Positions 1 through 64,000 of a stretch of 64,000 bases of DNA are shown piece after piece (within the stretch, counting starts at the first letter, position 1; every line of letters starts with the position of its first letter). The position numbers and the translations under genes were made by a program. The notes below the pieces were generated by a model. The model was not told the origin of the DNA and did no database searches. It saw nothing but the letters and a program-made list of their open reading frames with translations. This stretch comes from Paramecium tetraurelia. Its lineage: Eukaryota > Ciliophora > Oligohymenophorea > Peniculida > Parameciidae. The stretch is from positions 125,206 to 189,205 of the forward strand of contig NW_001799422.1 of NCBI RefSeq assembly GCF_000165425.1. Reading direction: 5' to 3'.

Positions 1-939
1 TGAACTTCTATAAGTTTATTCCATTCAGAGGTGATTTTATTAAGTATACATTTTGTTTCTGTCGAGAGCTATGAGTTGATTGCTCTCTTTTCGACATTGG
101 ACTTTCTCTTCGTCTCTTTTCGAAGGCATCCAAATTAGGCGCTGAATTTCTAATCAGAGTCGAAGACTGACTAGTTATCAGTTAAGTCTATTCAATTAGA
201 TTATTCAGATTGTTAATTTTCCTAATGTAATCTTTCATTAAAGGTTTCTTAAGTAATGGTAATTGATTCACTTAGTTCTGCTAAATGATCTTTCGAGATA
301 CTTGCTTACATTAAAGCTCCAAAACACTTGATTTTGCCTCAGGACTAAACTCCGCTTTCTCATCCCTTTCTCGTTCCGATTGCAAAGTTCTTAAATTCAT
401 GCACACTTTAGCAGTTTTAGCCACCTGATTAAAAATTCCCCTTAATTTCTTCCCATTTCTTACAATTTCTTATGGTTGTTCTTCTTCCTCCTCTTTGACT
501 TTTGAAATGAGAATGTCATGAAATTTCCTTATCTTTCTGCCAACCATTCCACACTCACCGCATCCACAACTTAATCTCCTTATTTTATACTATAACTCCG
601 GAAATTTATAATTTTTTTATCTACTCCTCTAATGTTATCTATTCTTTTTGATAGGAGAGCTTCTTCCATTGACAAATCCAAATTCCATCAAAGTCCTTTA
701 AGTGGTCAGTTATCGTGTAGTTGAAATAACTTATCTTGTATCGATGAATTGTTCTGATTTTTGATAGCATGTTTATTATAAAAGTCTCATAAACCCATCT
801 AAGCTTTTTGCTATGTTAATTACAATTCTATGATACATCGAAACAATTGAGATGTTTTCATACAAATCCCAATACATTTTTTCTTCCCACTTTGTTTGGG
901 TACTTCAATTTTATGAGATTTGATTATATTTATAGACAT
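1..939 (-). CDS. Unknown protein, 3' end beyond the window
   Basis: I do not recognise this protein. The minus-strand frame runs off the left edge, so the C-terminus is missing. I chose the ATG at 939 because it is the first in-frame Met; the open frame continues upstream to about 1023 with a hydrophobic run but no ATG, so an earlier exon is possible. A 25-nt GTA..TAG intron lies near 793-817, and a second short intron (537-558, GTG..CAG) is needed to keep the frame. The N-terminal part is basic with aromatic stretches; the C-terminal part is charged and Ser/Gln-rich. In-frame TAA and TAG codons are used as Gln. The coding call rests on frame continuity and codon composition, not homology. 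Confidence 0.5.
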
Positions 940-1146
940 TACAAAAATAAATAAGATTAAGAAATTTAAAAAGTCAAATGTAACACTAATGCTAATTTGT
1001 TCTGGTTTATAATAAATAACCAAGAAAACAGTAATTTAACATTTGGAATGCTGAATGAAATGTAAAATATCAATTATTTAAGTAGAGTGAATGGTGAATA
1101 AATTTATGTTGATTTAATTATATATATTTAGAACCAATTACAGCAT

Positions 1147-2417
1147 TCATTTTTTTGAGCTTTTATCTCCCTTCTCTTCCTTTTTCCTATCGTGTTTTGT
1201 TCCCTTTAATTATTTGTTTTATTTGGCCAATTGGGCCTTAGTTTTGGATTTATAAATTTACAGAACATCCTCATCTGCTAAAACATGGTTTAAGCCCACC
1301 TTTTATGGATTAAACCTAAATAGATTAACAAAACGTACTTGCAACTTCTACCCCAAACAATAGCAAACTTGAATTCATCAACCAACTCTCTATGAATCTG
1401 TGCACAAACACTTCTAACCATCAAACCATTACGATCATTACTAAGAACTATAGGATCTGAAAAATCTGGTTAGTTTCCTCTCTTTTTTGTATATACTCTG
1501 ACCAAATCGAGTTTGTCCCACATGCACTCTAATAAGAAATCCAAATTGAGCTTCAAATTGCATGATATCACACAATGATCTTTCCTTCTGGCAATTTCAT
1601 CCACTTCTTCAATAGATATCTTATCAATCTTATTGAAAACATAGAGACACTTGACATATTTTCTATTTCCTTCAATAATATCAATCAAATCATCGACTGT
1701 GATATCCTCTCTGATCAGTATATCAACATTATGAATTTTGTATTCTTACATAATGTTCTTAATTAATTTTTCATCTACCTTGGTCAATTTGATAGTCGAT
1801 GTAATACGAACCCTAAAAGTAATGAGAATCTAGATTACATTCCTGATTTATTTGGTGTAATGGTCACATCTGGTTTCTTCCTATTCAGTCTAATACCCAT
1901 TTTATCCAATTCCAAAGTGAGTTTCCTTCTTTGATCCTCAGCCTTGTCTGCCTCCAAAACCATTAAGACAAGATCACAAGCCTTGGCTACTGCAATGACT
2001 TGTCTTCCTCTTCCTCTGCCTTCAGAAGCTCCCTCGATAATTCCTGGAAGATCGAGCAATTGGATTTTGGCATCTTTATAGTCAATTACTCCAGGAATGC
2101 ATGTTAATGTAGTGAACTCGTATGCAGCCACAAGTGATTAAGTTTTAGTTAGAGTCGAAAGAATGGTGGACTTAGAAGTAGAGATGTGTAAATACCTTTC
2201 CGACAGATGGGAATCCAATCATACAGACTCTCGCATTACCAAACTTTTGAACTTCAAATCCTTCGCCTTTTGGGCCAGATTTGGGTGGCTCCAATAATTG
2301 AGTTCGATATTTGGCCAATTTAGCCTTCAATTAACCCATATGATACTCAGTTGCCTTATTCTTTTGGGTTCTGGCCATTTCGTCTTCGATTTCCTTGATT
2401 TTCTCAATGAGCCCCAT
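1147..2417 (-). CDS. DRG2: DRG2-type developmentally regulated GTP-binding protein
   Basis: Cytosolic OBG/DRG-family GTPase; the family binds polysomes with a DFRP partner and acts in translation. About 398 aa. Visible in order: the N-terminal helical start [21 protein letters not shown]1 GFPSVGKS, G2/G3 with TTLTCIPGV and [10 protein letters not shown]4 NKID, and a C-terminal TGS-like domain with KFAIVW and ADEDVLQI. IYTKKRG-type and CVISC..KLNLD segments match DRG2 rather than DRG1. A lysine-rich tail of about 30 aa follows. Three introns: 2171-2195 (25 nt, ends AAG, splits GK|S of the P-loop), 1813-1838 (26 nt) and 1316-1338 (23 nt). Length minus introns is 399 codons. It diverges from the MOK-like kinase with only 49 nt between the start codons. 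Confidence 0.95.
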
Positions 2418-2466
2418 AATTATTTTTATTAGTAAAAAAATCAAATTTATTTTTTTATTGAGTAAT
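2418..2466. promoter_or_regulatory. 49-nt divergent promoter gap (DRG2 / MOK-like kinase)
   Basis: This AT-only-like spacer separates two oppositely oriented start codons. It must contain both promoters and both 5' UTRs unless they extend into coding sequence. No TATA-like element can be singled out in such AT-rich DNA. Inference from gene positions only. Confidence 0.4.
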
Positions 2467-3659
2467 ATGAACCAATATTACATTCTGGTCAAAATAGGAG
2501 AAGGCACATTCTCTGAAGTCCTGAAAGCTAAATCAATGATAACTGGATAATTGGTTGCAATCAAATGCATGAAAAATCGATTCGACAGCGTGGTAATTTG
2601 ATCAAATATTCTTAGGATTAAGTAAAGAACCTAAAAGAAATCCAAGCCTTGCACTAATTATAACAACATCCCAATATTGTGAAACTCAATGAAGTTCTCT
2701 ATGATGAACCGAGTGGAAGATTGGCTTTGGTATGCGAATTAATGGAAATGAATCTTTATGACTGCATAAAGAATAGAACTTCCTATTTGAGCATGGCCAA
2801 AGTTAAAAAATACATGCATCAAGTATTAAAAGCCTTAGATTACATGCACAAACGCAACTTCTTTCACAGAGATATTAAACCAGAAAACATTTTGATTAAA
2901 AATGATAATGTTAAAGTAGCTGACTTGGGTAGTTGCAAAGGTATACACTCTACCCATCCATACACTGAATACATAAGTACAAGATGGTATAGAGCACCTG
3001 AATGTCTGATGACAGATGGTTACTATGACCAAAAAATGGATCTCTGGGGAGTTGGAAGTGTGATGTTTGAAATTATTGCATTGTAACCCCTATTTCAAGG
3101 AGAAAATGAATTAGATCAAATTAATAAGATCTTCAAAATCCTAGGAACTCCTGATTCTGAACTCTTGAACAGATTCAAATCTTAAGCTTCTCATATGGAA
3201 TTCAACTTCAAACCTTAAAAGGGAATAGGATTGGAAAGATTAGTCCCTCCACATGCTGGATCTGATTGCATAGACTTACTCTACAAGTTGTTGTAGCTAG
3301 ATCCAGTTAAGAGAATCAGTGCGGAGGAGGCACTTAGACATGAGTTCTTTGAAGAATTTTGGGATGCTCCTATGTCTCAGTCAAGTGATAGTACTCAATT
3401 TGGAAAGGCCATCAATATCGCCAAACCAAGGAAGAGATTGAATAAGGGGATCTATCCTGGTACAATAAAGTTGGAAGTGAAGTTGGAGGGCAAGTTGAAT
3501 TAATCTGATGATGAGAACGAGAAGGTCAGAGATGGAAGTTTGCACTCCAAATTACCTCCTATCACGAAACCACACATGAAACCTAAGGTTAAAAATCCTT
3601 ATGTTAAGAAAAAACTGTATGATGACTATATTATCGTTGGGAAAAAAGCTTTTAATTGA
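2467..3659 (+). CDS. MOK: MOK/RCK-family Ser/Thr protein kinase
   Basis: Protein kinase of the MAK/ICK/MOK group, which regulates ciliary length and intraflagellar transport turnaround in other eukaryotes. 389 aa. Visible: glycine loop [16 protein letters not shown] lysine, catalytic [10 protein letters not shown], a DLG (not DFG) magnesium motif in VADLGSCKG, the activation segment [14 protein letters not shown], and the C-lobe [13 protein letters not shown]. The TEY dual-phosphorylation motif and GSC following DxG are typical of MOK. A basic Ser/Lys-rich tail of about 90 aa follows. One 23-nt intron at 2593-2615. Glutamines are encoded by TAA/TAG throughout. DFG to DLG is the only departure I see from a canonical active site. 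It converges on the TBC gene with a 43-nt gap. Confidence 0.93.
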
Positions 3660-3702
3660 TTTACTTAAGTAACATAAAAATTACACAATTATAGATATAA
3701 TA

Positions 3703-5184
3703 TCATAATAAATTAAGTTTTTGCAATATTGCCATTAAATTGGGTTAGGAGGCATCAAATATTTCCAAAAAACTTTCAACTAGCTATTCTTAACAGAATG
3801 TTCTGATGTCGCTGTAGTTTCTGGTTATCAACTTATTTTTGTGATATGACAACATAGCTAGTATCAATTTGTGTATGATTTCTTCGCCTTCAATTAGGAA
3901 AAGATCAAGAATCATGCCTGAAAATCTCCAAGGGATATTGTACATCAATAATGTCATATAGAATCGAGAAAAGAAAGGAAAGAAATCAGTCTAAATACAA
4001 ATTCATCTTTACAATCCCTTCATCGTAGAAATGTCTGTGTAATTCAGGTATCTTTTTTTTCATCATCTATTCAAGCACATCTATCTTGAGTCTTAAGCCT
4101 TCAAAACCCTCCAAAAATACCACTCTCCAATTTTGATCCTTCATTATGTATAAGAAGATAAAGAACACCGTTTCATCCCTCTCCTCATCCATAACTTCAA
4201 AATCATTTAATTATTAATCATTAACACTTAAATCGTAACAAACTAATAGATTTGCTACTATGATATTGAGTCCTTAAACATACCCCAGCTCTTTATCATA
4301 ATTCGCATATGCGATTAGAATGTTTTTTAATGATTATTAATTTCTCATGCTATTCTATATCAAAACTAATACTTACTTAAACATATCGTGAATGATTGTT
4401 CTTGCCACGTCCTTTTCAATCTGAATCTTATGCAGAGTATCAGCCTTTTTCAATTTTTAATAACTTTGATTTCTTAGTTCCTTCTTGTTCTATTCCTGAT
4501 TACTGACGAAGATCCACCATTGTCTCCGTCTACAACTAATTCTATCATTTACATGTCATATTCCATTGTCTACAACATAATCGATTAATGTATTTATTAA
4601 ACTTTGTATCCTGTGAATGATTTATTTTTTAGGATAATTTACCAATCATTCTTCTCCAGAGTTCTATTGTCCTTCGTCGCTTATTCAATGAAAGTAATAT
4701 CATTTATCTCGATAGAGTTATAAATGTATTGATCATCCTTTGACAACTTGTAGAAATCCTAACATTCAACTACTCTTATACTTTTATTATGTTGATTTTC
4801 ATTTTACTATTAGCACTTACTGATCTCTATTTACACTTTTGATTCGGACTTGGTTATTGAACTATTTCTTGTTGTCCCTCCTATATCTGAGGAGGTTTCC
4901 TGATATGATAATCTATTCTTGTTTTTATGAACGAGTACGATTTTGTTAACCACATTAAATATATATAATATATTATTTCTTGTTAAAATTTGTAAGAATC
5001 TCTCACTTCTGATCCTCCCACCCAACTGAATATCTCCAAACAATCTAATGACTCCTCTTAAATCAATTGCACATCAATTTGTATCTTCAAACTATCCTAC
5101 TGAGTAAGTTCCACTCTCTTTTTAAATACTAATACAACAAACTCTAGAATATTAGTTCCTTTTGGAAACACTCAATAATTTCAT
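3703..5184 (-). CDS. TBC-domain Rab GTPase-activating protein (1)
   Basis: Rab-GAP of the TBC (Tre-2/Bub2/Cdc16) family. 452 aa after removing five introns (28, 23, 23, 27 and 22 nt; total length is then a multiple of three). The TBC domain occupies roughly the second half. It shows the arginine-finger motif IEKDVART (IxxDxxR), the glutamine-finger motif GYVQGLN, and the later FLIEGEE segment, so both catalytic fingers are present and activity is likely. The N-terminal third has no domain I can name. The start at 5184 depends on accepting a 28-nt GTG..TAG intron near 5143-5171; a later start is possible. It forms the left arm of a mirror-symmetric four-gene block with the second TBC gene. Confidence 0.85.
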
Positions 5185-5893
5185 TAAGTAATGTTTAGAA
5201 TATTCATTTTCTAATCACCAATTAAGTTCATTTTTAATATTTACAGATTTCTCTCAACTTAACTGTTCCTGCTCGAAATTATTGAAGCATCTTTTAATCC
5301 CTTGCAGTTCTAACAGCTGAAGCTGTCTTTTTAATTAAATGTTTATTTGGTTCTTTTTATAACTGTATTCTTTCTTGCTTTATATTTAGTTCTTACAATA
5401 TTTTATATTAAAACTGCAACCAAATATTTTTGTGTATTTAGATTATCATAATTTTTTGATTTGATTTTGTATTAAATTTATGTATGAATCATTAAACTAT
5501 GTAGACAAGATGGGTTACCAAATTAATATAATATATTTGTTAAGTTATAAAATAATTATATTTTTAGAGGTAATTTATTGAGGATTAAGTTTTTATAGAA
5601 ATTGATAGTTCTCACTAAACATTATGTCTGGTTGGTAATAGGTTTTAAATATTACAAAATGTTCATTTCATCTATAATATTGTTTCCTCTAATTTCTATT
5701 TATTTATACATATATTAACTATTCTATTACAATTAAACTAAATTAAAAAAAAATTAAATTATGAAAACGAGAAGATATTCAAAACATATGGAGATATCAT
5801 TATTTTAGGTTGACTTCTAATTATTAGAATAAAAATATAGAAATTTATTTTCTATTATAAATCATATATTATTATAATATACTTAATATTTTT
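5185..5893. other. 709-nt stretch without a recognised gene
   Basis: Very AT-rich; no frame longer than about 60 codons with convincing composition on either strand. It separates two divergent starts (TBC at 5184, RING protein at 5894) and is far larger than the 30-nt gap in the mirrored gene pair. I see no tRNA-like or hairpin feature worth naming. Confidence 0.5.
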
Positions 5894-6958
5894 ATGCAAG
5901 ATAAACCATAGGAATTAATAACGTGCAAATTCTGTAAGGAAAGATTTCCTCTTACTATAATGTATGCGCATAGAATGGAATGTAATATTGAAAATCACCC
6001 TGATTACTAATCTGTTGTATAAAATAAAGAATCAATGCTCTAAAAAATATAGGAGGAATTTCCAGATGACTCATAGAATATATTATAAACGAATAAATCT
6101 AAATTTAATAAGAACTAAAAAGTTGAAAATCCAGGTTTAGAAAAATAACTTTAAGAAGAATTTTCTTATTAACTTAAAAGAGAGATAGCTCCATAAGCAG
6201 TAAAATAATAGCAGAAATTAAACGATCTATAAACAGAATCTATTTTGGTTCGAACTACTAAAAAGTGTGAATATTGCAATGAGCTTTTTCCTATAGAACA
6301 AATTGATGATCATTATCCTAATTGTCAAACCTATTTAATGATAGAATAACTATAAATAGAGGAGACTCAAAATAAATTTTAATCAAATGAAAATTACATT
6401 GATAAGTAAAGTATGATTGGATAATAAAAGGAACCAGAAAACTTTTCTACAATAATTCATGAAGAATTGTAAAGTGATGGGAAAATACTGCAAAAGATAA
6501 TCACTAGGGATCCACTTACTAATAAAACATATGAAAATGTGTTTTTACTAGATTCTGATAACGGCAAATAGATAGAGCATATTTCTTAATAAATAATAGT
6601 GCCTAATGACAATAGGAGTTTCCATTAGAGCTTTTAGAGTTTCATCAACAAGGACTTGATTGATTTGGATCAAATAGAAGCAAACGATCAACAAAAGTAT
6701 GTAATCTTATTATTAATTAGATTACTTGTATAATAAATAAGATTTTAAAATTTAGTTAGAATAAATTTCTGTGATTCCAAATAGCTTGATTAGGAATTTA
6801 AATAATGTGGGATTTGTTTTATGAACTATTTAAAGGGAGAAGAACTATTTTTGCTGCCATGTATACACAGGTTTCATGCTAAATGCATGAGTAAGTGGTT
6901 AATAGACTAATCGACTTGTCCAATTTGTAAGATAGATTTTGAATAATAAAAAACTTGA
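5894..6958 (+). CDS. RING-H2 protein with two N-terminal C2HC zinc fingers (1)
   Basis: Probable E3 ubiquitin ligase, 346 aa. Two short C-x2-C...H-x3-C fingers are seen near the N-terminus (CKFCKERF..HRMEC, residues about 11-29) and mid-protein (CEYCNEL..HYPNC). The C-terminal 60 residues form a complete RING-H2: CGIC, CIHRFHAKC, then CPIC. One 24-nt intron at 6697-6720; remaining length is 347 codons. The middle is Gln/Glu/Asn-rich, much of it encoded by TAA/TAG. The zinc-ligand spacing supports folding. Substrate is unknown. It faces a gene of the same architecture at 7001-7998, tail to tail with 42 nt between the stops. Confidence 0.85.
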
Positions 6959-7000
6959 TTATTTGAATATTCTTATAAAGCATTGTAAAATAGTTTTAAT

Positions 7001-7998
7001 TCATCTTTTGACTTGTCCCTTGAATGGAAATAATTCTTTCTTGCAGTTATAGCATTTGGTACTTTTTTTGACCATGTTATGTAAACATTTTTTATGACTT
7101 TTTAAGAGGCAGCATTCTAGATTATAAATGATCTCGTCTTCTTTGAAGTAGTCTGAACAAAAGTAGCAAGTTTTTTAATCTAAAGTTTTCTTAAATTTCA
7201 AGTTTTTAAACATAGCTCCATCCAATAGTTTTTTGCCTTTTTATATAATATCTTTGCATTCAGAATGAATTTAGAGGTATTGTGCAATTATTGTTTAATT
7301 ATTGGCTATAATAAATGAGATAGACTAAGAAGGGATTTCTTATTCTTATGGTTAATCTAAGTCTTTGATTAGTTCTTAAAATCGAATAACTGAAGAACAA
7401 TTCATTTCATGAAAATCTTTGTCCTCAGAATTTAAAAGGCAATTGCAGTGTTCGCATTTTATTAAATTTGATACATCTACTTAATTTATGACTGATTGCT
7501 AGGGTTATTAATAGTAGAGTTATTCAAAATTAGGTTTTTGATTATAAGCTTCTTATTGAGAGAATTATTGTTAATTACAGTTTTGATAAGGTTGCCTTTC
7601 ATAGGAGGGTTATTATTATTATATGTTTTATTTCTATTATTCCTCATACCTTATGCTATCCTCTTTAGGTAATTGTATAACACCTAAAACTATAATTTTA
7701 CCATTATATTTATCATGGATCTTCTGAGACAATTAAAGATCAACATTGCTTTCTTGAAAATTTTAATTATTCTAGATATTTTTTGATTTCTTACTTATAA
7801 GGATGATGATTTTTGAAAAGACTAATGCTATTGCTCTGACTAAATATGTTGAGCATTTATTTAAGGCTTTGAAGAATTTGACTTGTTTATTTCTTTTGAC
7901 TTGGAAATACATGATCGTTGATGGTTGAAGATTTCATTTTGTTAAAATTCTTTCTCGCAATATTTGCAAACTTTATATATTGGTCTGTCACTTTTCAT
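7001..7998 (-). CDS. RING-like protein with two C2HC zinc fingers (2)
   Basis: 324 aa, with the same order of parts as the neighbour at 5894-6958: an N-terminal CKYC..H-x3-C finger (residues about 9-27), a second CEHC..H-x3-C finger, and a C-terminal RING-like module CYFC, CLLKSHKKC, CYNC. The RING is divergent: the Pro after the last Cys pair is missing and the central loop is longer, so ligase activity is less certain than in the neighbour. One 23-nt intron near 7775-7797. Probably a diverged paralogue. Its start is only 30 nt from the start of the second TBC gene, so the two must share a bidirectional promoter. Confidence 0.8.
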
Positions 7999-8028
7999 TT
8001 CCTATTAATTATATAATAAAATATTAAG
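7999..8028. promoter_or_regulatory. 30-nt divergent promoter gap (RING 2 / TBC 2)
   Basis: Only 30 A/T-rich nucleotides separate the two start codons, so 5' UTRs and promoters of both genes are compressed here or overlap coding sequence. Inferred from gene positions. Confidence 0.4.
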
Positions 8029-9162
8029 ATGATTCAACACAACTTTAACCCATTCAGAAAAAGCAACCGTTAGACATATTCATTATTTGATGAAAAAAGC
8101 TCTCATGAAATAACTGTTGAGGATGAAATGGCTATTTTGAAACATATTCCAAAATATGTTTGGGAAGATGATTACTATGAATAATTGAAGTTAGAGTTGA
8201 AATATCATAAAGTGGACATACAGGTACTATCTCATTCTGAATGGCAAAATCTTTTAGAGACAGGAATGTATGATTCAAACAAAAATTTATTATTATCAAT
8301 ATTTACTACAAGATCATTAACAGTGAAGCAAGTTTTTGACTTTATAACAATGTAATGTCAGATGACATGTTAATTTGAGCATCTTAAAAAACAATTGAAA
8401 GAAAAAAATTATGAATGCATCATCAAAGATGTACATAGAACTTTTAAGAGTTCAGATTATTTTTAGAAGGAGGAAGTACTCTAAAGACTTTAGGACATAT
8501 TAGTAGCTTATAGTAATTTGGACTCAGAAGTTTCATATGGTTAGGGAATGAACTTCATCGTTGCAGCTCTCATGTATTTAGATTTCAATAATGACGAAGC
8601 CATCTTTGAAATTCTAAGAACCATAATTATGGACAAAGAGTGGAGACAACTTTATATCAATGGGACTCCAGGTCTATTCTTATTGATGGCTAAATTCAAC
8701 TTTAAATTTAAAAAAAGAATGCCTGCATTATATCAACATTTTCTAAAACTTGGAATTGAGGATATGAGTATGTGTGCAAGTGCATTTTACTTAACTTTAT
8801 GTATGCAACATGCTCCAATACAGTTCTCTCTAGTGTTATTGGCTATGTTTTTTATTGAAGGTGATGACATAATAACCAAAATGATATTATCTATGATAAA
8901 GTATTTTGAGAATTATTTATTAAAATTAAACGACTTTTAACAAATAATTGAGTTTATCAAAAGAGGCCTTTTAAGTAACTTCTATCGAGAAATTCAAAAA
9001 TGTAGGAAACAACAGAGATTAGTACAAGTACTATTAGATATTGGATTAATTAAAAGGAAAGAAAAATAACACAAGCAAAAAATAAAAAAGGGATTAATGA
9101 AATAATTAGTTGATAGGCCTTTAGCATTTGGAAATGATGTTTATAGTTATTTTTTTAGATGA
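8029..9162 (+). CDS. TBC-domain Rab GTPase-activating protein (2)
   Basis: Second Rab-GAP of the window, 377 aa, intronless. TBC signatures: IIKDVHRTF (IxxDxxR arginine finger) around residue 130, SYGQGMNF (YxQG glutamine finger) around residue 171, and later FFIEGDD. Both fingers are intact. After the domain comes a lysine-rich tail. The last codons are TTT AGA TGA. Compared with the TBC gene at 3703-5184 it lacks the long N-terminal region and all introns. The orientation mirrors that gene around the RING pair. Target Rab unknown; a Rab11-like GTPase is encoded at 52 kb but no link is implied. Confidence 0.9.
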
Positions 9163-9857
9163 GTTGAATACTTATTCAATAAACTAATTTAGAATTTCAT
9201 TATTGATCAATTTTATTTAGGATATTCTTAGGTTATAATTTTTATATAGTTTGAAAAAGAAGATTGAATCATTTATTTCATAAGAAATATTTTGAATTAA
9301 TGATCAGTTCATCTTTTAATGCGGAGCAGGACCTTTCAATATAACAAAGGCTGTTTAGTATTCATGTTATATTCACTTTTCATTAATCGAACATACTTTA
9401 ATCAATGATTTTATCTTATTCGAAATTCAGACTATAATAAAAGAATTTCATCAATTTTAATATTTAAATAAAATTTATTTATCAATTTAAATGACCACAT
9501 AATATCTTTGATGCTTTTCTTGAATCCATTGACAATTAATCATTACTATATAGTAAATTATACATTGATAATTACTTTTATCTACCTATTTCTATTCACA
9601 GGTTCTTAAAAAATTACAAGAAACACACTTAATTTAAATATTACTACCAATATATAATTTGAAAATTATTAAATTATCAATTAATTGAATTTCAATTTAT
9701 CGATCTTATCATATTATTGCTTTATCCTATGTCAATTAATTGAATCAGAAACACAACCAAAACTCTGCCTCAACAAAGAATAATATTTTTAGAGAAAAGT
9801 GAATAAAAAGACTAACAAATATTATTTGATTTAAATTATGAATAATTTATATTTCCA
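9163..9857. other. 695-nt stretch without a recognised gene
   Basis: AT-rich spacer between the ends of a plus-strand and a minus-strand gene. I see no long frame, RNA-like fold or repeat. Confidence 0.5.
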
Positions 9858-11000
9858 TCATAATTTTCTTAGATCAACTTCACACTCAATTGGCACGTGA
9901 TCACTTCCTTCAACAGTTAAGTTTATATCAGATACAGTGATAGCATCAGAAGCTTCCTTATTAATTATAAAATAATCTAATCTCCATCCCTTGTTTTATG
10001 ATCTAAAATAAACTACTTTGTTACCTGCTATTACTTCTTGCACTAAAAAAGCTATACTTAACCTCTTTTGGATGTAAATGTCTGAACGAATCAACCCATC
10101 CTTTTTACAAATAATTGGAAAATTGATCCCTTTCTTATAGAGTAAATCTAAAATCAGAATATGAAGATACCCAGCAGTCTTCTTGTTGCCAGCTGGATTG
10201 GAAAGATCTATTTCGTGGTGGGCTACATTAAGATCACCACATAAGATCGTAGGTTTTTTCTTTCGAAGTCCTTCAAGATAGTTTTAGAAATCAATATCCC
10301 ACTCCTTGGTTCTATAATCAAGTCTTTCCAATTTCTATCCTGAGTTTGGAACATAACATGAAACTAAATAAAACTGTTCGAATTCAGCTGTGAGTGTTCT
10401 TCCTTCTTGGTCATGCTTATCGACACCAATATCGCACTTCACTGATAATGGTTTGACTCTATTAAGAATTACAAATTTCAACTTACTTAGATGCTATAGC
10501 AACTCCACTGTATCCAGCCTTAGATTTACAAAAATTAAGATATAGAAAATAGTGTTTTCCAAATTTAGCGCCTAAATTTTCTTTGTCAAATACATCTTAA
10601 TCAGCTTTCAATTCATTTAAACAAATTATATCAAACTTACTTTTAAGCAATAATTTACTTTAGAGTCATTTAAATATTAAACAGCTGATTCATGCTTTGT
10701 GACAGCTCTGATTCCATTTATATTCCAACTAGAAATTTTTACTGTTGGAGTACTAAATCTTCCATCTCCTAAATCAAATTTTTCATCTGCTTGGTTAACT
10801 TATTTTACTTTTTTTTCCACTTCCTTTACTTTCTATTATTTCTCGATTTTTTATGCACTTTTCTTACCTTCATTATCCTCAGTTTTCTTTTTTCCCTTTT
10901 ATTGTTTCCCTTTTGATTTAACAACAAATTCCTCTTCTTCTTCATCATTTCTCTCTGGACTACTTTTCTATTTGCCCGATCTGCCCCTCCTTTTATCCAT
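9858..11000 (-). CDS. APEX1: AP endonuclease (exonuclease III / APEX1 family)
   Basis: Base-excision-repair endonuclease that cuts 5' of abasic sites. 348 aa. A basic/acidic N-terminal tail of about 95 residues ([15 protein letters not shown], lysine runs) resembles a nuclear-targeting region. The catalytic domain follows: SWNINGIR (Asn ligand), LNELK (metal-binding Glu; family usually LQETK), [20 protein letters not shown] (catalytic Asp and Asn), [15 protein letters not shown], and EGSDHVPI with the catalytic His. All active-site residues I can place are present. Four introns (23, 28, 23 and 22 nt) bring the length to 349 codons; one ends AAG. Start chosen as the first Met of the open frame. 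Confidence 0.93.
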
Positions 11001-11966
11001 TATTAATATAAAAATTTGAAAATAGATTATTGTAAAATCACTTATTCTGATGTAGATTCTTATATCTTATTGTCAAAACACTACAATAAAGATCTTTTAA
11101 ATTCAATAATAGCTTATGTTCAAAGTTATTTAGTGTCTTTAAATGATTTCTAACAATATAGTATAGCATAATTTAGAGTTGATAATCTCAATATTTGTTC
11201 AGGCTATTGATTTCAAAAAGTTAGTAATAGCAAATTACTTAACAAAGGAACCTTTATAAACCCCATTAGAATAGAAATAATCACATTTTGATTTTAATAT
11301 TTATTATATATTCTCCAGCCATTAAAGAAATGAGTTAAAAACTCCTGAAATATTTGAATCTTCCCAAAGGACGATGTCATAAATGGAAATTAAATTAGAA
11401 TTCAATAGTTACTTTTGTATTTCTTTAATGAATAAGAAAACTTTAAAATTAAGTTATGTAATTGAATTATAAATTGGAGTATCAACTTTCAAAGGTTTCA
11501 TGAAATACAATAAAAAACTAACTCCATATTTTTTATATTTTCTATAATGAATTGATTAATATAGGTCTAATAGTAATATATTAGAATTACTTATAACTCA
11601 CTTTATAAATTATCATAAACAATTAATCAGTAATAATCAAACTAATTAGAAAATTTAAATGAAGTTAATTCAAATTCTCAAAGTTTTTTTAATTTTATTC
11701 ATCATGAATCTACTATGTATATGTAATAGATTCATTGAGTACATAAAGATCAATTATATTTCTTTTCTAGTAGTTCTTCTGAATATATTAATTATATAAT
11801 TATATTATATAACATTTAAGTTTTATAGTCATGTCAAGATGAGAATTCCTTTTCAATTTTCTAGTATTGATATTAATGTTAAATTTGGATATCATTCTAA
11901 TATTAGTTTTGAAATTCTAAAAAAGTATATGCTCTTTGCATAAATAATTTAAATAACATAAAAATA
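11001..11966. other. 966-nt stretch without a supported gene
   Basis: The longest gene-poor stretch of the window. It lies between divergent genes. A plus-strand frame from about 11704 to 11970 could encode a 90-residue hydrophobic peptide, but its stop overlaps the ATG of the EF-hand gene and its composition is that of AT-rich noncoding DNA, so I do not call it. An imperfect hairpin (11706-11733) lies inside. Confidence 0.5.
11706..11733. repeat. Imperfect inverted repeat / hairpin
   Basis: Arms GAATCTACTA and TAATAGATTC pair at 9 of 10 positions around an 8-nt loop. It sits about 230 nt upstream of the EF-hand gene. Function unknown; could be chance in AT-rich DNA. Confidence 0.4.
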
Positions 11967-12313
11967 ATGAGCAATGCAAATGTAAAGGACATTTTGAAAG
12001 ATAAGAAAAAAGTGAGATTTGTAGCTGAAAGCGCATTTAAGTAAGTGGATAAGGATGGTAATTAAAACATTTATCTAAAACAAAGGTAGCGGATACCTTG
12101 AAAGACCAGAACTGGAAGAAGTTATGAATAATGTAGCAGCTGATTTGGGAGTTGAAGTATCACAAATTAAAATAACTATAGCCACCTACAAGTGAAGAAA
12201 TCGATGAAGTTTTAAAAGAATTAGATGAAAATGGAGATGGAAAATTATCAATTGATGAATTTTAAGTGTTAATTGAACAAGTACTTGAAATGATGGCTAA
12301 AGTTGAGGGTTGA
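11967..12313 (+). CDS. Small two-EF-hand calcium-binding protein
   Basis: 97 aa protein made almost entirely of one EF-hand pair. Loop 1 begins DKDGSGYLERPE and loop 2 DENGDGKLSIDE; both have acidic residues at positions 1, 3, 5 and 12 and Gly at 6, so both should bind calcium. Two introns: 28 nt (ends AAG, splitting loop 1 after Asp-Lys-Asp) and 25 nt (GTA..TAG). Removing them leaves 98 codons. No signal peptide or membrane segment. Resembles small calbindin/centrin-half proteins common in ciliates; partner unknown. Confidence 0.88.
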
Positions 12314-12589
12314 TATTGATAATATTTACATTTCTAATTATTCAATTATATGTTGTAGTTCAAGTAATAATATCAAAAAATATATATGAAGAACTTTATA
12401 ATTATTTTAAAATTGATACTTTAATAAAAATTAATGCTTTAATAAAAATTGATATTTATATTAAAAGTATGTTATGTTTAATAAATAAAATTTATTATAT
12501 TTGATGAGATTTATAAGTATCTTCTTTGAAATTTAAAACCAAATCTCTCTTTTCTTATATTCATAAATAAAATTATCAAACAAACTAAG

Positions 12590-13307
12590 ATGCCTTATTA
12601 CCCAGGATACAATCCCTACAGTGCTCCTTTAGGGCAATCTTTAGCTTATCCAAACACGTATGCATAGCCTGTAGCTTATGCTCCTGTTCAATATGCTGCC
12701 CCAATAGCATAATCATTTGTTTAGCCTGTTGCAATCTAACCAGTTATGCAATAATCCTACGTACCCTAACCTGTAGCTGTCCAATAAGTCGTGGCTTAAC
12801 CTGCTCAATAAACAATTCGTGGAGAATCAAGAGTGGAATATAGAGAATATCAGAGACAAGTCGTTGAAATGGAAACAGAAACAGTCTAAGTTTAAGTGCC
12901 AAAAACTAGATACGTGACAGATTATTATCCAATCGAATACCAAACAGAATACATTCCAAGGACTGTTTATGAACAACAAACAGAATACGTCCCAATTACA
13001 AAAACAGTCCCTAGAGTAGAATATGAAGCAGTGGAAAGATAAGTTTAAAGAGTAAATCATTTTTTTATTTTAGCAATAATAAGTTGTGGTTTAGCAACCA
13101 GTCGTTTAATAGTATGTGCCATAGCCAACCTAATATGTACAATAGCCAATTGTTTAATCTGTTGTCCAAAACCCAGTTATACAACCTGTTGTCCAACAAC
13201 CAATTTCATATTCATAAGTTAGACCCGTTCAAAGTTATGTCCCTTCTGCGTATCCAGCTCATACGGCTTAATACCCAACAAATTATAGAAATTTCAGACC
13301 ATTTTGA
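12590..13307 (+). CDS. Tyr/Val/Gln/Pro-rich repetitive protein (cortex-like)
   Basis: 231 aa low-complexity protein. Residues 1-70 are Tyr/Pro/Ala/Gln-rich. A central block of about 70 residues has short repeats of the type EYxPxxxxVxE, with YPIEYQTEYIP and EYVPITKTVPRVEY, reminiscent of the valine/proline and glutamate repeats of alveolate membrane-skeleton proteins (alveolins, articulins). The C-terminal third is a tandem of VxQPV(V)Q units. One 22-nt intron splits the central block from the VQP block. Many Gln codons are TAA/TAG. Assignment to the epiplasm or cortex is inference from composition only. Confidence 0.75.
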
Positions 13308-13354
13308 GCTATTATGCCATTATATAAAATATAAATAATTTAACTTAATTTTAA

Positions 13355-13562
13355 ATGTAAGCTGCATTAGCTGAAGCAATTAAAGAGGAATAATTCATGC
13401 TGTGTTTCAAAGAAAGTAAAGAATAGGCCCACTTTTAACTGTGTATGGATCTATTCGAAAGGAGTAAAGCCATTTCTTAAAGAGCATTCGTCAGGTATGT
13501 CAGATCAAGAAAATAGTGAAAATATTAAGAAATTTATGTTTAATTATCTATGTAAGAATTGA
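13355..13562 (+). CDS. Small conserved-looking protein, 61 aa
   Basis: Short gene with a 22-nt GTA..TAG intron; the two exons join to give 62 codons ending in TGA. Helical, charged, with two Cys in the first half (LCFKES..QLCMD) and no membrane segment. It follows the Tyr-rich gene by 47 nt in the same direction. Not recognised. The clean intron and stop argue for a real gene, but it is short. Confidence 0.5.
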
Positions 13563-13726
13563 TCTATTTTTCAATTGAAATTCTTCCTCGGAATATTAAA
13601 TATATCAAAAGTTAGTTCATACACCTACAAATTTCTATTTTAATTTTATTTTCTAATACGATTATATTAATATAATTTTCAGAAATTTTAGGGAGCTTAT
13701 TATTATTAATGAAGTTAAATATAATA

Positions 13727-15264
13727 TCATATTTTTTTTCCCATCATTTCAACTCTGTTTGCTTGTTCTCTTAATCTATCCAGTTCTCTTTACTCATCCT
13801 ACTTTTATTCCATTCTCAGATCAACCTATCTCAGCTTTTCTCTAATTTGCTCTCTTTTATATTCTTCTAATTATTTTTAATGTTTTATAGCCTCTTATTA
13901 ATCAATTTTTTTCTTTAGTTTCATATATGCTTGCTATTACTACATAGTTTCCTATTCATTCTTTACTTTTTCAATCTATCAATATACTAAAATATTACTT
14001 TTTCATCTTGTTCTTAAATTTTTCTTAAATATATGTTTCTTTTTTCCTCCAATTATAACATATTCATTTTCTTGACTTTCTCTCTATGTTTAGCTCTTCT
14101 TTCTGCTTCTTCCAACATGAACTACTCCTTAGATTTTGATTGACTTCTCTATTGCAATCTTAATTAGATATCCATCTCCTTTTCCATAAATTCTCTCCTT
14201 ACTTCTTCTTATTCATGTAACTTTACTTTAGCTGTATGCTTAATTTTTTCATTTTTAATTCTGTTTTTCTCTTCAATTGATAATTATCTTTCTTTTTATA
14301 ATTCTTAAAATTTGTATTGTTTTTCTGCAATTTTTTCTTCTTTTTTTTAAAAATCCTCTCTTAGTTTATTCAAACCTTCAATTTGACTTCTTTTAGCTTC
14401 TCTTTGCCTTTCTTTGGCTGATTAAGCCCTTTTTTAAGCAATTTCTTTTTTTGATTCTTGCTATTGCCTAAAGAACATTTATCTTTTAATTTCTTATTCC
14501 TCTTCTTCTTGTTTTCTAATTTAATATTCTTATTCTTTCTACTTTCCTTTCATTCTTTTTTCTCTTTCTAACTATTACTTTAGTTCCCTTTGTTATTACT
14601 CTCTCATAGCAGCTTGTTCTCTTCTTTGCTGCTCTTCAAACTCTAATTGCATTTTTCTTTCTTATTCTCTTTCAAAATAGACTTACTATTATTATCTATT
14701 TTTTCTTTATTCATCCAATTCTTTTTATCTTTTTTGTTTTGCAATATTTTCTTATTTCTCTTAAAACTCTTTTTACCTCTCCTCTTACATCCTTTTTCTC
14801 TTTTCCTCATATAACTACATCTTCTCTTCTCTTATTTAAGTCTACTCTTCTCTCTTCAACATCATCTCCTATAAATGTCTTTATCTTAGCTCCTCCATCT
14901 ATTTTCTCTTCTATACTTGATCCATAAATTTAGATGTAGTAGTGCTACTTGCTGGTCGAAGCAGTTTCAAACTGCATGTACTTTATTCGATCTTATTTCT
15001 TTTTTCCTTTTCAATTAAAGCCTCCCTATCCCTTATTAATGCATAGACTTTTTATTGTCTACGATATTCAAAGTGTTTATGGAAATCATCCAAATTCTCA
15101 TTTGTTAATGATTTCTCTTTTTTCATCATAGCCGAAAGTTAATCTTTATTAACACACAGTAACTCATTTTGAGCAATCCCTCTTTGCCTCATAACTTAAT
15201 TTGAGCGAGGACTGTCTATTATGCAATTTCTGTCAGCAGGATTGAAATTAATTAAGGATATCAT
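13727..15264 (-). CDS. Long basic/acidic coiled-coil protein
   Basis: 504 aa, mostly one continuous Glu/Lys/Arg/Gln-rich coiled coil (residues about 150-500), with most Gln codons TAA/TAG. The N-terminus has a less charged segment, SPRSNQVMRQRGIAQNEL, similar to a motif (SPRS..R.GI...EL) that precedes coiled coils in many protist basal-body/cilium proteins. One 23-nt intron (GTAATATT..TAG) is needed near the C-terminus to keep frame; the result is 505 codons. No enzymatic motif. Likely structural; a ciliary or cytoskeletal role is inference. Confidence 0.8.
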
Positions 15265-15471
15265 TATTTTTACTTAGTTCTTTAACTAATTAATAAAACT
15301 TACTTTTTAAAATTATTCAATTTTTCCTCGATTGCTTAAGAAACTCAATCAATTATAAGAAAAAGAATGAAATTTATTGAAATTTCAGAAAATCTTTAAT
15401 ACACTTTAAAACTAAAAAAATTTCTTATTTAAGATAACATATTATTTTTTCTGTTTTATATGATAATTGTT

Positions 15472-17483
15472 TCATTTCTCTTCTATGGATTTTAAAATTG
15501 ACATCAGATATTTAAGTCCTCCCATAATATTATTATCCATTTCTGCTTCTGGATTTTCAGAATCATCAGACAAATTCATTACATAATTGAAGTCAATCCA
15601 TTTGATTTGATACTTTTTGGAAATGTTATCCACAATGATTAAAATTGATGTACTTCGAAACAATCTAATTCAATCTAATATATGTATACCTCTTGCTGGT
15701 TTGAAGAGCCTCAATTAATTCCTAGATAAAATTAATGCATCCTTAGAGTGCTTCTCTATTAGGTTACTCAACTTGATTTGATTTAAAAACCTATTCAATG
15801 ATATCTTTCATTTTTTAATCATTTGTTATCCAATTATAAGCTTCAGAACCATTCTTGTTGATCGTTAAAACTCCATTTTGATCTCTTATTTTAATACCAG
15901 CTGCTCTAAAACCCATCAATACTTGATCACATAGACTAGCCTTTTTTATTTCTTTTTCTTTTTTTTCTTGTGTACAATTTGGATGATATGTTTTGTAGCC
16001 TATTTTTAAGTCCAATATTGATCCATTTTCTAGTCCATAAGTTAAATTTTCCTAAATTAGATATAATAAAATACCATCGAAATAGTACAAGCTTTTTCAT
16101 CTAGTGATATTAATTTAGGTAAGAATTTAATTAGCCTTTTATTTTCGTCATAATATGGATTATTAAGGTTAGTTAACGTAGAATAGAATTAGTATTCTTG
16201 CTTTTTTGTAGTTTTAATAATGATATTATCTTTAATCTGGAAAGCTTATAAATGTCCCCCTGAAATTAAATTGACTGTTTCTCCTAAAAACTGTTTTTAA
16301 TATTCCAATAATTCTTTTGAAGAGAGACATGTCCAAAATTATTTATGTTTATCTACAGTTGTTTACACTGCATTAATTCCACATTATCCAGGTTGAATAA
16401 TGGCTGGAAACTATTTAGGTACTCCTAATAATTATTCAAAGGTAGCGAGAGCACATTAAGCTGTGATATCAAGATTGTATCCGCCTTCAAGAACAGCCAA
16501 GACTCTAGGGCATAATTATTATAACTTTTCAGTCATATATTAATACCCTTATGGAGTATTATTAATACCGCCAAGAGGATCTCCCTTTGCTGAATCATAA
16601 CCAGCACTTATGATAATGAAATCTGGACCGAATTCCTTTATTATAGGACCTAATAATCTATCATATGCATAGACATAGTCATCATAACCTGGAGCATCGT
16701 TATCTTTTACATTCCAGCCAACATTCCAACCGACATTAATATTTTTATATTCTGCATCTTTTCTTCCTATCTTTACAGGATCTCCACTACCAGGATAGAA
16801 ACTACCACCATCATATCTATGAATAGATATCACCAAGGTATTTGGATCTTCATAAAATATGGACTCTGTTCCATCACAATGATGAACATCCCAATCAAAG
16901 ATAACAATTTTATTGACATTGTATTTTGCTCTTGCATATTTTGCAGCAACAGCAACATTGTTATAAACACAAAAACCATTTGGTTTGTTTTTATGTCCAC
17001 TGTGATGGCCAGGGGGTCGAACACTACAGAATCCATTTCTCCATTCTGCTTTCAGTATCTTATCAACTCCTTCCAATACTGCTTATACACATTTCCTAGC
17101 AGTCACGGCTGATGTTTTACATAGATATGTGTCATCAAAGTACTTGACATCTTTTGTTAACTATTCATTCCCAACAGCATTGAATAGTCCTTCTACAAAA
17201 TCTATATATTTTTCATCATGAACTAATCTCAAATGGTTTATATCACTTAAATAATTAACTAAACTGAATACCACTATTCAAATTATGACAACTATTCTAC
17301 TTTGTTCTTTAAATCTTTTGATGATAGATAATTTTAAATAGTTTTATCTATAGATTAAGTTCTTTATGGATTCTCACAGTGCTCTTTTGCTGAGAAATGG
17401 TTGTCAAATTCTTCACAGTGAATGAACCCCGTGATATATGTTTCTATAGTGAGTTTAGAGAACTCTTCCTAGATTTATTACAT
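15472..17483 (-). CDS. Fusion of a class II histone deacetylase and an inositol polyphosphate multikinase
   Basis: One continuous reading frame of 645 aa with two enzymes. Residues about 1-370 are a class II (HDAC6-like) lysine deacetylase: HCEEFDNH..ENPQR start, HLRLVHDEKY, RPPGHH (147), DWDVHHCDGT (188; metal Asp and His, usual GNGT is CDGT), SAGYDSAKGDPLGG, and EGGYN with the catalytic Tyr. Residues about 395-645 are an inositol polyphosphate kinase of the IPMK/IP6K fold: SGGH, QFYSTL, KFLPKL, SMENLTYG, ILDLKIGYKTYHP (476; PxxxDxKxG with Pro replaced), FRSTSIL (SSLL-like), KWIDFNYV (metal Asp) and a final GLKYLMSIL. No stop, start or promoter gap separates them. Introns 17246-17271 (ends AAG), 16052-16074 and 15665-15689; the remainder is 646 codons. 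The second intron lies inside the kinase part. Confidence 0.92.
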
Positions 17484-18095
17484 TGATAAATATTGAATTG
17501 AATAATAAGTGCTCATTCTTTTTATTTATAAATGGGGGGTAAATCTTTTAAAAAGATATTTAAATTATTAAATATAATTTTTCTTCCCCCTCATACAATT
17601 TAAAACATATTTAATTAACTAACAAAAAGTAATAATATAATTTCAATCTTAGTTCACCGTAACCAGAAGAAGTAATTGTCTTCAAATTTCCAACATATTT
17701 ATATGATCTATAGAGAATTATCTTTGAAAAAAATAAATATCGAATTTACAATTTAAATGCAGTCTGCAGAATTGTAATTTGGTATAATTAAGAATCTTTT
17801 AATTAAGTTATCCTAAAACCCTAAATAGTCATATATTTATACTCTATATTGTCTTCGATCTTGTAATCAACTCAGAGCATTCAATTTTTAAATCCTTAGT
17901 CATTACATCCTTATACTTCCCTTCATCTCTAAGGATTTGCGAAGGTCGATAGGATGTGAGAAGTCTTAAGCGTTTTCAACTGACTCTTTTAGCAATCTGA
18001 TAATGATATGCATCCAGGATCTTTTATCTAAAATTTCATTGTGTATTAGTATAATTAATGTGGATATTAATAATTAAATATATATTGTACAAATT
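17484..18095. other. 612-nt stretch without a recognised gene
   Basis: AT-rich spacer between the start of the HDAC fusion and the end of UTP7. A G6 run at about 17535 and a short C-rich run near 17587 stand out, but no frame or structured RNA is convincing. Confidence 0.5.
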
Positions 18096-19665
18096 TCAAG
18101 AAACTACTCTAATAAATTCTTTGCTTGGAATCTATTCTAATCTATCCAACAATTTAGTTTCAAACTTTTTCTTTTCCTTCTCAGCTCTTTTAACTCTTAG
18201 AGCATCTGATAACATTTCTTACCATTTAACTTATTATTTCTAATCTCTCTCTAATTCCTTGAGTTTCTCTCTTTTTCCAATTTTGTTTCTAAAATAATTG
18301 TATGAAATTTATACCTTCCTCTCATCTTTTTCTTTTGCTTCTTAATCTTTTTTGCTGCCTGTTCTTCAATTTATTTTTTTTATTCTTTTTCTATTATCAT
18401 TTTTGAAGTTCTATCAATTGTACCAATTCGATGTGATTAAAGAGAAATAGACTCTGGTGGCAACTATAAAATTAAATTTCATTAATAGTATACTTTTTCA
18501 AGTAATTATCTGACATTGGTTTCTAACCTTTGTTTTTTATTTTGTAATTCTGGTTATTCATATGTATCAAAGAATGCTTCACCACTTTCTGGTACTACTG
18601 TTTATTCATAACTATCGAAGGTACTCATTGCTAAATAGTCTTCATGTTTGATGAAATCAATATCACAAATCATTGAAGAAGCCTTATATCTTAAATAGGG
18701 TGTTTTTAAGTCGCCAATTAAACAGTTCTTCCACATAATGACATCTGTTCCTCTCCCTGCGGCTAATACTCCTTTATCACTTAATGCTAAGTTAGTTGCA
18801 TTGACAGCCACTTGAGATTATAATTTTTAAGTTCTAAGATCCCAGACCTTAACTGTTCCTTCTGATCCAGTTGTTATTAAGTGATTGCCATCTCGAGAGA
18901 AAGTCATAGACATCACTCCTCCTTTATGACACAACATGGATGTAAGTGAAGTCCCAGTATTAGGAGCGTACATTCTTACTACTCCCATTTGGTCTCCTAT
19001 TCCTAATATTGCATTGTTATTGTTTTATTTTAAACATAAAGGTGATGGAGTAGTTCTATAAGCTATAATCTTTCAATATTTTACTTGATATTATTTTTCC
19101 TTAAGTTATATCCTAATAGGTCAATTATCCATTTTAATTGAGGGCAGCCAACAAAAAGTGATAGGGCAAATACTCTAATTTGGTGGCTTATTTGCATTCT
19201 CGAATTTTATGGACTTCAACTCCTTTTGGATCGTAAATGTAGATGCAACTTTTTTGGGCTACTGCAAAATTTCTTTGGGCAATAGAAATTATGTCATAAC
19301 ATTTCTCTTTAACATCGAATTCACATTCTAATTATTTGTGTCTCCAATTAAAAGCAGCAATGTGACCAGATTCCCCTGCCAAATATGTGGTTTAAGGTGT
19401 CATTGAAAGCTTATATGGCCCTGATTTTAATTTTAGATTGATGATCTTGTTTTAATGATATAAGTTCTACATTTTGCACATTCTCTTCAGGTAAATAATC
19501 CTTAAAATTAGAAATCTTTAATAAAGGCCTTTCATCATCTATTTCTACACTCTATTAAAACTAAGGCTCAAGTAATTAAGCTATTTTTTATGTCTTCAAT
19601 TAAGTCGATTTGGTTTTGAATTCCTATTACTTAAGCTTAGCAGAAAGTATTTTATCCTTTGCCAT
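18096..19665 (-). CDS. UTP7: UTP7/WDR46, small-subunit processome WD40 protein
   Basis: Nucleolar WD40 protein needed for 18S rRNA processing; 488 aa. The family segments are in order: an N-terminal basic helix, LKSGPYKLSMT, LAGESGHIAAFNW, FAVAQKSCIYIYD, PYHFLLAA, ILGIGDQMGVVRMYAPN, SMLCHKGGV, GSEGTVKVWDLR, SDKGVLAAGRGTDVIMW, then the signature YEQPELQNKKQR and QLLEKLPPESI of the BING4/C-terminal domain, and a lysine-rich tail KKIKKQKKKMRGR. Four introns (25 nt ending AAG; 22, 30 and 26 nt ending TAG) leave 489 codons. It lies 154 nt upstream of the CCDC40 stop, same strand. Confidence 0.92.
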
Positions 19666-19819
19666 TTCACAAATTAAAAATATATATAATTATTAAATTA
19701 ACTTAGCAATTTATATTTATGTACATAGTTCTTTAAATGATGTATAAATTGTGATAAATTCAACAATAACCATGTAATATAGATGTATCTGATAAATATT
19801 TTAATGAAATTCATATATT

Positions 19820-22594
19820 TCATAATTCTAACAATGGGGTTAAGATCTCTTGTAATTATGGCTACTCATCAACCAGCTTATTTAATGCACTCTTGATATT
19901 ATTAGTGAAATTCTTTTATTCCTCAAGTTTCCTAATAATAAAACTCAAATTTACTATCTAATTTATTGTTCAGGAAAAGGTAGTCTTGGATTATTTAGCA
20001 ATTCCTCATATTTTCTAGCTTAGCATTATAATTGGCTTATTTTAAATAAATTCAAATGTTTCTCATTTTTTGCGTAGTATAATCTTTACTTATTCTCATA
20101 AGTCTCTTATTCCATTTATTATTATTTTTATGTGGCTTCCTAGATTTATTATTGGAGCTAGAGGTATATTCAATAAATATTACATTTTCAAGTTGTTCTT
20201 CTTATGCATTAATTCCTTGTTCAATCTTTTATCCATTCATTAGAGGTTTAATTTAATGTGTTCTTTAGTGTTTGTATTTATTTGTTAACTTATGATGTGT
20301 TATTGCTTGCTTAAACAGGAGGTAGTTTGAGATCTTTTGTTCCTGAGGAGGATTTATCTTTGTTGAGATACTTCAATTGGATAGTCTCTCTCTTAAAAAC
20401 AGTTCTCTCCATCTCTTTTATGATTTACTCTTAACTCTTCTTTTGTTCCTTTTATCTAAGTTCCATTTTATGTATTTCTTTTTGTAATAGCTTTAATTCA
20501 CTTTGACCAACATTTGGATCCAAAGCTTCTTGCATTTCTTTTTCCAATTAAATCTTTCTTTCCCATAATAAGATTTACTTTTCTGCCTCCATAATGTCAT
20601 TTAATAAATCTGCTTTGCTATCCTTTAATTTATCAATTTAGACTTCATATCTAACAGCTTCCTTCTCCAATTCTTTCAACTTCTCAAGAAATTCACTCTA
20701 AATATGATTATTTTCATTTGTTAATTTTTCTTATTTAAATTAGTATCTTGCTAAATCATCATTTAATTTATTCATATCATTTTACAGATTTTTAAGACTA
20801 TTTTTGATTTCTCTTATTTCTCTTTCATGAGATCTGTATTAAGAATTTAATCTCATTTTTTTATTTTCCAAAATAACTTGTTTATTTGATAATTCATCAA
20901 CCTCTGTGGAACATGTTTCATACTCTTTAGTTTTTTCAACCAACTAAGTTTGCTTCTTGATCCAATCTCTGTGCATGGCTTCACATTACTGAATCATTTC
21001 ATCGAATTGTCTTTTTAGATTAGACTTTGTTGCTTCTAAAGGTCCTCTGCTGACTTCTGAAGAGTTGTTTGTCAATTCATCATGAACCTTGTTTAATCTA
21101 CCAACTTCATGTTATTTTTTTTCATTCAATTCATGACCCTATTTGATTTAGACTTCATAAGTTGCAACAGTAATTTTCTTATCATCTCTTTCTTTAATAA
21201 CTGCAGCCTTTTTTAATTTTAATTATTCAATCTATTATTCTGTATTTAATTGATCAATTTTAACTCTAGCAATTTCATTATTAAGATTTTCTAATTCAAA
21301 TTGTCCTTCTCCTCAATTTCAGCTTAGATTATTTGGGCCTGCTTCAATAAATTCAAGGCAGTTTTTTCGATGGTAGTATTTTCGCTCTTTGAATCTAATA
21401 AGTCTTCCAATAAGCTTTTAGTTTCAGTATGTAATTTCATAATATTAGTTTCAATCAATTTCATCTATTCATCCACATTTCTTTATTCATTGTCAGTCTT
21501 TTTGGTTTCATTTTTCTGGTTTATTTAGAAGATTCATTTTAATAAAAGTACTTGGGCATTGAGTTTAGCCTACTCTTCAAGCAATTCTTGTCTCCTATTT
21601 TCTAAATTGGATTTTTGATTTTCCAATTTTCTTTTCATAGCTATCAAATCTTCTGATCTCGTATTTTCCTTTCTAATTTCATTATTAATTCCTTAGAGTT
21701 CAGTTCCTAATTAGATATTGACTTCTGATTCTTTTCTATTGTGATATTTAAATAACCATACTTATAGGCTTCTCTGATTTCTTATAAAGCGTTGTCCATT
21801 CTCTACATCCTGACTAAACTCTTCTACCATCTTTCCATAAGGTTCTTTTTAGATGCAATAATCTTTTCCATCTCAGCTTGAGCATCCTTCATTGTTTACC
21901 TAGCATTTTCAGTTTCCTTGCTTTGAGATATTAATTGATCCATCAATATTGTCTTTTGTTCTGTCAATCTCTTAATTTCTTCATTCATTTAATCAATCAA
22001 GTAATCTTATTTTTTCTTATCCTTCTCCAATCCTTACACATTTTCTTCTCCTCTATAAACAATTCGTCTAGTCTATTAGATTTCTGCTTGCATCTAATTA
22101 TTATAGTTCTCTATGGTGTGCAAAGTTTTTGTAAGTTTCGATAATTCATCTTGAGCTTTTAGATATTTTTTTCTAAGCTCGTCTACTTCTTTCTTCTTTT
22201 ACAAGTGGAGGTCATTAATGGTTTTCAGTTTCTGCTCGCTCTCAATTCTCAATTTTTATACAAAATTAAAGTTTTCATGTGCTTTTTCGAAATTTTATTA
22301 ATTCTCTGCTAACTATTATTATACACCATATAATCTAACACCTTTTATATTAATAATTTCAAGTACCAATATCTTCCTTTTCTCTATCAAGCTTTTTTAG
22401 TTAATCTTCCACTTCCACAAGTTCTAATTCTACTCTTGAATGCTCATCATCCAATTATTTTTGTAATGCAATTTGCAAACGGGCCAGCAAATGCTAATCT
22501 AATCGGATAAACAATTTACATGGTCTGCTGGTAAGAATGCCATTGGATCTTCCTCCAAATTCACTTAATCATCATTATTTTCATTGTCTGCCAT
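19820..22594 (-). CDS. CCDC40: CCDC40, axonemal molecular-ruler coiled coil
   Basis: Coiled-coil protein that with CCDC39 sets the 96-nm repeat of motile cilia and anchors inner dynein arms and the nexin-dynein regulatory complex. About 870-890 aa, similar to family length. Diagnostic segments: RLYGVQQQLAENQ near the N-terminus (human has NLYGVQQHLAQLQ), MERWQKSLVRMQRMDNAL (human QQWASSLVGMKHRDEA), and the C-terminal LQEILTPLL where human has a PQFQEALHKV end. Several introns are needed, including 25 nt (ends AAG) and 26 nt. Start MADNEN with an acidic leader. Its start is 83 nt from that of the DHHC gene on the other strand. Confidence 0.85.
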
Positions 22595-22677
22595 TTTAAA
22601 TAATAAAATATTAATAAATACAATAAGAGTATTAACAGTTGTAAAATTTAGTTTCTGAAATCCAATATTATTAATAA
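22595..22677. promoter_or_regulatory. 83-nt divergent promoter gap (CCDC40 / DHHC)
   Basis: AT-rich spacer between two divergent starts; must hold both promoters. Position-based inference. Confidence 0.35.
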
Positions 22678-23713
22678 ATGAACAAAAATAGCATCAATAA
22701 GAATGGATGCACTCAATCACCCACTTTACATCAACTAATAACTTACATACTTTATTTTCCAAACATACTCAACTGTTTTTTCCTAATATCTTTACTTGAT
22801 TACTATGTATATTGATTTATCAAATTTAGGCAATTCACTTCACCATTTTAGGTATCTTAACTTTGATGTCTATAATTTCTAGTGTGAAAACTACTTTGAG
22901 TCGTCCCATTGATTAGTTTATAATTTAACAATATAAGGCGCAAGTTTAAGGGTAAGTTTGATCTTTATTTTCAGATAACATTTTGACAATGGAAGCAATA
23001 AATTAGAGTCATTTTGTGAAATATGCAATGCCTATGTATAGGAGAACACTAAACATTGCAGAAATTGTGACAGGTAAGCCTCATAATAATCAGTATTAGA
23101 TGTTGTTAGGGTTTTGATCATCACTGTAAATGGATAAATAATTGTGTAGGAAATCTCAATTATAATCTTTTCATCTTTATGATTACTTCAACTTTGTTTC
23201 TCTTCATGTACACAATGCTCATCTACATCTCTATCATAGTGTTGTATCAAACAAATTATGAGACACTTCTCATAGACAATGAATTATAGAAATTTGTACA
23301 ATTTTATCATATTTTTGAAAGCATTTTACAAAAGAAAATGATCTCAACGTGAAATACATATTATCCATAGTAATGCTAGGGGACTCCACATTAATTGTGA
23401 TTTTAATGTTGCAATTACTTCTCTTTCACATTTATTTGATCATAAAAGGCACAACAACTTATGATTTCATAATGAAAAGCCAATTCAAAAAAATACTGCC
23501 TCAATTTCAAATAGGACCTTAAACTTTTCAGAATGCATCTAAAACTACCTAAAAAGTGATTCATGAAATATATGGATTAGCTAAGAAAAATACATTGTAT
23601 CTTTTTCATTTATTATTTTTAGAGTTGAGATCACTTAAAATTAACATAAAATGATTCCAGATAAACAAACAATTCAAGATGAAACTATCATAGAAAATCA
23701 AATTTAGGCATGA
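22678..23713 (+). CDS. DHHC palmitoyltransferase
   Basis: Membrane S-acyltransferase, 303 aa, four hydrophobic segments. The N-terminus MNKNSINKNG leads into TM1 and TM2; between TM2 and TM3 lies the Cys-rich domain CEICNAY..HCRNCDRCC followed by GFDHHCKWINNCVG (catalytic DHHC). After TM4 comes KGTTTYDF, the family TTxE-type motif. Five introns (23, 23 ending CAG, 26, 26 ending AAG, 26 nt) leave 304 codons; one splits CDR|C in the zinc-binding region. The C-terminal tail is Gln/Lys-rich. Substrates unknown. In ciliates such enzymes acylate cortical and ciliary membrane proteins; that role here is inference. Confidence 0.93.
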
Positions 23714-23955
23714 TATTCGTAGTATTATCCATAAAGATATGAATATTTATATTAACTATTCATTGATTCTCTTTCCCTATCATCTTTTAAGTTGTTATTT
23801 AGACTTACTTGAGTCTTTAATAAGAAAATTAATTAAAAGGTCATTTAATTTTAATTTAATTAAATAATTAATGTTAAATAGCTCGTTATATTAATCGCCA
23901 TAAACAAAAAATTTGAAAAGTGTCGTTGCTCCCCAATCCTCAATAACAGATAGGA

Positions 23956-24769
23956 ATGGTAATTGATGATTTAAAACAAATAGTTTCCCCTAGCAGAGCC
24001 AAGATAGCTTAGCTTAGTGAAAAGTTATCAGGATTACAGATTGAAGAGGATAAAACATTGAAAAAGGAAACTTATGAATCGAAGTTGAAGCTTTTTGATG
24101 AGAAATTTTAAAAGGCTTATTAAAATGATTTAAGCAGACTCAAAATTGTTCAAGACCAATTAAGCAAAATTGAAGAAGGATTAACTAACGAAAAAATAAT
24201 TAGAGATGTTTGAATTCAAATTTAATTTATAGTCAAGGGATGATAATTTTAAGTAGAGAGACCTAAAGGGTTTAGAGCAGAATATAGTTAAGGAATTACA
24301 AAAAGATAAAGCATTGAGAAGAGAATCAGAATAGAAAGTGGCCAGATTAATTGATGAAAAGTCCTATTAATTCAGACTGGAATTGGCCAAATAAAAAAAA
24401 ATGAGAGAGGAAACAGAAGAATAGTATTCTAATGAAATCGGAGAAAGAGTCTTAAACTTAGCAGAAGATGTGTAAAATGAAAGAAGAGAAAGGTATTTCT
24501 AATAAAAATTAATTCTTAGAGAAGCTGCATGTTAAGAACTAATTAGAAGATTTGGAGAATCTGTGTTTTAAATACAGGAGACATTGACTAAGGAGAAACG
24601 ATAAAGACAGGAATCTCAATCTTAGATGTATAGAATGATAGATGAGATGAATAATATTTTACATTTATAGTTATAAGAAGAGAAAGCTCAAAGAGAAGCT
24701 ACGGAAGAAACTATGCTTCGACTATTGGATGAGACATGTAACAGAGTTGAGAACTCTCTAAGAAGATGA
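23956..24769 (+). CDS. SF-assemblin / beta-giardin-like striated-fibre protein, frame interrupted
   Basis: Coiled-coil filament protein of striated rootlets and fibres, about 265 aa, with a non-helical leader (MVIDDLKQIVSPSRAKIAQL) then continuous heptads and no long breaks, as in the SF-assemblin family. The frame does not run through: upstream sequence ends at a TGA 10 codons after an A6 run (24191-24196), while the downstream frame continues cleanly. Either one A is extra, or a 28-nt intron with an unusual GTT start (24148-24175) is spliced. The read-through alternative keeps a better heptad pattern, so I favour the one-base break. It ends ...NSLRR at TGA 24767-24769. Confidence 0.75.
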
Positions 24770-24829
24770 TGAGATTTCTATTATATAGTTAATTACATTA
24801 TTATAAATAGTGAATATTTAATAGTATAC

Positions 24830-25255
24830 TCAACTTTATACGCCATTTAATAGTCGAAGACCAAGTTTAAAAAATAATTAATCTTCTTCGTCAGATATTT
24901 AATTCAAATTTTCAATGAAATGATTAGGTTATTCAATTAAAGGCATTTCAGCTTCTTTGGAGGATACTTAATAGACGTTTTTATTGATTTATTTCTATTT
25001 TTTACTTTCTAACTCTATGCCTTAATCATTAGTCTTATTTTTAAAATTTGAATTATCAATAGCCGAAGTGTTCCGATCAAAATAAGAAATAAGCCATGAT
25101 TTTGATCCAAAAGTATAATCATGAGTTTTATTTAATTATTTTTTGTTCTTTCTTTTTTTTGAAGTTTTTTATTTTGCGATAGAATATAACAAATAAGCAC
25201 AAGAAATAGCAGTAACTCCATAAAAGATCTATTGTTAAGTGTATTACATAAGCAT
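24830..25255 (-). CDS. Small single-pass membrane protein, unknown
   Basis: 141 aa, intronless. One hydrophobic segment at residues about 12-30 (YGVTAISCAYLLYSIA) is followed by a lysine-rich stretch and a polar tail with acidic patches (SDEEDQ). It could be a tail or signal-anchored protein. It shares no family I recognise. TGA at 24830-24832. It converges on the SF-assemblin gene with 60 nt between stops. Confidence 0.55.
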
Positions 25256-25437
25256 GTATGTAATGAGAATGAATATAAATATTAAATTGTATGATAAGAA
25301 TTAATCTTTAATTAATATCTATATATATAGAATTTCAACATATTCTGTTTTAATCTAATCAATAATATAAGGAGTTATTTAATTGATAAAATAATTATAA
25401 GGCTTGTTCTCATATTTTTAATCATAAGAAGATGTTC

Positions 25438-25803
25438 TCAAGGTTTTCTGTAGGATCCTAGATACTCAGTGATTTTCAATAGTTTTTTCGTCATGTTTTT
25501 CCTCAGTTGCAATTTTTTGTTTTTTTCTTTTAATATTTTCTCTTGTTTTGGTATTTCAAGTTGTTCGTTGCATTATGTTTTGACTTGTTATCTGTTGGTA
25601 TAAGAGGTGTTTTTAATTTATTTTAAATTAGATCCTTACTAGACTTATGTTACAATGATTGGTTTCACAACAGGGAAGTGCCTTTGCAAGAGAATGATTC
25701 TGGGAGAACCCATAGGTAATTGAGAAGGACATCTAAAATGAAATTTAGAAGGATAATGAATAGAGTCAGTTTATTAAGATCCTTCTACAAGTGAATAATG
25801 CAT
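25438..25803 (-). CDS. Unknown basic protein, 121 aa
   Basis: Single open frame from ATG at 25803 to TGA at 25438-25440 with TAA/TAG as Gln. Basic, with a hydrophobic-Pro patch in the middle (IILLQRHFPVVKPIIV) and a Lys/Glu/Gln-rich C-terminal helix. No domain recognised. It lies 47 nt downstream of the NDUFB7 stop on the same strand. Additional upstream exons cannot be excluded. Confidence 0.5.
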
Positions 25804-25850
25804 GTAAATAATAAATAATGTTTTATTTTGTACTAAATTTGATTATTTTC

Positions 25851-26311
25851 TCAATACAGGACTGGTGAATTAAAATGATTTTTTTCTAATTCGGCTGAGA
25901 CACCTTCTTGACTAGCATACCATGGATTGGCAGTATAAATATTTTGAACTGGTACGGCTAGGGAATATTGATAGCTAAAATATAATGAGATGAAGTTAAT
26001 ACGCTGCTTTAGCACAATTTAGATATTCCCTTTTTTCTTTGTAGCAGTCTCCACCCCTAAGATAGAAGTCAGGAAATACCAATGATCCAAGGTTTAGTCG
26101 ATAGCTGCAAGAGCCGTTTTGAATAGATTGTCTGTTTTGATTTATTGGCACTTGAAGAATGGGACATAAAAATTGACGCATCTATCTCTAAAAGCCAATG
26201 GAATTCTATGAGCATCCAATTCCTCAGGTGAGTACACGTATCCATCTTAAAATATAGTAGGAGGACACACTTACCTGGTCTTTCATAATACTTTTGATGA
26301 TGGTGAGACAT
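25851..26311 (-). CDS. NDUFB7: NDUFB7, mitochondrial complex I CHCH subunit
   Basis: Accessory subunit of NADH:ubiquinone oxidoreductase on the intermembrane-space side. 126 aa. The twin Cx9C motif is seen as CVNFYVPFFKC and CYKEKREYLNC, the second preceded by Trp, with PLAFRDR in front as in the family. Three introns (29 nt ending AAG, 23 and 28 nt ending TAG) leave 127 codons; without them the two Cx9C halves fall in different frames. It has no N-terminal presequence, as expected for Mia40 import. It starts 33 nt from the stop of the next upstream gene on the same strand. Confidence 0.85.
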
Positions 26312-26344
26312 TGTTTTATTACTTAATTTAATAATAATTTATAA

Positions 26345-29082
26345 TCATTTACTTATTTCCGCTATCCATTCTTTTGATTTAGCCAATTACTCTGCATCCT
26401 GACTCAGAGGTATAGTATACTTAAGATGCTAATATAGATTTTTGTTCAGTTAAGTTTAATTGTAAATTCCAATCAACACAGTTTTTTTGAAACCAGAATC
26501 TTGAGGCCATTGATTCTCATTACTTTACAAAGCAATACTCAATTCCTCAATCTCCCCGATTTTGTGAATGTAAATCAGAATGAAGCAAAATTGTTTGCCT
26601 CCATTGAAATGTTATTTATAAATCCTAATCAATTCAGAGACTGAGTAGGTAATGATGGGTTCTCCAACCATTTAATCTCCATACATACTATTGCCAAACC
26701 TTTAGGCAACCTAAATGTATTGAGTGCTTGGAATTAAACAGAGAATTCTGGGCTATTACTTTGGTAGCTCATCCAATTTGATTTTGTTAGTCCATTTTCT
26801 CTGTTACTTTTTCAATCTGTGATCTCTGATTCGAATATGGAATTTGTGTTCTAGACATTTAGATATAGAAATACCATTATTATCATCAATATTAGGCAAG
26901 GAGGTCTTGGATTATACAATGGAGACCAAGTTGTTTTTAAATTTGCTCATTACCCAAGGACTGAACAGAACACTTAATTATTTTTGGTCTTAATTTCTCT
27001 TCCCCTGTATAAACTTATTTGCTTCCTTGTTTTTATTGATGATATCATGTATAGGTTATGCTCTAAAATTATCCAATCTCTAAAATTGTCTAGGCTTTTA
27101 TTATGGAGTAGTAAACTATTTAGGGAGAGCATCAAATCTTGTATCTTTGTCATTGTGCAATTGATCCCCGTAATCTTTAACAAAGGGAGTGTCAGATTGA
27201 ACACTAATTTGACTGTACTTCTCATAATGCATATGATGATATCCAATATCGAGTATAGTTTTATCATGATCCAAGATCCCTTCATTGTAGGCTACCTTCA
27301 AGGTTTATTCAAGTAATTTAATAATATCATCTTGGATTTGTGGGTATTGGATGGTATATTTGATTGCAATTTCGACTTCCTTTATAATGTCTTAATTTTG
27401 GACTTAAGTATTTTCAAGAGATTGGGCATTTGAATTGGCAGCAGAGGCGAAAGTTGATTAGGGGATTGATTTCAATTGGATAGTTGAGGCTAAGGAATCA
27501 GGATTATTAAATTTAGCAGTGTATTTTTGTAATGGCGATCTCAAAGATTTATCATAAGTCATAGCTGGAGAGGCAAATCGTTTAGCATTCCAGAAATAAT
27601 GATTCTAATCAACAACATTCTTGGTGAAAGTCAAGTCTACCATTTGAATGTTATCACAGGATTTATCACTCTTCTTACACAATTGAACATTGGTTATCAA
27701 GAGAATGATTATGTTGTCTCCATCAGTTTTATAATCAATGGATAACAATTGCTTGCATTAATTGATCATTATCAATAACATTTTCTCATTTTCATTTTCA
27801 TATTCATCCTGACAATACAATTTCATTTATTTGGTAGAACATGGATAACTTATGGATATCTCCAGATCATATTCAGACTTGTCCAAATATACTTTTGCTA
27901 TTCTAACATTTATAGTCAACAGTTCTGATTTCTATTCAACCAGTAAGGCACTCTTTAAGAATGCATATAGACTATAGAGAATGCCATGTTTGTTTCCTAC
28001 AAGTTTTTCTGGAATGCCCTCTTCGAATTCGAGTTGAATAAGATTGAAATGCTCTTAGAGTCGATTAACCATAGATTCAATTACATTCACAACATAGTTC
28101 TTCACTAAATCAAACAATTTACTTACAAAAAAATTCATCATTCTAAACTGACTGGTATTTAATTTGTTGAAAATCATGATTTAAAATGGTCATGGCATCT
28201 ATTTACTGTTTTAATAGTCTACAATCCGTAGTGCATTATCCCAATATACTGAGATCACTCTCCTTCACCACTTTGAATGCTCTTAGGTTGTTCCATTTCT
28301 GATAGTCCTGACATAATAGGTTATACAGTTAATCTATTTGTTGAGACAATTTTGTAAAGAGTTCAACATCACCACAACTAAACTAGGATTATGTCAATAC
28401 GAAGTCAGAGTTATATTGTTCCAAGGTATAATATTTGCTATTGATAGTTATTTAATTCATTTTCTTCTTACGTATAGTATTTTCCAATTTCCTTTATAAT
28501 TCATTATCAAATTATTTTACATTATTATTACTATAGATAATGTTTGCTTCACTATTTATCATAAAGACATCTATAGGCAATTGCTCAAACACATTCTCCT
28601 TCTGATGCTAAAGATATTCCTAGAAATAAAATGATATAAAGAATCTTCGCTTTATAACTTCAAGATATCGAGACAACATAATCAATCCGAATCCCAAGTA
28701 CAATCCATTCACTGACCTAACCATTATCATCAAAAAAGGTATTTGGTTTGGCCAATAAGGCACGAATATTTGGTTGATAAAAAATGAACTCAGCAAGGCA
28801 TGATTCTAATTTTAAAGAAGCAGCTCGGGGAATACTAACAAAACCTATAATTAACTTTGATTGTAATACTCTTAAGAAATAAATTAATTTATTATGATTT
28901 TTTAAAATAGCTTTTAAAATCAATGTCATTAGAATTGATCCAATATTTATTATGCTTCTATCAAATGCCATCAATAAGAGAATGGAAGGGTACAAACACA
29001 ACCCACTGAATTTTGATCGCTGATATGCTGTTTCAGTCTTTATTTGAACAAAGTTTGCCAACAATGAAATCTCGTCAATCAT
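26345..29082 (-). CDS. Membrane sensor-like protein, possibly a degenerate histidine kinase
   Basis: Large protein (about 880-900 aa). Residues 1-160 are strongly hydrophobic with about six membrane segments, interrupted by a 25-nt intron (GTATTACAATC..TAG). Then a PAS-like stretch (LPIDVFMINSEANIIYSNN) and a helical region containing LNHDFQQ, where histidine kinases carry the phospho-accepting His. Downstream, HGILYSLYAFLKSALL resembles an ATPase N-box but lacks its two Asn, and I cannot find glycine boxes. The layout (TM bundle, PAS, kinase-like core) is like ciliate hybrid kinases, but catalysis looks lost. Further introns occur toward the C-terminus. Identification tentative; the membrane N-terminus is solid. 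Confidence 0.45.
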
Positions 29083-29232
29083 AGTCCCAATTTATTTTAT
29101 TATTTATGTATATTAATATATATAATTATTCAATTTATTGATCATTCCTTTAATTCTTCCCATTCTCCCCTCACATCATAAGCAGACTCTGCCCCTAACA
29201 AATTTAGTATTTATAATTAAAATATTTATATC
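29083..29232. promoter_or_regulatory. 150-nt divergent promoter gap
   Basis: Spacer between the start of the membrane sensor-like gene (minus) and the coiled-coil gene (plus). It contains the only mildly GC-richer segment locally (about 29157-29200). Position-based inference. Confidence 0.3.
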
Positions 29233-30258
29233 ATGACGTCTAAGTTGCCAGAATTAATAAATCTAAATGATTCAGTTGCTTCTTTAACGGATTTCCTTAA
29301 AAAAATACCTGAAGAAGTCAACACTTCATTTGATTACAAAATCCCTAATGGTATTATTCTGGATGAAATTATTACCTAACTTATCAAAAATCCTAAGAAA
29401 TAAGAAGATCACAAAATTGTATTCAACGATTCTGGATATCAAAACATACAAACTATTTAATCGATCTTGGGCATCGAATTCTAAGTTACCAAAGACATAG
29501 ATGAATTGCTCAATGAATAAACTCAAGTCTATTTGGATTAATTTTTGACCACTCTGCCAAAAGAGAAAGAATCGCAAAGTAATAGCATTGCCACTGTGCA
29601 AATAAACGAATTGGAAAATGCAAAATTAGTCCACCAAAAGGATATCATCTAATTAACTGGATTGCAATCCAAGTTGCACAAACAAGATGTGAGACAAGAA
29701 TTGGTTGAATAACTATTAGAATCTAAGAAATTCAACATTAGAATCACACAATAATCCATCAATTTGTTCAATGATTAGTTGATGTTTAGAAATCTGTTTT
29801 AACAATTTAGACAACAATTTGAAGAATTGATTTATTGCATTCTAAAATTAGAAACCACTCTTACATTCAGAACTCAAAAGTTGAAATTAGAATTACAAAT
29901 GAGTTAAAATGAACGAGAAAAACTATAAATTAAAGAAATCGAAAAGTTAAAATCCATCATCAAAGAGAAGGATGAACAATTAATTGATATCACAAACAAA
30001 ATCTAATTTAATGTAACTCACTATCAAAAATTAGAAGAACAAATTCAAGTTGCAAAATAAAACATCTAAAAATAACTAGCATCTATTAAATAATAAAAAT
30101 AATAAAAAGAAGATAAATAAAAAACTAGTTCTCCCTCTGCTTTGAGTGCTTCCAAATCTAATATATCAGATTTAGAAATTCTAAAATAATAAACTAGGAA
30201 AGTAAGTAACTCCTATGCACATAGGAATAGATTTAAAACTGTATTTTTTAAAAGATGA
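29233..30258 (+). CDS. Coiled-coil protein, unknown
   Basis: 341 aa, intronless. The N-terminal 110 residues are mixed alpha-type sequence (MTSKLPELINLNDSVASLTD). From about residue 125 to 295 it is coiled coil rich in Gln, Lys and Glu (many Gln as TAA). A Ser-rich linker (SPSALSASKS) and a basic tail ending FFKR follow. The overall form (globular head plus coiled coil) resembles intraflagellar-transport or centrosomal proteins, but I cannot assign a family. Confidence 0.75.
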
Positions 30259-30500
30259 TATATATATCTATAAGTTATAATCTAATTAAACCCCACTTTC
30301 TTATATGTTACAAATTCTATCAGTTGAATATATGAGACTATTAAGAATTGGAATTGATAAGACCATCTCTCAAAACATAATTAATTATAAAAATAAAGGT
30401 TATTTGTTTGTATGTAACAACTTTACACAATATCAATGATGCTAATCTAACTAAATACATATTTTTACTTGTTAATTGATAAGAGCTAGGTTAAAGGACG

Positions 30501-31040
30501 ATGATTCATTTATAATATAATTAATAAAACAATTGGATGGAACTTTATTTAAATAAATTTAAAAAGCGTTTAAATTGATGAAGATGTTTTACTAAAGCTG
30601 AGAGATTGAAAGTAGGAAAATCTAGAAAAAACATTTATAATGATTCTATCAATTACATCAAGGTATACTAATAGTATTTCATCCAATCATTATGTAAGGA
30701 CGAAATAGATTAGAATGTATTGAGAAAACTTAAAAATTGTTAAGGAAATTGGGAGACTAGTTAGATATAACAAATTAAGAGTCAAATTCAAATATTTGTG
30801 ATGGTATCTTAAGTCTAAGATGAAATCTATGAAGTAGATATCCTTTTTGAGGGTTTATTGCAAACGCAAATTTCATAGGTTAGGATATAATAAAAAAAAG
30901 TCGATTTGCTTACAAATCCTCCTCCTTTTATTGAAAAGCATATCCTAACATACCTCATTACTGAAGAATAGAAATTCAAATTGTATAAACATGAAGTAAC
31001 CAACTTTGCAATAAAATGTTTTATTAGATTATTGACATGA
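30501..31040 (+). CDS. Hypothetical protein, 169 aa
   Basis: The 3' two thirds (30630-31040) is a clear open frame with protein-like composition ending at TGA 31038-31040. The 5' end is uncertain: joining it to the ATG at 30501 requires a 30-nt intron that starts GTT and ends AAG. That gives 170 codons in frame. Helical, Gln/Lys/Ile-rich, with LTNPPPFIEKH in the second half. No family recognised. Confidence 0.45.
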
Positions 31041-31247
31041 GCATATGTATTTGACATATTTTGATTAAAATGTTACACTTAAATACTAAAGTAGTAAGTC
31101 ACATTTTAAGTAACTTGGTTTTTCATAGATATTAAAATTTATATATAATAAATATAAGGAAAGTGCGGAAAAATGGTTATTATAAAAAGATTAAGTGTTT
31201 TGTAAGAATAATAATTTATTATGTGTATTTGTAGATAATGATTGATT

Positions 31248-31619
31248 TCATGTCAATATAATCATGCTACTTGTAATGAAGCAAAATATTACAACTACGT
31301 AAATAACGACTAGTACATATCCTATTTGACACTCTTCGAAATCGTGATATGTTAATGCCCAGACAGCAAACAATTGAACAACATAAAAGAGACCGATCAT
31401 AAATTAATCGATTCTTCTATTGCATTTATAGAGTATTCCATTCATCAAAAAAATTAACCCAATTGGAAATAAAATTTCAGCCATGCATTATTGAAAAAAC
31501 AAAATACTAAATATGGACAATCCCACAATCAAATCAAATAGGCTAAAATATTACGATTTTTCTATTGCCTGCACACTTGATACAGGTTATTCTCCATCTT
31601 CACTTTGTGATTTTATCAT
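31248..31619 (-). CDS. Small four-pass membrane protein, unknown
   Basis: 123 aa, intronless. After a polar N-terminus (MIKSQSEDGEQPVS) there are four hydrophobic segments (about residues 28-45, 48-66, 77-93, 101-121), with Asp/Glu-rich turns, ending ITSSMIILT. Charges flanking the segments fit a real membrane protein. Family unknown. Confidence 0.6.
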
Positions 31620-31920
31620 TTATTATAATATTTATTCTAAAAATACAACATTATGGGGTAATTGTAAAGTTATTAAGTTCTATTTGTGAAAGATTCACGC
31701 ATAATTAAATTATATAAATATTTAAGAGAGATTCATTTCAATTCATTCCAATAATTATGTAATTTAATTCTAATATGTGAATATCTGAATCGAAATACCA
31801 AGAATTCTAAGTAATAAAGAGTAGTCAACAAACCATTGAACTGAACTGAAAAAATAATAAATTTAAGTTTAAAGTTTTAAACGATTTATATAATTCAATT
31901 CGTTATAATGAAATGACATA
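31620..31920. other. 301-nt stretch without a recognised gene
   Basis: AT-rich spacer; nothing recognised. Confidence 0.4.
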
Positions 31921-32453
31921 TCATATAAAAAATTTATTTTGCTTCGGAATTGCTTTGAAAACCTTAGGGAGTTTGAAAATTTACGAATTTTATTTTGGTT
32001 CTGGACTATAAAATGTGAAAAGTTGTTTTTCTTCTTTTTGTCGCAAATCTTAAAAATTTTGTGCTTTTTAGTTAAGGAAACAATGTTTCTTTTTGTCAAT
32101 ACTTTACATATTATTGAGAGTTTATACTCTTTAGGTCCTCAACACCACGTCTTTTTCTATTTTAGTATATAATCTGCCAATTTGCAAATCCTTCTCTGAA
32201 CATTGCTCTAATAACTTTAAATTTTCTTCTAGCAATTATTTGATTCTTCTTTATTTTTCTTTATTGATGTTTGGAATCATGGCTATAAATAGAATCATAT
32301 TTTACTTTAAGATGATTCACTAGATTCAAAGAAAAGTTGAGAATGCTTTGGAGAAATTTATTTTTTGGGAGTAGGTTCTGTTGATTCTAGTGTCTAAATG
32401 CTCATTCCCTTCTTTTTGAAAATATTTAACTAAGCTTTTGGTGATACATCCAT
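31921..32453 (-). CDS. Unknown charged protein, 169 aa
   Basis: Two exons joined by a 23-nt GTAAAATATG..TAG intron give 170 codons from ATG 32453 to TGA 31921-31923. The N-terminal third is Ser/Pro/Lys-rich (STEPTPKKQISPK); the middle is a coiled-coil-like helix (RRIKQLLEENLKLLEQ); the C-terminus is basic. No domain recognised. A leucine-containing heptad stretch suggests dimerisation. Confidence 0.6.
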
Positions 32454-33063
32454 CTTTTATTTAGTCTGAAAATGAGGATTAGAGTTAAAATCTTGATTTT
32501 ATTATAACAAAACACAAATATTGCATAGAAATATCAATAATTATCAAGCTTGAAATATAAATCACAATTGAGCTTGTAATTAAATTCCCCTCTTCATAAC
32601 TGTTCCACTAGTCAAATAGCCTAAATCAGGGATTATACTGTCTTTAATTTTAATAACAATCTATGTTATGTTTAAAAACATTTTTAATTATTTTATAAGT
32701 CCTATATGTCGTGAGCTTTGAAAATAAATATTGATTTATTGTTTTCAACACCGCTAATTCCTAATCAATTATAAGAAATCATATTATTACACACTTTGTA
32801 TTAATTGAATTAAATTTAACAGTTTTTTGATGTTCTTAATGTAGAATGTTGCTATATAACATAATTAATGTTTTTGCTAAATAAAAAAAAATATTAACAA
32901 TTTAATAATTTAATATCCTAGGGCAAATTTGGATTTAATCAGTTTATTACATCTAATCCTTATAAATAAGAAAATTGAAAGCAAATTACTTAAACTTGTA
33001 ACAAATAGAATTGAATATAGGAAAATTTTGAACTAATAATTTTATTTATACTTTATAATAATT
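32454..33063. other. 610-nt stretch without a recognised gene
   Basis: AT-rich DNA between two minus-strand genes. No supported frame, RNA gene or repeat seen. Confidence 0.5.
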
Positions 33064-35414
33064 TCAATAATCATGCTTGAACAATTCTATGCCTACTAAA
33101 GTTATTAACATGGTGTAGATCATGTAATATGGGTTTTAGATGTTTTAACTTTCTTCAATGGTTTGTCCCTGAATGTCACCGTACAGATTGACACTCAAGA
33201 CTTATGAAGTCTCTTATTGTTATTAGTCATCTAGGTTGATTAGTGAAATGATATACATGAGTTGTAGATGAAAGCATTTTTCAAAACTGTTCCAGTTAAG
33301 ATGGATTGGAACATCATAATAGCATTTATGAATAAGTTAGAAATGGCCAATGAAATAGAGGCTCCATGACCAAAAATGATTCCAGTAAACAAAACTGCAA
33401 GAGTACACTATTAATGTAGAGTTTAATAAATACTGATAATAGATTGACAAGCACATAGTAATTTCCTTGTCTGTTTTTTAATGGGAAATAAGTATATGAA
33501 AAGTTTTCAAGTGCTACTTCTTCGTCTGGTTTGTTTTTTCTCAATTGGAAGGATTTTTCATCATAGAGCTAAGATTAAATGATGTGGTCTTACTGCTTCT
33601 TCGCAAATGGTCTTGACTATAAAGATAGTAAGTCCTTTGTTGTAATAGGCTAATCCGAATCCAATCAAGAAACCAAAGAGATTGTACCCATTCAGTAACA
33701 AAATAAAGGTCTTACTAAAAAATATAGCAGTTCCAATGATTAGGATGGCTGCAATGATGAGAGCTCCAGCATTGGTAATTTTTAACCAAACAATGTAATT
33801 TTTAGCTGCCCAAGTAATGGAGTGTAATCGATCTTTGATGTTGTTAGCAAATTAGGCAAGAAATGATAGTTTGAGTCCATCACCTGATAGAACACCCAAC
33901 ATAGCTATTCCCATCAGAATGTAGATGTTCAAAATGTATCCCAAAAACAATCCAAGAATTCCAACCAAGGATGCAAGTTTATAGGAAATGAATAGGGATA
34001 AAGCAATCAAAAGGGAAGGTACTATTTAACCAATGTGTCCTATGGAGTAAGCTTAGATGATGTTAAGAGTAGGAGCTTTGTATGAAACTAGTGCTACCTT
34101 CTGGGCCACTGAATAGCCATGACTGGTTAAGTATTCATAATAGATGATCAGAATGGCTGAGACAACAATTCCAATAAATCCACATCCCATAAAATCTCGA
34201 CTGAGGACCTTTTCTCTGTAGATTTAAGCATGATCTTTGTCTCCAAATTCAAATTCCTTGGGCAGAGACAGTAAGGAAAAGACAACAAAACATAGACTCA
34301 AAAATATTGACATCAAGATCTGGCATCTTACATTATTGGCAGTAAAGGCAACTGCATCGTCGTTTTTGAGGATATGACTTAAGAATGATATTAATAATTG
34401 GCCAACCCAACTCAGAATGAATACTAATTAGATTCCAAAGATTTTGCCAATAAAATTATCGGAGTAATGATAATCCACTGAGTTTACTAATATGATTGAT
34501 GGCATTGAAACAAATAAGGATATTACCAACATGGAATCGAAGAAGTTGACTTCAGCTATTAAGGAAGACATGCCTGCTGCTATTTTGGTTGTGTAAGAGA
34601 GGTTGTTTCCAATATCGCCAAAATATTACTCTTTCTTAATCATCAAATCGCAAGCTGCTTGAATTCCTCTGCCTGTGACTGACATGCCTTCTCTGAAATA
34701 TATGCCAGATATCAGCATCCCCAATGGAAATCCACTCACCATAATTGCATAATTCTCAGGTTTAGTTGAATGAACTGACATTGCCTTCATTATCAATACT
34801 ATGAATAAGGAATTCAAGGTTATGACTCCGCCTATAAATAATGCTGAAAAGAATCCGTTTCCGTATATCCATTTTAAGACGTCTTCCTAAATATAAAATT
34901 GATTCTCACCTTCCCAATGCTGGCCTTAATTGGAATTTTTAGTAATGTACCTATTTTAACTGCAATAATCAAATAGGCAATTATGCATGTTATTATGGTG
35001 CCCCACAAAAAACTGATAAAGAAACCCCAAAATGTTCCCGAGGGTGTTAGCCAAGACTAAACTAGTTGTGCTATATATGTACAGCTATTATCAACAAGAA
35101 GCCTGCAGATGTTATTATTGTTATGATTAGCTGGTTGAGGTACAACTCCTTATAACTGATCTCGATGGTTTATAAATATGTGGCAATATAAGCAGGCAGT
35201 TCTTATTTCCAATTCTATTCATCAATTTCCTATTCGTCATACAGATTCCCATAATCTAAAATCAAATTCTAGTAATCTTCCTCTTACTTTATTGAAAAGT
35301 TCTATATAACTATTCAATAATGTTTACTGTTCCTAGAAACCCTAATAGAAATAAAGCTATGGCTAGCACACAGAATATTGATACTACTAAGTATACCGAC
35401 AAATCTGTGAACAT
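33064..35414 (-). CDS. Membrane pyrophosphatase (V-PPase) homologue with degenerate active site
   Basis: About 735-745 aa, the size of proton-pumping inorganic pyrophosphatases, with about 15 hydrophobic segments. Family landmarks align in order: GFLG-type TM1, GRGIQAACDLMIKK (family GGGIFTKAADVGADLVGK), FGDIGNNLSYTTKIAAGM (family ADNVGDNVGDCAGMAADLF), EYLTSHGYSVAQKVA (family EYYTSNAYSPVQDVA), NIIQAYSIG, GMAMLGVLSGD-like segment before KLSFLAQFANNI (family DAYGPIADNAGGIAEM), ITNAGALII, and C-terminal VNLYGDIQGQ (family GDTVGDPFKDT). Most pyrophosphate/Mg-binding Asp and Lys are replaced, so pumping is doubtful while the fold appears kept. At least five short introns. Not a pseudogene by reading frame: once introns are removed I see no stop. 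Confidence 0.75.
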
Positions 35415-35464
35415 ATAAATTATATTTATAATACAATAAAAACGTAAATTTTATTAATTAATTT

Positions 35465-36403
35465 TCAAATGCTTATTAGATAACCAAAATAGTTTTGCAT
35501 GTTGAACTTGCTGATACTGTCGAACAACCACTTCTGATTGACTATCATGGGAATGCACTCGATGCGTGTGGAGTTAATTTGAGGATCTTAAACTATTTTT
35601 ATTATAATAGTATTTTAAGTCTTTTCCTTCAAACTAACTAAGTTGCCACCGCAGAGTTAGATTAGGGTTTCAACGTAATCCTGATTGATGATGGTTTTGT
35701 TGAGGTTTCCCACTTCGATGCTGAATTCGTAATTTCTTAGGAAATCATACATTCCACCACGAGTTCTCGATATTTTGGGGGTGAGTGTAGGGAATTCGTC
35801 CCCTTTTATTTCGAAATCCTCCTCGTTCAGGATTGTGTCGCATTTCAGACTTTCGATTACCCAATCTATATTGACAATCCAAATTCCTCTGGCCAATGCC
35901 TCTAGGTATTTTAAGGTTCTTCTGGCTATGAATGGTTTGTTTGGATTGTCGGGGCCTGAGATGAGATGTGTGATTTTGGAATTGATGTTTGAATTCGATT
36001 TTATTTTGAATTGTTTTTGAAATCTTTCAAGGCATTCCTTAATTTACTAATTTTGGTACCTTGTATTCATCAGATAAATTCGAAGTACATATAAAAAAAT
36101 TAGTGGATTTAGATTTCTTTCGACTCTAATCTGCTTTTATTTTGGTATTGTCTTGATCCATGACATTCAAGACTGCCTGCAACGACACGTTAAGATTTAT
36201 TTTGTTCAGATTGAAAGGCTATTTACAAAGCGGGCATTTCGTAGACTTGGTTGCTTTGCCATAATTTTGAATGCAATCGCGGCAAAAACTATGTCCACAA
36301 GGAATTACAAATGGAATACTAAATAAACTTAAGCTAATATAATATTTATGAATGCTTACCAAATTGAGCATTGTAGTTCATTTGCTAAATTTTCAACCAG
36401 CAT
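35465..36403 (-). CDS. Compact RING plus tandem-BRCT protein (BRCA1/BARD1-like)
   Basis: 296 aa. N-terminal RING: CSICLSLF, CGHSFCRDC, KCPLCKQPF, followed by LNVSLQAVLNVM as in BRCA1/BARD1 RING helices. After a short basic linker come two BRCT repeats: ITHLISG..ARRTLKYLEALARGIWIVNIDWV with the conserved Trp, then GGNLVS..PMIVNQKWLFDSISK with the second Trp. Two introns (26 nt within the RING after CSIC; 22 nt ending AAG before BRCT1) leave 297 codons. Human BRCA1 and BARD1 have the same ends but are 777-1863 aa. Likely a nuclear ubiquitin ligase binding phospho-partners in DNA damage response; partner not known. Confidence 0.85.
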
Positions 36404-36421
36404 AAAATAATATAATTGTGA
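36404..36421. promoter_or_regulatory. 18-nt gap between divergent starts
   Basis: If the small plus-strand ORF is a real gene, only 18 A/T nucleotides separate its ATG from that of the RING-BRCT gene. If not, the nearest plus-strand start is at 36613. Confidence 0.25.
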
Positions 36422-36583
36422 ATGAAGTTTATTAAAATAATATTTCATTTCCCCAATTCAATCGTGAAATAAGTCTTCAACAAATTCCTACGAGATTCTT
36501 ATAATCAAAACACTATTTTTCAATACTTCTTGTGGCAGAATAAGGATGTCAAGACTTATAGGAACTTTGAGGAATCAAATTGA
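36422..36583 (+). CDS. Possible small protein, 53 aa
   Basis: Single short frame ATG 36422 to TGA 36581-36583. Basic N-terminus with a short hydrophobic stretch (FIKIIFHF) then aromatic-rich polar sequence (IFQYFLWQNKDVKTY), like small mitochondrial membrane subunits. Good codon composition for its length, but too short to be certain; could be noncoding upstream DNA of the next gene. Confidence 0.4.
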
Positions 36584-36612
36584 TTAAAAATATATTAAAT
36601 AATAATAAATTC

Positions 36613-37684
36613 ATGTTCAATGGGTATCAATATGATAAGTAACTCACATTCACTAAAGAGATTGACAAAATAAAGAAAGAGTACATTACAGAACGATAAC
36701 GCAGAAAAGGTATGAGCAATAACATAACAGGCAAGATATGAATTAAAGAATGTCGAAGAATTATAAAAAGAGAGTTGAGAACTTCGTGATTAATATGTTG
36801 GAGAACCCTGTGGTTTGCAACGAATATAAACCTCCTGAAAGCTATAAGTTTAGAGATGAGGATCCAACAAAGAATTTGGGAGATCCCTAGATTTATGTTA
36901 AAGGTTTCAAACATGAGAAGGAGAGAATATTGGAAGCCTAAGAAAAAAACAAGGATTTGGATTTCCTACCAAATTTGAAGGTAGGAAAACACTCTTTTAG
37001 AGAAAGAGATCAATCAAAAGATATTAAAAGAGACATCTTCAGATATAGAGATAAAACAGCTCTTGCAAGAATCGAATAATATTTAAGAGATCATACATAA
37101 TCATAAGTGGAGAACATGAAAATCGATCACAAAAAAATAATCAGTTTAGAAAACTTCTCAGAAGGAATGTCAGCCTTAGAAAGAAGAGCTTATTTGTCTA
37201 GGTTGATTGCCAAGAATCTCTTGCCTTCTTTACACAATAAAACACATTTCTAAGCAGCTTAAACGATGTTTAATAATTTACCATGTATACTGCATATAAA
37301 TTATCAAAGTAACATTGATGGAACATGCAAGATCTCAACCCCTATTGCATACCTAAGAGGAAAGCAGAAAGAAGCCATTGCCATCTTCTGAGAAGCAGAG
37401 ATTGATGTCCTAAGAGGCACCCAACAAGAGTGGAAGATGTTGGAAGTGAAAAAGATAAAAAGCAAGGGAATGAGATGGAAACATTTAATCCTGTAGAGAC
37501 ATCTAAAATGATATTGAAAAAGTGCAATGTCGTTAAAGATAAGAATCCTAAAGTACTTTTCATTATGAATTTATAGGTTCCCATATTACATTAAGGATCT
37601 GGTCATCTGATATCGACCATGGATAAATCAATATAGGATGTTTATAGAGAGTTGTATCATGTAGATTTTAAGAGGTATGATTGA
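36613..37684 (+). CDS. Unknown charged protein, 331 aa
   Basis: Three introns (26, 25 and 25 nt, all ending AAG) give 332 codons. The N-terminal 150 residues are strongly charged and helical (ITERQRRKDMNQRMSKNYKK). A middle segment, SALERRAYLSRLIAKNLLPSL, is amphipathic; the C-terminus has a more globular region with FIMNLQVPILHQGSGHLIS and a helical end. No domain recognised. All three introns using AAG acceptors is unusual compared with its neighbours. The splice choices are inferred from frame, so exon edges may shift slightly. Confidence 0.6.
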
Positions 37685-37736
37685 GACAATGGATTGGCAA
37701 TTACTATGATTAATTTAAATATATTAAAATTTATTT

Positions 37737-38901
37737 ATGAAAAATTGTGTAAGATAAGCATTCAGATCAAATTCAGCATTAAGAGGAGCATGGTCATAAA
37801 ATTATTTATAAAGACCAGGAGAAGGACAATTAAAAAATGTGACTGTGCTTCCAGGAGATGGAATAGGTCCTGAAATTACTAGTATCTATTTAAAATAATC
37901 AAATAAGGAAGTGTCATGTAGGTTTTCGAAGCTTTACATGTACCTATAAAATTCGATGTGTTGGAAAATTTCAATTTTGATAATGATGAATAAAGAAGTT
38001 TGTTGAAAAAAAATGAATGCATCTTATTGGGAGTCATGACTGAAAAAAATTAAAAATATACAGATAATTACAGATTTTATAAATACTTAGATTTATATGC
38101 CAATATTACTTTTGCATTTTCAGTTGAAGGCATCAAATAGAGACATAACAACACAGACATTGTTGTCATTAGAGAGAATACAGAGGGTATAACTTATAAA
38201 TCTAAAGTAATAGGAGAATATTCAGGAGTCGAACATGAAGTCTATCCAGGAGTCGTTGAATCAATCAAAGTTACAACTAAACAAGCATCTCTAAGAATTG
38301 CTGAATATGCATTTGAATTTGCTCATCTAAGTGGAAGAAAGAAGGTCACTGCAGTCCATAAAGCAAATATAATGAAGTTGGTTGATGGACTATTTCTATC
38401 TGCCCATAGAGAAGTTGCATAAAAATATCCTTTTATAAAATACGAAGAAATGATTATTGATAATTGTTGTATGTAGTTGGTGAAGAATCCTACTTAATTT
38501 GATGTGATGGTCATGCCTAATTTATATGGTTCAATTGTTCAAAATGTAGTGGCTGGTATTACAGGAGGAGTAGGAATGGCTGCAGGTGCATCTATTGGTA
38601 GGGATCACGCTCTCTTTTCACAAGGATGTAGACATACAGGTAGAGATATAGCAGGTATAAATTAATTACAAATTAGGAAAAAATATTGTCAATCCTTCGG
38701 CTTTGCTTGTGTCCTCTTCGTTATTATTGAGACACTTAGGATTGCCCAATTTTGCTGATTAAATATGCAGTGCTGTTTAAGAAACTATTCAAGATAGAAA
38801 AGTATTTTAATTATTAATTATAGCTTAAAACTAAAGATATTGGAGGTAAAGCCAGTACTGAATAATTTACAAAAGAGGTTATCAAATGCTTAGGCAAGTG
38901 A
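37737..38901 (+). CDS. IDH3: NAD-dependent isocitrate dehydrogenase subunit (mitochondrial)
   Basis: Converts isocitrate to 2-oxoglutarate with NAD in the TCA cycle. 364 aa. A presequence-like N-terminus ([17 protein letters not shown], basic, no acids) precedes [13 protein letters not shown]. Then [13 protein letters not shown] (the usual E-GxYS/E-H segment is altered), [48 protein letters not shown] (family: NLYGDI) and [12 protein letters not shown]. The Asp of the NLYGD metal site is Ser here and the substrate loop is altered, so this may be a regulatory rather than catalytic subunit. Three introns (26 nt ending AAG, 22, 22 nt) leave 365 codons. Confidence 0.9.
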
Positions 38902-39454
38902 TTAATTATTATTCACGATTATCAAATCCACATCAATTAAATATATTTCTATCTCTTTTATTATATTATAAAGAATGTTAATAGATCAAAATAATTCAAA
39001 TACGGTTATGCTAAACAAAATAGTAAGAAAATAATAATTAAATTAAAACATCATTATTAGACCAACAATTATCTACTATTTTTTTCAATTAGAATTAATA
39101 AAATTTATCATATATAATCAATTAAAAATCAACAAAATAATGGCATTTTTATTAGATTTCCATTTACTCAATAATTATGAATGTAAATAACTATCTTATT
39201 AAATCAAGATTTAATCCAAGTTATTTAACAAGGTGGTTAAAGTTCATTGCTTATTTATAGTTATTTTAAATGCTATTAGTTGTTTTTAATTAAAAAATTG
39301 CTTCACTCAACTTTTTAATTATAAATAGATATTTCTTTATTTTATAAGGTTTTACTCATATATTCTTGATTTAAAATATGTCACTATTATAATTTAATTA
39401 GTTTTATTTTTTTCGAATATCAATTGACATCTTACGTTTCCACTCATAAAGTTT
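38902..39454. other. 553-nt stretch without a recognised gene
   Basis: AT-rich spacer. No supported frame, tRNA or repeat was seen. Confidence 0.5.
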
Positions 39455-40635
39455 ATGAGTAAAAGATACAACTTATTGATATTTAATGGCATTTTTAATA
39501 TGAAATTAATTATAATAATGATTCATAACTTATTAATAATAGTATTTTTTGCTTTATGGACTTTCCTTTTTATCCTTTTGATCTTAATAGGCTATTTTCT
39601 AGAAAAAAAATATAAGTTAGCAGCCATAACTCCTGAGGTTAAACAATAAACACCATAAGATAGTGTGGTTTATATTAATCATATGTTAATTTCTAACATT
39701 TAGAAGCAGTCTTAGTAAAAGAATGATAGTTAATTGGTGGAGGAATTGGTGAGCAACCAAAGAACAATCTCATAATAAAAGATTCAAGAGTAGGTTAGTA
39801 AGAATGAAGTTAAAATTGAATACACATCAACCTAAAAGGAATCAACTGCTAAGGTGCAATAAATGAAGGCCAATAAATAATAGAAATAGACACCAACATA
39901 GACTATATTCTCAAGAAAACCTATCATAGGAATTCTGGAAGGAATGGATACTCTGTAATCTACGAATCGAAAAAGTGTACGATCAAGATAGTCAGCAAAT
40001 AATAGTGAGAGAAACAGCGTTTTTGGATCGAGTTTGAATTAACAACACATCAACCAAGCAAAGATACATTCAAGTTCAACTTTTTAGACGAATGGAAATT
40101 TACTTGGTATCTAGAATGATTAAATTCCCAAACCAGCCAAGGAATATTATGTACTAAAAATTTTTTAAATTAGAAATGTAATTCATTTGCTAAAATATTT
40201 TACAGTCACAAGATTGGATTATCAAGAATTTTTATGCTTTCATAAATTTATTTTCGACAAATGCTTTGCTTCGAAATTTGTGGAGCATTATTACTATTTG
40301 ACTCACAATTATAGTATTATTATATCATGGGATCTTCATGTGGAGCATATATGGGTCTCAAAATATTCGACTATTACATGATTAAATGTATATGCAAGGA
40401 TGGGAGAGGTTGCCTTGTCAGATTGATTAGTTATTTGATGTGGGCAAGCGAATTGGCTATTTTAGTCTTGGGAATCATGTATTATGAAGTTAATAATTTC
40501 ATTTGTCTGCAATATTATGCTCCTAGTTTAGTTTTGGAGTTATTTATTATAGACCCAATGAGATATTTCTTAATTAAAAATTGCTAGGCCTAACCAAGAA
40601 TCATAATAAATAAGAAGTCATAGATTATTAAATGA
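39455..40635 (+). CDS. Multi-pass membrane protein, possibly polycystin-related
   Basis: 385 aa with one 23-nt intron (GTACTAAAAATT..TAG) that switches to the frame used by the C-terminal half. An N-terminal membrane anchor (residues about 27-50, NLLIIVFFALWTFLFILLIL) is followed by 160 polar Gln/Lys/Thr-rich residues, then a segment FYSHKIGLSRIFMLSQIYFR and three or four TM helices ending LVLELFIIDPMRYFLIKN. The HKI.. entry and the IxDPxRYF exit recall the membrane part of polycystin-1/PKD-like proteins, but no PLAT or GPS motif is present. Assignment weak; membrane topology fairly clear. Confidence 0.55.
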
Positions 40636-40671
40636 GTTAGATTGTATTTTATATTAATTATTTAATTTTTG

Positions 40672-42471
40672 ATGTCTCATAAATTTTATAGCATAAGTAC
40701 AAAAGTGTCTAGTTAAGATAATGTGAAAATAATTAGAATATAATCTAATAAAAATCAAAAATCTCATAATAATCTCATCAATCCAAGTAAGATTGACCCT
40801 GAAACTTTGAGTCACCAGAACATTCAAATGAAATCTTAAATCAACTCGTTGTCAGAAGAAGTCTAGGCTTGGAAATTAAAATATCAATAACTCTAAGTAT
40901 TGATTGATTTAAGAATAGAGAGACTCTGCCCAGAATCTCATGTTCGATAATAGTAAAACATTTTTAATATCCCTGAAATAATAACTCAAAAAATTGGAAT
41001 CAGATTTTGGTGACAAGATTAAATAGATAGAAGAATATAAGAAGATGATCAATGTTACTAAATATTAAGAATTGCAAGTATAATTGACATCTTATGATCT
41101 TAGGTTGAATTATTTAATTACTAATAATAAGCCCTATTACAGTAATAGGAGATAAATGATTTGAAGGAACAATTAAAAGAGCATTAGAATCTCCAAATAG
41201 AGGGTCTGTATTAGAAACAAGAAAAGACAATTTAGAAAATATCCAAAAGAAATCACGATCTTAAATTAGAAAATATAAATCTGAAAACTGAGAGACATTT
41301 TTTAACTGGATAAATTGAATCCTTAAAAACTTAATTGATAATTAAAGACAAAGAAATTAGAAGATTAATCTCTTTTTAAAAGAAATTAGAGGAGAATCAA
41401 TAACATTAGAATACAGTAACCAAAACAAGATAATAGATCTTTAGAGAATCTCTCGAAAATGCTCAATTACAAGAACAATTAAACCAATTAGAATTTCGGT
41501 ATTCTTCTGACATCAAAGATAAAGATCAAGAAATCAGTGATTTAAAACTTTAGTTGTTTGAATAAGGAGAATTAAGAAAATAATTGGAGAAATTCCAACA
41601 AACTTCTTAAGAATAAAAAATTAATTTGCTTGAAATTCAGAAAGTAGAATCTAGATAAAATTCAACTAGAAAATTAAAAATATCACTTAATAATTCAGGG
41701 ATATCATAACAATAATAAAATTATTCAGTGCTAAGATAATCTAGTTAATAATATAAATAGAGTGTACAAATGGATTTATCTAAAATATAAAATACAGAAT
41801 TTACTAAATATTATAATGAGATGGATGAGAGTGAAAAATAATTATCATAAGTCAATAAGTAATAGAAAAAGGTTATTCGAGTGAATTTATATGATGTGAC
41901 TCATTTCGGCTTAGAAATCAAATTTAAGTTATTAAGTAAGGAGTTCTCATTGCAAGACATAGAAATGTTATTTGAAAAGTATGATTAATAGATTAAGATT
42001 CATGAGTTATTAGATTTGCTGCTCTAAGACCCATTTAAAATTCAGAGTTATGATTAAAGAAAACTCATTGCGAGGTATTTAGTAGAAGATAACAACGAGG
42101 ATTATGTTGTGTATGACGCATTAAAAGGTAATGACACTTAAATAGTCTTGAGTGTCTTCAAACAATTAATTGGGAAATATGAATTGTTTACAAAGAGGGA
42201 AATTAATTCAATAGAAAATGAATTGAAAGTACTTTTTGAGAGATCCCACTTTTAATTCAATGATTAAATCTAATAATTAATTGTAAAGAAGAAACACTTG
42301 AGACCTGGTTAATGTGAAAAAGCAGATTTTGAATAAGCTATCAAATTTTCGGAATTAAATTTAAGTCCTAGATAATTGGAATATATTTATTTCCTTAATT
42401 ATACATTTTTCCAGGATTTATAGATAATTTATTATCAAAATGTGATGACTTATTTTAATAAATCTAAATGA
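40672..42471 (+). CDS. Long coiled-coil protein with EF-hand-like C-terminal half
   Basis: 583 aa; two introns (22 and 26 nt, GTA..TAG) leave 584 codons. The N-terminal 60 residues are Ser/Asn-rich; residues about 60-370 form coiled coil (ELQVELFNYQQQ, KEQLKEHQNLQIEGL). The C-terminal 200 residues are globular and helical, with LEIKFKLLSKEFSLQDIEMLF and paired helices around KGNDTQIVLSVFKQLIGKYEL that look like degenerate EF-hands without calcium ligands. Such coiled-coil plus EF-like proteins are common among ciliate basal-body components. Family not identified. Confidence 0.7.
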
Positions 42472-42585
42472 ATTCAATTCTATAAACTATCAAATATCTT
42501 TTCTGTACTATAAAATTTCATTTGCGCATTAGTTTTAGAATTAATTTATAAGCATTTCTATATTAATAAATTTAATTAATTTCAA

Positions 42586-44469
42586 ATGAAATTTAAAGAT
42601 TTTTAGAAATTGAATCAGAAAGACATTCTCTATGGAGGACTTGCTATAGTTCTATCTAGTGGTTTTAGTGCGTGGGCATTAGGTAAATTAGTTGGTTTTA
42701 TTAATCATAAAAAAATGGAGAGGATTTGTACAAGAAAACGATAAGCAACGATTGAAGCCATTAATAATTATAAATTAAATCATCAACCATGTTAATTGAG
42801 CTAAGATCTTTAAAAATAGATACTTAACGGTAGTGTTGCTTAAATAAAATAATTATTGTATGAAGGAAAAACAACTGTTCAATAAATTGTGCTGGTCTTC
42901 ATTGAAAGAATTCTTAAAGTGGCATGTTCAGACAAACTCAATATCATAACAGAGATCAATTTTATAGAAGCATTAGAAGAAGCCAAGTACAATTGATTAA
43001 TAATATAGAAAATTAGATGAAGAGATCAAATAAGATAAAAATGTTATCAATAAGTATGCTTTGTTTGGCATTCCAGTTTCAGTTAAAGAAACGTTCCTTT
43101 AGAAAAACTTTGACTCCACTTTTGGGTTGGGAGTAAATTGTTTTAAGCCTTCATAAGAAGATGGAATACAAGTTGCCTAAATTAGACAAGCTAAGGGTAT
43201 TATCATAGCCAGGACTAATGTTCCTCAAGTGGCGATGACATTTGAATCAGTAAATCTCGTTTACGGAAGAACAAAGAATCCATGGAATCCAAGCAGAGCC
43301 GTTGGAGGATCTTCAGGAGGAGAAGGAGCAATAGCAGCTGCAAGAGGAAGTGTATTGGGAATCGGATCAGATATAGGTGGCAGTATCCGTATACCAGCTG
43401 CATTTTGCGGTGTATATGGATTCAAACCCTATAGCGGAAGAATACCAGATTATGGTGAGGCTAAGATTTCACTTGCAGTTTCAGGAGGAATGTAACTGAA
43501 AATATCAAGAGGACCCATAGCTAGATGCGTTGATGATTTGATTGTTCTAACAAAGGTTTTATTTGACAAGGAAATTTATTCAAAAATTCCTTAGTAAATA
43601 AAGGATCCTTATTTTGAACCACAAGAATTAAAGGAATTTCCTGATAAGAAAAAATTAAGAGTAGGATATTTTGATATTTTTAATGGGTTAATAACTCCTA
43701 ATTGTATGAAAAGAGCAGTGCATGAAGCTTGTTAAGCATTGTAGCAATAAGGACATGAAATTGTTGAATTTAAAGTAGATAAATAAGTGTAAAGTGTTAT
43801 TGCTAATTGCTTCTTAAAAATAGTGGTTGCTGATGGAGGAATGAGATCATACATAGATGCTTTGAATGGTTAAAATTTTATTGAAGAATACGACCTTTTA
43901 GTATAGGATTCTAATACTTCCTTGGGAATCAAAAATTATATTTTAGCACCATTGTTTAAGTTATTTGGATAAAAGACACTTTTAGAATATAACTACAATG
44001 GTAAAGTCGATGTATATTAATACTTGGTTGACTCAGCTACTAGAAAACAAACAAAATTTGCATTTTGTCAATCTATTATTGATCAAGGTCTAGATGTAAT
44101 AATCTCTCCTGCTTTTGGATTACCAGCAGTGAAACATGGAGGATCTAAAGAACTGGCATTTACTGCGTATATCTATTATAATATTCTAGCTTATATACTT
44201 GGATGTGGAATGTTGTAGATTTCCCTGCAGGTAGTCTACCTATAACTTTAGTGCAAAATGATCAAGATTTGGAAATAAATGGTTAATAAAATTCAATAGA
44301 TCTTGTTTATAGATTTATGAAGAGTGATTTATAAGGAGCCGTAGGTCTTCCAGTCAACGTCTAGGTTTCAGCCCTACCAAATAAAGATGAAATGGTCCTT
44401 AGAGTAATGAAGGAGATTGAGGCTGTTGTGAAGTTTAATTCAAAACATCCATATCCTGAATTAAACTGA
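42586..44469 (+). CDS. FAAH: Fatty-acid amide hydrolase (amidase signature family)
   Basis: Membrane-bound serine hydrolase of N-acylethanolamines and fatty amides, 612 aa. One N-terminal hydrophobic segment (about residues 17-38, GGLAIVLSSGFSAWALGKLVG) as in FAAH1. The Ser-Ser-Lys triad is complete: GIPVSVKET (Lys), GGSSGGEGA (cis-Ser) and GSDIGGSIRIPA (nucleophile Ser). Also GRTKNPWNP and ALYTWMWNVVDFPAG before the C-terminus. Two introns, 22 nt and 23 nt, both GTA..TAG, leave 613 codons; the second is required to restore the WNVVDFPAG segment. Length matches family (about 580 aa). Suggests N-acylethanolamine turnover in this organism. Confidence 0.95.
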
Positions 44470-44812
44470 AGGATTAAATGTGAGTATTAAATATATAGAT
44501 ACATTATAATCATTTCTTAAGTGCTAAAATATAAGGCCCACTTAGATAGGTTTTAGAATTAATTTATATGAAATCTTTATTGCTCTACGTTTTTATTTTA
44601 ATATTGCTGAATAGTTTAGAAATAATATTTGATAAAATTTGTATTTTTGGATTGAACTCTTATATTTTAAAAAATAGAATAGTTAAATGCATTTAATTTC
44701 TTATAAAATATCATTTTTGGCATGCAGATGATGAAAGTCCTAGGATATGAAGATGAGATTACAATAATTTGAATAGAGTAGGCTAATTATATTAAATTTG
44801 ATAATTAAAATA
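44470..44812. other. 343-nt stretch without a recognised gene
   Basis: AT-rich spacer between two plus-strand genes; nothing recognised. Confidence 0.5.
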
Positions 44813-46813
44813 ATGAATTAATAACAGAATCAGCAATAAACTCCTAGGGGGAGGTTTCTTAGGGAATTGGAGAAAAATTCATCATGTGAAAATTGGGAGG
44901 AAGGATCTGGAGCCAAATACGGAAAATTGTTGCTTTTGATATTTCAAATGATTTTCTATTGTGTATTAGTTTATAGTTTTGCATTTGGAAATCCCAAAGA
45001 GCTTGGATAACCTTTTGATGTTGATAGTACGTATATATTAAAAATTTAAAGATTCTCCATGTGGGGCAGGCACTGGAAAGGAAGATTATAAATTTGCATA
45101 TTTTGTTAACCCTGATAGTGAAGAATTCCTATATAGAACCTTGTGTCTTAAGGAATGTCCTAAAGTTGAAAATAAAATGGCAGAAGCTGATGGTAATGGA
45201 ACTGAATAATTAATTTTAGATTCTGTTGTATTGGAATGCCATCCAAATATAGAGATCGCGTCATGTGATGTTCGAGTTCAACCTGATCATCCTGAATTTA
45301 ATGTTCTGTACTATGATACCATTCCTTTTATAAATGTTTGTGCACCAACTGAAAAATAACGATTATAAAATGTGATGAAAGCCCTTTAAAAGCCCTTCAT
45401 TGTTAGAGTATTGTCAGACTTTTATCATTCAAAATTTATTTTCATTGGTTTAGCATTACTAGCTCTTGGATTAAAGTACCAAGTTTCATAATATCTATAG
45501 TTTCCTCATTATCTATAAGATAGATGACTACCCACGTTTTGTGATCTGGATGATAGTTGTAATAGCAGTTTTGGGATTTTTCAGAAGTAGTTTTCTAGGT
45601 GTTATATATGCTTAACGTTTACAATAGCATGGTTAAATTGAATCAGAACACAGATTATCTGAAGAGGAGGTTATTGGCTATTTGCATTCAAATTATGTTG
45701 ATTCTAAAACGATATTCATAATCAGCATCATCTTCCTTGTTTTTGGTTTGATAGCTTTGATATTTACTATTATTTGGCGAAAGAGTATAACTGCAGTTGG
45801 ACAGAAGGCTGAAATTATGAATAATTACTATTTAATTTCTCAACCGGATGAAAATGTGAATTATTTAGGATCTTTGTTGAAAGTATTTTTGGGTCTGACA
45901 GTGTTGTTGGCAGTCTTTTTTATGTTTATATTGATGGCTCTTTTTTACTTATTTACAACATGTTCACCCAAGAGTGAAGAACATTAATTAGCTTTTGAAT
46001 CATTTTAGATTGATACTATTGAAATCATATTCTTTACCATTATAGCTGTTGAATTAGTGTTGGTTCCATTTCTTGTCATTGGATTTAGCAAATTGTTAAT
46101 AATCAACATTATTATTGAAATCTACAAATAATAAGTTTTAGAGGTTGATGCTGACTACTTACAAAATTTAAATTTAAATCTTAAACAAAGGAATTTATAG
46201 GATTGTATTGGTAAAACTGTTAGATATCATTTCGGAGAGTTGATGTGGGGAATGTTTAGATTGTATTTTGCATTTTGCTCTAAACCAATATTTTTAAGTG
46301 GATTTAGATCCTTCATTTCAGTTTGTCTGACATAACAAGGCTTTTTGTAATCAGCATAAAATCAATTGGAATATGATCAATAATTACAAAATAAAAATAG
46401 AAAACACTATTAAGGATTTGATTATTAATTAATCGTTAGTTTTGGGGTTTCTAATATCTGTATCATAGTATATATGGAATTATTACTCTTTTCACCTGCT
46501 TGTCTAGCAATACACGCTCCTCCATATTAAATCTTGGCAATTTACCTCTTTACTTTTATGGTAATAAGATCTTTTAACTTTCTAGATATCCTATTTGTTT
46601 TCTACACTCTACGGAATGGGAATGGATGCACTTAAATTCCTACTTTACAAGGATCTAAATGAAGATCCTAACAATAATTATATTGGAGCTAGTGTCTAAG
46701 CCTAATTTAGAATGATAGCCCTTCCTTAGATTTCGGTGCCACCTTAAGAATTAGAAGAATTTTTAAATAATCAAGTTGAAACATTTTAAGGATTTTAGTA
46801 AAATTAAAATTGA
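44813..46813 (+). CDS. Choline transporter-like protein (SLC44/CTL family)
   Basis: 641 aa multi-pass membrane protein. A cytosolic N-terminus leads into TM1 (LLLIFQMIFYCVLVYSFAF), then a long extracellular Cys-rich loop (NSPCGAGTG, CLKECP, CHPN, CAPTE) typical of CTL proteins. A block of TM segments follows from DFYHSKFIFIGLALLALGL (family DxxxSW/K entry). The diagnostic C-terminal YGMGMDALKFLLYKDLNED corresponds to the family motif YxxAIDTLFLCFLED. Three 25-nt introns (one ending AAG) leave 642 codons; the last one, just before the YGMGMDA motif, is essential. Family members move choline or ethanolamine; substrate here not shown. Confidence 0.92.
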
Positions 46814-47185
46814 TTTAAAAATTTATTATAATACAAATTAACTTATGATTTAATTTTTGGAATATTAACTTAAATTATCTTTAAAATAGTCTACAAAGAA
46901 TTTATGGCCTAGTTGATAGATTCTCCTATATTATTAACATTCTGATCTTACATTCTTCAACTATGATTGCGAACATTTTAACAATACAATTTATTTGGTT
47001 AATAATGGTCTCCTTTTTGGCACTTATAACTTACTATCAAAGCATTTTCACCTATTTCTACATTATATATTACAATAATAAATAAACAATTTAAAAATTG
47101 AAACCAATATGGATTTTTAATCAATGTTGCTACATAACTTTAATAATCATTCTCATTTTTTAAAGAGAATTAATTGAAAAATTAA
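46814..47185. other. 372-nt stretch without a supported gene
   Basis: A plus-strand frame starting near 46964 would give a hydrophobic peptide but overlaps the start of the next gene in another frame; not called. Otherwise AT-rich DNA. Confidence 0.4.
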
Positions 47186-48110
47186 ATGAAAATTCTACTT
47201 TTTGCACTCTCTATCATTTTAATAAGTGGAAATGAGTGTTCGTTAAAGAAATAAACTTGCAAAGACCAAAAGACTAAATAATAATGCATTGGTACAGACT
47301 GGAAAGCTTCATGGTGTCGTTGGGAAGATTCTTGTTTTACTTACAGTTATGCGTCTTGTTATTACTCCTTTAGTGAATAAGAGTGTTTAGAGAGGCCTGA
47401 TAATGAATGTTATTGGTAAAATGGGGAGTGCTTGACAAAGTATTAATCATAATATTCTTCAAAAGTGAAGTTAAATGTGAAAATATTAAGACCTATGAAA
47501 AATGTAGTCATATATCAAAGGGGTATACAGTATCTTGTACATGGAAGTATGGGCGTTGTCTAAATGTTGAGAAATGTTCTGAAATAACAGATTTCAAATA
47601 ATGCAGAAACGCTTATATGAAAGACAGGTATTGAAATTCATATTTTTAAAAGATGCCAGTATGTTATTAATAACGTAGCTTCTGATAAGGAGAAGGAGTA
47701 TATCTTTGCTGCAGATATTTTTGATTATAACAGTTGCAGAAATGAAGATTGCGTATTTAGCATACATTCTGATTGTCCTGAATTTAGAAATGGAAGAAGA
47801 TGCTTCTTAAAATCAGAATTATGCACATAATGTTCATATTAAACCAATGCGTTTGATTGTATATCCACCTAAAAATGCACTTGGCAAAATCATGAATGTT
47901 CAAATATTCTGTAATATTTAGTTACTATAATAATTTAGATGTTCTCAAATCACAAGTAAAAGATTGTGTAATGAATTCAGCTATTGCCAATATGATTTTA
48001 CTACTTAAAGTTGCTAGATTAAAAATAACGATAAGAAAAGTCATTGTTATAATTATAACATTCGATCTGATCCTGTAAAAACAAAATATAATAGTTTCTT
48101 TGGTTTATGA
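47186..48110 (+). CDS. Secreted Cys-rich protein with repeated C-x-W modules
   Basis: 281 aa. A signal peptide (MKILLFALSIILISG) is followed by about 36 Cys. A unit of 30-40 residues recurs: a Cys pair, then C-x-W plus 4-6 residues plus Cys. Examples are CRWEDSC, CYWQNGEC, CTWKYGRC, CTWQNHEC. Three introns (26 and 25 nt ending AAG, 28 nt ending TAG) leave 282 codons, and the Cys register is preserved only with them removed. No GPI-like hydrophobic tail and no TM at the C-terminus, so probably secreted or granule content. Resembles small ciliate surface/secretory Cys-rich proteins; function unknown. Confidence 0.8.
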
Positions 48111-48131
48111 AATCTTATATTTATATTAAAA

Positions 48132-49345
48132 TCATTAAAATTGCTATAAAATTTATTGCTTAGTTAAAGTAGGAAAGACAATTGAATCAGATGCTTTTTG
48201 GACAGTATTTTATCTTGTAGGAGTTAGAGCTTGACGATACGTAATTATTTATTGATTCTGCTATAATGGTTACAAATTTTATAATGATTTCTATTTATAA
48301 TATTCGCATTCTTGATTCTTCTTTTCCAAAAGGTGTGTTAAAGCTTGAAGTTGATTGGCCAATTCTAATAATTACTGATTCTAATGTTAATAATTCATCG
48401 GTTATTGTTATTGTAATTGATTAGATAATTATTATATCTATATTTAATATTGCTAAATTTATTGATTCTATTACTAAATCTGTTGCGACAGTAAATTAAA
48501 CTAATTTATTAAAAATACTTTACTTAATTGATGTAAGAATTTAAATCCTTTTGCAATTATTAATTTTGATTTCTAAGCAGTGAGTCTTCTTTACTTTTTT
48601 CATCCAAGATCTTCCTGAGAGCAAATAACTCATTTTCGTATGATTATTTTTGATTTAGTAATTATGTTTCTAAATTACTTATACGTTCTATATGATGTTG
48701 ATCCTTCATAGCCAATTCAGTTTCTTTTTATTTTTCTAATTATCTATACTTTTATTCCCAAATATTATCAGTGTTTTGAATAGGAGTGAAGTAGTTTTTT
48801 TGTTGTAGTGCCAATATCTGTTATCTCAAATCCTGAACCAATTATTATAAGTAAACTTTCTCTTGCATTTCTTCAATATTATTATTGCTTACGCTTCTAT
48901 AACTGTACTCGCGATTATTTTTGGGAGTGTGAGAATTATAAGAAGGTTATGGTTTTTAGCTTTAGATTCTTGATGAATACTTAATTTCTTCAATTTCTTG
49001 CTCGTATTATTGCTTCTGTTATTTTATTTCACTTTTTAATTTATTAATTTCTTCCTGTTATTCGTTGTTGACTTTTTATAAGTTCTGCTCCTATTCTTGC
49101 ATTCTTTTCTCGATTTGTTGTATTGTATTCCACAAATCAGGTTTGTGGTTGTTGTAATTTTATTTGTAATCCCTTATACTTGGTTTGAGATCCAGCATCT
49201 ATTCTAATTGTTCTCGATATTGTTCAGAAGAGCTCTACAAGATGTCATCGGTTAGAGTTTCATTATTTTACAATTGGCTGATTGGACTCTATTGTAATTT
49301 AGGACCCTTATGGGTTCGCTGAGAAGGAGGTGTTATTTTATACAT
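48132..49345 (-). CDS. Glutamine-rich coiled-coil protein
   Basis: 396 aa; one 23-nt intron leaves 397 codons. Residues 1-60 are polar with Pro/Ser; residues about 85-260 and 300-340 are coiled coil with many Gln (mostly TAA). The last 100 residues include a Gln/Asn-rich tract (QQQNQQIQQ, QQQQP). No catalytic motif. Likely scaffold; family unknown. Its stop is 21 nt from the stop of the convergent Cys-rich gene, leaving almost no room for 3' UTRs. Confidence 0.75.
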
Positions 49346-49372
49346 AAAGAAATTACTAATTATATTTATATA

Positions 49373-50328
49373 TCAAACAACCTCATAAGCCATTCCCATT
49401 CTCCTTAATTTGAGTCTCTGAAATTGCAAACCTTATTCTTCCTCCTTCTTTAAAACCCACTGAAACATTCTAAACATAATATACAATATTCCTGCGACAA
49501 ATGAAGCAAAATAAAGTTGCTCTCTTGACACTTCCAAATACACTCCCTTTCTGTGATAGGCTTCCACCTTTTCTTGATATTCTCTCATTTGTCTATCAGA
49601 TATGGGGATTAATGGAGTGTGTCTGAATTCTTCAACTGGTCTTAGTTTCAAAAATCTATGAGCGTGCTCGTTTTCGATTGTGCCAGGTATAGATATATTG
49701 AGTGCCCTATTCTCTCTGATTTCTTCCATGTATTTATTGTTATTCAGTAAAGCATAGGGTATGGCATCTTCTTTTAATGTTTCTTTCATCTCGCTTCTCA
49801 CTTCATAAAAAGGTCTGACTGCATTTCCATACAAGCCTTCTTTAAATTGTTAAATTGCATTTTCGTACTCTTAATAAGAAGTATGCTCATTCAATTTCAG
49901 AATATCAAACATCTTCATTGTCACTGTCTTGGGAGGTCTGCAAATTAATATTGACACAAATTCATTACTCCACTTTCTCCACTGTGAGATCCAATCCCAC
50001 ATTTTTTATAGGTAAACCATATTTTAATGGCAAATCTTATCTAGTGGGTTGTTTCGGTTCTTCTTTCGGAGTTATTTCTTATTGGGCCTTTTTTTGGATG
50101 ATATCCAATAGTTCATTGATATTGGATTTCTCATACAAGGAGTCGATTGTAACTTGATTATTCTGATTCTATTAGATGTTGTTTGCAGCAGACTCTTCCT
50201 CCTTAAAAAGTATTCTCGATATATCCTCTTCGGATAGTTTAGTGGAATCCTTATAAATTCTTGATTAACTATCATGAATACTTCTGGGAGGCGAATCTCC
50301 ATAATCTTCTATTTGTAAATAAGAGCAT
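49373..50328 (-). CDS. Probable mitochondrial single-pass membrane protein
   Basis: 300 aa; two introns (22 nt ending AAG; 31 nt ending CAG) leave 301 codons. The N-terminus MLLFTNRRLWRFASQKIYKD has the Arg/Ser-rich, acid-free start of a mitochondrial presequence. One TM segment near the C-terminus (LYFASFVAGILYIMFRMFQWV) is followed by KKEEE and a short tail. The central part is charged and globular (KLRPVEEFRHTPLIPI). Its start is inferred from intron phase; other starts do not join to the main frame. Not recognised; a ciliate-specific respiratory or import subunit is conceivable. Confidence 0.6.
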
Positions 50329-50405
50329 AATTAAATTATTAATAGAGATGAATTAGATATTGGTAACAATTTTCATAGATAAATATAGATAAAATCCAAA
50401 ATTAT

Positions 50406-51908
50406 TCATAAATCAATTAATTATAAGTGCAATTGATGCATTTCACAAAGTTACTTGAATCCCTTTAAATTAATTTCCCTATATGGGTCTTCGTCAATTT
50501 ATACCAGAACGACCTCAATAACATCAAATGTCTTTTTGTCCAACTCATCTAAGCTAAGATTATCTTTGCTTATGTATCCGTTCTTATCACTATCTAGTAG
50601 ATTGAAAATTCTCTAAATATTTAAATCAAATAATGATTATTAGCTTGATTACGATGGAATTCTCGTTTCAGATTGACTAAAAGAATTCTTGCTCTATAAT
50701 CGAGATTGCATTTTCTACAAATCCTAAGCAATCTGGATATCTTCGTATTCCTTCATTTCACTAACCTTCTTATAAGTAGAATCTTTATTGATACACGGTT
50801 TGAAAGTCACTTGATTTGAAGTTTAAATTTGGTACTCTTGTCTAATAAATAAAATTAGTTAGATTACTTTTTCTTCTCTATTCTTTTTTATTTTTCTTCA
50901 TGTTCTTTAACTAATTTATCTACCAATTTCTTTTGATATGATGCAGTGTGTTTAATTTCATTATTTTAAGGATTAGGATGGAATGGATGAATTTTAGAGA
51001 ATTCTCTATTTTAAAATTCTTCCTTCTTTTTCTTATCCTCCTTAGCTTAACAATAGAGTTTATCATGAATTGGAGTATTTGATCTATTTTGAGAATGATT
51101 TCTACTTGTGTCCGTGATTCTAGGTTAAAAAGGAGATTATTTTCTTTCCTATTCTTACATTTACATTCTTTGTTTTTCTTTCTTTTAATTCAAATCTAAC
51201 CCCTTTTAATACAATTGACTTCCAATATTATTAATAGAACAATCAGGTCTACTTAATTTCTTTTATTCAGCCATCTACCTGGATCTGGGAGAAATTAAAG
51301 GTTAAAAAGTAGCTTGTTGTTATTCCAATTAAGATTTTTAGAGTTTATGTTATTGAGCCTTTTCCTATTTGATTTTTTGCTTATCCAAGCCGTCTCGATA
51401 GAGTCTTTCATTAGTTGAGACTTTTTTATTATCGTTGAAAGCTAAAATAAATTTAAAATTATATACATCTGGCTGAACTAGGAACATTCCACAATACTGT
51501 ATTTTAAGTAACAGCACTAATTTACTTCAGATCGGTTTTTTTATTTATGATTTATTACCATTTTTCATAACTCTTTTAGGCTGAGTTTTAATTCTCATCA
51601 ACACTACTAGCCTAGGTTGTAATGCCAACCTCACTTTGCTAACTTGAACTAGGGTACAGTAATTGACGAGAAATGTCATTCTGACCAAAGCTGTCTCCAA
51701 ATCGAGGCGATGATTCTCTTTTCAATTGTTCATTTATTTGATTAATCAAATAGACAACGCAATCTTGTCCCAAGTAATGCTTTTAACAGAACACTCTAAC
51801 GATGTGTTCAATGTCCTCACCTTCATACACTCTTATTTCTTCATCTCGATCATTCATCTATAGACTAACAATGGCAATTGGCAAATGTTCTGTTTTAATT
51901 GAATACAT
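50406..51908 (-). CDS. Repeat-containing coiled coil with C-terminal EF-hand
   Basis: 483 aa; two introns (26 and 25 nt) leave 484 codons. Residues 1-60 may be a ubiquitin-like fold (KTEHLPIAIVSL..RVYEGEDIEHIV). The middle has three copies of a motif LYxxGLDxxKxK / LYxxAKEDKKKEE (NERLYRDGLDKQKIKQE, SQLYQKGLDLNQKKE, DKLYCQAKEDKKKEE), each followed by F-x-P-x-I-x-x-x-S (TFQPLISPRS, PFQPRITDTS). This LY-repeat is common in cilium and cortex proteins of alveolates. Near the C-terminus is one canonical EF-loop, DSDKNGYISKDN (position 12 is Asn, so affinity may be low). Probably cytoskeletal. Confidence 0.78.
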
Positions 51909-52114
51909 AATAATTATGCAATTTATTAATGTAATTAGTTTTATCAAGTTGTAATTTATTTGATTATTTCAAATAATTAAGTTCCTCATTTTAAAATAAA
52001 CCAAACTTGATAAATCAATTCGCCACTGTTACTAGTGTGTTCTTGTTACTCTCATTAAAACTTGAAGAGCGTGAGTATTTAAATAAATAATCAAAGACAT
52101 ATATTGAAAAATAC

Positions 52115-52859
52115 TCAACAACATCCCTCACTACTCTTTTTTGATTTACTCTGAGGTGTCTTCTGTTCTGACAGCACTACAGGGTCTGTTTCCACTTAAA
52201 CTACCTTCTTTGCTGTTTTAGATCCTATTGTGTGAAAAATATCTATTGATATCATGAGAATGCTGTACTTGCTACAATCTTGTTGAATGCAACATCTATA
52301 TTAGTCCCATCTAATGCTGAAGTTTCTATAAACCCTATCTTCTGTTATTCACAAAAGTTCGAAGCCTCATCTGTTCGCACAGCCTATATAATCATCAGGG
52401 CTTACTCTTTAATCAACTGCATCAGTTTTATTTCCAATCATTATAATTACAATGTTCCCGTCTGCATGTTCCTTTAACTCTGCTAGCCATTTTTCTGTGT
52501 TCTTGAAAGTGGGCTCTCTCGTTACGTCATAACAAATAAATGCTCCCACAGCTCCCCTATAATATGCATTTGTAATGGCTCTATATCTAAAATATAATTT
52601 ATTCGAAAACCTTACCTCTCTTAACCCGCAGTGTCCCATATCTAACACTTAACAGATTTCCCTGATTGTTGAAGTGTCTTCGTTGCAAATTCAACTCCAA
52701 TCGTTGGCTTCGACTCAAGTTGGAAATCATTATTGATGAATCTCTTTAAAATATTTGTTTTCCCCACTCCAGAATCTCCTAAAATGTTTAATCATCAAAC
52801 TCACCTATCAAAACAATCTTGAATAAGAAATCATACTCCTCATCATTTGTTCTGGTCAT
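52115..52859 (-). CDS. RAB11: Rab11-like small GTPase
   Basis: 213 aa Ras-superfamily GTPase of recycling-endosome and, in ciliates, contractile-vacuole or phagosome traffic. [20 protein letters not shown] start; P-loop GDSGVGKT; switch [10 protein letters not shown]; switch [21 protein letters not shown], which is Rab11-typical; [16 protein letters not shown]-terminal GCC for double geranylgeranylation. Four introns (26, 29, 22 and 26 nt, all TAG) leave 214 codons; one splits the AGQER motif. All nucleotide-binding residues are intact. The effector region contains no oddity. Confidence 0.95.
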
Positions 52860-53546
52860 TAATAAATAAATTTATAATATTATTCATATCCAAAAATTTC
52901 AAAAGAAACCCATTAAAAATCCTGCCAATTCCAACCTCTCGCAATCAATATCTTATTCTCATTTCATTTTTTTTGAGCATTTCAATTCTACCTTCTCAAT
53001 CTACTTAAAATAATTTTTAACTATTAGATAAATGTTTATTAAATATTTCCAATTCAACTAAGTGATCCTATAAAGCATTCAAATTTACAAACTAAGATTA
53101 CCAATTTGGCTATTAAAAAATAAATTTCCACATATAAAGTTAATACAATAATATGAAAATATTAACTAATTTGTACACAAACTTTTCTTATTTAATTTTA
53201 AATAATTACAAATTAAATCATTTGTTTTTGACAACAAATTAATTACAAACACATCTCCTTCCATTTCTTAATGCAATTTTTCCTAATTCTAAATATTTCA
53301 TTAGGATTTGGATTAATACATAGAAAGCATTTCTTTGAAATATAATTCAAAATTTAAAATGAACATTCTGTTTTGTTCAATAATATAATATTCTGTATTT
53401 TCATTATTCGTACATCTATAAAACTTTTATTTTATAAAGAGTTAAATAAAAGCTTATAGAAGATTCATTCTATAAATCTAATATAATTTAGAAAAAAATG
53501 ATAATTTGCATTTTCTAATTATTAATTAATTAATAATTAAATTAAT
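52860..53546. other. 687-nt stretch without a recognised gene
   Basis: Extremely AT-rich spacer upstream of the Rab11 start and downstream of the desaturase stop, including alternating TTAATTAAT around 53520. No supported gene. Confidence 0.5.
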
Positions 53547-55510
53547 TCAAATTAAATCTTATGATCCTAGAATTTTCAACAATCTATAGTGACTAATTAA
53601 AGCATCTAAAAATGATGGGAATTCAAAGTATCTAATTTATTTATCAATTTCATACTTGATATTGGCTTGCTTAGCTTTCACTTAAATAGTATTCTTTATT
53701 TCTTTGAGTCTGGTGTGTGCAAACTATGGGAATAAGTGATGTTCAATCTATACAATTACTCTTTATATTTACTTAATAGTTCAATCCACCAGATAGGTGA
53801 GTCCAAATAAAAGAATCAACAGCAAAATTAGAAGAATTTTAGATTTGCAATTTACCCCAATTTGTTTAATTGATATTTTGATTATCCACCACTCCAGCCT
53901 CTAGAGTCCAATGATTGACAGAAAAGTATAAAGCATAATTATAACTGTGAACTGCATTATACACAAACCACATTCCAAATGCCACCTTGTATGAAAATTT
54001 TATTGAAGGGTAAATCAATGTTAATGAAATCCATAAGAGTTTAACAATTATTTACAAAAAGACTTACAATTTAGAGACATAACCTCTTCTACAAGGAAAA
54101 TTGCTGAACCATTGCATTTCATCAAAAGTTCCAAAGACATCTGTGAAATTAACAAATGTATAAATAATCCAAATGTACAAATGTTAATATTTATGATACC
54201 AAAATCGTTGCTAAAGTGGATGCAATCTTATATATGGAAATGTAGTATCAAATGCTCTATCTAGTTCTAAGTGGTTGACACAACTGTGATGTCCAAAATT
54301 ATGGGATCTTCTGTACACTACACTAGTTGAAAAAGTGAGATCCAAAACATAACCAGCTAAAAATGATATTGTTTTATTGGATGAAAAGGCATAATGATTA
54401 CCATCATGCATAATATTCACATCAGCCTAATTATTGATTTACTAAATTACTTGTGCAGCTAAGAATCCTAATAAGATTGCAGATAATAAGGTGCAATAGT
54501 TGATATAATAATACAAACATGCTAGATATCCAGTTAAACAGAGGAATCCCTTTACAAATAAAATCCAATGATTTTGCCATTTATTTCTTGGAATCTTTTG
54601 CTCCACTTCTTCCTTTATATTTTAATAGAAATCATCATCATAAGAATAATATTATTAATGATCTCTGACCTTCCCTATCAGATATTTCTAAGGAGGCTCT
54701 TGCTTTGTCAAATTACTGGGATGATAAGAATACCAAAGGGCAGTGCAATCTCCACCTGCTCCGTCAAGGATCATATTACCACTAAATTAATTTAAACTTT
54801 AGTTACCCTGGGTGATATTATAGGAATTATGTAACATCATATATTTTATCTTTAATTACAATCCAACAATCATTAGGAGAATCATGTTTCACTATTTCAC
54901 ACCAACTAAATTCCTAAGTCTTTTATTTAATTTATCTTTGCTTCTCTTATTACCTCTAGTTTATTTATAAGAATCTTAAGGATTTTTATTCTCTTATACT
55001 AAGAATTTCACATACAATCACAAAACAGAAACTAATGGAAAATATACGTAATTTCATAGTGTCAGTCGGTAATGCAAATTTATCATATGCAATGATTGAC
55101 ACTGGTAATAAAAACATCATTTATGATAAAATGACAATATTGACAAATTTCCAGAGCACGTTTTATCTCCAAATAAAAATTTTGGGCAATAAATCTATAG
55201 CATATAACATAATCACTGAAATCTCCAATGTTTTCATTAATATCTGTCGTAAATATAGGTTTTCCTCTGATAGCATATCAATAGTAGGAAAGGGCCATAA
55301 GGAGGTACCTATTGCAAATTTTATTTTTAATATTGGCCATGCTGGTATTTTTATTTCAATCCATGGTACGAGCAACAAAATCATATGAAATAATAACAGC
55401 ATTATGAAAAACCCTCTGAAAACTCGATGACTGTGAACCATCAGAAACAGTTAAAAAGAGTTGCTGTACCTTTTGGTGAGGTTAAGAGTCGATATTTTCA
55501 AATCTCCCAT
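53547..55510 (-). CDS. Front-end desaturase with cytochrome b5 domain and an extra N-terminal membrane domain
   Basis: 629 aa in one frame after removing three introns (25, 24 and 25 nt). Residues about 200-290: cytochrome b5 domain with SWCEIVKHDSPNDCWIVI and YHPGG (heme His; interrupted by an intron in GG) and a later SYHPS. Then the desaturase: histidine boxes HDGNH, HNFGHH and QIEHH (Gln replaces the first His, the front-end signature), with four TM helices. Such enzymes make delta-5/6 polyunsaturated fatty acids or sphingolipid bonds in the ER. Unusually, about 200 residues precede the b5 domain, with four or five hydrophobic segments (GFFIMLLLFHMILLLVPW, FVNIVILSQMMFLLPVSII, IFSISFCFVIVCEIL). 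A start nearer the b5 domain is possible. Confidence 0.85.
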
Positions 55511-55706
55511 TTTAATAAGTATATAATTTATAATCAAAGCACATTTTTTGGCATTGAATCCTTTAATCTCAACTCAAAGGATCATTTTTAGATAGAATGT
55601 ATTAGCTACTTCAAATCAGAAATGATTTATAGAATTCATTTGATAAAATTGCAGAGTATTAATATTTTCTGATGGGTTGTTATAGACATTAATATGAATC
55701 CATAAT

Positions 55707-56032
55707 TCATTCTGGTTTATTTTCAAATTATGACTTTATATGATCGTGTAATGCTTTTTCTGCAATTTTGCTCTATTCATCTTACCAATGACCGACTACT
55801 GCAATTATAGGCAAAAAGGCTACTAACCCAACATTGTATAAAATATGCTTTGTAAATTTCTTTTTTGAGAATGCTTAATAAAATGAAGGTGTATACCTTT
55901 TACACATAATCCAGTTGTAAAAGTTAAAGCTAGAGCATTGGATAGCATTCTTAGTTATCCATATTAACGCAAATCTGGAAGGGTATCTTTAAAGCCTTCG
56001 TGATCATCCAAGTATTTATGTCTTGCCTTCAT
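55707..56032 (-). CDS. Small membrane protein, 100 aa
   Basis: One 23-nt intron (GTATACACC..AAG) leaves 101 codons. MKARHKYLDDHEGFKDTLPD start, then two weak hydrophobic segments (NALALTFTTGLCV; ILYNVGLVAFLPIIAVVGHW) and a charged C-terminal helix. It could be a small mitochondrial inner-membrane subunit. No family recognised. Confidence 0.55.
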
Positions 56033-56404
56033 AAATATAATTTAATTATTTTATCATAAATAGATTAAGTAAATTTAACACTAGTATTGTAATTGTATAA
56101 ATATTGCAGTCCTATTTTTAGATTCTTGAACTAATATAAAAATTAATTTAATGAATCAATTTTAAGTAAAATAGCTGGTGATTCTAATTTTAACTTAAAT
56201 TATAATTATTAATATCCTAATATATTTTCTGATAAAACGCATTGTAAAACAAGAAAAGAAGTGTCATAATTATATTTTTTAATGGGTGAACTCAAAACTT
56301 TCAGGCCATTTGACTTATGGCTTTTATTAATAGACTGTTGAATAACAGAATTGATATCAAGGATCGTATATATACATTTTAACTCGATAATGTAAAATTA
56401 ATAA
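56033..56404. other. 372-nt stretch without a recognised gene
   Basis: AT-rich spacer between two minus-strand genes; nothing recognised. Confidence 0.45.
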
Positions 56405-57191
56405 TCAATATCGCATGACCTAATTTAATTAGGATCCTTGTTACTAATACAAATATATTGGTACGAACATAGCACAAGGATAAGCCATTGGATATTAGAT
56501 AAACTAATTTTGATAAAATGGCATAAACAATTGCATGTTTTATTCTAAAGGAACTTGTTAATAATTGGTTTAAAACGAAGATTCTTATTTAATTGGATTA
56601 GTCATTTGTTTTTCTTACTTTTCCTCAGAAGTATTGGATTCATTTAACTTTTATTTTTTTTCAGGTACAATGTAATATGGGTTTTTAATGTTTAGATATT
56701 TGTTTCTTAGGTAGGAATAGAATCTATTTTTTATGCTATTTTCTGATCTGTTGTTTAAGTTCTTGCTAATCTGACTCCATTTACCACCAAGCTTTTTATA
56801 AGATTCTACTACTATTTCATCTTCTTCCTTAGTCCAAGGTTCATTATTAATATCTGGATGTAGTTAGTTAAGATAATGTTCTCTTATCTACTTCCCAGTT
56901 CTTTATGGAAGAAAAGAACTAATTTTACTCCAATGATAACCAAATTTTAGAAACTAAGTCTTTAAGTTTTTGATTTTCTTCTTCAGTCCATTACTTCCTT
57001 AACTTGAATCCTTTAATTCGTTTCCATCTCTATGCACATTATGATGGATTTCTTCCATCAATTCTTCTTGCCACCTCAATCCAATCTAAATTGTTGTTTT
57101 TTCTCAGTTCGGTCAATAATTCATCTTCCTTGGTGGTCCATGGTTTTCTTTATGGTATTGGTGTGTATGAATTTGATGATGAAATTGACAT
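56405..57191 (-). CDS. Three-repeat MYB transcription factor, frame interrupted by one base
   Basis: About 261 aa, R1R2R3 MYB of the c-Myb/MYB3R type that controls cell-cycle genes. R1 has PWTTKEDELL..WIEVARRI..QCAQRWKRI; R2 has QWTEEENQKL..HWSKISSFL..QIREHYLNQL; R3 has PWTKEEDEIV..KWSQISKNL..SIKNRFYSYL. The three regular Trp (or replacements) per repeat are present. The gene has no intron, but its length is 787, one more than a multiple of three. The extra base lies in an A4 run (plus-strand T, 56945-56948) in the middle of R2; both flanks are clearly MYB. The C-terminal 75 residues are Gln/Pro/Tyr-rich, activation-like. Either sequence error or real lesion. Confidence 0.85.
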
Positions 57192-58058
57192 TTATTTAAT
57201 TTTTGAAAATTAGAAGGAAAGGTTTATTAAAATGAATTCAGTTTTTTCTTTTATTCAGTTATTTCAAACTATCATCTTTTTAATTGATAAAAAGTTTATA
57301 AAATTTTTAGCTATTACAGCATCTTTTGATCCAAATTATTCAAATTACCACAAACCAAACTTCCAGATCTCCATTTTAACGGATTTCCCATACAAGTTAG
57401 TTCCGAAATATTAAAGTGAATTTTAAAATTTGGATCACAAAACTCTGAATTCCTATATATAATTTCACATATTTAAGTCTGTTTTCAAACTCTAAGTTAT
57501 GATTTCAGTCTTTTATGTATATTTATATATTTAATTTTAAGCAGGTATTTTGATGTAAATGTCATAAAAAGAAGAGTTAATAAAATAAAAATGCATGTAT
57601 TAACTCTAACTAATAGAATGAAGTAATTTAAATTTGAAAGATCATAATGAATGAAAATACAAAAAAAATGTAATAGGGTGGTCTTTAAATTCATTTAAGA
57701 GATTTAAACTTTTTAGAAATCTAAATAAACATGCTATAAATTGCTAGCTCATCTATATCAATTAAGATTGGAGTGAATCAGTTACAACTTTGATTGACTA
57801 TTTGAACTTTTCCAAATTTATGTTTATTACTAGTAACTAATAATTTCTTCTATACTGTCTTCCAAATTAATAACATTCATTTATAATATCATATGGAATA
57901 AGGAATTTTCATGTAGTATTAAAATATTAAGTATTAATTATTTTTGATACTTAATTTTACTAGTATTTGAAATAATATTTAGAAAATATTTACATTACTA
58001 AATCAGATAATAATAGAAGTTCATTAATATAATATCAATCAAAAATCTATTTTTTAAT
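57192..58058. other. 867-nt stretch without a supported gene
   Basis: AT-rich. Short open frames on both strands (for example minus 57497-57694, hydrophobic) lack introns, good starts or protein-like composition. Nothing called. Confidence 0.45.
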
Positions 58059-59468
58059 TCAATTCTAGATAAAATTAGGAGATTCAAGTAAATGACACTT
58101 ATCATCGATTTGAACTAAATCAGGTTCATCCTTTGCATGAATACTATTAGCTTTATTGGCAGCTGCTGCTGCTAAGAACATCTCTTTGTTTTCAAAGGAA
58201 ATGTAAACATTGCTACTAAGTTTTCTCTTAGTACTTAATAATTCTTGTTCATCTGTCTCAATTTTGAAATTAGTTTTGAGTAGTTTTTTAATTTTATTTA
58301 ATTTTTACAATCTATCATCTAATTCAAATATTTATTGGCTACTTGAACAATTATTAATAGTTTAAGTGTGTCCTTTTAACTTTTCCTTGTATTTCTAAAA
58401 TAAGAAAAATATATTACATTCATTATTTATTTAAATGGCTTAATTGACATATTATTGAGTATATTAGATTCGTTTGATTAAATGTCAGATAAAATGGATT
58501 TCAATTCATTTTGCACTTCATACACCTATTGTAAATGATTTTATGATTGTAATTATTGCAACAATTTCATGGATTGAATATTTATCATATATAGTAATTA
58601 TTGTAACTCTGTGTTTAAGGTATTGAATTGAGTCTAATATGTGTTTCCTTTAGCATTGTCAATAATGGATTAACATTCTTATTATAAAGAAGATAATGAT
58701 TTCTAGAAGTCTTTCAACTCCTTAGCTTTGTCTTCAGTATCGTCGGTAATGCTAGTGAACGTATCAGTGGACTCCAATAAAAAGGGAGAATTAGATAAAA
58801 GAGAGTTTTCATCCACTGACCAAAAATTGGCTCTACTAACAGACTGATTTTCTCTTTTTTTATTTGAAACTTGCTTAACTTGATAGTTTTCAACAGGGAA
58901 AAGAATATTTCCTTTGATTAGTTTTCCTACAGAGCATTCAGAACAATAGAATATAGCTCCTATGCTGCGATTGTATTCAAAAAATTTAGCCTATTTTAAC
59001 AGATTTTGATACCTTTTTGTTTGCATGATAGGCACATCTAAATTAGTTTCCTTTTGTGAATGATTTTTATTTTTATTCTATGGGTGACAAACTTAAGACT
59101 TTCTATCCAACATTTTATGAAACACTCACTTTATTTCTGCTATTAGTTTTTCTAGTTTAAAGTACTTGCTTTAAAAATATATCATCCATCATTTTCTTAG
59201 GAGAAACCATTGATGTAGGCAGTGATGTTTTTTCTTTATTAATATAGATTGAAATACTTTTGAGGATATTTGAATTCTGATAGTATTAGAGAAGGGAATT
59301 AACCTCATTAAACAAATTTATATTTTCCTTGTTTTTGTTTCTTTTTTTGGTTGATTAATTAGTGGATTAATTCATTAATGGACTGCTTTCTTCTTTATAT
59401 GAATGAAATATACCTTATTATTAGGACGAGAAATGCCTACTTTCTGACATTTTTTTCATAGCGTTCAT
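58059..59468 (-). CDS. B-box-like zinc-finger coiled-coil protein
   Basis: 454 aa; introns of 22 and 23 nt leave 455 codons. A polar N-terminal region of about 150 residues is followed by a short zinc-binding module, RCAYHANKKAKFF then GAIFYCSEC (C-x2-H..C-x2-C), split by an intron and similar to half a B-box. Then a Ser-rich linker and coiled coil (ELKDFQKSLSSL, LQQLLYMINIQSM, VQNELKSIL). The end has FENKEMFLAAAAANKANS and a polar tail. B-box plus coiled coil recalls TRIM proteins without the RING. Role unknown. Confidence 0.7.
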
Positions 59469-59526
59469 TAAAAATATTCGTTAAATAACAAATAATAAAA
59501 ATTTGATATCAAAAAATTGAAAAAAA

Positions 59527-62196
59527 TCAAGAACATTATTATCTTTTTTATTTCATAGTTTCCCTAAGTTTCTAATCCATTTCTTTAACTTTTTACTTCC
59601 TCGACTTAATATTCTCATTTTTTTCTTATTCATCCTTTTTTTTCTTTACCTCAGGCAGCAATTCATAGTTTTTGTTTGTCAACTCTTTCATCTCTTTCTT
59701 ATCCACTTTCACCTTCTCCCCCATAGCTAACCTTTTCATTAGTTATGCCCTTTTGTCTTCTGATTATTCGATTGGTCTTAGTTCCTGCTCTGAAGGTTCC
59801 TACTATATTTCCTCTTGTATTTATTTTTCTTTTTCGACTTGTCTCTTGCTTTTAAGCATTTCCTTTCTAATCTATATTAATTCTTCCTTAGTCTTTCCTC
59901 CTTTCTCCATGGTTTTTGAATCTTATCTTTATTCGAACTTCTTAGCTAACATGGCTTTTCTCTTTTGAAATATTTCTCCTAATGTTTCTTCATACTCTTG
60001 TTAGACCAAATCCTATAGTTGCTCTGAAGATTATTAGAGTGAATATTTCATTTATTCAGAATCAATAGATTCTTTTTTTAGAGAAGATTCATGTTATTAT
60101 GCAAGGGGAGGGGAAGTTTATTAAAATTCATATTTTTTAATTGGAGAGGTGACATTCTTAACTTCACTCAAGGAGTAATTTAAATCAGAATTAGGGGAAT
60201 TCATTTATTATAAAGTTACAAATTAAGATTATTTTTATTAACTTGATATTGTCTGCTTTTGTGATGATTGAGGATCTGCAAATAGAGATAGTTATTTATT
60301 CTAGTTATTGGCAGTTTTTTTAGGCTTCAGAAACTATTCCATAATATCTTGAGGATCGAAATTATCAATTGTTTCCAAATATGAACTTTTCTATAGATTT
60401 TATGTTTCTGGACTAGTTTAATTTTAATTTTAGGATTAAGATTATTATTAAAAAGAGTCCTATTATCTATCAGTTTCCTCTTGATTCATTTGAGATGGGG
60501 ATTACTAATAGGAAGACTCATCTTCTGATTCTTCTGGGATTGGTTATTTTGAAAATTGTTATTTTCTTGTATTTTTAAATGATTAAACTAAATTTGATTC
60601 TTCTTCTTTAATTTTCATTTTTGTATTGATCCTCTATTATTCCAATTTTTATAAATATTACTCTTAATCTTTAATGTATTATCTGATGTCTTATATTTAA
60701 TTGGATTTTGGTTGAGGGGGAGAGTCAATATCACTTTATTATTCTTCATTTTAATCTTCTTAGTCTGATTCATTTATTTGTTCTTCTTAATTATTTTCTT
60801 CATCATCACTATTTTCATTTGAATGTACAGGGTCATTATTAAAATGTTATTGATATGGTGATTTTGAATTAGTAATTTTCAACGTTTACTCAATTTCTTT
60901 GTTCTGAAAACTGTGAGGAGATTCATTCTTCATATCACTAAATTAAACTCTCTTTTTTTAAGAAGTGCTTTGATCCTCGGACCCTATAGCATATTTTGTA
61001 TAGTCCTCCTTAACCAATGACTCTTTTTACGGATCATTTAAAAGGTTTGTATCTAAAGGAGCTTTAGTAAAGATCTTTACAGATTTAGGTCTCTGTTTTT
61101 CTTTATTTTTTGTTGTTAAGGACTTTTTGGGTGAATTTGACTTAACTCTGTGATCTCTGACCTCAATTGAAGAATTGTTACAATTAAACATCTTGTCGAA
61201 TTCTGTAGATAATATTTTTTAATGGTTTTTCTCAGATTTAGGTTTTCTGGTTGGAGGTTTAGTTTTTTATAATTAAATGATTTCTTGTTTTTTAATAAAT
61301 TTAGTTTCTTATTCTAATTATTCCATTACTTTAATTTATCTCTCTTTAGATAATGCTTTCTGACTTCTTTATTTCTATGCTCTTTCTTATTCTCTCTTCT
61401 ATCTGGCCTACTCTAAAAGCAGTGCTTGTGTTTCTATCATTGTTTGGTTTGCTTTTTCCATGGCATTTTCTTTTTCCAAATCTATATCATGTTTAACTAC
61501 TTAAGGATTATGAAAGCATGTATTAGCGAAATCTTCAGGCTTTAATATTTATCTACGAGATATGTTTTTATCAAATTTTTCATAACTCTCTAGATCTTAA
61601 GTAAATGTAGATGATGTCTTATTTTTTGAGGATTCTTTGTAAATAGCAACAGATTAAGCTTCTTTTTGTTTTTCAATAATCGATGCTTCTTTTCTTTAAT
61701 TTTAAATTTAAAGTGCCTTTCCTTATGATGTTTCCAAAAAGGATTGTTTTTTCCATTCCTAGGCTTCTTGAAATCTTTTTTAAGCCTGCTCTTCATAGTA
61801 AGCCTACATTTTCAACTTTTCCTACTACAATTCATATTCTCTCTATCTGTATTCCTCAGCCTCCCTTGCTTACCGTTATTAATCGAGTATCGTTTATTAA
61901 CGTGCTTACTCCAATTATTCAATCTAAGCCTTCTTTTATAAGTATTCCTAATATTTTTATTTCTTCATCTCTTCCTCTTATTATTTTTGCTGTTGCTACT
62001 ACTGAAGTTGTATTTTCTTTTTGGTTAAGTCTGATTCTTATTTACGAATCTATTGTTATATTTAATACTTTACCTATTACATTCTCTGAGCCCTTAATTG
62101 AGTGTTTTGTTGTTGAGCAAATAATTCAGCCTCGAAAGTACCTATGAATCCTGTTTTCGTTTACACTTTAGTTAGCCTTGGTGAGAAAGAACTCAT
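59527..62196 (-). CDS. Large Gln/Glu/Lys-rich coiled-coil protein
   Basis: 881 aa, one 24-nt intron near the start, 882 codons. N-terminal half (residues 40-400) is dense coiled coil with very many TAA/TAG Gln codons. A long disordered Ser/Asp/Glu/Asn/Gln-rich middle follows. The C-terminal 150 residues are helical again, with EYEETLGEIFQKRKAMLAKKF and KRLAMGEKVKVDKKEMKELT before NKNYELLPEV; this last motif recurs in several ciliate and other cilium-related proteins in my recollection. Likely cytoskeletal or centriolar. No enzyme domain. Confidence 0.75.
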
Positions 62197-62663
62197 AAAT
62201 TTTAAATAATATTTATAGAAAATAATTTAAATGACAGTTAATTAATTTCTAAAATAAATTATATATCCACATTATTATAATATTTAATCTTATTCAAAGT
62301 GAAAAAATCACATTAATGTAATTAATAGATACTTAAAGCCTTCTTTCAAGAATCTTGATTTATCAAAATGTAAAATATAAATACTGAATTAAATGAATTA
62401 TATGGGAAGTATTTTTTATTAAGAAACTACTAAAAATTAGATAAAATTGAGATATATACAAATTTTCTTTAAAATAGCCCATGTATATTTTTATAACTTA
62501 GAATTTATGAAAATGATAATAATATATTTATAATTGAATTATTCCTAGCATTCTTTTTTCAAATTCTTTATTTTAAATCAATTCCTATTTTTAAATAGTT
62601 ATTTTATAAGAAAATCATTAGAATCCAAAAGATAGTTTAATATTATATAATGTCCATTATTAA
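62197..62663. other. 467-nt stretch without a recognised gene
   Basis: AT-rich spacer; nothing recognised. Confidence 0.45.
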
Positions 62664-64000
62664 TCAATAAAAAAGAGTAATCGGAGCACCTGTCTCTTGT
62701 AAAGATTAATGACCAAAGCGTGGTTTCAATTTTTGGATTAATAATTTCATCTGTTGTATTAGGTCGAAAATTAGAGAAATTGCTAAAATCATAGTAGATG
62801 TAAAAATATGAACCCAGCCTATGTTTATGCATTATTACAATGTTAATTCCAATTCAACTCTATTGGAATATATCAAAAAGGTTAAAACATTAAATATGAG
62901 AATGGACTCTGTGGACACCATTTTATAATATTCGAAGCTATTCGATAAGGGTTTATTCAGAATCATATAGCCCAAAAAGAATGATTAATTGATTGCTACA
63001 CAAACAGTTTATAGTTAGCCTTCATTTTACATAAAAACAATAATAGATATGAAAATCTACTTTTTAATCAATAAGATAGAATTATATTGAGTAATCCAAT
63101 ATGATTTATTTTCTTGGATTCCATCAAAAAGTGCATCATATTAAATTTTCTTTTTTATGCTAGTTGAATCATTAAAGTGATGCATGATACTTAAAGAGTA
63201 AATTGAAATGCCTAAATAAGATAAGTATACAAATAGTGAGAGATAAGAATTAAATATTAAAATAGGATCTTCTTTTTAAAAATAGTTTAATTAAATAGTT
63301 GTTGCAAAGCATACGTCATAAGCATTTGACATAAAAATTCTCAAAATTCCATTATAATAAAATTCTTTGGCTTTTTTTTTCAAGGTCTTTCTAAATTCTA
63401 GAATCTTTTTTCCCATACCAAAGGTTACTTTGGAAATATAGTATGGGCCCAAACGATAAAGGGCACAATGAGAATAATAAGTAAGTAAATACCCAGAATA
63501 AGCTGTGATAAAGCAAAATAGAAAACTCTAGAAATTTATAAAAAAATAGGCATTGATTTCATCCTTCTCAAATTTGGATTAAGTTTTAACAAAATATGTG
63601 GCTTCACCGTCAAGAGAATTAAATATTGAATCAATCCCTAAAGTTTTCATTAGCGGAGAGATTGTTACTAAGTTGAAAATGTCGAAGTATATATTTAAAT
63701 TATTTGGAAATTGTATATTCACGTACTTGATATAGGACAAGTATTGTAATTGGTCCATTAAATTCCAAAAGATTTCAGTAGAGCCTGTTAATAAGCAAAT
63801 TGATGAGATGCCTGCTAATGAATAAATGATTGCCTCATTAAAGACAGTAGCACTTTCAGCAATGGCCTTTTAATCTGCAGTTAAAACCATTGGTGTTAAC
63901 AATTAGAGAGATTTTTAATCCTCTTCTAATGTCAAGTTAAACTCTGATATGATAGGATTATTTAAAAATTTCACTTTAAAGACAGGTTCATCGATAGGAA
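62664..64000 (-). CDS. C-terminal part of a large multi-pass membrane protein (5' end beyond the window)
   Basis: The frame enters from the right edge, so the N-terminus is missing. Sequence FNEAIIYSLAGISSICLLTG, then IFWNLMDQLQYLSYIKYVN and FPNNLNIYFDIFNLVTISPL, matches a membrane C-terminus that closes many large ciliate surface proteins (W-x-L-x-D-x-L-Q-x-x-S-Y-x-K-Y-x-N). About seven or more TM segments follow, with basic loops (GKKILEFRKTLKKKAKE). The last 120 residues need one very short intron (about 19 nt near 63010-63030) to reach the best frame, ending TGA at 62664-62666; without it the frame stops at 62854. The extracellular N-terminal part, often Cys-rich, is not visible. Confidence 0.65.

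What the first reader, a model, noticed from the sequence alone, without database searches (positions are those of the whole stretch)
15472..17483. Histone deacetylase fused in frame to an inositol polyphosphate multikinase
A single 646-codon frame carries a complete class II HDAC (RPPGHH, DWDVHH, EGGYN) followed directly by a complete IPMK-type kinase (LDLKIG, FRSTSIL, IDFNYV). I translated the junction base by base (16021-16560): no TGA, no new start, no spacer. In animals, class I HDAC complexes are activated by inositol tetrakisphosphate, the product of IPMK, so a protein carrying both activities would make its own cofactor next to the deacetylase. Here the deacetylase is class II, for which no inositol-phosphate dependence is established to my knowledge. 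I do not know of a described protein with this architecture.
Basis: partly seen in the sequence, partly recalled or inferred. Interest (0 to 1): 0.88.

Follow-up and report, generated by a model that had tools for sequence, protein, structure and literature searches.

The report
Ciliate deacetylase fused to inositol kinase
A ciliate gene really does join a histone-deacetylase enzyme to an inositol-phosphate kinase in one predicted protein, but the same pairing was described in another ciliate, Tetrahymena, in 2008, so this is a further member of a known kind rather than a new architecture.

Summary
On the minus strand, once three introns of 23-26 nt are removed, one TGA-free frame encodes an HDAC domain (E 2e-90) followed by an inositol polyphosphate kinase domain (E 2e-26). 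A duplicate on another contig keeps both domains, the linker and the three intron positions at 75% identity, with dN/dS 0.18 on each domain and 0.27 on the linker.

The claim of an undescribed architecture fails: Tetrahymena Thd2 is a class II HDAC with an Ipk2-like domain that acts on new histones in the micronucleus. This is most likely its Paramecium counterpart.

The "makes its own cofactor" idea is not supported: the two arginine positions of the class I inositol-phosphate site are Pro and Asp in 2 of 2 fused copies. I favour a chromatin-targeted bifunctional protein whose kinase product acts on other partners. New but modest: the fusion was retained after duplication, and the two clear class II HDAC loci found in this genome are both fused.

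The parts
15472..17516 (-). HDAC-IPK fusion gene, ATG 17516 (or the conserved ATG 17483) to TGA 15474-15472, 4 exons
17272..17516 (-). exon 1 (N-terminus of HDAC domain)
17246..17271 (-). intron 1, 26 nt, GT-AG; same position in paralogue (26 nt)
16075..17245 (-). exon 2: most of HDAC domain, linker and start of kinase; the junction is inside this exon
16432..17381 (-). HDAC domain, residues 46-353, class II/HDAC6-like; RPPGHH, DWDVHH, Zn-Asp and catalytic Tyr motifs present (span includes intron 1)
16288..16431 (-). linker, residues 354-401, dN/dS 0.27 against paralogue; its end towards the kinase is my choice, since the Pfam match starts at 470
16052..16074 (-). intron 2, 23 nt, inside kinase; same position in paralogue (28 nt)
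15690..16051 (-). exon 3 (kinase, DLKIG motif)
15665..15689 (-). intron 3, 25 nt; same position in paralogue (22 nt)
15472..15664 (-). exon 4 (kinase C-terminus, RSTSIL and WIDF motifs, stop TGA)
15490..16083 (-). Pfam IPK match, residues 470-651 (span includes introns 2 and 3)

Best explanation
It is the Paramecium-type counterpart of Tetrahymena Thd2: a bifunctional chromatin enzyme with an N-terminal class II (HDAC6-like) zinc deacetylase and a C-terminal inositol polyphosphate kinase, made from one spliced mRNA. The deacetylase most likely removes deposition-related acetyl groups from newly assembled histones (reported for Thd2 by others; inferred here). The kinase is carried to the same place and makes higher inositol phosphates or pyrophosphates locally. 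Its product most likely acts on other chromatin machinery, such as class I HDAC complexes or remodellers, rather than on the attached deacetylase, which lacks the known inositol-phosphate site. Shown here: the fused reading frame, both domains' signature motifs, its retention in a duplicated block, and constraint on both domains. Inferred: the single mRNA, orthology to Thd2, both activities, nuclear location and partners.
For: One TGA-free spliced frame with both Pfam domains. Second copy at C190 with the same domains, linker and three intron positions, inside collinear duplicated blocks: window about 9.7-29 kb against C190 about 291.5-312 kb, inverted. dN/dS 0.177 for residues 12-353 (HDAC), 0.178 for 402-656 (kinase), 0.268 for 354-401 (linker), dS 0.83 overall. 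HDAC motifs RPPGHH, DWDVHH, GYDS, EGGY and kinase motifs DLKIG, TSIL, WIDF present in 2 of 2 copies. Closest solved HDAC is HDAC6. Thd2 carries an IPK2-like domain (PMC5854132, passage); it localises to the micronucleus and its deletion leaves deposition acetylation on micronuclear H3/H4 (PMC7339932, passages). Class I arginine positions: fused copies P and D in 2 of 2, while the 9 class I-like loci of the same genome have R at the first position in 8 of 9 and R at the second in 4 of 9.
Against: No transcript, protein or activity data. No Tetrahymena sequence is in the collections I could search, so orthology to Thd2 rests on matching architecture and class, and Thd2's domain order is not stated in the passages I saw; Tetrahymena is reported to have two class II HDACs. 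The HDAC6-like catalytic domain would equally suit tubulin or another cytosolic substrate. The kinase's PxxxDxKxG motif has Gly for the Pro (GSILDLKIG). The Pfam match begins at residue 470 and the profile matches to PDB at about 466-471; only two weak PDB matches (E 0.007 and 0.0095) reach upstream, from about residue 421, so the start of the kinase (402-469) rests mainly on motif likeness recalled from memory.
Confidence: 0.75

Rival explanations
1. Cytosolic or ciliary deacetylase: the HDAC6-like domain deacetylates alpha-tubulin or other cytosolic proteins, and the fused kinase ties this to inositol-phosphate and calcium signalling.
For: Best solved relative is HDAC6; the loop reads GDPLGG as in HDAC6 domain 2, not GDPKGG as in domain 1 (alignment; the specificity role of that residue is recalled).
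Against: The Tetrahymena class II HDAC with this kinase domain is micronuclear and acts on histones. HDAC6 similarity alone does not fix the substrate: Clr3 and HDA1 score close behind.
Confidence: 0.15
2. Self-activating enzyme: the kinase makes an inositol phosphate that activates its own deacetylase in cis.
For: The two enzymes share one chain; class I HDAC complexes are activated by InsP4, InsP5 and InsP6 (PMC4848466, passages). In that paper the R265A mutant of HDAC3 still bound inositol phosphate (Kd 0.3 to 0.6 uM) and kept 24% of the activation, and R270A in HDAC1 had a milder effect, so loss of that arginine alone is not an absolute bar.
Against: HDAC3 R265, reported as important for activation, is Pro here; the second arginine (R301, number recalled) is Asp here, in 2 of 2 copies. 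The class I pocket lies between HDAC and co-repressor. The enzyme is class II.
Confidence: 0.08
3. Two neighbouring genes merged by a lost stop codon or by an assembly or prediction error.
For: No RNA evidence was available; DNA alone cannot exclude transcripts ending early. Absence of TGA over 119 codons is also seen in one of the two other frames. The paralogue has Met residues at 340, 380 and 442, before the kinase match, that could serve as starts.
Against: A second locus keeps the same continuous frame, with dN/dS 0.27 and differences 13/5/19 by codon position through the linker. The window copy has no Met between 319 and 472.
Confidence: 0.02

Closest known systems
Tetrahymena thermophila Thd2 (Smith et al. 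2008, Eukaryot Cell 7:471-482, doi 10.1128/EC.00409-07; paper itself not seen)
   Same: Class II HDAC with an IPMK/Ipk2-like kinase domain in a ciliate (stated in a citing paper).
   Different: Thd2 is reported as alternatively spliced (recalled abstract; PMC2612030, cites the paper as the only published case, as of 2008, of splicing that affects a Tetrahymena reading frame). Here intron-2 retention would give unrelated tails in the two copies. Two paralogues here. Sequence comparison not possible with these tools.
HDAC6 (class IIb deacetylase)
   Same: Best solved match, E 2.4e-61 against a single-domain chain (6uo7); same catalytic motifs and GDPLGG loop.
   Different: HDAC6 has two catalytic domains (two stretches matched in 5g0h); this has one plus a kinase.
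IPMK / IP6K (Pfam IPK family)
   Same: IPK domain over the Pfam cut-off (93.8 against 22.2 bits); DxKxG, TSIL and IDF motifs.
   Different: Fused to HDAC; G replaces P in PxxxDxKxG; subfamily unresolved.
HDAC1/3 co-repressor complexes regulated by inositol phosphate
   Same: Link inositol phosphates with deacetylases.
   Different: Class I; use arginines that are absent here.

Membership tests
Class II zinc HDAC | HDAC domain closer to HDAC6/Hda1/HDAC4 than to HDAC1/2/3/8 | tested here: met
   none of the 60 hits shown (of 137) is HDAC1, 2, 3 or 8; they are HDAC6, HDAC15, clr3, HDAC10, HDA1, HDAC4/7 and HDAC-like amidohydrolases and deacylases.: a class I paralogue of the same genome (C220) gives HDAC1/2/3/8, clr6 and RPD3 in the 60 shown of 136, plus one chain labelled Histone deacetylase 7
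Class II zinc HDAC | Catalytic His pair, zinc ligands, catalytic Tyr | tested here: met
   motifs present in 2 of 2 copies; activity not tested
IPK family (IPMK/IP6K/IP3K) | Pfam PF03770 over the gathering score | tested here: met
   93.8 bits against 22.2
IPK family (IPMK/IP6K/IP3K) | PxxxDxKxG, S/TSxL and IDF motifs (recalled definitions) | tested here: inconclusive
   DLKIG, TSIL and WIDF present, but G in place of P
IPMK subfamily | 6-/3-kinase activity on InsP3/InsP4 | not testable with these tools
   sequence is about equally near IP6K and IPMK
Thd2-type HDAC-IPK protein | Class II HDAC and IPK domain in one ciliate polypeptide | tested here: met
   (predicted polypeptide); definition
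Thd2-type HDAC-IPK protein | Sequence orthology with Thd2 | not testable with these tools
   no Tetrahymena genome in the collections; the Smith et al. paper is not held
Thd2-type HDAC-IPK protein | Micronuclear location, removal of deposition acetylation | not testable with these tools
   reported for Thd2, inferred here
Inositol-phosphate-activated class I HDAC | Arginines at HDAC3 positions 265 and 301 (301 recalled) | tested here: not met
   P and D in 2 of 2 fused copies

The most novel reading that the evidence does not exclude
The fusion couples deacetylation to inositol-phosphate metabolism by a site or reaction not seen in class I HDACs: the kinase product, or pyrophosphorylation by it, tunes the attached class II deacetylase in cis, so that removal of deposition acetyl groups tracks phosphate or energy state.
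Probability: 0.1. Interest if true: 0.75.

Novelty: new member of a known kind. Interest (0 to 1): 0.35.

Why it matters
The case extends an architecture described in Tetrahymena to what is very probably Paramecium, and shows that it survived duplication with similar constraint on both halves. That suggests the physical link itself is selected. It offers a natural experiment on why inositol phosphate kinases associate with chromatin enzymes, and it speaks against the simple idea that the fused kinase feeds a class I-type pocket on its own deacetylase.

Tried and rejected
Merged-gene artefact: rejected because of the C190 paralogue, with RNA evidence still missing. Cis activation through the known pocket: not supported. 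Relatives in genome contigs and viral contigs: 218 and 38 pattern matches, none a relative by tblastn; uninformative, since these collections hold prokaryotes and viral contigs. Other Paramecium species or Tetrahymena could not be searched. Papers: ten searches. No listing showed a title on a Paramecium HDAC-IPK protein, but listings were partial where many papers matched (20 of 112, 15 of 1,323, 12 of 18, 10 of 11), and only titles and abstract starts were seen except for the papers whose passages are cited. PMC10707265 and PMC3823935 were searched inside for terms: the first had one hit, Cryptomonas paramecium, which is not relevant, and the second had none.

Full report
What is there. The window lies in a 69 Mb genome of 231 contigs. 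Frames that stay open only if TAA and TAG are read as Gln, TGA as the stop, introns of 22-28 nt in the two fusion genes, and 24-35% GC per 2 kb point to Paramecium; the genus name is my inference. The gene is on the minus strand. With three GT-AG introns of 26, 23 and 25 nt removed, it reads 656 aa from ATG 17516 or 645 aa from ATG 17483, ending in TGA at 15474-15472, with no in-frame TGA. I started the paralogue's frame at the equivalent of 17483, which therefore looks like the better start.

Domains. Pfam finds Hist_deacetyl at residues 46-353 (E 2.2e-90) and IPK at 470-651 (E 1.7e-26), and no third family at E up to 0.001. The deacetylase is nearest HDAC6 among solved structures (E 2.4e-61 against a single-domain chain), followed by other class II enzymes; 60 of 137 hits were shown. 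The kinase is nearest an inositol hexakisphosphate kinase (4o4d, E 2e-10) and an inositol polyphosphate multikinase (5w2g, E 4e-9); that these are the Entamoeba and human proteins is recalled. A two-sequence profile gave the same order, so the subfamily is open. The motifs I checked for both enzymes are present in both copies, except that PxxxDxKxG has Gly for Pro.

Is the fusion real? The strongest evidence is the duplicate at G000:C190, about 302.9-304.9 kb. It has 74.7% protein identity over 641 aligned codons, the same three intron positions with different intron sequences (26, 28 and 22 nt against 26, 23 and 25), and one internal gap of four residues, in the HDAC. It sits in a block collinear with about 9.7-29 kb of the window, on both sides of the gene, so it is a segmental or whole-genome duplicate (I compared only C190 290.0-318.9 kb with window frames starting below 45 kb, so the full extent is unknown). 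Counting by the Nei-Gojobori method in a script, dS is 0.83 overall and dN/dS is 0.177 for residues 12-353 (338 codons), 0.268 for the linker (48 codons) and 0.178 for the kinase (255 codons); differences by codon position are 121/64/226. Both halves have been kept as protein since the duplication, joined by sequence that also changes as coding sequence does. Points on the other side: absence of TGA in the 119 codons 354-472 is not telling by itself, since one of the two other frames has none either; and the paralogue has Met residues at 340, 380 and 442 that could in principle serve as internal starts, whereas the window copy has none between 319 and 472.

Genome context. The HDAC model matches 15 stretches at 13 loci (the tool calls such counts lower bounds). 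Two are the fused copies. Nine look class I: one (C220) was tested against PDB and gave HDAC1/2 first; the other eight I assign by motifs. Two (C137, C68) are divergent. I tested only C137 against PDB: its best hit is HDAC6 at E 8e-17 and it carries DLDAHQGNG, which I recall as the HDAC11/class IV motif. If those two are class IV, every class II HDAC found here is fused to the kinase; if C137 and C68 are class II, as the best PDB hit would suggest, that statement fails. The IPK model matches nine stretches at five loci: the two fusions and three stand-alone genes; one of these, C201, was nearest IPMK structures. Matches to InsP5 2-kinase (1, partial), ITPK1-type kinase (2) and PPIP5K (2) also exist, so the wider inositol-phosphate pathway seems to be present.

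Is it new? Not as an architecture. [quoted passage not shown] 2008 (passage). PMC7339932 describes Smith et al.'s Thd2 as micronuclear and as removing deposition-related acetylation, with the knockout affecting micronuclear morphology and H3 processing; it has no hit for 'inositol' (passages). That the protein in the first paper is Thd2 follows from the shared citation. I could not open Smith et al. itself. I recall its abstract saying that the major splice form contains the IPK domain; PMC2612030 cites it as the one published case of splicing affecting a Tetrahymena reading frame (passage). In PMC8024741 the first figure in the Tetrahymena row is 2, which I take to be the IPK family though I did not see the column headings; the terms 'histone deacetylase' and 'fused' have no hit there. 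I saw no title on the Paramecium gene in ten searches of this library, which does not exclude one.

How it may work. In class I complexes the inositol phosphate sits between HDAC and co-repressor, and R265 of HDAC3 (R270 of HDAC1) contributes to activation: R265A kept 24% of the activation and bound only twofold more weakly, and R270A had a milder effect (PMC4848466, passages). At that position 8 of 9 class I-like loci here have Arg and one has Lys; the fused copies have Pro in 2 of 2. At the second position (R301 in HDAC3, number recalled) 4 of 9 class I-like loci have Arg and 5 of 9 Gln; the fused copies have Asp in 2 of 2. The fused deacetylase thus lacks both arginines of the class I pocket. 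The best reading is co-delivery: the deacetylase domain works on new histones, and the kinase supplies inositol phosphates at the same place for other chromatin proteins. The activities, the place and the partners are inferred.

Verdict. Interest 0.35.

Noticed in passing
window about 9700-29000 and G000:C190:291500-312000: Collinear inverted duplicated block (whole-genome-duplication type); neighbouring open frames match at identities from about 61% to 99%.
   Followed up: partly
window 16708-16743 (-), residues 250-261 of the fusion: A four-residue tandem repeat (NVGWNVGW) in the HDAC domain of the window copy, single in the paralogue.
   Followed up: no
window 15916-16074 (-): If intron 2 were retained, the window copy would end in a lysine-rich tail (KKKKKKKQKR) that looks like a nuclear signal; the paralogue gives a short unrelated tail, so it is probably meaningless.
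   Followed up: partly
L020, L021, L022: The three stand-alone IPK genes (C201, C226, C209) each lie near a CCT-chaperonin-like ORF, so they are probably duplicates of one gene (the family name is recalled).
   Followed up: no
L024, L025: Divergent HDACs on C137 and C68; C137 shows DLDAHQGNG, which I recall as class IV (HDAC11-like), although its best PDB hit is HDAC6.
   Followed up: partly
L002, L004, L005, L006, L023: Five class I-like HDACs have Gln where HDAC1/3 have the second inositol-phosphate-contacting Arg, so their regulation by inositol phosphate may differ.
   Followed up: no
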